Assembly (NCBI GenBank): GCA_944393505.1
Contig: CALYAK010000014.1
Span: 1-36,475, forward strand
Direction: 5' to 3'
Origin: an uncultured Clostridia bacterium
GTDB lineage: Bacteria; Bacillota; Clostridia; TANB77; CAG-508
DNA length: 36,475 nucleotides
Below are positions 1 to 36,475 of this stretch, one piece after another. The stretch's first letter is position 1; every line of letters starts with the position of its first letter. The translations under genes were made by a program, and so were the position numbers. The notes below the pieces were generated by a model, which saw nothing but the letters and a program-made list of their open reading frames with translations, ran no database searches and was not told the DNA's origin.

Positions 1-1009
1 GTTACAATTGGTCTGGATGCATCTCTTCTCACATTTAATGTTGGTGCTGTCGATAGTCTCATTCCTCCACTATCGTACGTATATGCTACGATTGCAAAAC
101 TTCCATCGATTGCAATACGGAAGGTTGTTCCATTTGCAATATCTACTTCTCCTGTATCTACCTCTCCTGCTTGATATTCCGTATTTCCAATTGTTCCATT
201 ACTATATGCTGTTCCTCTTACTCGATACGTTACTCTTGAGGATCCTGTATCTGTTCCTAATACACGTAGGGTTATATTACTCGTATACCATTCATTTTGT
301 CCCATATTTCCACTAGCTACACTGACTGTTACTCCATTTCCTGCTGTTGAGCCTGTTTCTCTTTTTAACCACATAATACTTGAGTTTGATTTTTTTCCTT
401 CTAAATCATACGAATATGCTGTAATGGTATATTCTCCATCTTTCGTAAAAGTTAAAGTTCCACCATTTTCAATATCAATCTCTTTAATTAATCCACTTGG
501 ATAAAGTTCGTTATTAATTTCATCTACCGTTGTTGTTAAGATATATTTAATCCTTAATGTTTTATCCGTTGTTGCAATTTGGATGGTTACATCACTTCGG
601 AAAAAGCTTGCTGCGATTTCTTCTCCTTCTAGTACGGTAATGGTTGGTGGTACAGCATCTCCTCCGATCATACTTCCATCACTTCCACCAGTGTTGGTGT
701 TTGTTCCTCCTGTGTTACTACCACCTTGGTTTCCACTTCCTCCCGATCCACCGGAACCAGATTCTCCTCCTTCTGAACTTCCTCCTGTATCGGTACCCGG
801 AATAATGCCAATCCCCGTATAGAGCTGATTATCTCTTAACTCATTTTGTAGAGCTGCAAGTTGTTGGTTATCATATTCTGTTTCATTCGTTATCATATTT
901 TTGGTATCTTTTGCTTGAAAGATAATTCCATCTTCTCCTATTACTGCATTTAGAGTGATTCCTGCTAGAATAACAAGCACTACTATTGTTACTAATAGTG
1001 CAAAATTTA
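1..1009 (-). repeat. Long direct repeat, copy A (pair with 26574-27568)
   Basis: The DNA and translation match 26574-27568 in the same orientation. They share the hydrophobic helix, the stretch to PGTDTGGSSEGGESGSGG, and two Ig-like modules. The Gly/Ser linker differs by a few codons. The pair is about 26.5 kb apart and flanks essential genes (pheST, priA and others). Confidence 0.75.
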
Positions 1010-1043
1010 AGAAGGAAGCAAGATTGATTCTTACTTCCTTCTT
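1009..1043 (-). terminator. rpn copy 1 terminator / cassette-boundary hairpin
   Basis: A 15-bp stem with a 5-nt loop. On the minus strand AAGAAGGAAGTAAGA pairs with TCTTGCTTCCTTCTT through one T-G wobble. It lies three bases after the rpn copy 1 stop. In the plus direction it is followed by a T run, so it may work both ways. Its left arm ends eight bases from the first conserved codon of the start-less surface-protein copy. Confidence 0.75.
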
Positions 1044-1045
1044 TT

Positions 1046-1891
1046 TTAGTCTTCTAATTTTCTAATTTCTTCTTCGCTTAGTCCTGTCAGTTTTCCAATT
1101 AAGCTAATTTCTAATTTTTCTTTTAGCATCTTTTTTGCAATCTCTTTTGTTTTTTCAATCTTTCCTTGTTCTTTTCCTTCTTGCAGTCCTGATGCTCTTG
1201 AAGATGCTTCATCTCGAATTGCTTTTTCTCTCCATTCAGCAAATCTTTGCAATTCTTCTTCTTCACTCATTTGACTTAATTTCTCATTTGCTTCTTTTAA
1301 TTCTTCATTCTCTTTCATTGCTACTTTCACCCTTTCTGATTCTGGGTTATCGATGAAAAACAGCCAATCTAATAACTCGCCCTCTTCTTTTTCTTTCCCC
1401 TTAATTTTTTCTAATTCAATTATATGAATTTCTAATTTGTCTGTCAAAATGATTTTTCTTCCTTTTTCCTCGATTATCTTCCATTCTGTATGATATTCTA
1501 GCTCTTCTAATCCATTTATTAAAAAATCTGTTATTAATATTATAATTGTTCGATCTAGTTTTTGATATTCTTCTCCTTCCTTAATTCCTTTTATGTATAG
1601 TCTAGACCAATAATACAAGATTCTCTCCTTGATATCTTGTTTTTTTACCACCTGCATTTCTATATTTACTTTTTCTTTTCCGTTTACTTCTACTAGTACA
1701 TCTAAAATTCCTAACTTTCCTCCCCTTTTTTCTCTTCTTAAAATAGGATTTTTACTTAAATCTAATTGATCAATTTTCTCGTCAAGTACTTTCTCTATAA
1801 ACCTTTTGGTTATTTTTTCATTTCCAACTTCTCCAAATAACCTTTGAAATACCAAATCAATTTTGGGAGATAGCATTTTTATTTTTGTCAT
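1046..1891 (-). CDS. Rpn/PD-(D/E)XK nuclease family protein, copy 1
   Basis: 281 aa, recombination-promoting nuclease/transposase-associated family (PF12784 type). The N-terminal signature LSPKxDxVFQRLFGE is present. The nuclease core carries D64 (GILDV) and E78-x-Q80 (IEMQ), the D...ExQ version of the PD-(D/E)XK active site. The C-terminus is charged, helical and coiled-coil-like, with EGKEQG. I chose the start at 1891 by alignment with the other two copies (MPEYK.., MSEYK..) and by the AAAGGA upstream; an earlier in-frame ATG exists but lacks support. The start overlaps the stop of a 10-codon upstream ORF (ATGA). A conserved internal ATG at codon 192 (1318) could give a 90-aa C-terminal product. 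The family is known for DNA cleavage, RecA-independent recombination and phage defence. The role here is inferred. Confidence 0.9.
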   Translation of the reverse strand: MTKIKMLSPKIDLVFQRLFGEVGNEKITKRFIEKVLDEKIDQLDLSKNPILRREKRGGKLGILDVLVEVNGKEKVNIEMQVVKKQDIKERILYYWSRLYIKGIKEGEEYQKLDRTIIILITDFLINGLEELEYHTEWKIIEEKGRKIILTDKLEIHIIELEKIKGKEKEEGELLDWLFFIDNPESERVKVAMKENEELKEANEKLSQMSEEEELQRFAEWREKAIRDEASSRASGLQEGKEQGKIEKTKEIAKKMLKEKLEISLIGKLTGLSEEEIRKLED

Positions 1892-1920
1892 ACGTATATT
1901 CCTTTCATTATTTTTGGCAT
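1888..1920 (-). CDS. Short upstream ORF (leader peptide) of rpn copy 1
   Basis: A ten-codon ORF, MPKIMKGIYV, whose TGA overlaps the rpn copy 1 ATG. The CATGCC context and the MPK start are shared with short ORFs before the two other rpn genes, and each ends within 0-4 bases of the nuclease start. This suggests translational coupling. Its own ribosome binding site is weak. Confidence 0.4.
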   Translation of the reverse strand: MPKIMKGIYV

Positions 1921-1999
1921 GAGAAATAAACATCTATCGCTCATAGATTTTTTTATTTAACTATTCTATTATTATTTTTTACTCGTGCTTGGAATTTTT

Positions 2000-2116
2000 A
2001 TTGATATCAATTTGGTTGAATAAAATTTTTTTGATTTTAATTCTTTTCTTATTGAATAAACTTTGCTATTTCTCATAGCCTACCCTTATCTAACTACACT
2101 TTTTATTATTTGTCAA
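2000..2116 (-). promoter_or_regulatory. rpn copy 1 promoter, start-site hairpin and palindrome
   Basis: The -35 box TTGACA (2111-2116), a 17-bp spacer and TTAGAT (2088-2093) form a good sigma-A promoter. Next comes GCTAT-N5-ATAGC (2065-2079), a small inverted repeat at the predicted start of transcription. The perfect palindrome ATTGATATCAAT is at 2000-2011. The same elements in the same order precede the other two rpn genes. The leader is about 190 nt. Confidence 0.7.
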
Positions 2117-2137
2117 TATTTTCCATTCGAAATACAG

Positions 2138-2173
2138 AAAAAAGCATTCTCATTTTTTAGAGAATGCTTTTTT
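2138..2173 (-). terminator. pheST operon terminator
   Basis: A perfect stem (AAGCATTCTC/GAGAATGCTT extended by A/T runs) with an 8-nt loop, five bases after the pheT stop. A/T runs on both sides make it bidirectional. Confidence 0.85.
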
Positions 2174-2177
2174 CTTT

Positions 2178-4595
2178 CTATTTACGAAGTTCTGCTTTAA
2201 ATTTCTTTCCTAAATCTAGTATGATTTTTTCTAGGCTAGCATTTACTTCTTCATCAGTTAAAGTACGATCATCTTTTCCGAAAGTTAAAGAATAGGCTAA
2301 ACTCTTCTTGCCTTCTTCAATTCCTTTTCCCATGTATTGATCAAAGACTTCAATTTTTTCTAAGCTAGAACCACCCGATTTTTTAATTTGCATTTCAATA
2401 TCTTGAGAAATCATATCACGGTCTACAACAATCGCAAGATCTTTTTTAATCGTTGGATATTTTGAAATCTCTTTGTATTTCATTTTACTAACTTTCTTTG
2501 CTAATAAATGATCTAAATTAATTTCCATCACATAAACCGCTTCTTTACAAATACTTGGATGAAGTCTACCGATTACTCCAACAATATCATTGTTCACACT
2601 GATAAACGCCGATTGACCTGGATGGAAAGCTTCTGGCATATTTTCCGGATCTACCTTTAAGCGATATCTTTCTGCAAATCCAAGATAATCTAAAATTTCT
2701 TCTGCAATTCCTTTGATGACATAGAAGTTCACTTCCTGATTTTGCCCAATTCCTAAATAGTATCTTCCTGTCATTAGGCAAGTAAGCATGTTCTCTTCTC
2801 CATATTCTTCGTCCTTTTTATAGAAAGACTTACCGATTTCGAAGATTGAAATATCGTAGTTATTTCTTGCTTGATTGTATTCGTAAATCTTGTATAGAGA
2901 AGGAATGATACTATGTCTTAACGTATTTCTTTCCTCTGTCATTGGATCTAGTAGTCTTACAAGTTCGGTATCATCTTTGGTTCCCATTTTTGCTTCTTTG
3001 TCATTGACTAAGATATAGGATAAAGTTTCATTTAAACCTAAATCTACCATTTTATTACGAATTTGACGCATTGTCTTGTTATAGCTACCTGGCTTAATTG
3101 GAACAGAAGGTAATTTACCAACAATATTGTCTACTCCATAAATACGTCCAACTTCTTCAATTAGATCTTCTTTGATACTAATATCTACTCTTCTTCTTGG
3201 TACCAAAACGGTGATTTTCTCTACTGTTGCTAGATCTTCTTCTTTTTCTTGGAAAGTTACTTTCTTTTTGTTTATTTCACAAGTAAATCCTAATTTACGG
3301 AATACATCTAGCACAGCAACCTTTGGAATTTCCATTCCTAAGATACGGTTGATATTTTCGAATGTAATATCAATTGCTTTGTCTGCTTTTTCCGTTTTAT
3401 CATAGATTGCCATCTTTCCAACAACTTCTGCTCCTGCAAGCTCTTGTAACAAATGGCAAGAACGTTCAATCGCAAGATAAGTACGATTTGGATCTAATCC
3501 TTTTTCAAAACGATTGCTTGCTTCACTACGAAGTAATGCTTTTGCTGTCTTACGAATTTTAATTGGATCAAAAATCGCTGCTTCAATTAAAATATTTTTG
3601 GTATTTTCGGTAATTTCGGTATCATAACCACCCATTACACCCGCTAATCCAATTGCTCGTTTTCCGTCAGAGATAACAATATCCTCGTCTGTTAACGTTC
3701 TTTCAATTCCATCTAATGTTTTTACCGTTTCTCCTGGTTTTGCCATACGAGCTTCAATCATTCCATTTGGTAAGGTATCTGCATCATAGAAATGTAGCGG
3801 TTGTCCTGTCTCTAACATAACATAGTTACTAATATCAACTACGTTATTAATTGGACGAATACCAGAAGCAATTAATCTTGCTTTGATATAATCGGGGCTT
3901 TCTTTGATTTGAACATTTTTTACTTTTTTGGCTAGAAAGATTTTGCAGTTTTCTGTTCCTACTTTTACTTGGAATGTTTTGCTTAAATCTTCGTCATTTT
4001 CTTGATAAGATACATTCATTGGTTTTACTTGTTTGTCATAAATTGCTCCTAATTCATACGCCATACCAAGAATGCTTAATAAATCTCCACGATTTGCTGT
4101 TAAATCGAAATCAATCACATCATCTTTTAATTTCATATAGGCTAGAGGATCTCCTCCAATTGGAGCATCTTCTGGTAGCTCATGGATTCCTGTTTTATCT
4201 GGTCCTTCGATAAATTTATGTTCTAACCCTAATTCACTCATAGAGCAAAGCATTCCGTTCGACTCTTGCCCACGAATGATTCCTCTTTTTATTGTTTTTT
4301 CTGGTAATACGGCTCCATCTAAAGCAACAATTACTTTCAATCCTGTTCTTACATTTGGTGCTCCGCAAACAATATTTAATACTTCTGTTCCAATATCTAC
4401 TTTGCAAACATGTAGATGGTCAGAATCTGGATGCATTTTACAATCAATTACTTTTCCAATGGTTAATTTGCTTGCTGGAAGAAGAGGACCTGCTTCATCA
4501 TATTCATTTCCTGCTTTTGTCATATCTTCTGCAATTTGTTTTACATCTTGATCTAAGTCAAGATATTCTTTTACAAAATTAATACTTAATTTCAT
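2178..4595 (-). CDS. pheT: Phenylalanine--tRNA ligase beta subunit
   Basis: 805 aa, the usual length for bacterial PheT. It forms the alpha2-beta2 enzyme with PheS that charges tRNA-Phe in the cytosol. The domains appear in order: an EMAP/OB tRNA-binding domain (about residues 40-150, with [13 protein letters not shown] and CGAPNV), B3/B4 editing, B5 ([18 protein letters not shown]), a catalytic-like core, and a C-terminal FDX-ACB anticodon-binding domain ([13 protein letters not shown] to the end). I chose MKLSINF as the start because GAAAGGA sits eight bases before it; an upstream in-frame start would include that ribosome binding site. The start overlaps the end of pheS by 17 bases, so the two are translationally coupled. 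The gene is controlled by the T-box leader at 6070-6335. Confidence 0.97.
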
Positions 4596-5634
4596 TTTCT
4601 TCATCCTTTCTATCAAATTGTTCTAAAAATCTTACATCGTTTTGATATAGCAAACGAATATCTGTAATACCATATTTAAACATCGCTAAACGATCCAATC
4701 CTGTTCCAAAGGCAAATCCGCTATATTTTTCTGGATCATATCCATTCATTTTCAAAACATTTGGATGAACAATACCAGATCCTAATACTTCGATCCATCC
4801 CGTTTGCTTACATAGGTTACAACCTTTTCCTTTACATTTAAAGCAAGTTACATCAACTTCATAAGATGGTTCTGTAAATGGGAAATAGCTTGGACGGAAA
4901 CGTAAATCTAAATCTTCTCCTAGCATTTTACGAACGAATACTTCTAACGTTCCTTTTAAATCTGCTAAAGAAATATTTTTATCGACTACTAACCCTTCTA
5001 CTTGGTTAAATTGATGAGAATGTGTTGCATCATCATCTCTACGATAGGTTTTTCCTGGAACAATGACACGAATTGGGTTCTTTTCTTCATTTGCCATCAT
5101 GACTCTTGCTTGCACAGCAGAAGTTTGGGTACGAAGTAAATATTCAGTTGTGATATAGAAAGTGTCTTGCATATCTCTTGCTGGATGGCCTTTTGGTAAG
5201 TTTAGTCTTTCAAAACAATATTCATCTGTCTCTAATTCAGGACCTTCTGCCACATCATATCCCATAGAAACGAATAGATCTTCTACTTCTTCAATAATTC
5301 GATTTAACGGATGCTTACTTCCTCTTCTGATTTTACTACTTGGAAGAGTAACATCAATTTTTTCCTCTTTTAATCTTCTTTCTAATTCTTCTTTTGCAAA
5401 TTGTGCTTCTTTTTCTTTGATGCGTGTTTCTAATTCTTCTTTTACCACATTCACTAAGCTTCCAATGATAGGTCTTTCTTCTGCTGATAAAGCTCCCATC
5501 CCTCTTAAAACTGCTGTTAATTCTCCTTTTTTCCCAAGGTATTGAACACGTACATCATTTAAAGCTTGTGCATTTTCGCTTTTTGCAATTTGCTCCATTG
5601 CCTTTTGTTTCATACTTTCAATTTGCTCTTTCAT
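4579..5634 (-). CDS. pheS: Phenylalanine--tRNA ligase alpha subunit
   Basis: 351 aa, the catalytic subunit of phenylalanyl-tRNA synthetase. It has an N-terminal coiled coil (about 1-90), then the class II core: [30 protein letters not shown] (motif 2), [12 protein letters not shown], and motif 3 near [13 protein letters not shown] Cys cluster ([17 protein letters not shown]) typical of Firmicutes PheS precedes motif 3. The ribosome binding site AAAGGAG is nine bases before ATG. The gene starts three bases after the unknown 135-aa gene and overlaps pheT, so all three are one transcript. Confidence 0.97.
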
Positions 5635-5637
5635 TTT

Positions 5638-6045
5638 TTATTCTCCTTTCATTTTTCTTTTTAATTTGGCTAAATTTTTGGATAATCCAATTATTTCCAA
5701 AGGGATTTCTACTAGTTTGTCATTTTCCACAACATAGTTTTGTATGGTGGCACGATTTCTCCCTAAGATATTTTCAATTTCTTTCGTTAGATAATGCAGT
5801 TGGGTACAATGTGGTGATTTATCCACTGTTATAATCGCAATTCTTTTTGTTTTCTCCCTTGCTAAGATATCTAGTACTTTTGTGACAACCATATTAAAAT
5901 GTGTTTCTTCTAGGCATACCGTATAAACATAGGGTGAGATTTTTTGGATTTCTTCTTTTAAATTCTCCTTATCCCTTAAACAACTTCCTAATATCACAAT
6001 CGACTCTTCTGTATCAAAGCAGTTCGTAGAAAGCAATTCTTTCAT
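5638..6045 (-). CDS. Unknown protein, first gene of the Phe T-box operon
   Basis: 135 aa, not recognised. It is soluble with no membrane segment or signal peptide. Visible features are a repeated hydrophobic beta-alpha pattern (ESIVILGSC, RIAIITVDKS) and scattered Cys/His (CLEETHFN, SPHCTQLHYL), which could bind metal or simply be conserved. It lies between the T-box and pheS with a 3-base gap to pheS, so its expression should follow tRNA-Phe charging. An RBS-like AGAAAGGAAGA precedes the ATG. I assign no function. A role linked to phenylalanine or translation is inferred from position only. Confidence 0.75.
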   Translation of the reverse strand: MKELLSTNCFDTEESIVILGSCLRDKENLKEEIQKISPYVYTVCLEETHFNMVVTKVLDILAREKTKRIAIITVDKSPHCTQLHYLTKEIENILGRNRATIQNYVVENDKLVEIPLEIIGLSKNLAKLKRKMKGE

Positions 6046-6069
6046 ATCTTTCTTCCTTTCTAGGTTCCA

Positions 6070-6335
6070 AACAAAAAGACCAATTCAATCCTTTTTAGGA
6101 CGAATTGGCCGTGGTACCACCTAATTTTATTAATTTTCATTAACCTCTACTGCTTTTAACGGAGCAACCCGCTTCTTCCTACTGAAATCATCCGATTCTT
6201 TCAGAGAAAGTCCGAAAAAGTGAAATTTCTATTTTAGCGAATCTTGATGAGATCTCAGCAGGTATTCTCATCTCTCTGTTAGCTTCTTTTGCTAAAATAT
6301 ACTTTGCTTTTTCCTTGGATTCTTTTTTCTATGTG
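6070..6335 (-). promoter_or_regulatory. T-box leader, tRNA-Phe specific
   Basis: The T-box signature AGGTGGTACCACGG is present on the minus strand (6110-6123). It is followed by a terminator hairpin (GGCCAATTCGTCC ... GGATTGAATTGGTC) and a T run. Upstream, a Stem I-like region is closed by TAGC/GCTA with the distal arm GATGAG/CTCATC. The triplet TTC (6239-6241), a Phe codon, abuts the closing helix and is the likely specifier. This matches the downstream pheS and pheT genes. Uncharged tRNA-Phe is expected to stabilise the antiterminator. Confidence 0.9.
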
Positions 6336-6339
6336 CATT

Positions 6340-6368
6340 ATCTTACCATATTTTTCAAAAAGATTCAA
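6340..6368 (-). promoter_or_regulatory. Promoter of the pheST T-box operon
   Basis: TTGAAT (6363-6368), a 17-bp spacer and TAAGAT (6340-6345), directly upstream of the T-box. The match to sigma-A is fair. Confidence 0.5.
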
Positions 6369-6531
6369 GACTTTCTTTTTATTTTATGATCAAATGATTT
6401 TTTTCTCTTCTTAATAATGAAAATGGATCACAATTTTCCTTCTTTTGTTTCTTCATTAAACAAAACAATATTTTCTTTCTTTTTTCTCTACAAATCTTCC
6501 GAAAACTCTTCCTTTTTCTACAAGTATATTG
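6369..6531. other. Intergenic stretch between divergent promoters
   Basis: The pheST leader and the NfeD gene are transcribed away from each other here. The sequence is very T-rich. I see no repeat, RNA or convincing coding region in it. Confidence 0.5.
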
Positions 6532-6537
6532 TATAAT
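6532..6537 (+). promoter_or_regulatory. Probable -10 box for the NfeD/SPFH operon
   Basis: A perfect TATAAT lies 35 bases before the NfeD ATG, in TATATTGTATAATG. No clear -35 box is visible at the right distance. Confidence 0.4.
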
Positions 6538-6571
6538 GTTAGTGTATAAAAATATGAAGGGAGGTATTTCT

Positions 6572-7042
6572 ATGTGGCAATTTTGGTTAATACTTTCTGG
6601 CATATTTTTCGTATTTGAAATGGCAACCGTAGGCTTCTTAATTTTTTGGTTAGGAGTAGGAGCTCTACTTGCAATGATTGTTAGTTTCTTTGTTGATAAC
6701 GTAATCATTCAAACAGCTGTATTTGTTATTTCATCCATCGCTTTAATTTTCCTTACAAAGCCTTTTGTAAAGAAATTTGCAACACCGCGTGTCAAAGTGA
6801 AAACAAATGCATATTCAATTATTGGAAAAAATGCCATTGTTACAAAAGAAATTAATTCTCACACCGGTAAGATTGGACAAATAAAAGTCGGTGGAGATAC
6901 TTGGTCTGCTAAAGCAGATATGGAAGAAACAATTATTCCTGTCAATACAGAAGTTAAAATTTTACGAATTGATGGTGTAAAAGCAGTTGTTTCAACTGAT
7001 CTTTCAGCAGAACCAGAAATCGTCGATGATGAGTCCATTTAA
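6572..7042 (+). CDS. NfeD-like membrane protein
   Basis: 156 aa. The N-terminal half has about three hydrophobic segments (WLILSGIFFVFE, FLIFWLGVGALLAMIV, VFVISSIALIFL). The C-terminal half is a soluble OB-fold-like domain (about 85-150) with IIGKNAIVTKEI and GDTWSAKA, typical of NfeD. I chose the ATG at 6572, which has GGGAGG at good distance; upstream codons lack one. NfeD proteins are partners of SPFH proteins, and an SPFH gene follows 35 bases downstream in the same orientation. The pair is thought to work in membrane organisation or quality control. Confidence 0.9.
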   Translation: MWQFWLILSGIFFVFEMATVGFLIFWLGVGALLAMIVSFFVDNVIIQTAVFVISSIALIFLTKPFVKKFATPRVKVKTNAYSIIGKNAIVTKEINSHTGKIGQIKVGGDTWSAKADMEETIIPVNTEVKILRIDGVKAVVSTDLSAEPEIVDDESI

Positions 7043-7077
7043 TTAACATTTGTATATCATTTAAGGAGGATATAGAT

Positions 7078-7980
7078 ATGCCATTTTTAATTATTTTATT
7101 AGTGATTGTTTTAATTATCGCTTTTAAGACCATTAAAATCGTTAAACAATCTGAAGTGTACATTATTGAAAGATTAGGTAAATTCCATAAAATCGCTGAT
7201 GCAGGTCTTACCATTATCGTTCCTTTCTTTGATCATGTACGTAGCGTTGTTAGTTTAAAACAACAAACCATGGATATTCCACCACAAGGAGTTATTACAA
7301 AGGATAACGTTACCATTACCATCGATACCGTTGTATTCTATAAAATTACAGATCCTGCAAAAGCAGTTTATGAAATCCAATCTTTGAAAAAAGGTATTGA
7401 ATACTTAGCAATTACAACCATTCGTGATATTGTTGGTAAAATGGATCTTGATGCTACATTCTCTTCTCGTGATGCCATCAATGATAAATTAAGAGTGATC
7501 CTAGATGAAGCAACTGACCAATGGGGATGTAAAATTGACCGTGTAGAAATTAAAGATATTACACCACCTGCAGACATTCGTGATGCCATGGAAAAACAAA
7601 TGAATGCAGAACGTAATAAAAGAGCTTTAATTTTACAAGCTGAAGGTGAAAGACAATCTGCTATCACATTAGCGGAAGGTAAAAAGGAAGCTGCTATCCT
7701 AGAAGCTGAAGCTGATAAAGAAGCCAAAATCAGAAGAGCTGTCGGTGAAGCTGAAGCAATCAAACAAGTCGCTGAAGCAAAAGCAGCTGAAATTCATATG
7801 GTATATGATGCTATGATGAAAGCAAATCCAAATGATAAATTAGTTCAACTAAAATCATTAGAAACTTTAAAAGAAGTTGCAAATGGAGATGCAAACAAAG
7901 TGTTTATTCCTTTTGAAGCAACCTCTACTTTAAGTAGTTTAGGTGCTGCAAAAGAAATTTTTACCGATAACAAAAAATAG
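7078..7980 (+). CDS. SPFH/band 7 (stomatin-like) membrane protein
   Basis: 300 aa. A single N-terminal membrane segment (about 2-20) is followed by a band 7 domain starting KIVKQSEVYIIERLGKF (about 22-190). Then comes a long Ala/Glu-rich coiled coil (AEGERQSAITLAEGKKEAAILEAEADKEA), as in stomatin and QmcA proteins. The ribosome binding site AAGGAGG precedes the ATG. It forms an operon with the NfeD-like gene and is followed by its own terminator. Such proteins oligomerise at the inner membrane and scaffold proteases or other membrane complexes. The subfamily (stomatin/QmcA versus FloA) is assigned by N-terminal topology and coiled-coil type. Confidence 0.93.
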   Translation: MPFLIILLVIVLIIAFKTIKIVKQSEVYIIERLGKFHKIADAGLTIIVPFFDHVRSVVSLKQQTMDIPPQGVITKDNVTITIDTVVFYKITDPAKAVYEIQSLKKGIEYLAITTIRDIVGKMDLDATFSSRDAINDKLRVILDEATDQWGCKIDRVEIKDITPPADIRDAMEKQMNAERNKRALILQAEGERQSAITLAEGKKEAAILEAEADKEAKIRRAVGEAEAIKQVAEAKAAEIHMVYDAMMKANPNDKLVQLKSLETLKEVANGDANKVFIPFEATSTLSSLGAAKEIFTDNKK

Positions 7981-7997
7981 AATTTAATCACCAAAAA

Positions 7998-8025
7998 GAA
8001 ACCTAGAAATTTTCTAGGTTTTTTC
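7998..8025 (+). terminator. NfeD/SPFH operon terminator
   Basis: ACCTAGAAA/TTTCTAGGT stem with a very short loop followed by TTTTTTC, about 20 bases after the SPFH stop. It faces the converging sleB gene. Confidence 0.85.
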
Positions 8026-8037
8026 TTTTCTCTTTTT

Positions 8038-8745
8038 TTATTTACAAAAACGGTGGTTACCAATCGTAACAACATGCGGTCTAGACCATATCCATGCACT
8101 TGTCGCCGTGTTTGGATTAAAATAATAAATTGACCCATAAGAAGGATCCCATCCATTCATAGCATCTCTTGCTGCTTTTTTAGCTGTTTCATTGGGTGTT
8201 AAATTAATTTGTCCATCATTTACAACGGAAAATGCACCTGATTGATAGATAACCCCTGATATAGTATTGGGAAAAGAGCTACTCTTCACACGATTTAACA
8301 CAACTGCTCCTACTGCTACCTGTCCTGTATAGGGTTCTCCTCTCGCTTCTGCATAAATTAGCCTACTTAACAAATTCAGATCGCTAGAGCTTAAACTACT
8401 CGAAGAACTTGAATTAGAACTATTCATAATTCCCATTGCTTGCAGAGTTTTCGTTCCTGCAATTCCATCAACTGTCAAACCATTTTTTCTTTGAAAATAT
8501 TTAACCGCTTCTAATGTTTGACTTCCATAAATTCCGTCTACATTTCCGTTATAATAACCCCAACGTTTTAATTTGGTTTGAATTTGTCTTACTTCTTCTC
8601 CTCTTGATCCATATTTGGATAAAGCATCTACCTGACTATTTCGAAAAAATATTTGATAAGAACAGAAAATTCCAAAGAGTATAACCAAAAGAATTAGTAA
8701 TTGTCTTCTGCTATTTCTTCGTTTTTTTGTTCTTTCGTCCTTCAT
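8038..8745 (-). CDS. sleB: Spore cortex-lytic enzyme SleB-like cell wall hydrolase
   Basis: 235 aa. It has an N-terminal basic tail and membrane anchor/signal (RRQLLILLVILFGIFCSYQIFF). A PG_binding_1 domain follows (about 43-100; SRGEEVRQIQTKLKRWGYY, GIYGSQTLEAV), then a Ser-rich linker (SSNSSSSSSLSSS) and a Hydrolase_2 domain (about 122-235). That domain contains LIYAEARGEPYTGQVAVGAV with the conserved Glu of SleB lytic transglycosylases. SleB degrades cortex muramic-delta-lactam peptidoglycan at germination, so the host is probably a spore former. The start has AAGAGGTG, which is also the 3' arm of the fhs terminator hairpin. It could alternatively be a vegetative CwlJ/SleB homologue. Confidence 0.9.
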   Translation of the reverse strand: MKDERTKKRRNSRRQLLILLVILFGIFCSYQIFFRNSQVDALSKYGSRGEEVRQIQTKLKRWGYYNGNVDGIYGSQTLEAVKYFQRKNGLTVDGIAGTKTLQAMGIMNSSNSSSSSSLSSSDLNLLSRLIYAEARGEPYTGQVAVGAVVLNRVKSSSFPNTISGVIYQSGAFSVVNDGQINLTPNETAKKAARDAMNGWDPSYGSIYYFNPNTATSAWIWSRPHVVTIGNHRFCK

Positions 8746-8753
8746 AAAAAATC

Positions 8754-8786
8754 ACCTCTTGCAAGGATATTTTCTCCACAAGAGGT
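8754..8786 (-). terminator. fhs terminator overlapping the sleB ribosome binding site
   Basis: On the minus strand ACCTCTTG, 17 bases, CAAGAGGT, then GATTTTTT and the sleB ATG. It has the form of an intrinsic terminator for fhs. Its 3' arm is the sleB Shine-Dalgarno, so the folded hairpin would also hide the sleB ribosome binding site. Confidence 0.65.
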
Positions 8787-8817
8787 AAGTTTTATACATT
8801 TTTGTAAAATCTTTCGT

Positions 8818-10479
8818 TTAAAAGATTCCTTTTATATTTCCTTCTTCATCAAAACCAATCTTTTCTGCTGCCGGAACTTTTGGAAGTCCTGGCATTGTCA
8901 TCATTTTTCCGGTAATGGCAACAATAAATTCTGCTCCTCCTTTTAAAATGACTTCATTAATATGAATTGTGAATGGTTCTTTACAAGCTAAGTTCTTTGG
9001 ATCGTCCGATAGCGAATATTGTGTTTTTGCAATGCAAACTGGGAAGTTTCCAAACCCTAAAGCTTCAATCCTTTGGATCGTTTGCAAAGCCTCTTCGGAA
9101 TATTCTACATTTTCTGCTCCATAGATTTTCTTTGCTACTTTTTCTAATTTGGTTTGAATCGGGTCTTCAGTTTCATAGATGAATTGGAAATTTTCTTTTT
9201 CTTCAACCAAATTGATGATCTTTTCTGCTAAATCTTCTGCTCCTTCTCCACCTTTTTCCCAGCTTTCTACTAAACTTAGTTGAATCTTCTTTTCTTCCAA
9301 AGCTTTTTCCAAACATTGAATTTCTGCTTCTGTATCAAAAGGATGCTTGTTAATGGCAACAATGACATTTAAGCCAAATTGTTCTTTTAAATTTTGGACA
9401 TGCTTTAATAAATTTGGCATTCCTTTTTTGACTGCTTCTACATTTTCTTCTTTTACCAATTCTTTTGGAACTCCACCGTTATATTTCAAAGCCTTTAGTG
9501 TTGCTACACACACAACTGCATCTGGTTTCAAATCAGCTACTCGGCACTTAATATCCAAAAACTTTTCTGCTCCTAAATCTGCTCCAAAGCCCGCTTCTGT
9601 TACTACATAATCTCCTAATTTCAAAGCAAATTTAGTTGCAATCACACTATTACATCCATGTGCAATATTGGCAAAAGGTCCTCCATGAACAATGGCTGGT
9701 GTCCCTTCTAATGTTTGTACTAAGTTGGGATCAATTGCATCTTTTAACAAAACAGCCATTGAACCTTCTGCATGAAGCTCTTTTGCTCGTACAATTTCTC
9801 CTCTTTTGTTATATCCAATAACGATATTTCCTAATCTTCTTTGTAAATCTTTTTGATCTTTTGCTAAACAGAAAATTGCCATCACTTCTGATGCTGCTGT
9901 AATATCAAAACCATCCGTTCTTTCTTTCATATTCTTTTCTTTCGAAAGTCCAGTTTGTACCACTCTTAATTGTCGATCATTTAAATCTACGCATCGCTTC
10001 CATGTTACTTTTTCAATCTCTAATTCATTTCCATTGAAAATATGATTATCGATTAAAGAGGATAATAGATTATTGGCAGAGGTAATTGCGTGTAAATCTC
10101 CTGTAAAATGAAGATTGATATCTTCCATTGGAGCAATTTGTGAATAGCCTCCACCTGTTGCTCCTCCTTTAATACCAAAAACTGGTCCTAAAGAAGGTTC
10201 TCTTAAAGCAAGAACTGCATTCTTCTTTTTTCTTCTCAATCCATCAGCAAGTCCAATTGCCATGGTTGTTTTTCCTTCTCCTAGCGGAGTTGGATTAATC
10301 GCTGTTACCAAAATTAGTTTTCCATTTTTCTTATCTTTTACTTTTTGAAAAGCTTCTTTTGTGATCTTTGCCTTATATTTGCCATAAGGCTCTAAATCAT
10401 CATCTTCTAATCCTAATTTTTCTGCGATTTTACTAATTCTTTGAAGTTTCGTGTTTCTTGCAATTTCAATATCCTCCAT
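8818..10479 (-). CDS. fhs: Formate--tetrahydrofolate ligase
   Basis: 553 aa, the family length. It catalyses ATP-dependent formation of 10-formyl-THF from formate and THF, feeding purine and fMet-tRNA synthesis or acetogenic one-carbon flow. The P-loop TPLGEGKTT is at residues 64-72. Other signatures are REPSLGPVFGIKGGATGGGYSQ and HFTGDLHAI. The C-terminal end is GMPxLPKVPAAEKIGFDEEG-like. GGAGGA precedes the ATG. It is 20 bases after the DivPAP gene. A functional link exists with fmt in the same gene run, which uses 10-formyl-THF. Confidence 0.97.
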   Translation of the reverse strand: MEDIEIARNTKLQRISKIAEKLGLEDDDLEPYGKYKAKITKEAFQKVKDKKNGKLILVTAINPTPLGEGKTTMAIGLADGLRRKKKNAVLALREPSLGPVFGIKGGATGGGYSQIAPMEDINLHFTGDLHAITSANNLLSSLIDNHIFNGNELEIEKVTWKRCVDLNDRQLRVVQTGLSKEKNMKERTDGFDITAASEVMAIFCLAKDQKDLQRRLGNIVIGYNKRGEIVRAKELHAEGSMAVLLKDAIDPNLVQTLEGTPAIVHGGPFANIAHGCNSVIATKFALKLGDYVVTEAGFGADLGAEKFLDIKCRVADLKPDAVVCVATLKALKYNGGVPKELVKEENVEAVKKGMPNLLKHVQNLKEQFGLNVIVAINKHPFDTEAEIQCLEKALEEKKIQLSLVESWEKGGEGAEDLAEKIINLVEEKENFQFIYETEDPIQTKLEKVAKKIYGAENVEYSEEALQTIQRIEALGFGNFPVCIAKTQYSLSDDPKNLACKEPFTIHINEVILKGGAEFIVAITGKMMTMPGLPKVPAAEKIGFDEEGNIKGIF

Positions 10480-10499
10480 TTGTTTGTCCTCCTCTATTT

Positions 10500-10922
10500 T
10501 TATACAACAAATCCTACGATAATTCCAATAATTGCTCCTGCCATTACTTGAATTGGTGAATGACCTAAAACTTCTTGTAATCTTTCTTCTGGTTTTAATT
10601 CCGTTATTTCAATCATTCGATTTAAAAGACTAGCTTGTTTTCCAGCAGCTCTTCGAACTCCTGCGGCATCATACATAACAACACAAGCAAAAATTATTGT
10701 TAGTGCAGTAATTGGTGCTTCTAGTCCATATTCTCTCGCAATCATCGTTGCAAGCGTCGTAACAACCGCTGAGTGACTGCTTGGCATCCCTCCTGCTCCC
10801 AATAATCGATTCCAAAGTAGCTTTTTTTCTTTGATTGAATCGAAAACAAACTTAAAAACTTGGATGACAAACCATACTGCAAATGGTACCACCAAAAATC
10901 GATATTGCATAATATATTCCAT
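10500..10922 (-). CDS. DivPAP family membrane protein (divergent PAP2, PF02681)
   Basis: 140 aa. Four hydrophobic segments and the signature GAGGMPSSHSAVV (about 42-55), then YDAAGVRRAAGKQA and LGHSPIQV, match the divergent PAP2/acid phosphatase-related family. GMPSSHSA and GHSPIQV correspond to the histidine motifs of PAP2 phosphatases. The substrate is unknown. It is 24 bases downstream of xseB and 20 bases upstream of fhs, within the same probable transcript. Confidence 0.88.
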   Translation of the reverse strand: MEYIMQYRFLVVPFAVWFVIQVFKFVFDSIKEKKLLWNRLLGAGGMPSSHSAVVTTLATMIAREYGLEAPITALTIIFACVVMYDAAGVRRAAGKQASLLNRMIEITELKPEERLQEVLGHSPIQVMAGAIIGIIVGFVV

Positions 10923-10946
10923 TTTTTCTACCCCTTATATTTTCCC

Positions 10947-11192
10947 TTAATCTTCTGTTGGCACAAAATTCTCTTCTTTGATTTCCCCATCTTCTTGAAT
11001 TAAAATGGTAATTCTCTTTTCTGCCTCTTGTAAAATTTCATTACATTTTTTCGATAAAGCCATTCCTTCTTCAAATTTTTTGACAGATTGGTCTAGGTCT
11101 AAATCACCTTTTTCTAGTTCCTGTGCGATTTCCTCTAATCGTTTCATTGCTTCTTCGAAATTTAATTCTTGCTTCATTTCTTTTTCTTCCAC
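10947..11192 (-). CDS. xseB: Exodeoxyribonuclease VII small subunit
   Basis: 81 aa. The sequence LNFEEAMKRLEEIAQELEKGDLDLDQSVKKFEEGM is diagnostic of XseB, a short helical subunit that binds XseA. The GTG start at 11192 is chosen because GGAGG lies seven bases upstream; the internal ATG five codons later has no ribosome binding site of its own. It is separated from xseA by an unknown membrane protein gene, an unusual arrangement since the two usually touch. Confidence 0.95.
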   Translation of the reverse strand: MEEKEMKQELNFEEAMKRLEEIAQELEKGDLDLDQSVKKFEEGMALSKKCNEILQEAEKRITILIQEDGEIKEENFVPTED

Positions 11193-11206
11193 TTTACTTC
11201 CTCCAA

Positions 11207-11698
11207 TTATTGTTCTGTAACAGTTTGTTTTTCTAAATCAACGACATAGCTCGTCATTAAAAATGTTGTTTCTAATTCATGAACCGAAACAATATATCTT
11301 CCTTCTGCATCAACAGCATCTACTGAAAAGTAAATCTCTTCGTCTGATGGTCCATATTGATCCATCGCCATTTGGATTGCTTGTTCTTCTTTGCTTAATG
11401 TAGCATTGGAAGAACTGGTATTTTCTTCTGTTTGTCCTTCATTTTCAACTGTTTCATTTTGTACCTCTTCACTTTGTGTTTCATTCACAATCTCATTTTC
11501 ATCCTCTTCTGTTACATTATCATAAAGATCGTTAATCATATTTTCCAATCCTGAATTTGGATCTTTTACCATATTAACTTCCATCTCTTCTGAAACTGGT
11601 TTGGTACGAAATACTTCGTAAATAATGATGGCAACTAAGATGACAATTGCAATTCCTGCAACAATTAATGCGATCTTGCTTGCTTTTTGATTTTTCAT
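11207..11698 (-). CDS. Unknown membrane-anchored protein between xseA and xseB
   Basis: 163 aa, not recognised. It has one N-terminal membrane segment (about 8-28, IALIVAGIAIVILVAIIIYEVF) and then an acidic, Asn/Glu-rich linker (about 45-105) with repeated ETQSEEVQNETVE-like units. A compact C-terminal domain (about 105-163) reads EEQAIQMAMDQYGPSDEEIYFSVD. The C-terminal part should lie outside the cell. The gaps of 11 and 14 bases to xseA and xseB indicate co-transcription. Its link to exonuclease VII is positional only. Confidence 0.8.
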   Translation of the reverse strand: MKNQKASKIALIVAGIAIVILVAIIIYEVFRTKPVSEEMEVNMVKDPNSGLENMINDLYDNVTEEDENEIVNETQSEEVQNETVENEGQTEENTSSSNATLSKEEQAIQMAMDQYGPSDEEIYFSVDAVDAEGRYIVSVHELETTFLMTSYVVDLEKQTVTEQ

Positions 11699-11709
11699 AT
11701 TTTCCCTCC

Positions 11710-12897
11710 TTATAGGACTTTTGCCTTTGTTTCTCCTTCCAAAAATGTTAAAGTAATCTCATCATCTTTTTTTAAATCCGAAGCTCTTGTAATTACTTTA
11801 TTTCCTAACTTCGTAATGCTATATCCTCTTGTTAACGTCTTTAATGGACTTAATGCGTCTAATTTTGCAATTTTCTCCATTGCGCTTCCTTTTTTTCTTT
11901 GAAATCCTTGCATAACTGCATTCTGGATTCTTTTCTTTCTCATATCAACCCATAAATATTTTTCTTCAATCATCTGCATTGGTTCTTTGAAAACACGTCT
12001 TGTCATGCATTTTTCATAACGCATTCGCATGAATTCTGTTTTCTTTTTTAATGCAATTTTGGATCGATTTTCTAAGTTTTGTAATTTTAAAATTAAATCT
12101 TGTTTATTTGGTACAGCAAGTTCTGCTGCAGCAGATGGTGTCGGTGCTCTTAAGTCTGCCACAAAATCTGCAATAGTAAAATCCGTTTCGTGACCAACTG
12201 CTGAAATGATTGGTAAGTCTGATGCAAAAATAGCACGAGCTACGATTTCTTCATTAAATGGCCATAAATCTTCTAAAGAACCTCCTCCTCTTGCTAAGAT
12301 CAAAATGTCTGCTAATTTTTGTTCATTCATTGTCTGAATCGCTTTTACAATCTTTTCTGCTGCTCCTTCTCCTTGAACTGGAACCGGAAGCAATCGAATT
12401 TGTACATCCGGATTTCTTCTGGTCGATACATTAATGATATCACGAATAACAGCTCCTGTGTTAGATGTTAATACACCAATACGAAGTGGCATTTGGGGAA
12501 TTGGCTTTTTATGAGATGGATCAAATAGACCTTCTTTTTCTAGCTTTGCTTTTAATTCTTCATAAGCTGTATACAAACTTCCAATTCCATCTTCTTGCAT
12601 TGCTTTTCCGTAAATTTGATAAACACCATCTCGTTCAAAAACAGAAACCGTTCCCAATAGCAAAACTTTCATTCCATCTTTTGGCATAAATTTTAACTTT
12701 TCTGCATAACTTTTGAAGATAATACACTTTATTAAAGAATTCTCATCTTTTAACGTAAAATACATATGCCCAGTATAATGATTTTTAAAATTTGAAATTT
12801 CTCCTCTTACATAAACATGATTTAAAAATTCGTCTCCAGCTACTTTTTCTTTCATGTAGCGATTTAATTCCGTAACTGATATTGGTTCGATTTTCAT
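11710..12897 (-). CDS. xseA: Exodeoxyribonuclease VII large subunit
   Basis: 395 aa. An N-terminal OB-fold (about 5-100; ISVTELNRYMKE, VRGEISNFKNHYTGHMYFTLKD) binds single-stranded DNA. The nuclease domain (about 125-330) has LRIGVLTSNTGAVIRDI, LARGGGSLEDLWPFNEE and SAVGHETDFTIADFVADLRAPTPSAAAE. The coiled-coil and C-terminal segment (LSPLKTLTRGYSI) are present. It acts with XseB to degrade single-stranded DNA from both ends. It is 17 bases after nusB. The family is often slightly longer, but all conserved blocks are present. Confidence 0.96.
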   Translation of the reverse strand: MKIEPISVTELNRYMKEKVAGDEFLNHVYVRGEISNFKNHYTGHMYFTLKDENSLIKCIIFKSYAEKLKFMPKDGMKVLLLGTVSVFERDGVYQIYGKAMQEDGIGSLYTAYEELKAKLEKEGLFDPSHKKPIPQMPLRIGVLTSNTGAVIRDIINVSTRRNPDVQIRLLPVPVQGEGAAEKIVKAIQTMNEQKLADILILARGGGSLEDLWPFNEEIVARAIFASDLPIISAVGHETDFTIADFVADLRAPTPSAAAELAVPNKQDLILKLQNLENRSKIALKKKTEFMRMRYEKCMTRRVFKEPMQMIEEKYLWVDMRKKRIQNAVMQGFQRKKGSAMEKIAKLDALSPLKTLTRGYSITKLGNKVITRASDLKKDDEITLTFLEGETKAKVL

Positions 12898-12914
12898 TTT
12901 TCTCTATTTTTCTC

Positions 12915-13349
12915 CTATTCTTCTTGTGTTTGATCTAATTTTTTCTCTTTCACGATACTTGCCAATATCCCATTTACAAAAGATTTTGAATCCTCGTCAC
13001 CGTAATTTTTTGCAAGTTCAACACCTTCATTGATGACCACTTTATATGGTAATTTTTTGATGGTCATTTCATAAACGGTTAGCTTTAAAATGGCAACATT
13101 AATTTTAGAAACACGTGCAATCTCCCAGCCTTCTTTTAAATTAGAAGAAATTAGTGTTACAATCTCTTCTTCGTGTTCTTTGATCCCATTTATCACATCT
13201 TCTACATATTCTTTTACTTTTTTTTCTGAAATTTCGTTGTTCTCCAAGAAAAGCTCTGTCTCTTCTTTTAATTCTTCTGCGTTTGGTTTTTGTACTTCTA
13301 AACTATAGATCAGCTTAAAAGCCATTTCTCTTGCTGCCGTTCTGTTCAT
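12915..13349 (-). CDS. nusB: Transcription antitermination factor NusB
   Basis: 144 aa, helical. The signature RTAAREMAFKLIYSLE is at the N-terminus, and the C-terminal block LPYKVVINEGVELAKNYGDEDSKSFVNGILASIVK is diagnostic. NusB with NusE binds boxA of rRNA transcripts. I chose MNRTAAR (13349) because AAAAGGGG lies just upstream; a longer start nine codons earlier would include that ribosome binding site. The position after the asp23 cluster is common in Firmicutes. Confidence 0.95.
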   Translation of the reverse strand: MNRTAAREMAFKLIYSLEVQKPNAEELKEETELFLENNEISEKKVKEYVEDVINGIKEHEEEIVTLISSNLKEGWEIARVSKINVAILKLTVYEMTIKKLPYKVVINEGVELAKNYGDEDSKSFVNGILASIVKEKKLDQTQEE

Positions 13350-13362
13350 ATCTTTTCCCCTT

Positions 13363-13566
13363 TTAGATTCTATCAATAAAATTTTTCAATTTTTCTTTTA
13401 CTTCTTCTTTATTTTGTTGAACATAATTTCCAAAATAAATACCAAGAGTAATGAGAATAATTGCTATAATTAGCTTATATAAATTGGTCAATAAAATTAA
13501 AATGGCAATAATTGCTCCAATAATTGCTCCACAATATTTTTGAAAAAAACCTTTTACATCATTCAT
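13363..13566 (-). CDS. DUF2273 small membrane protein
   Basis: 67 aa with two hydrophobic helices (CGAIIGAIIAILILLTNLYKLII, IILITLGIYFGNYV) and a basic tail (KEEVKEKLKNFIDRI). The size, topology and place beside amaP and asp23 match DUF2273, a membrane component of the Asp23 envelope complex. The gap to nusB is 13 bases. Confidence 0.82.
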   Translation of the reverse strand: MNDVKGFFQKYCGAIIGAIIAILILLTNLYKLIIAIILITLGIYFGNYVQQNKEEVKEKLKNFIDRI

Positions 13567-13590
13567 ATCTTCAAAAGTCCTCTCTTTCTA

Positions 13591-14169
13591 TTACGCTTCT
13601 ACATCCTCTTTTTCTTCTTCTTTTGTTTTTAAACGTTCATTTCGAATCGCAACATTCACAGCACTTAGTTCTAAATCGGTTGTTTTCTTAATCGTCTCTT
13701 TTACTTTTAATTGAATGTTTTTGGATAATTGATTAATGGCTGTTAATTCTTTTGCTGTAATAATTACATTCATTTTTACGTGATTTTGCTTGTCCATCTC
13801 CAATTCAACTTTTGGATTCAAAGCTCCATCGAAATTGTCAATAACATTTAATGCAATATTGCGGATGGTTTCTTTCGTAATTAATAATCTTCCATCTGCA
13901 TTTTCCAATAAAATACCATTTTCTAAATTTTCTTCTTCTTCCTCTTTTCCTGCTGATCCAAAGAAAATGCATTTAATAGAAAGTAGAATCAAAACAATGC
14001 AAACGCCTAGTGTAACATTGGTTGCAACCGTATGATTAAGTGCCATACCAATAATCCATGTAAACGTCGATGCATCAACCCAACCAAATAAAATTAAGCA
14101 TAATAAAATGGATAAAATTAATATAATATTTGAAAATAACACTAATGATAATCTTTCTAAAAACTTCAT
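13591..14169 (-). CDS. amaP: Alkaline shock response membrane anchor protein AmaP
   Basis: 192 aa. Two N-terminal membrane helices (about 7-29 and 50-72) are followed by a cytosolic Asp23-like beta domain. That domain contains LITKETIRNIALNVIDNFDGAL, VNVIITAKEL, and a C-terminal helix with LKVKETIKKTTDLELSAVNVAIRN. AmaP tethers Asp23 to the membrane. It is flanked by asp23 (74 bases, containing a hairpin) and a DUF2273 gene (24 bases). Confidence 0.88.
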   Translation of the reverse strand: MKFLERLSLVLFSNIILILSILLCLILFGWVDASTFTWIIGMALNHTVATNVTLGVCIVLILLSIKCIFFGSAGKEEEEENLENGILLENADGRLLITKETIRNIALNVIDNFDGALNPKVELEMDKQNHVKMNVIITAKELTAINQLSKNIQLKVKETIKKTTDLELSAVNVAIRNERLKTKEEEKEDVEA

Positions 14170-14194
14170 TTTTTTCCTCCATCTATGGAAAGAA

Positions 14195-14234
14195 AAGGCA
14201 CGTGGCAGTCCTTAATCTCACTTGCGCGTGCCTT
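14195..14234 (-). terminator. Hairpin between asp23 and amaP
   Basis: On the minus strand AAGGCACG, 24 bases, CGTGCCTT, followed by TTCTTT. It may be a partial terminator that sets a higher level of asp23 than of the membrane genes behind it. The loop is long and the T run interrupted. Confidence 0.55.
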
Positions 14235-14243
14235 CTTTTTCCT

Positions 14244-14681
14244 TTATTTCTTTTCTTCGTTTGATATTGCTTCTTCTTTTTCTCGATCTTCTTGTCCTTG
14301 TATTTTTACATCTTGTACATGAACACTAATACCAGCTACTTTTAATCCAGTCATATCTTCTACTGCTTTTTTTACACGGTTTTGGATCTCGTAAGCAACA
14401 TCTGGAATTCTTGCTCCAAATTCTACAATAATATTTACATCAATTTTTGCTTCTTGTCCTTCTAGTTCTACTTTAATTCCTTTGGTAATATTTTTCTTAC
14501 CAGTAAATGCTTCTGAGATTCCACCTACGAATCCTCCAGCCATTCCATAAACACCAGAAACTTCTGAAACAGCAACACCTGCAATAGATGCTACAACACC
14601 TTCCGCAATTTTGATATCATTGGATTCTAGTGCAATTTCCTCACCATTATTTTCTATGATTTCATCTTTGTTCTCTTCCAT
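14244..14681 (-). CDS. asp23: Asp23/Gls24 family envelope stress response protein
   Basis: 145 aa. The core (about 18-130) matches Asp23: DIKIAEGVVASIAGVAVSEVSGVYGM, KGIKVELEGQEAKIDVNIIVEFGARIPDVAYEIQNRVKKAVEDMTGLKVAGISVHVQDVKI in shorter conserved blocks. The tails are acidic. Asp23 forms a membrane-associated layer tethered by AmaP. The gene heads the asp23-amaP-DUF2273-nusB-xseA run and has its own strong promoter at 14724-14752 and AGGAGG upstream of ATG. Confidence 0.92.
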   Translation of the reverse strand: MEENKDEIIENNGEEIALESNDIKIAEGVVASIAGVAVSEVSGVYGMAGGFVGGISEAFTGKKNITKGIKVELEGQEAKIDVNIIVEFGARIPDVAYEIQNRVKKAVEDMTGLKVAGISVHVQDVKIQGQEDREKEEAISNEEKK

Positions 14682-14723
14682 AAAAACCTCCTAATCGTTT
14701 TCCTCTTTCATTTTTCCATTACT

Positions 14724-14752
14724 AGTATATCAGTAAGGCTTTGATTTTACAA
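14724..14752 (-). promoter_or_regulatory. asp23 operon promoter
   Basis: TTGTAA (14747-14752), exactly 17 bp, TATACT (14724-14729). It lies in the 93-base gap between fmt and asp23 and would start transcription about 35 bases before the asp23 ATG. Confidence 0.7.
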
Positions 14753-14774
14753 CTCTTTTCCAAAAATTTATCGA

Positions 14775-15761
14775 TTATTCAAAGCATTCTCCCGCAGGAA
14801 TTTGCCTTCCTCTCAAAAAGCTTCCTATGTCCATTTTTTTTGCATTTTCTCCTTGTATTTCAAGCACTTGCAAAATTCCATCTTTTGCTTTGATATATAA
14901 CCCGTCTTTTGGATCCGATTTTAAGATCGTTCCCGGTTCAATTTCTTTAAATTTGTATTGATACTCATCCCATTCCGTAAATTCCGTAAAAAATTCTTCC
15001 GTTGTTTTTGCTTTTACTTTCCAGAACTTTATTTTCTGTCCGTTTAAAAAGGTATAGGCTCCCATAATTGGATTGAGCCCTCTTACTCGATTATGAATGG
15101 TTTTTGCATCTTGTTCTTTCCAATTAATTTTTGCCATTTCTTTGTCCAGCATTGGTGCATAACTTGCTTCTTCATCGTTTTGTTTGATTCTTTGTGCCGT
15201 ACCATTTTCAATTTTTTGTAAAGTTTGAACTAATAAAGAAGCACCAACTTTTGCTAAGCGATCCCATAACTCTCCCGTTGTTTCATCTGGTCCAATTTCT
15301 ACTTTTGCTGTTTCAATCATATCACCAGTATCCATTCCTTCATTCATATACATGGTGGTAATACCAGTCTCTGTTTCTCCATTTAAAACTGCCCATTGAA
15401 TGGGAGCTGCTCCTCGATATTTTGGAAGAAGCGATCCGTGAACATTCACACAACCAAGTTTTGGTATTTCTAATAGCTCCTTTGGTAAAATCTTGCCATA
15501 TGCCACGACAACCACCAAATCTGGATTTAGTGATCGCATTTCCGTTAAAAATTCTTCGTTATTACGAACTTTAAAGGGTTGATAAATCTTTAAATTTTTC
15601 TCCATTGCATATTGTTTCACTTCTGAAGGGATCAGTTTCATACCTCTTCCTTTTGGTTTATCCACATTGGTTACAACTCCAATTACCTCATATCCCGCTT
15701 CTACGATTGCTTCTAAAGAAGCTTTTGCAAAATCCGGTGTTCCCATAAAAACGATTTTCAT
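14775..15761 (-). CDS. fmt: Methionyl-tRNA formyltransferase
   Basis: 328 aa. It transfers the formyl group from 10-formyl-THF to Met-tRNAi. The N-terminal domain begins KIVFMGTPDFAKASLEAI and has VVAYGKILP, the catalytic NVHGSLLPKYRGAAPIQWA (Asn-His), and GMDTGD with the catalytic Asp. The C-terminal OB domain starts around residue 205 (NRVRGLNPIMGAYTFLNG). I chose the ATG at 15761; GTG codons a few bases upstream are alternatives. It follows def by about 18 bases; def later removes the formyl group. fhs in this window supplies the cofactor. Confidence 0.97.
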   Translation of the reverse strand: MKIVFMGTPDFAKASLEAIVEAGYEVIGVVTNVDKPKGRGMKLIPSEVKQYAMEKNLKIYQPFKVRNNEEFLTEMRSLNPDLVVVVAYGKILPKELLEIPKLGCVNVHGSLLPKYRGAAPIQWAVLNGETETGITTMYMNEGMDTGDMIETAKVEIGPDETTGELWDRLAKVGASLLVQTLQKIENGTAQRIKQNDEEASYAPMLDKEMAKINWKEQDAKTIHNRVRGLNPIMGAYTFLNGQKIKFWKVKAKTTEEFFTEFTEWDEYQYKFKEIEPGTILKSDPKDGLYIKAKDGILQVLEIQGENAKKMDIGSFLRGRQIPAGECFE

Positions 15762-15779
15762 CTTTTTCACCCGCACTCT

Positions 15780-16265
15780 CTATTTCTTGTTTTCCTCTTC
15801 TTTTACTACTTCTAAAGTTCCTGGTATCATTTTATCCACAAATAGGATCCCATCTAAATGATCAATTTCATGAGCTAACGCTTGTGCTAACAACCCTTTT
15901 CCAGTCACTTTAATTGCTTTTCCTTCCTCATTTAATGCTTTTACGACAACTTCTGCTGGTCGAATCATTTTTGCAAATTGGTTTGGAAAACTCAAACAAC
16001 CTTCTTCTACTTCTTGTTCTCCCTTTTGTTTGATGATTTCTGGATTTACTAATTTAATTGGTCCATGATCATCATAAAGATCAATGACAATAATTCTTTT
16101 TAAAATTCCAACTTGTGGTGCTGCAAGCCCCACCCCGTTATATTGATGCATGGTTTCTACCATATCATCTAAAAGTTGTCTGATCTTATCATCCACTACT
16201 TCAACTGGTCTTGATTTTTTTCTTAGAATTTCATCTCCTGATTCAATGATATTACGAATTGCCAT
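15780..16265 (-). CDS. def: Peptide deformylase
   Basis: 161 aa. All three metal/catalytic motifs are present: [10 protein letters not shown] (44-53), EEGCLSF with metal ligand C90, and HEIDH with H132, E133 and H136. It removes N-formyl groups from nascent proteins. GGAGG lies close to the ATG. It is 13 bases after priA and directly before fmt, the common priA-def-fmt order. Confidence 0.98.
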
Positions 16266-16278
16266 TTTCTTTCCTCCT

Positions 16279-18537
16279 TTACATCATGTTTGTTGGGTTT
16301 AAATCCACGACAATATTTGTTTTTTGTAAGTCCTTCTGCTTTAATTCTTGCTCACAGATTTGGATGCTTTGATTGATAAAATCTGCAACCCAATCTTCAA
16401 ATTTGCATTTTAATAGCATACGCCACCTGATTTTATTTTTGATACGATCAACTGGTGCTGGCAGTGGACTATATAGAATAACAGGCAAATTCTCGGTTTG
16501 AATTTGCTTTTTCATTACTTGATATAGTTTTTGCGAAACTTTCTGAACATATTCTAAGTTTTCAGAATGAATTCCAATCACTATTATATCGCAAAATGGT
16601 GGATTTTTCAATTGTTTCCTTAATTCCATCTCTGTTTGATAAAAAACATCGTAATCTTGTTCTTTCGCACATTGAATGCTAAAGTTATCTGGGTTATAGG
16701 TCTGGATAATTACTCTTCCTGGTTCTTTTTCTCTTCCTGCTCTTCCAGCCACTTGCGTTAAAATTTGAAAAGTCTTTTCGGTTGCTCGAAAATCTCCCAT
16801 ATTCAAATTAGAATCAGCAGCAATGACACCCACTAATGTAACATCTGGAAAATGATGTCCTTTTACCACCATCTGCGTTCCAATCAAAATATCAAAATGT
16901 TCTTCACGAAATTTGTTTAAAATTTCTTCATGAGAATTCTTTTTCGTTACCGTATCAATATCCATGCGAATCGTACGCGCACCCGGAAATCTTTTTTGAA
17001 TCTCTTCTTCTAACTTTTGTGTCCCTGTTCCAAAATATCGAATATTTTTACTCTTACACTCTGGACACACTTGTAATAGGTTAGTCTCATAGCCACAATA
17101 ATGGCATTTTAGTTTTTCTTCTTTACGATGATAGGTCAGTGAAATATCACAATTTTTACATTTTGCGGTATAACCACAATCGCGACACATCACAAAAGTA
17201 GAAAATCCTCTTCGGTTTAAAAATAGGATGGTTTGTTTCTTTCTTTCCAAATTTTCTTGCATTTCTTCAAACAGTCTTTGACTAAGCATCGAATGATTTC
17301 CACGAGCAAGCTCTTGCCTCAAGTCCACAATTTCTACTTTGGGCATGGATGCTTGATTTGCTCTCTTGGTTAATTTTAATAAACAAATTTCTTCTTTTTG
17401 TGCTCGATACCTTGTTTCCAATGCCGGTGTAGCACTTCCATAAACAAGCGGAATATTCTCTCTTCTTGCTAAATATCTTGCAACCTCTTTTGCTTGATAA
17501 CGTGGTGTCATTTCCGATTTATACGAATCATCATGTTCCTCATCAATGATGATCAATCCTAAATTTTGTGCAGGTGCAAAAATAGCGGATCTTGCACCAA
17601 TGATAATTTGCGCTCTTCCTTGCTTAATTTTATTCCAACTATCATATCGTTCTCCAATGGATAATTTACTATGTAAAACTGCAATTTTCTCTTCTCCAAA
17701 TCTAGCTAAAAATCGGTCTACGGTTTGTGGAGTTAACGAAATTTCTGGAACTAATAAAATGCTACTTTTCCCTTCTTGTAAACATTTTTGAATGAGTTGC
17801 AAATAGACTTCCGTTTTTCCGGAACCGGTTACGCCTTCTAATAAAAATTCACTAAAGAAACAATCATCCATCGCATCCGCAATTTGCCTAAAAGCATTTT
17901 GTTGTTCTTCCGTTAATGGCAAATTTCCTGTTTTTTGAACCACTTTATGGAGAAATGGATTTCGCTCTACTTGTTTTTCAAAAATCGTAACATAACCATT
18001 TTTCTCTAATGTTTTCATAACCGCTCTCGAAACTCCAGAAAGTTCTTCTACCTCTGTTATTAAAGTTTCTCCATTTTCCATTAAAAAGCGAATGAGTTGA
18101 ATTTGTTTTTCTGATTTCAAAATTCGATTTTTGATTTCTTCTTCTAATTCTTCTGTTTCCTTGTTCAAACGAACAAATTTTAAATTTTTTTCCTTAACAC
18201 GGTTTCCAATTTCTTTGGTCGTAACACCTGGTGGCAATAGCAATTTCATACAGTCTGCCAAATTACAAAAATATCGTTTTTCCATCCATTTGGCAAGTTC
18301 TAGATCTTCTTGATTTAAAAAGCGATTTCCTTCCACAGAACAAATCGTTTTGACTTGAAATCTCGTTGTTTCTTTAATTCCAACGACAAATCCTTCTTCT
18401 GGTTCTTTTTGATTTCCAAAAGGAACAAAAACACGACTTCCGATTAGAATTTGATCTTGTAATTCTTCCGGAATTTGATAATCAAATGTTTTATTTAATT
18501 TTTTTACATTTCGATTAATCACAACTTCTGCAATCAT
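16279..18537 (-). CDS. priA: Primosomal replication restart helicase PriA
   Basis: 752 aa. It restarts stalled forks by unwinding and loading the replicative helicase. The N-terminal 3'-OH binding domain (about 1-100) is followed by a winged-helix region. Next come Walker [13 protein letters not shown] (about 237) and the DEEHD box (about 331). A zinc module between helicase motifs (about 450-500) has [13 protein letters not shown] and CHYCG..CPECKS, eight cysteines. Motif VI follows (QVAGRAGR). It starts 35 bases after the gmk terminator and is followed by def and fmt. Confidence 0.97.
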
Positions 18538-18571
18538 TTTCGTTCCCTTTCTCTTTTTTGTTTAGTATATC

Positions 18572-18599
18572 AAAAATAGCTATAGAAAACTATAGCTAT
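18572..18599 (-). terminator. gmk terminator
   Basis: A perfect ATAGCTATAG/CTATAGCTAT stem with a TTTT loop followed by TTTTT on the minus strand, six bases after the gmk stop. It separates the rsmE-gmk and priA-fmt transcription units. Confidence 0.85.
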
Positions 18600-18604
18600 C
18601 CTTC

Positions 18605-19186
18605 CTAAAATCTTAATTTTTGATCTTTTAATTTTAATTCATTTTCAATAATGGTTAGGATAATTTGAACCGTTTTTTCCAAATCATTATTTTTGATCAC
18701 ATAATCATATAGCCCGATCTTAGATTCTTCATAGTCAAAACGATTTAAACGTAATTGAATTTCCTTCATACTTGGTTTTTCGCTACGATTAATTAATCTT
18801 TCTTGTAATACTTCTTTTGGAACTTTCAAGAAAATGGTAACAACCTTTACTTCATCTTTTAAAAGTCTTAAAAGATTCTCCGTTCCATTTACATCCATAT
18901 CTTTTACGATTACTTTTCCACTTTGAATTTTCTCATTCATATATTTCTTGGATGTTCCGTAATAATGCTCATGATGAACATCATACTCATATAGCTCTCC
19001 AGCATGAATCATTCTTTCAAATTCTTCAGTTGTGACAAAGTTATAGATTTCTCCCGGAACTTCTCCTGGTCTTGGACTACGATCCGTAAAAGATGGCAAA
19101 GAAACCACATAATCTAAACGTTTCATCAATTCTTTTTTGATCGTATCTTTTCCTGCTCCTGATACCCCAGATAACAATACTAACAT
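18605..19186 (-). CDS. gmk: Guanylate kinase
   Basis: 193 aa. It phosphorylates GMP to GDP. The P-loop GVSGAGKDT is at 7-15, the GMP-binding block SFTDRSPRPGE at 32-42, and YDVHHEHYYGTS follows. Compared with the usual SxTTRxPRxGE, the third position is Asp (D35) instead of Thr, and the P-loop is GVSGAG rather than GPSGVG. These are mild departures; Arg36, Arg39, Gly41 and Glu42 are kept. The start overlaps the end of rpoZ by 7 bases, and the remA-rpoZ-gmk order is standard in this phylum. Confidence 0.92.
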   Translation of the reverse strand: MLVLLSGVSGAGKDTIKKELMKRLDYVVSLPSFTDRSPRPGEVPGEIYNFVTTEEFERMIHAGELYEYDVHHEHYYGTSKKYMNEKIQSGKVIVKDMDVNGTENLLRLLKDEVKVVTIFLKVPKEVLQERLINRSEKPSMKEIQLRLNRFDYEESKIGLYDYVIKNNDLEKTVQIILTIIENELKLKDQKLRF

Positions 19187-19368
19187 GCTCTCACCTTACC
19201 CTCTGCAATTTCTACCGCAGCTGTTGTAACTGGTGACTCATAAGTTTTATCAATTAAAACAGGACTTCCTAGTGCAATTTGTCTTGCTCTTTTTGCTGTT
19301 ACGATAACAAGAACAAACTTATTATCAACTTTTGTTAATAATTCCTTTACGGTTGGTTTTACCATCAT
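19180..19368 (-). CDS. rpoZ: RNA polymerase omega subunit
   Basis: 62 aa. The conserved block KFVLVIVTAKRARQIALGS (17-35) and the short C-terminus with YESPVTTAAVEIAEGKV identify omega, which helps assemble beta-prime. It overlaps gmk by 7 bases and follows remA by 14. A GGGGG run lies upstream of the tandem ATG ATG start. Confidence 0.93.
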   Translation of the reverse strand: MMVKPTVKELLTKVDNKFVLVIVTAKRARQIALGSPVLIDKTYESPVTTAAVEIAEGKVRAC

Positions 19369-19382
19369 AATTAAAATTCCCC

Positions 19383-19637
19383 CTATTCTTCCTCAATGAT
19401 TTCATCTTTTTCTAATCTTCCTGCTACTGTTTCTGGTTGAACGGCAGATAAAATAATGTGTCCGGAATCCATAATAAGAACTGCTCTCGTTCTTCTTCCA
19501 TACGTAGCATCTACTGCCATACCAGAATCTTTTGCTTCTTGTACGATTCGTTTAATTGGAGCTGATTCTGGACTAACAATTGCGATAATTCGATTTGCTG
19601 ATACAATATTCCCAAATCCAATATTAATTAATTGCAT
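19383..19637 (-). CDS. remA: DUF370 extracellular matrix regulator RemA-like
   Basis: 84 aa. The N-terminus [20 protein letters not shown] and [27 protein letters not shown] are diagnostic of the DUF370/RemA family. These are DNA-binding ring-shaped regulators of matrix and osmoprotection genes in Bacillus. I chose MQLINIG (19637) because AAAGGAG lies before it; an upstream in-frame start would overlap yicC and contain that site. Its function outside Bacillus is inferred. Confidence 0.93.
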
Positions 19638-19650
19638 CCTCGACTCTCCT

Positions 19651-20526
19651 TTACTCAATATTTTGAACTTGTTCTCGAATATCTTCTAAAATGGTTTTGA
19701 TTTCAATAACCAAGTTCGTAATTTCTAGTTTTCCAGATTTTGAACCAATGGTGTTAGTTTCTCGATTCATTTCTTGAATTAAAAAGTCAAGTTTTTTTCC
19801 GATTGGCTGATCATCTTGTAATAAATTCTTCATCTGTAATAAATGGCTTTTTAATCTTGTTAATTCTTCTTCAATCGAGACTTTATCTGCATAAATAACG
19901 GTTTCTTGTGCAAGTCTTGTTTGATCCACTACATCTGTTTTTAAAATTTCTTTAATTCTTTCCTCTAATTTTACTACATAATCTTCAAGAAGTCCAGTAG
20001 ATTCTAAGGAAATTTGTTCTACTAAGTTTTCGATCTTCTGTCTTCTTTCTTCTAAATCTTCTTGTATTTTCTTTCCTTCCTCTTGTCTCATTTGAAGAAA
20101 TTGTGCAATTGCTTCTTGCAAAGTTTCATTTAATTCCATCCAAATGATGTCAGATCCATCTTCTTCTACCTGTAAATTAAAGACATCTGGCATTCTTACT
20201 AAATCAATCACTCGAATTTCTTTGTTTAGTTCATTTTCTTCTGCCAATTCTTTTAACTCGGTTAAATATTCTTTTACAAGCTCATGATTGATTCTTACTT
20301 TTTTTCCTTCATCGCTATAATTATTAAACGTAATCGATACATCAATTTTTCCACGCGTTACATTTTTTAATACTTCTTTTCGGATTTTATCTTCGAAATA
20401 TCCAATATTTCTTGGCATACGAATGCTTAAATCACTATACTTATGATTCACACTTCGGATTTCCACAATATATTCACGGTTATTGATTTCTTTATGGGCT
20501 CTTCCAAACCCTGTCATACTTTTCAT
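19651..20526 (-). CDS. YicC/YloC family endoribonuclease
   Basis: 291 aa, the usual length. The N-terminus [13 protein letters not shown] and [19 protein letters not shown], and the C-terminal block [44 protein letters not shown], are the family hallmarks. YicC proteins are endoribonucleases that affect small RNA stability. It is 13 bases before remA, the conserved yicC-remA-gmk-rpoZ neighbourhood. Confidence 0.95.
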
Positions 20527-20544
20527 TCTTTTTCTCCTAACAAT

Positions 20545-21366
20545 TTACTCTTTTTCCATCTCTTCTTTTGCATTTTTTACCCAATATTCATTTCTCTTTT
20601 TGATATATTGTACAATGGATTTAATCAAATAGTAAATCGCAAAGGCAACAGCAATTAATGGAACAATGGTTGAGAATGTTTCTTCCAAAATCGAGTCTAG
20701 GTAGACTAAAATCATAGATACTACAGCCAGTGCTAAAAATTCTGCAGAGGTTACGGCAATTTTACCAGAATCACGTTTATAGGCAAATTCAAATAACAAG
20801 ATGGTAACAAACAAAAATCCAAAACTGAATAAACATAATTCTTTTAGAAAAATAGCTTTTTCTAATTGGAAATATAGCTGATTAATTAGGATAAAATAAA
20901 CAATCACGAGAACTGCTGCTCCTAAATTAAAGAAAACAATTTCATTTAGCTGAAGTGTCTCTGGTCTAGAAAGTTGCTTCTTTTCCTTTAAAACTTGTTT
21001 TAATGTTTCTAATTGTTTGGTTTGTTCTTCGGATAATTGCACACTTTTCTTGGATTTTTTTGCTTCTTCTAATGCATTTTCTAATTCTTCTACTTTTTGA
21101 TCTTGTTTTTCTTTTTTGGCAATTTCCTTTTTCACAACCTCATTTACGATTTCATCTAGTTTTCCTTCTTCTTGAATCTCTTCTACAATTGGATCTTTTT
21201 CAATCTCCTCTTTTGGCGTTTCTTTTTTTACTGCTTTTTTGGTTGTCGCTTTCGTTTTTGTTGTTTGCGTTTCTACCTTCGTTTTCTTGGTTGTAGTTTG
21301 TGTCTCCTTTTTCGTTGTTGTCGTTTTTTTCTTTTTCGTCTCTTGTTTTTCTTTTTCTTCTGCCAC
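20545..21366 (-). CDS. Unknown membrane protein with Lys/Thr-rich N-terminus
   Basis: 273 aa, not recognised. Residues 1-55 are a low-complexity basic tail of K, T and A repeats (KKKTTTTKKETQTTTKKTK). Residues about 56-125 are acidic and coiled-coil-like. Then come about four membrane segments (FNLGAAVLVIVYFILI, ELCLFSFGFLFVTILLFEF, FLALAVVSMILVYL, FSTIVPLIAVAFAIYYLI) and a basic end. The tail is probably cytosolic and could bind nucleic acid or acidic surfaces, which is inference. It sits 16 bases after rsmE and 18 before yicC, so it is expressed with core genes. Confidence 0.82.
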   Translation of the reverse strand: MAEEKEKQETKKKKTTTTKKETQTTTKKTKVETQTTKTKATTKKAVKKETPKEEIEKDPIVEEIQEEGKLDEIVNEVVKKEIAKKEKQDQKVEELENALEEAKKSKKSVQLSEEQTKQLETLKQVLKEKKQLSRPETLQLNEIVFFNLGAAVLVIVYFILINQLYFQLEKAIFLKELCLFSFGFLFVTILLFEFAYKRDSGKIAVTSAEFLALAVVSMILVYLDSILEETFSTIVPLIAVAFAIYYLIKSIVQYIKKRNEYWVKNAKEEMEKE

Positions 21367-21382
21367 TTTTACTAACCTCCTT

Positions 21383-22126
21383 CTATTCTTCTAATTCATA
21401 TAGGATATTACTAATCATATTCAAAGCAACGGTTTCTGTTCTCAAAATTCTTTTTCCCAGTGTAACAACTTTTGCTCCATTTTCCTGTAACATAAGAACT
21501 TCTTCTGTTGTAATTCCCCCTTCTGGTCCGATTAAAATTGCAATTCGATTTTGTTTCTTCTTTAATTGTTTTAATTCTTCTTTTAAGGTATGACTTTCTT
21601 CTTTTTCATACGCTACTAAAAATACATCAAATTCCGAAATCTTTTCTGTTAGCTCTTTTATCGCACATGGCATATCTACGTTTGGAATTCGATCTCTCCC
21701 ACTTTGTTTGGCTGCACTTTCTACAATTTTTTGCCATCTTTCTACTTTTTTATGTGTACTTTTTTCATCTAACTTTACAATGCAACGGCTCATAACAACA
21801 GGAACTAACGCTTCCATTCCAAGTTCCGTTGCCTTTTGCAAAATCCATTCCATTTTTTCTTGTTTTGGTAAAGCTTGATAAACAACAATTTGATTCTTCG
21901 GTTCTGCTTCACTTTCAACTTTCTGGATCATTTCACACAAAACCGTTTTTTCTCGGAATTCTAAAATCTTGCAAAGATAGTTTTCTCCCTTTTCTAAATT
22001 ACAGACTTGAATCTCATCTTCTTTTTTTAGTCTTAATACATCTCGAATATGTTTTACATCTTCTCCTTGAATTTCAAGATTTTTTTCATTCACTATTTGA
22101 TGATCTTCCACAAAAAACTTTGGCAT
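21383..22126 (-). CDS. rsmE: 16S rRNA (uracil1498-N3)-methyltransferase
   Basis: 247 aa. RsmE methylates U1498 of 16S rRNA. An N-terminal PUA-like domain (about 1-70; VEDHQIV, HIRDVLRLKKEDEIQV) is followed by a SPOUT knot domain with KATELGMEALVPV, ESAAKQSGRDRIP, LIGPEGGITTEE (about 197) and LGKRILRTETVALNMI. It is the first gene of the gmk-side transcript; a promoter lies at 22156-22184. Confidence 0.95.
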   Translation of the reverse strand: MPKFFVEDHQIVNEKNLEIQGEDVKHIRDVLRLKKEDEIQVCNLEKGENYLCKILEFREKTVLCEMIQKVESEAEPKNQIVVYQALPKQEKMEWILQKATELGMEALVPVVMSRCIVKLDEKSTHKKVERWQKIVESAAKQSGRDRIPNVDMPCAIKELTEKISEFDVFLVAYEKEESHTLKEELKQLKKKQNRIAILIGPEGGITTEEVLMLQENGAKVVTLGKRILRTETVALNMISNILYELEE

Positions 22127-22155
22127 ATTTCTTCCTTCCGTCCTTAATATGCTTT

Positions 22156-22184
22156 ATTTTACTATATTTTACAAAAAAGAGCAA
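22156..22184 (-). promoter_or_regulatory. Probable rsmE operon promoter
   Basis: TTGCTC (22179-22184), 17 bp, TAAAAT (22156-22161), 30 bases before the rsmE ATG. It is the only reasonable promoter in this gap. Confidence 0.5.
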
Positions 22185-22268
22185 TAAGTATTATCCGATT
22201 TTCCTTTCTTTTTCTTCCATTTTATGTTATTATTATGTTAATCATCCTTTTAGAAAGGTCGTGACGGA

Positions 22269-22496
22269 ATGAAGGTAATACCTTTTCCTAGTCAACATCA
22301 GCAACCGCAACAACTATCTTTGAGCGGTAAAATCACAGTCTCTGTTTTTTCAGATGAAACCGGTACCCATCTACTTGAAGTTGAAACAGACTTCTCCGTC
22401 TCTGATACGACAGACATTTTGGTTGCCGCAGCAAGTATTATGAACACCCCAGAACTGCTAATTGACTCACAAGACGATCCTTTAACACCAGACTGA
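22269..22496 (+). CDS. Unknown small protein, KVIPFPSQ family, member 1
   Basis: 75 aa, acidic, not recognised. It begins MKVIPFPSQ, then a Gln-rich stretch, then SGKITVSVFSDE...LLEVETDFSVSDTTDILVAAASIM. The next gene downstream has the same N-terminal octamer and a matching core, so they are paralogues. No membrane segment is visible. AAAGG lies ten bases before the ATG. The unit is on the plus strand between rsmE and the tRNA-Gln gene. Confidence 0.75.
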   Translation: MKVIPFPSQHQQPQQLSLSGKITVSVFSDETGTHLLEVETDFSVSDTTDILVAAASIMNTPELLIDSQDDPLTPD

Positions 22497-22518
22497 AGAG
22501 GGGATTTTTTCCCTCTTC
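22495..22518 (+). terminator. Hairpin between the two KVIPFPSQ genes
   Basis: GAAGAGGG, an 8-base T-rich loop, CCCTCTTC, overlapping the first gene's TGA. The tract after it (TCTATTTATTCTTT) is only moderately T-rich, so it may be a leaky terminator or a stabilising 3' hairpin. Confidence 0.5.
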
Positions 22519-22558
22519 TCTATTTATTCTTTCCAAAGCAAAAGGAGTGTTGTTCTCT

Positions 22559-22750
22559 ATGAGTAAAGTCATCCCTTTTCCTAGCCAAGCTATGCCATCG
22601 GAAGAAGATCTCGACTATCAAGGAAAAATTATCATTCGGGCTTATCAGGTCAAGTCTGATCAACAACCATTTTTTAAGATTGATTCGGATTTTGATTCGG
22701 AAAGCTCAATGACGATCTTGGAGATTGCTTACCAATTATTTGATCCTTGA
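22559..22750 (+). CDS. Unknown small protein, KVIPFPSQ family, member 2
   Basis: 63 aa, acidic. It begins MSKVIPFPSQ, then QGKIIIRAYQ...FFKIDSDFDSESSMTILEIAYQLF, which aligns with member 1 in both the octamer and the GKI...DF core. I chose the ATG at 22559; an in-frame GTG four codons earlier lies inside the AAAGGAG ribosome binding site. A strong terminator follows. Function unknown. Confidence 0.75.
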   Translation: MSKVIPFPSQAMPSEEDLDYQGKIIIRAYQVKSDQQPFFKIDSDFDSESSMTILEIAYQLFDP

Positions 22751-22756
22751 AGTCAC

Positions 22757-22788
22757 ACAAAAAGGAGGAGCCGAGGGCTCCTCTTTTT
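22757..22788 (+). terminator. Bidirectional terminator between the small genes and tRNA-Gln
   Basis: GAGGAGCC/GGCTCCTC with a GAG loop, flanked by AAAAAG and CTTTTT. It ends the KVIPFPSQ genes on plus and the tRNA-Gln transcript on minus. Confidence 0.85.
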
Positions 22789-22811
22789 ATATTCATCTAT
22801 TCGATCTTTTT

Positions 22812-22886
22812 TGGTTGGGGTACTGTGATTCGAACACAGGAATGTCGGAGTCAGAGTCCGATGCCTTACCGCTTGGCGATACCCCA
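22812..22886 (-). tRNA. tRNA-Gln (anticodon CTG)
   Basis: 75 nt including an encoded CCA. The acceptor stem TGGGGTA/TACCCCA, discriminator A, the D-arm with AGCGGTAAGGC, anticodon stem TCGGA/TCCGA with 7-base loop CTCTGAC, and the T-arm CTGTG-TTCGAAT-CACAG all fold. The anticodon CTG (22852-22854 on plus as cag) reads CAG codons. Confidence 0.96.
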
Positions 22887-22897
22887 ATATGTTTTGT

Positions 22898-22926
22898 ATT
22901 ATATCACGAATATTTTTCCTTTTCAA
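22898..22926 (-). promoter_or_regulatory. tRNA-Gln promoter
   Basis: TTGAAA (22921-22926), 17 bp, perfect TATAAT (22898-22903), 12 bases before the tRNA 5' end. Confidence 0.75.
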
Positions 22927-22941
22927 TACAAATTATACCAA

Positions 22942-22976
22942 AAAAGAACAGATCTTTATAAGAAAACTGTTCTTTT
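22942..22976 (-). terminator. rpn copy 2 terminator
   Basis: AAAAGAACAG/CTGTTCTTTT with a 15-base loop, seven bases after the rpn copy 2 stop, with a T run on the minus strand. Confidence 0.8.
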
Positions 22977-22983
22977 GAATAAG

Positions 22984-23862
22984 CTATTTTAACTTTAGAA
23001 TTTCTTCTTTACTTAGTCCTGTTAATTCCATAATTATATTAATATCCATTTTCTTTACCAGCATCTTTTTGGCTATTTCTTCTTTTTCTTTTTGTTTTCC
23101 TTCTTTTATTCCCTCTTTCCTTCCTTTTTCTTCTCCTATTGCTATTCCTTCTCGTCTTCCCATTCCTTTTACTGATGCTTCATCATGTAGTGCTTTTTCC
23201 CTCCACCATGCTAACCTTTGCATCTCTTCTTCTTCACTCATTTGATTTAACTTCTCATTTGCCTTCTCTAATTCTTCATTCTCTTTCATTGCTTCTCTCA
23301 CCCTTTCTGCTTTCGGGTTATCGATGAAAAACAGCCAATCTAACAGCTCGTCCTCTTCTTTTTCTTTCCCCTTGATTTTATTTATTTCTAGTATATGGAT
23401 TTCTAGCTTCTCTGTCAAAATCTTTTTTCTCCCTTTTTCCTCAATTATCTTCCATTCTGTATGATATCCTAACTCTTCTAGCCCTTTTATCTCATATTCA
23501 CTTATTAATACTACTATTGTTCTTTCTAACTCAAAATACTCTTCCCCTTCTTGTATCCCTCTTCCATATAACCTTGACCAATAATACAATAATCTTTCTG
23601 GCATATCATCTTTTTTCGCTACTTGCATTTCTACATTAATCTTCTCTCTTCCATTAAACTCTACTACTACATCTAATATCCCTAATTTTCCATGAATTGT
23701 TTCTCTTCTTAAAATTGGATTCTTACTTAAATCTACTTGATCTATTTCCTCTCCTAATATTTTCTCTACAAACCTTTTGGTTATCTTTTCACTTCCTACT
23801 TCTCCAAATAACCTTTGAAATACCACATCTAATTTTGGTGATAACAATTTATATTCTGGCAT
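22984..23862 (-). CDS. Rpn/PD-(D/E)XK nuclease family protein, copy 2
   Basis: 292 aa, a close paralogue of the genes at 1046 and 35156. It has LSPKLDVVFQRLFGE, D64 (GILDV) and E78-x-Q80 (VEMQ). The C-terminus is longer than in copies 1 and 3 because of extra EG/KG units (GRREGIAIGEEKGRKEGIKEGKQKEKEE), then the shared end KKMLxKKMDIN...ELTGLSKEEILKL. AGAGG precedes the ATG. A nine-codon ORF ends three bases upstream. The conserved internal ATG at codon 192 (23289), behind AAAGGGTGA, would give 101 aa. The gene lies just downstream of the Gly-rich surface-protein copy. Confidence 0.9.
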   Translation of the reverse strand: MPEYKLLSPKLDVVFQRLFGEVGSEKITKRFVEKILGEEIDQVDLSKNPILRRETIHGKLGILDVVVEFNGREKINVEMQVAKKDDMPERLLYYWSRLYGRGIQEGEEYFELERTIVVLISEYEIKGLEELGYHTEWKIIEEKGRKKILTEKLEIHILEINKIKGKEKEEDELLDWLFFIDNPKAERVREAMKENEELEKANEKLNQMSEEEEMQRLAWWREKALHDEASVKGMGRREGIAIGEEKGRKEGIKEGKQKEKEEIAKKMLVKKMDINIIMELTGLSKEEILKLK

Positions 23863-23865
23863 CTA

Positions 23866-23892
23866 TTAACCTCTTTTCTTATTTTTAGGCAT
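23866..23892 (-). CDS. Short upstream ORF (leader peptide) of rpn copy 2
   Basis: MPKNKKRG and TAA, ending three bases before the nuclease ATG. AGAAAGG lies ten bases before its ATG. The last codons contain the AGAGG ribosome binding site of the nuclease gene, so ribosomes on the leader would open or cover it. Same design as before the other two rpn genes. Confidence 0.45.
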   Translation of the reverse strand: MPKNKKRG

Positions 23893-23958
23893 GAAAAATA
23901 TACCTTTCTACAAGACCATTTTTTCTTTATTTCATTACATTTTCACTTTTGAATTTTC

Positions 23959-24075
23959 ATTGATATCAATATTAGACTAAAATTCTTTGAACTAATTTTC
24001 TTGAATTAATTTTTCGAAAGAAAAGCTATTCTTCATAGCCAATCTTATCTAACCACATCTTTTATTATTTGTCAA
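23959..24075 (-). promoter_or_regulatory. rpn copy 2 promoter, start-site hairpin and palindrome
   Basis: TTGACA (24070-24075), 17 bp, TTAGAT (24047-24052). GCTAT-N5-ATAGC is at 24025-24039 and ATTGATATCAAT at 23959-23970. The order and spacing match the other two rpn leaders. Confidence 0.7.
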
Positions 24076-24123
24076 TATTTTCCAATAGAATATATAAAAA
24101 TTGTTTTAATAGATATGAAAATG

Positions 24124-24165
24124 TAAAAAATGAAGAGGAAAACAATAGATAGTGCTTTCCTCTTC
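24124..24165 (-). terminator. Terminator after surface-protein copy 2
   Basis: On the minus strand GAAGAGGAAA...TTTCCTCTTC followed by ATTTTTT, 20 bases after the TAA at 24186. It insulates the rpn copy 2 promoter from upstream transcription. Confidence 0.8.
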
Positions 24166-24185
24166 GATATTCTAAAGTATATGGA

Positions 24186-27100
24186 TTATTCTACTAAGGT
24201 TATTCTTGCATAACCATTGCCACTATGACCTGTTTCATTTCCTCCACCTGGAGCCACAAAAGATGTGTTCCCTGCTTTTGTAGAAGCATTACTTAAATAA
24301 TATTGAGATCCCAATGCATATCCTGACGGTTTAGAGGAGCTTGCTGTTAATATATATCCAGATCCACCGACCTCCTCCAGCCCACCAAGCTGAGCCTCCT
24401 CCATACCAACCACCACCGTCCACCTCCAGCTCCAGCACTTGTACTAGTCCAACTTCCTCCTTGTCCAAAAGAACCAGCATTTCCACCACCTCCACCTCCT
24501 CTTCCTCCGGCAGTTTGCGTTCCACCGCCTCCTGGAGTATTAGATCCTGTTAATCCTGCGCCGCCAACATCTCCTCCTCCTGCACCTCCATTAATTCCTT
24601 GAGAAGGATTATTTCCATGAGCACCACCACCACCTCCTCCGGCAACAATGATTCTATTATATAAACTAGTACTATTAACTCTCATATCAGTCGCTCCCCC
24701 TCCACTTCCAGCAAGATATGTAACATTGCTATGAGTTGTAGTAGAACCTCCTCCATTATATCCCCCCGATACAGAAGAATAAGTAGTCGTCCCTGTTTTT
24801 CCTTCACCTCCAACATAAACATATATCATCGTCCCAGAAGATAACGTTACAGTTCCTACAGAATACCCACCTTTTCCACCATATACAGTTACATTATTAG
24901 CCTTTCCTGTTCCCCCTTGAGCGCCCCATACTTCTAATTTATATGTTCCTGTTACTGGTACTGTAAAGGTTTGTACCGATCCTGTATAAGCAAAACTCTG
25001 TGATGTGAACGGAATCTTTGTTGTTGTAATTTGTGTCTCTTTAAAATTTGTATTTCCCGCTTTATCTTTTACCACTACCTTTATTGTATAAGTAGTTAAT
25101 TGCGTTAATCCTGTTATTGTATAACTACTTGCTGTTGTTGTTCCTTTACTTGCATTGTTTGCTAAATATTGATACGTTCCACTACTTGCTAGTCCACTGG
25201 TTCCATCACTTGCGGTTACTTTTACATCTACTGAATCATGTTCTAGATTACTAGTTGTTAAATTTGATATCGTTGGTCCTACTGTATCTTTTGTTATGAC
25301 TAGATTACTACTTGTTGTACTTCTTCCTGAATAATCATAGATGTATGCTGTAATTGTCCAAGTCCCATCTGCTGTAATCGAAAATGTTCCATCATTTACA
25401 ATCTCTACTTCTCCTGTATTTACTTGTTCGTTTACCGTTACCGTTTTACTTCCAATCGCTCCACTTCCTTTTGCTGTTCCACTTACTCGGTAAGTTACCT
25501 TCTTTAATGGACTAGTTGCATCACTTCCTACAATCCTTACTGTTACATTGCTTCTATAATAACTTGCTTCTCCTTGTGTTCCACTTGCTACACTTGGTGT
25601 ATTTGCAACTGGATTTACTGTATCTCTGGTTACCACAATTCCTGTAGCTACTACCGATTTTCTTCCTGCTTTATCATATGTATATCCTTTAATCGTCCAC
25701 CTTCCATCTGCTTGAATCTTAAAGGTACTTCCATTTGCAATATCCGTTTCTGTTATATTAACTTGTTGTCCACTTGTTACACTCACTCCTCCTATGTTTC
25801 CATTTCCTGTTGCTGTTCCTGTTACCGTATACGTTGTTTTCTTGTAACAGGTATCATCTTGACTGGTTAATCTTACATCAATATCACTTCTGTAATACGT
25901 TGCTTCTCCCATTGTTCCACTTGCTACCTCAATAATTGGTGGTTCTGGTGTTACCGTATCTCTTGTTACTTCATAGGTATTCGTACTTACTTTTACGTTA
26001 TTATCATCATAAGTATGAATCTTAATCGTCCAGTTTCCATCTGCTCGGATTCGTATTGTCTTTTCATTTCCCATTGCTAGTTCATCTTCTGTTAGAGCCA
26101 CTCCTTTATCATAATAGGTTCCATCCATTTCTCCTGCACCAGTTGTCGTTCCTAATATCTGATACGTTACTTTTGAAATATTTACATTGTTTTCATCTTG
26201 TCCCGTTAAACTTACATCCACATCCGTACTACAATACTTTCTTGCTCCTTCTACTCCTCCACTTACCGTATCTCCTACTGTTGGAGTATTACTAATCCAG
26301 ATTGCTGGTTTTGAGATAACATCGGTTGAAGTTAAGTTTCCCGCATTATCTTTTACCACTACATACATATCATAGGTTTTATCTTGTGCTAGTCCTTCAT
26401 ATAAATGTGTTTTTTCCATACTTGAAATGACATCGTTATCTTCATACACTAAACTAGTTGCTAGTTTGTAATAATAGCTATAACGATTTTCTAAATCTAG
26501 ATCGGATCCATAATCTAATGCTGTTGTTTCTAATTCAAATCCTTCTCCGATGATTTGCTCTCCTTTAAACATCTGAATGATTGGTCTTGATGCATCTCTC
26601 TTTAATGTCATAGTTTCTGATGTAGATAATCGATTTCCATATTGGTCATAGGTATATGCTATAATAGAAAACTCTCCATCAATTGCGATCTTAAATGTTG
26701 TCCCATTATTAATCTCTACTTCTCTTGTATCAATCTCTCCTGATTGATACTCTGTATTTCCGATTGTTCCATTACTATATGCTATTCCTTTTACTAAATA
26801 GGTTACTCTGGTTGCTCCAATATCGGTTCCTAATACACGAATTGTTACATTACTCGTATACCAGTCATTTTCTCCCATGTTTCCACTCGTTATTTCTAAT
26901 CCAACCCCATTTCCAGATGCTGTTTGTGTATCTTTCTTAATCCACATTACACTTGAGTTAGATTTCTTTCCTTGTAGATCATATGCATAGGCTGTAATCG
27001 TATATTCTCCATCTTTCGTAAAAGTTAACGTTCCTCCATTTTCAATATCTAGTTCTTTTACTAATCCACTTGGATAAAGTTCGTTATTTATCTCATCTAC

Positions 27101-27587
27101 CGTTGTTGTTAAAATATATTTAATTCTTTGTGTAGTATCTCTGTTAGAAATTCGTATTGTTACATCACTTCGATATAGTCCAGAAGCAACATATTCTCCG
27201 GATATAACCTCAATCGTTGGTGTAATTGCTGCTTCTCCTGTTTGTTCTCCTGTTGTACCACCTGTTCCAGTGTTTGTTCCTCCTTGGTCACCTCCACCAC
27301 CTTGACCTCCTGATCCAGATTCTCCTCCTTCTGAGCTTCCTCCAGTATCAGTACCTGGAATAATACCAATTCCCGTATATAACTGATTATCTCTTAGTTC
27401 ATTTTGCAATCCTGCTAATTGTTGCTCATCATATTCGGTTTCATTGGTAATCATATTCTTGGTATCTTTCGCTTGAAAGATAATTCCATCTTCTCCGATA
27501 ACTGCATTTAGAGTGATTCCTGCTAGGATAACAAGCACGACAATTGTTACTAATTGTGCAAAAAGCAAAATTTTAAGTTTTGTCGTC
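24186..27587 (-). pseudogene. Start-less, frameshifted pilin-like/Ig-like/Gly-rich surface protein, copy 2
   Basis: About 1,130 codons. The conserved part starts at 27559 (AQLVTIVVLVILAGITLN, a pilin-like helix) with no ATG or ribosome binding site and an in-frame TAA at 27588-27590. Order: helix and short stalk; Gly/Ser linker (about residues 75-110); two Ig-like modules of about 100 aa ending in KKDT and LKRDASRP; an FN3-like module with YVVVKDNAGN; three Ig-like modules ending in VTRDT or ITKDT; an FN3-like module with KVVVKDKAGN; and a Gly-rich domain (RIIVAGGGGGG, GGRGGGGGG). The frame breaks twice, at extra bases 24418 and 24369. Removing both restores an ORF to 24186 ending GYARITLVE. 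Probably an extracellular adhesin type. The state looks silent or decayed. Confidence 0.8.
26574..27568 (-). repeat. Long direct repeat, copy B (pair with 1-1009)
   Basis: The same hydrophobic helix, stalk, linker and first two Ig-like modules as at 1-1009. The boundary TTTTGCAC is shared, and the sequences upstream of it differ. Confidence 0.75.
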
Positions 27588-27604
27588 TTAACTCTTTGCT
27601 TTTT
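27560..27604 (-). terminator. Hairpin abutting the 5' end of surface-protein copy 2
   Basis: AAAAAGCAAA-GAG-TTAAG pairs with CTTAA-AAT-TTTGCTTTTT, an 18-base stem with a 3-base internal mismatch and a 9-base loop. The inner arm ends exactly at the first conserved codon. In the plus direction a T run follows; A/T tracts on both sides suggest a bidirectional terminator. Confidence 0.6.
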
Positions 27605-27655
27605 TCACTTTTATCTTTTTCTCTCATATATTATAAAAAGGAGAATTCTAGATTG

Positions 27656-27832
27656 ATGAATGCTTTAGAACTTACTAGCTCAATCACCGCACTTGCAAAC
27701 GCAATTGCTTGTCAGATTAGTGATGATGAATTAGATTTACTAGCTGCCGTTTTTACACAACTAGGGGATACCTTAGCAACAATTTCTGTACAACGTGATA
27801 TTTGCGAAAAAAAAGAAGTAAGCCAATGGTAA
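27656..27832 (+). CDS. Small DUF6774-like protein
   Basis: 58 aa, helical, beginning MNALELTSSITALANAIACQISDDELDLLAAVFTQLGDTLATI when read in blocks. It resembles the short DUF6774 proteins seen in gut Clostridia; that assignment is from memory of the pattern. I chose the ATG at 27656 because AAAAAGGAG lies about 13 bases upstream; an earlier in-frame start has no support. It is divergent from the surface-protein copy and convergent with the YgjP-like gene. Function unknown. Confidence 0.7.
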   Translation: MNALELTSSITALANAIACQISDDELDLLAAVFTQLGDTLATISVQRDICEKKEVSQW

Positions 27833-27865
27833 GACTTACTCTTTAGGGGTTGTTTAAATTTATTT

Positions 27866-28564
27866 CTAATATTGATAATTAGAAACCGCATTTTGAAAAA
27901 TTTTGTAATTTGGCATATATTTTGCCATTTCTCTATAAAAGTACTTTGAGTGATTTTTATATTTTAAGTGACAATATTCATGTAAAACAACATATTCAAT
28001 TGTTTCTCTACTATATTTTACAATTTCAGGATTAATGATAATTGTCTTTTCTTGTGTGCATTTTCCTAGCACATTTTTCATTTTGCAAATTTGAAAATCT
28101 TCTGGAGCAAATCCTAACATAATTCTTGTTTTTTCCATTGCTCTTTCAATTTCTTTTTCTGCAATTGATCCATACATTTTTTCTAGTAAAGCATCTAACA
28201 TTGCATTAGTATCCATTTTACGATACTTGTTTGGTACTGTAATTTTAATACTTCTACCTTCTAAATTTACTTCTGGAACATTTACCATTTTGTATCTTAA
28301 TTCTACTTGGTAAGTTTGTCCTAATAGTTGAACACGACTTTTGTCTTCATCTAAAGTAGCTACTTTTGTATTTTCGTATTCTTCTAATTTCTTTAAAATC
28401 CAAGCTCTTTTTTCTTCTACCATCTCTTGAATACGATTTTGAGTAAAATACCAAGGAGCCATAACAGTAACTTCTCCGCCTTGTACGGAAATACTACAAC
28501 TGTTATTAATGTTTTTGTTAATGGAATATGTGATTACTTCATTTCTATTTTTTATTAGGTTCAT
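27866..28564 (-). CDS. YgjP-like zinc metallopeptidase (DUF45, SprT-like)
   Basis: 232 aa. The C-terminal half carries VVLHEYCHLKYKNHSKYFY with the zinc motif H195-E196-xx-H199 and the downstream H205. The order fits the YgjP metallopeptidase family, with an N-terminal beta-rich region (SISVQGGEVTVMAPWYF). I chose the ATG at 28564: AAGGAGG lies seven bases before it, and a promoter at 28617-28645 lies downstream of a longer in-frame start, ruling that out. The substrate is unknown. Confidence 0.88.
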   Translation of the reverse strand: MNLIKNRNEVITYSINKNINNSCSISVQGGEVTVMAPWYFTQNRIQEMVEEKRAWILKKLEEYENTKVATLDEDKSRVQLLGQTYQVELRYKMVNVPEVNLEGRSIKITVPNKYRKMDTNAMLDALLEKMYGSIAEKEIERAMEKTRIMLGFAPEDFQICKMKNVLGKCTQEKTIIINPEIVKYSRETIEYVVLHEYCHLKYKNHSKYFYREMAKYMPNYKIFQNAVSNYQY

Positions 28565-28616
28565 TTTTAGCTCCTCCTTACCAAATACTTTTTCGCTGAA
28601 CTCTTGTTCGATTTTT

Positions 28617-28645
28617 ATTTTAATCTTTTCTTCTTTTCTTGTCAA
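28617..28645 (-). promoter_or_regulatory. Promoter of the YgjP-like gene
   Basis: Perfect TTGACA (28640-28645), 17 bp, TAAAAT (28617-28622). It decides the start of the downstream gene. Confidence 0.75.
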
Positions 28646-28776
28646 TACTTTTTTCAAACTTTTTTTATTTTTTCTTTTTTATCTCTTCAATCCCTTATAT
28701 ATCAAGCATTTGGTTCCAAAACTTTTTTCGAACATTTTTTTGTTTAACTTTTTTTGTTCTTCTTTTTTTTGCAAAC

Positions 28777-28806
28777 AAAAAAGAGCAATTTTGTTTGCCC
28801 TTTTTC
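28777..28806 (-). terminator. groESL terminator
   Basis: On the minus strand AAAAAGGGCAA, 6-base loop, TTGCTCTTTTT with one G-T wobble, followed by more T, 20 bases after the groEL stop. Confidence 0.7.
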
Positions 28807-28825
28807 TCTATTTGTTTGTTTTTTA

Positions 28826-30466
<1,641 letters not shown>

Positions 30467-30505
30467 TCATTTCCTTTCTTTTTCTCTTATATTTTTGATT
30501 TTTGT

Positions 30506-30790
<285 letters not shown>

Positions 30791-30867
30791 CTATTACCTC
30801 CTTTTTTTCGTATAACTCATTCTCTATAGTTTATTCTGAATGGTTATCCGATATGCTACAAAAATTA

Positions 30868-30924
30868 TTAGCAGTCTTCTTCTAAGACTGCTAATAATTT
30901 ATACCCTTTTGCATCGAAAGTCAA
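30868..30924 (-). promoter_or_regulatory. groESL promoter with CIRCE-like operator
   Basis: TTGACT (30919-30924) and a TATAAATT-type -10 (about 30896-30903). Directly downstream is TTAGCAGTC-N9-GACTGCTAA (30868-30894). The HrcA operator consensus is TTAGCACTC-N9-GAGTGCTAA; here one symmetric base pair is changed (C to G), which keeps the symmetry and the 9-base spacer. The arms extend to 17 bp and a short T run follows, so the hairpin could also end pyrG transcripts. Confidence 0.75.
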
Positions 30925-30957
30925 TATCTTTTTTTAATTTTCACAAAACATTCACAA

Positions 30958-32565
30958 TTAAGACTTCTTTCTTTCAAGTGCCTTCTTTACAAGCTCAGCA
31001 AATAGCGGTTGTGGACGGTCTGGTCTGGATTTAAATTCTGGATGGAATTGTCCTCCAACAAAGAATGGATGATCTTTTATTTCTACCATTTCAACTAGTT
31101 CTCCGTCTGGGGAAGTTCCCACAATTTCAAGACCTTCTTTTTCCATTTGCTCACGATATTGGTTGTTATATTCAAAACGATGTCTATGTCTTTCCGATAT
31201 CTCTGCTGCTCCATAGATTTCTCGTGCATAACTTCCTTCTTTTAATTTACAAGGATAAGCACCTAAACGCATCGTTCCACCTTTTTTCTTAATTGCTTTT
31301 TGTGTTTCCATAATATGAATCACTGGATTCTCACAATTTGCATCAAATTCTTCTGAATTAACATCCTTTAATTTTAAAACATGCTTTGCAAATTCAATCA
31401 CTGCCATTTGCATTCCTAAACAAATTCCTAAGAATGGTACTTTGTTTTCTCGTACATATCGAATGGTTTCAATCATGCCATCAATACCACGACTTCCAAA
31501 TCCTCCTGGTACGATGATTCCATCATATTTTGCTAATTTTTCTTTTACATTCTTTTCATTAATTTTCTCACTATCTACAAGATCAATATGAACGGTTGTA
31601 TCATTTCCATAGCCGCCGTGTTTGATGCTTTCAATAACGGAAATATAGGAATCATCTAATTTGGTATATTTTCCAACAAGTGCGATATGCAAGTCATTCT
31701 CTTTTAGGTTCTTGATGCGGTTGATCATCTCTTCCCAAGCTTCATTGTGCGGTTCTTGTTTTTCTAATTTCAATTGTTTACAAACTGCTCTTGCTAATCC
31801 CTCTTCTTCTAACATAATTGGTGCCTCATAAAGAACTTTAATTGTACGGTTTTCGATTACGTTTTCTTTTCTTACGTTACAAAATAGGGCAATCTTTTCC
31901 TTCATTGATTCTGGAATCGGAGCATCTGCACGACACACCAAAATATCTGGGTTGATTCCACATTCTTGCAATTGTTTTACGGAGTGTTGGGTTGGTTTTG
32001 ATTTTAACTCATTGGATCCAGAGATATATGGAAGTAAGGTTACATGAATGAAAACGACATCTTCTGGTTCCTGCTCAATTCCAACTTGTCGAATTGCTTC
32101 AATCATTGCTTGTCCTTCAATATCTCCAACTGTTCCACCAATTTCTGTAATAACAACATCAACATCTGTTTCTTCAAATTTATATACTTTCTCTTTAATT
32201 GCATCCGTCACATGAGGAATAATTTGAACGGTCTTTCCTAAATAATCTCCTCTTCTTTCTTTTTCAATTACTTCAGAGAAAATTTTCCCACTTGTAATAC
32301 TCGAATTCGCTGTTAAACTTTCATCGGTAAATCTTTCATAATGTCCTAGATCTAGATCGGTTTCTGCACCATCATCAGTTACGAATACCTCTCCATGTTC
32401 ATATGGATTCATGGTTCCTGGGTCCACATTGATGTAGGGATCAAATTTTTGATTTACCACCTTGTATCCTCTGTTTTTTAATAGTCTTCCTAGTGAGGCT
32501 GCTGTAATTCCCTTTCCTAATCCAGATACGACTCCTCCTGTTACAAATACATACTTCGTTTTCAT
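30958..32565 (-). CDS. pyrG: CTP synthase
   Basis: 535 aa. It converts UTP to CTP using glutamine and ATP. The synthetase domain starts [18 protein letters not shown] and has [35 protein letters not shown] in conserved blocks. The class I amidotransferase domain (about 290-535) has VPGGFGSRG, the nucleophile in FLGICLGMQ (about Cys382), and QFHPEF. It ends close to the groESL promoter. An attenuator-like hairpin lies in its leader. Confidence 0.98.
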
Positions 32566-32586
32566 AGTTCCTCCTCCATTTTCTCC

Positions 32587-32641
32587 AAAAAAACAAAAAA
32601 AAGATTAAAAAAAAGTTCCAATTCGGTTTTTTTTTAATCTT
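32587..32641 (-). promoter_or_regulatory. pyrG leader attenuator (terminator hairpin)
   Basis: On the minus strand AAGATTAAAAAAAA pairs with TTTTTTTTAATCTT around a loop of about 12 bases, followed by TTTTTTTG. It lies between the pyrG promoter and the pyrG ATG, so read-through must be regulated. Bacillus pyrG is controlled by reiterative C addition at a GGGC start, which I do not see here. Confidence 0.65.
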
Positions 32642-32652
32642 ACGATAGACTT

Positions 32653-32681
32653 ATCCTACCATACTTTTTTCTTCTTTTCAA
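32653..32681 (-). promoter_or_regulatory. pyrG promoter
   Basis: TTGAAA (32676-32681), 17 bp, TAGGAT (32653-32658), upstream of the leader hairpin and divergent from mutS2. Confidence 0.6.
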
Positions 32682-32700
32682 TCCCTAAATGGAAATATTC

Positions 32701-32729
32701 TTGTTTTTTTCGAAAAATCATGGCATAAT
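32701..32729 (+). promoter_or_regulatory. mutS2 promoter
   Basis: TTGTTT (32701-32706), 17 bp, CATAAT (32724-32729), 40 bases before the mutS2 ATG. Confidence 0.5.
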
Positions 32730-32768
32730 ATACCTAATATATCGCATAATTTTGCAAGGAGATACACC

Positions 32769-35111
32769 ATGAAAAAAGATTTAAAAAAATTAGAATTTGA
32801 TCAAATTTTACAAATTTTTGCCAAAGATGCTGTAACAGATTATGGAAAAGAAAAATTTTTCCAATTGCGCCCATATACTGATCCACAGCTTGTCCAAAAG
32901 GCTTTCGATGAAACCAATCAAGCAACTTATCTATTGCAAAGACTTTCTTCGATTCCTTTTTTACCAATTCATTCAATGGAGTTTGAGATGAAAGCACTTC
33001 GCAATCAACAAACACTTTCCATTGCTTCTTTACTCCATTTATCGCAAATATTAAGGTTAGCAGCAGCCTTAAAAGCATATTTCTTTAATGATCAAATTCC
33101 AATGGATGAATTTTCTGATCTAGAACCATATTTTTCAAACCTCTATACCAATCCTGGTATTCTAGCGAGAATTGAAAAAGCAATTTTTGATGAAAACACA
33201 TTAAATAGTAAAGCTTCTCCAAAATTGGAACAGATTCGAAAAGAAGAAACAAAAATTGAAAACGATATTAAAGAAACGTTAAATCATTTTGTTCATACTT
33301 CCAAATATGTCATGGAACCAATTGTTACCATTCGTAACGACCGTTATGTTGTTCCGATTAAAGATGCTTATCGAAATGAAGTAAAAGGTTTTATCCATGA
33401 TATTTCTGCCAGTGGTTCTACTGTCTTTATCGAACCTCTTACTGTTTTTGAAAAGAATAACCAACTAGCAAATTTAAAGAATGAAGAAGCCATTGAAATT
33501 GAAAGAATTTTACAAGAACTTACCGCTCTTTTTTTTCCATATTTAACAGAAATGGAAACTAATTTAGAAATGATTGGAACTTTGGATTTTATCTTTGCGA
33601 AAGCAAACTATGCTTTAAAAACAGAAAGTTCCTGTCCGATTCTTTCGCAAGAAAAAGAAATTTATTTGAATCAAGCAACTCATCCTTTGTTGGATCCGAA
33701 ACTTGCGGTACCGGTTGAACTATCATTAGGAAAAGACTTTCTGTCTCTTGTCATTACCGGACCAAATACAGGAGGAAAAACAGTTCTTTTAAAAACAATC
33801 GGTCTATTAACTTGTATGGCTTGTAGTGGTCTTCCAATTCCTGCAAAAGCAGATAGTCGTATCTATGTATTTGATCATGTTTTTGCTGATATTGGAGATG
33901 AACAAAGTATTCAAGAATCCCTTAGTACTTTTTCCTCTCATATGACCAATATCATCTCCATTATTCATCATTCTACGGAAAACAGTCTTGTGCTATTAGA
34001 CGAATTAGGAGCAGGAACCGATCCAGTTGAAGGTGCTCAACTAGCTATGAGTATTTTAGAACATTTTGCTGAGCAAAAGATTCTAACCGTCGTAACAACG
34101 CATTATCCGGAACTCAAGAACTATGCTCTTACCCATCCTGGTTTTCAAAATGCTAGTTTTGAATTTGATTTAGAAAACTTAAAACCAACGTATAAACTAT
34201 TGGTTGGAATTCCTGGAAAAAGTAATGCACTTGCCATTTCGAAAAGACTTGGTCTTCCAGACTCCATTCTAAAAAAAGCGGCAGCAATGTCTACTTCTGA
34301 AAATGTCCAAATGGAAGATCTTTTAAAAAAGATTTACAATGATAAAATCATTTTAGAAGAAGAAAAAGAAAAAGCACAAACCTATGCGAAAGAATTAGAA
34401 AACTTAAAAAATGAGCTAACCAATCAGAAGAAGCAAAACGATGAAACCCAGTTACAAGAATTACAAAACGCTAAACGAGAAGCGCTTTTGATCTGGCAGT
34501 CAGCAAAAGAAGAAGCAAATGAAATTATCGCTGAATTAGAAAAAACACACAATCTAAAAGAAGCTAATCATTTACGTTCTTCTTTGAATACGTCAATGCA
34601 AAAACTACAAGAAAAACCAAAAGAAAAGAAAAATCATACACTACAATCTCAAGATTTATCAATTGGATCTCAAGTTTTTGTGCAAACATTAAATCAATCT
34701 GGAATTGTGCAATCTTTACCAAATCGTTCTTCCGAAGTTACCGTTCAGATTGGTAGTGCTAAAATGAAAGTGAAACTTGATGATCTAACACTTCTTTCTT
34801 CCGATCCAAAACAAGAAAAGAAGCAACATTCACAAATCCATACCAATTTACAAACAAAACCGGTGGCAAGCGAAATTAATGTCATTGGTCTAAATGTTGA
34901 TGAGGCCATCTATTTAATTGACCAATATATTGATCATTGTGTGGTTGCTAAATTTTCACCAATCCGTATTGTTCATGGAAAAGGTACTGGTAAATTAAGA
35001 AATGGTATTCATACTTTCTTAAAAAATCATCCAAGTGTAAAAAGTTTTCGACTTGGTACTTTTGGTGAAGGAGAAATGGGTGTTACCGTTGTTGAGTTGA
35101 ATATACAGTAA
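32769..35111 (+). CDS. mutS2: Endonuclease MutS2
   Basis: 780 aa, the family length. Domains in order: core/lever helices (1-310, with VPIKDAYRNEVKGFIHDISASGSTVFIEP), an ATPase domain with Walker A TGPNTGGKT (about 329-337), LSTFSSHM and Walker B LVLLDELGAGTDP. A long coiled coil follows (about 510-620), then a C-terminal Smr nuclease domain (about 705-780) with IVHGKGTGKLRNGI. In place of the usual LDLRG it has VIGLNVDEA. MutS2 suppresses homologous recombination or rescues collided ribosomes in other species. AAGGAG precedes the ATG. Confidence 0.96.
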   Translation: MKKDLKKLEFDQILQIFAKDAVTDYGKEKFFQLRPYTDPQLVQKAFDETNQATYLLQRLSSIPFLPIHSMEFEMKALRNQQTLSIASLLHLSQILRLAAALKAYFFNDQIPMDEFSDLEPYFSNLYTNPGILARIEKAIFDENTLNSKASPKLEQIRKEETKIENDIKETLNHFVHTSKYVMEPIVTIRNDRYVVPIKDAYRNEVKGFIHDISASGSTVFIEPLTVFEKNNQLANLKNEEAIEIERILQELTALFFPYLTEMETNLEMIGTLDFIFAKANYALKTESSCPILSQEKEIYLNQATHPLLDPKLAVPVELSLGKDFLSLVITGPNTGGKTVLLKTIGLLTCMACSGLPIPAKADSRIYVFDHVFADIGDEQSIQESLSTFSSHMTNIISIIHHSTENSLVLLDELGAGTDPVEGAQLAMSILEHFAEQKILTVVTTHYPELKNYALTHPGFQNASFEFDLENLKPTYKLLVGIPGKSNALAISKRLGLPDSILKKAAAMSTSENVQMEDLLKKIYNDKIILEEEKEKAQTYAKELENLKNELTNQKKQNDETQLQELQNAKREALLIWQSAKEEANEIIAELEKTHNLKEANHLRSSLNTSMQKLQEKPKEKKNHTLQSQDLSIGSQVFVQTLNQSGIVQSLPNRSSEVTVQIGSAKMKVKLDDLTLLSSDPKQEKKQHSQIHTNLQTKPVASEINVIGLNVDEAIYLIDQYIDHCVVAKFSPIRIVHGKGTGKLRNGIHTFLKNHPSVKSFRLGTFGEGEMGVTVVELNIQ

Positions 35112-35120
35112 GACAAAAAA

Positions 35121-35154
35121 AGACAGAATTCAGAAATGAATTCCGTCTTTTTTC
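35121..35154 (-). terminator. Shared mutS2 / rpn copy 3 terminator
   Basis: AGACaGAATTC, loop AGAAAT, GAATTCcGTCT with T runs on both sides. The mismatch is A-C on plus but a G-T wobble on minus, so it should be stronger as the rpn copy 3 terminator. Confidence 0.8.
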
Positions 35155-35155
35155 T

Positions 35156-35989
35156 TTATTCTTCTAGCTTTCGAATTTCTTCTTCACTTAATCCGGTTAA
35201 TTCCACGATCATGTTTAAATCCATTTTCTTTTTCAACATCTTCTTGGCGATTTCTTCCTTCTCTTGTCGAATTCCTTCTCTTCTTCCCATTCCTTTTAAA
35301 GATGCTTCATCATGAAGTGCTTTTTCCCTCCACCATGCGATCCTTTGCATTTCTTCCTCTTCACTCATTTGATTTAGTTTTTTATTTGCTTCTTGTAATT
35401 CTTCATTCTCTTTCATTGCCTCTCTCACCCTTTCTGATTTTGGGTTATCGATGAAAAACAGCCAATCTAACAGCTCATCGTCCTCATTCTCTTTCCCCTT
35501 GATTTTATTTAATTCTAGTATATGGATTTCTAACTTATCTGTCAAAATCTTTTTTCTTTCTTTTTCCTCAATTATCTTCCATTCTGTATGGTATCCTAAC
35601 TCTTCTAGCCCTTTTAGTTCAAATTCTGTGATTAAAACTACAATTGTTCTTTCTAACCCTACATATTCCTCTCCTTCTTGTATCCCTCGAGTATATAGCC
35701 TGGCCCAATAATATAAAAGTCTTTCTAAAATATCTTCTCTTTTGGCTACCTGCATTTCAAGATTGATCTTCTCACTTTCATTAAACTCCACCAATACATC
35801 TAATACTCCTAACTTTCCATGAACTGTTTCTCTTCTTAAAATGGGATTCTTACTTAAATCTACTTTCTCGATTTTTTCTCCCAAGATTTTTTCTATAAAT
35901 CTTTTTGTAATCTTTTCACTACCTAATTCTCCAAATAGCCTTTGAAATACGACATCTAATTTTGGAGATAACAATTTATATTCAGACAT
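35156..35989 (-). CDS. Rpn/PD-(D/E)XK nuclease family protein, copy 3
   Basis: 277 aa, closest to copy 2. LSPKLDVVFQRLFGE, D64 (GVLDV) and E78-x-Q80 (LEMQ) are intact. The C-terminal region between GMGRREG and KEEIAKKML is shorter than in copy 2, which has an insert of about 17 residues. AAAGGGTGA serves as the ribosome binding site, and the same string lies before the internal ATG at codon 192 (35416), which would give an 86-aa product. A seven-codon ORF ends four bases upstream of the start. An ISL3-like element begins about 310 bases upstream. Confidence 0.9.
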   Translation of the reverse strand: MSEYKLLSPKLDVVFQRLFGELGSEKITKRFIEKILGEKIEKVDLSKNPILRRETVHGKLGVLDVLVEFNESEKINLEMQVAKREDILERLLYYWARLYTRGIQEGEEYVGLERTIVVLITEFELKGLEELGYHTEWKIIEEKERKKILTDKLEIHILELNKIKGKENEDDELLDWLFFIDNPKSERVREAMKENEELQEANKKLNQMSEEEEMQRIAWWREKALHDEASLKGMGRREGIRQEKEEIAKKMLKKKMDLNMIVELTGLSEEEIRKLEE

Positions 35990-35993
35990 AACG

Positions 35994-36017
35994 TCACCCT
36001 TTCCTGTTTTTAGGCAT
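35994..36017 (-). CDS. Short upstream ORF (leader peptide) of rpn copy 3
   Basis: MPKNRKG and TGA, four bases before the nuclease ATG. GGAAGG lies about ten bases before its own ATG. The AAAGGGTGA that ends this ORF is also the nuclease ribosome binding site. Confidence 0.45.
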   Translation of the reverse strand: MPKNRKG

Positions 36018-36079
36018 GAAAAATATACCTTCCTACAAGACCATTTTTTACTTTATTTCATTTTCACTTTTGAATTTAC

Positions 36080-36197
36080 ATTGACATCAATATTTGAATA
36101 AAATTCTTTGAACTAACTTTTTTGAATTAATTTCTTCGAAAGAAAAGCTATTTTTCATAGCCAACTTTATCTAATCATATTCTTCCTATTTTGTCAA
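36080..36197 (-). promoter_or_regulatory. rpn copy 3 promoter, start-site hairpin and palindrome
   Basis: TTGACA (36192-36197), 17 bp, TTAGAT (36169-36174). GCTAT-N5-ATAGC is at 36147-36161. The palindrome at 36080-36091 has one changed base (ATTGACATCAAT). Confidence 0.7.
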
Positions 36198-36248
36198 TAT
36201 TTTCCATTAAAGTATATAAACAAATAAAGTGAAAAAATCAAAACAATA

Positions 36249-36293
36249 AAAAAGAAGAGAGAAGTATTAAGGCAGCACTTCTCCCTTCTCTTT
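36249..36293 (-). terminator. Orphan minus-strand terminator next to the insertion sequence
   Basis: A 15-bp stem with an 11-base loop. Two A-C mismatches on plus are G-T wobbles on minus, and a T run follows on minus. No gene on the minus strand precedes it inside the window; the insertion sequence starts ten bases away. Confidence 0.6.
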
Positions 36294-36302
36294 TCTAATT
36301 CT

Positions 36303-36475
36303 GGTTCTATAATAAATGTTGGGGTAAAAAATAAACCTCAACATTTTTTACATAAAAAAGTGCACTTATCGAAAATACCTGATAAAATGTAATTACTCAA
36401 AACAAAACATTTAAGGAGGTATTGATAAGTGCAAACTAATTTTATCAAAGATTTATTAGGTTTTAAAGATGTTAT
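36303..36475 (+). mobile_element. Left end of an ISL3-like insertion sequence (partial)
   Basis: From GGTTCTATAATAAATGTTGGGG onward the layout fits an ISL3-type end: a terminal GG-rich segment, an internal hairpin AATGTTGGGGT/ACCTCAACATT (36315-36345) with a T run, then a transposase start. The other end and target duplications are outside the window, so the exact left boundary is a guess. Confidence 0.55.
36429..36475 (+). CDS. ISL3-like transposase, N-terminal fragment
   Basis: GTG start nine bases after AAGGAGG; the visible residues are VQTNFIKDLLGFKDV, cut by the window edge. The pattern (Q)TxFIxxLLGxKDV resembles the N-terminus of ISL3-family transposases. With only 15 residues the family is tentative. 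Confidence 0.55.
   Translation, partial: MQTNFIKDLLGFKDV

Follow-up and report, generated by a model that had tools for sequence, protein, structure and literature searches.

In the pilE/pilS system of Neisseria, start-less and promoterless donors of a type IV pilin-like protein take part in mosaic exchange. In Moraxella, pilin inversion at tfpQ/tfpI by the Piv recombinase acts on two genes in one invertible segment, and the switching site lies inside the N-terminal coding part of the pilin gene. The vsa genes of Mycoplasma pulmonis are switched by site-specific inversion through HvsR: by DNA rearrangement, silent 3' parts acquire an upstream segment that carries the promoter, the ribosome binding site (RBS), and the 5' coding part (PMC2268961). 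In the Xer1 systems of M. agalactiae (vpma) and M. bovis (vsp), many surface genes share a 5' site and one expression signal (PMC2268961).

Here, we describe start-less copies of a pilin-like surface-protein gene in an uncultured Clostridia bacterium, two of which lie in a 36,475-nt stretch of DNA (the window, contig C14 of the draft genome). As in vsa, these putatively silent genes lack RBS and 5' coding part, apparently also a promoter, and share a precise common boundary. Unlike vsa, the copies are scattered along the chromosome and encode a pilin-like protein, the missing 5' coding stretch is short (714 nt in vsa), and neither an expression segment nor a recombinase was found. As in Neisseria, the donors are of a type IV pilin-like protein and show mosaic exchange; here, however, they are single and dispersed, every donor retains a selected helix of its own, an inverted-repeat site forms the boundary, and the expressed locus was not found. 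The placement of the site recalls Moraxella, but over twenty dispersed cassettes are involved rather than two genes in one segment. A common 5' site in many surface-protein genes is shared with vpma and vsp, where the recombinase is of the Xer type; there, the genes keep their start codons and only the promoter is moved. Our literature search found no paper on such a system.

Both window copies are on the minus strand. Copy 2 (24186..27562) encodes, from its N-terminus, a pilin-like helix, a Gly/Ser linker, Ig-like repeats, and an ALK/LTK-type Gly-rich domain. Copy 1 (1..1004) is a 5' part only, its 3' rest being lost at the contig end. The preliminary description had placed them at 24186-27587 and 1-1061, extents that are corrected here. 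Its account of their starts was confirmed: both copies begin inside the pilin-like helix without ATG or RBS, the frame being entered at (F)A.LVTIVVLVILAGITLN, and both share TTTTGCAC behind non-homologous flanks. Each also abuts a hairpin as described, with a T-run directly 5' of copy 2 (27560..27605, minus strand, stem around loop GACGACAAA) and terminator-like directly 5' of copy 1 (about 1009..1043, minus strand). An in-frame stop just upstream had been claimed for both. This holds for copy 1 (TAG, 1062-1064), but in copy 2 the TAA at 27588-27590 is out of frame and the upstream stop that is in frame is a TGA (27605-27607). Copy 2 does have a formally open TTG (27566-27568), but this lies inside the hairpin and has no Shine-Dalgarno (SD) sequence. 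A frameshift in the Gly-rich C-terminus of copy 2 had been overlooked: frame 1 runs into a stop at 24347-24349, and the gene really ends in another frame, at 24186 (...GHSGNGYARITLVE and stop). A T-box leader (6093-6324) and a tRNA gene (22815-22886) also lie in the window, again on the minus strand.

Residues 1-81 of the conserved part were used to search the host genome (1.56 Mb draft, 37 contigs, 98.3% complete). This query returned 22 near-identical copies with 90-100% amino acid identity, plus four distant paralogs. The sole congener compared, G001 (MAG CANSOY01, "uncultured Clostridium sp.", 96% complete draft; hereafter the sister), has 23 copies, every one start-less and with a boundary identical to that of the host. 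The drafts of both species break at cassette repeats. None of the 45 copies has a convincing start. No ATG, GTG, or TTG stands between the last stop and the boundary in 33 of them, an ATG without SD occurs in 6 (taken as chance), and any start codon with an SD-like motif in only 2. A stop lies within one codon of the boundary in many copies and directly before it in several host copies. Read from the sequence, these are copies of the donor type, without start and RBS. In all 22 host copies, similarity starts at one codon, ...GTA ACA AT. GT. GT. CTT... (VTIVVLVILAGITLN), and upstream sequence differs from copy to copy except for a short left arm. The boundary is often preceded by a terminator-like hairpin in both species. 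At the other end, the shared sequence of most host copies extends as far as the stop codon, behind which the terminator differs from copy to copy.

The C-terminus is of two types, the Gly-rich ALK/LTK-type domain or a different domain ending in RPVVVLK. Among the nine complete Gly-rich copies, six are frameshifted at least once in the Gly-rich C-terminus (window 24186-24400 and cassettes at C15, C11, C3, C2, and C10:64613), with the rest of the gene open. Assembly error, slippage, or decay could be the cause. About ten cassettes occupy matching loci in both species, as assessed from their orthologous upstream genes (host/sister contigs C15/C33 next to xerD, C31/C83, C35/C47, C9/C26, C4/C35, C37/C38, C14/C88, C18/C41, and C6/C82). 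Some other loci hold a cassette in one species but nothing more than a terminator between two genes in the other; cassettes are therefore also gained or lost. Searches of viral, phage, and plasmid collections returned no cassette relatives except one distant match. The copies are best read as silent cassettes forming a genome-wide archive of one large pilin-like, Ig-repeat surface protein.

The common boundary coincides with an inverted repeat around GTAACAA at all 45 copies. The site spans 25 bp. In copy 2 it lies at 27535..27559 (minus strand, GCACAATTA-GTAACAA-TTGTCGTGC), where the left arm is non-coding and the right arm codes I-V-V. In copy 1 it lies at 977..1001 (minus strand, GCACTATTA-GTAACAA-TAGTAGTGC), with 8 of 9 arm positions complementary. 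The sister consensus, GYAYGASWA-GTAACAA-TAGTCGTRC, consists of two inverted 9-bp arms with an asymmetric spacer of 7 bp between them. On average, the arms of the sister are complementary at 6.8 of 9 positions, versus 2.4 when the same right arms are paired with nearby flank (2.3-2.4 for this control across both species). In the host the complementarity is weaker, at 5.9 of 9, and mostly of the form GCA..A..A / T..T..TGC; these arms are imperfect, positions 2, 3, and 5 being seldom complementary, and part of the host left arm could be a remnant of ancestral coding sequence. The left arm does not belong to the reading frame. In the sister it often contains a stop and is kept across at least three unrelated kinds of flank; it is therefore conserved as DNA. 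These sequence features suggest that the boundary may be the site of recombination between leader and cassette.

One sister locus has the site without a cassette, followed about 70 bp on by a gene for a 376-aa prophage-type tyrosine integrase (L247, contig C25, about 19210-20435) and, further on, an excisionase-like gene. The flank of this site matches a host cassette locus. A temperate element thus appears to use the boundary site for integration, which agrees with a recombinogenic site but is not proof of use by the host. Other matches to GTAACAATNGTNG, in C1 and C34, were rejected as coincidences. Hairpin loops upstream of many cassettes in both species often contain ACGACAA, and some such hairpins stand where no co-directional gene ends and may belong to the cassette. 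Left flanks in the sister (L080-L098, L186-L188) fall into groups by about 50-110 bp of shared sequence, GGTGTACAAAATGTACC... or TGTGGTCTTTTTGGAAAG...CCGTATATAAGGTATGACTA, and are possibly accessory sequences of the site.

The truncated helix is held by selection as protein, and the copies are not relics. Over the first 30 codons, pN was 0.001 and pS 0.240 among the 22 host copies, and 0.026 and 0.455 in the sister, respectively. Over 377 aligned columns in the host, pN was 0.045 and pS 0.371; the corresponding values in the sister were 0.119 and 0.502. As a yardstick, the xerD orthologs of the two species differ at pS 0.50. Since synonymous sites are widely diverged, recent homogenisation alone cannot explain the low pN. 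The contrast between pN 0.001 and pS 0.240 in the helix implies occasional translation of the copies together with their helix.

Mosaic exchange between copies was evident from two signals. Linkage (r2) between sites drops with distance (equally low values arose in 0 of 500 and 3 of 500 permutations), and among biallelic site pairs about 70% do not pass the four-gamete test. The copies therefore recombine. Cassettes at matching loci show 0.66-0.72 nucleotide identity across species, against a random cross-species mean of 0.70, whereas identity within a genome averages 0.88 in the host and 0.80 in the sister. Because matching loci are no closer than random pairs and copies within a genome are closer, the cassettes undergo concerted evolution in each genome.

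The N-terminus resembles the type IV pilin-like kind (class III) in its helix, whereas the prepilin leader is missing from these copies; paralogs carry it (GITLxALVVTIVV). A protein search and searches with leader and site patterns found no intact leader joined to the site in the host or sister draft. A regex scan of 1.12 Mb (72% of the host genome) likewise found no leader at the site, and only three leader-bearing paralogs, all different proteins. Nor was a single expression segment (promoter, RBS, and 5' coding part) found in either draft. There was no excess of 3' ends hinting at an unseen expressed copy, with 7 unpaired 3' pieces versus 10 unpaired 5' pieces. The preliminary description had placed an expressed adhesin locus elsewhere in the genome; none with an intact leader was found in drafts that are 98% and 96% complete. 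It had itself named start-less copies throughout, with no expressed locus, as refuting it; both drafts show this, which we take as a warning sign, though the assemblies are interrupted at these repeats. Either short-read assembly and binning missed the leader locus in both species, or a different mechanism is at work. One further pilin-like paralog of the host (C6, L173, 541-1537; 332 aa, Cys-rich C-terminus) is start-less and lacks the GTAACAA site.

Two candidates were rejected. A contig end on C10, considered as an expression site, has an in-frame ATG and TTGACA but no SD, and part of its sequence recurs upstream of an unrelated gene. The XerD beside the C15 cassette, considered as a dedicated enzyme, is the housekeeping equivalog; in each of the two species xerD sits beside one cassette. 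The search for a dedicated recombinase was negative: the genome has tyrosine integrases and large serine recombinases (two of the latter at C13 and C2), but these are not specific, and large serine recombinases are widespread in the family. Pilus machinery was not found with simple motifs in 72% of the host genome.

A related genus of the same family, G020, has some 40 paralogs of the wider family, and an in-frame ATG is present in 25 of the 27 leader-bearing paralogs examined. One subfamily there behaves like the host cassettes: its cassette start occurs in two settings, behind a GITLIALV leader in C52 and behind an unrelated flank in C95. The two are identical at 310 of 312 nt and break exactly at GTAACCC. 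A contig end (C74) and a fourth cassette (C76, with ATGATTA-GTAACCC-TAATCAT) are also start-less. The ATG of the C52 leader copy is one base off frame at an A6 run, so C52 is not a clean expressed locus; error, decay, or phase variation could each explain the offset.

Cassettes have PDDEXK_2 (PF12784) nuclease-family genes as neighbours unusually often. In the window, one lies directly upstream of copy 1 (1046..1933) and one directly downstream of copy 2 (22984..23862); a third, PDDEXK_2-like gene (35156..35989) lies 486 nt from the contig end, and all three are on the minus strand. Six such genes were found in 1.12 Mb (72%) of the host genome, a portion that includes every cassette by design, and all five with known neighbours touch a cassette. 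The cassette-then-nuclease order recurs in four of these five, which may represent a single duplicated unit; the adjacencies are therefore not independent. In the sister, two PDDEXK_2 genes lie directly upstream of cassettes. The Rpn proteins of E. coli, which belong to another Pfam family (PF04754), have been connected first with RecA-independent recombination (PMC5350276) and subsequently with phage defence (PMC10327210). A role for PDDEXK_2 in cassette exchange is only a suggestion.

Selection as protein, the lack of a visible start, and the common inverted-repeat start are together best explained by leader joining at the site, as in vsa. Each cassette runs from inside the membrane helix (VTIVV...) to a stop and terminator of its own, with promoter, RBS, start, and leader missing. 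DNA recombination at the site would join it to a promoter-and-leader segment and allow expression, most likely through a site-specific recombinase acting on GTAACAA and its arms. Ordinary homologous exchange would further shuffle the cassette bodies, upstream hairpins would insulate unjoined cassettes from read-through, and cells would switch between alternative surface proteins. That silent cassettes are expressed after such joining at the boundary site is, in our judgement, evenly poised between right and wrong. The exchange between copies, the GTAACCC break in G020, and the integrase at a cassette-less sister site also favour it; the failure to find a leader-joined copy in either draft or a dedicated recombinase, the out-of-frame ATG in C52, the imperfect host arms, and the frameshifted Gly-rich C-termini weigh against it. 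A fuller picture is offered tentatively, as possible but on the doubtful side: chromosome-wide leader swapping, in which more than twenty dispersed cassettes, each starting in the 25-bp site, would share a single promoter-leader segment, site-specific recombination would pick the surface protein, phages would parasitise the site, and PDDEXK_2 nucleases would travel with the cassettes.

A Neisseria-like arrangement would have the donors feed one expressed locus in one direction by RecA-type homologous recombination, with no site-specific enzyme and a boundary that marks only where the original duplicates began. It accommodates start-less, promoterless copies and mosaics with linkage decay, donors could tolerate frameshifted C-termini, and the cassette-adjoining nucleases could make the initiating breaks. 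One-way donors, however, should not keep a helix at pN 0.001 with pS 0.24. The conserved non-coding left arm, complementary to a coding right arm, would be left unexplained, and the expressed locus was found in neither draft. One-way conversion of the pilS type thus fits less well than site joining because the boundary is an inverted-repeat site and each copy's own helix is selected, and we judge it rather unlikely. The pilS-like archive of the preliminary description survives in part: many start-less copies (22 and 23), recombination among stored copies, and selection on the coding sequence are borne out, whereas the expressed locus was found in neither draft and the one-way mechanism fits less well.

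The 45 copies with long open frames, strong purifying selection, and many loci common to two species are hard to reconcile with by-products or relics of insertions at an attachment or protein-binding site of phages or another process. Such a reading, which we consider improbable, draws on the prophage-type integrase at one sister site, the likeness of the 7-bp spacer and arms to an integrase core, and species-specific gain and loss of cassettes after terminators. Translation of each copy in place from an unusual start, or leader joining at the RNA level, would account for selection on every copy, helix included, and for a DNA-level leader found in neither draft. We hold this to be very improbable: in 33 of the 45 copies no start codon precedes the boundary, in many a stop falls no more than one codon away from it, their upstream sequences share no element beyond variable hairpins and the short left arm, and the window contains no intron family. 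Mis-joined 5' ends or pseudogenes might be suspected in MAG drafts whose contigs break inside repeats and whose Gly-rich regions carry frameshifts, but the same boundary and shared flanks recur in two separately assembled species, and long open frames with low pN/pS make artefact or decay scarcely credible.

If leader joining at the site is true, these small-genome Clostridia would keep an archive of pilin-like proteins for antigenic or phase variation, and a recombination site would be embedded in the codons of a membrane helix. The archive would take up about 5% of a very small genome, as estimated from 22 copies of about 3.3 kb in 1.56 Mb. It offers a defined 25-bp sequence to test, and leader-joined reads are predicted at any of 22 places. 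With this system, one could ask cleanly whether archives of this kind evolve through site-specific joining or through homologous conversion.
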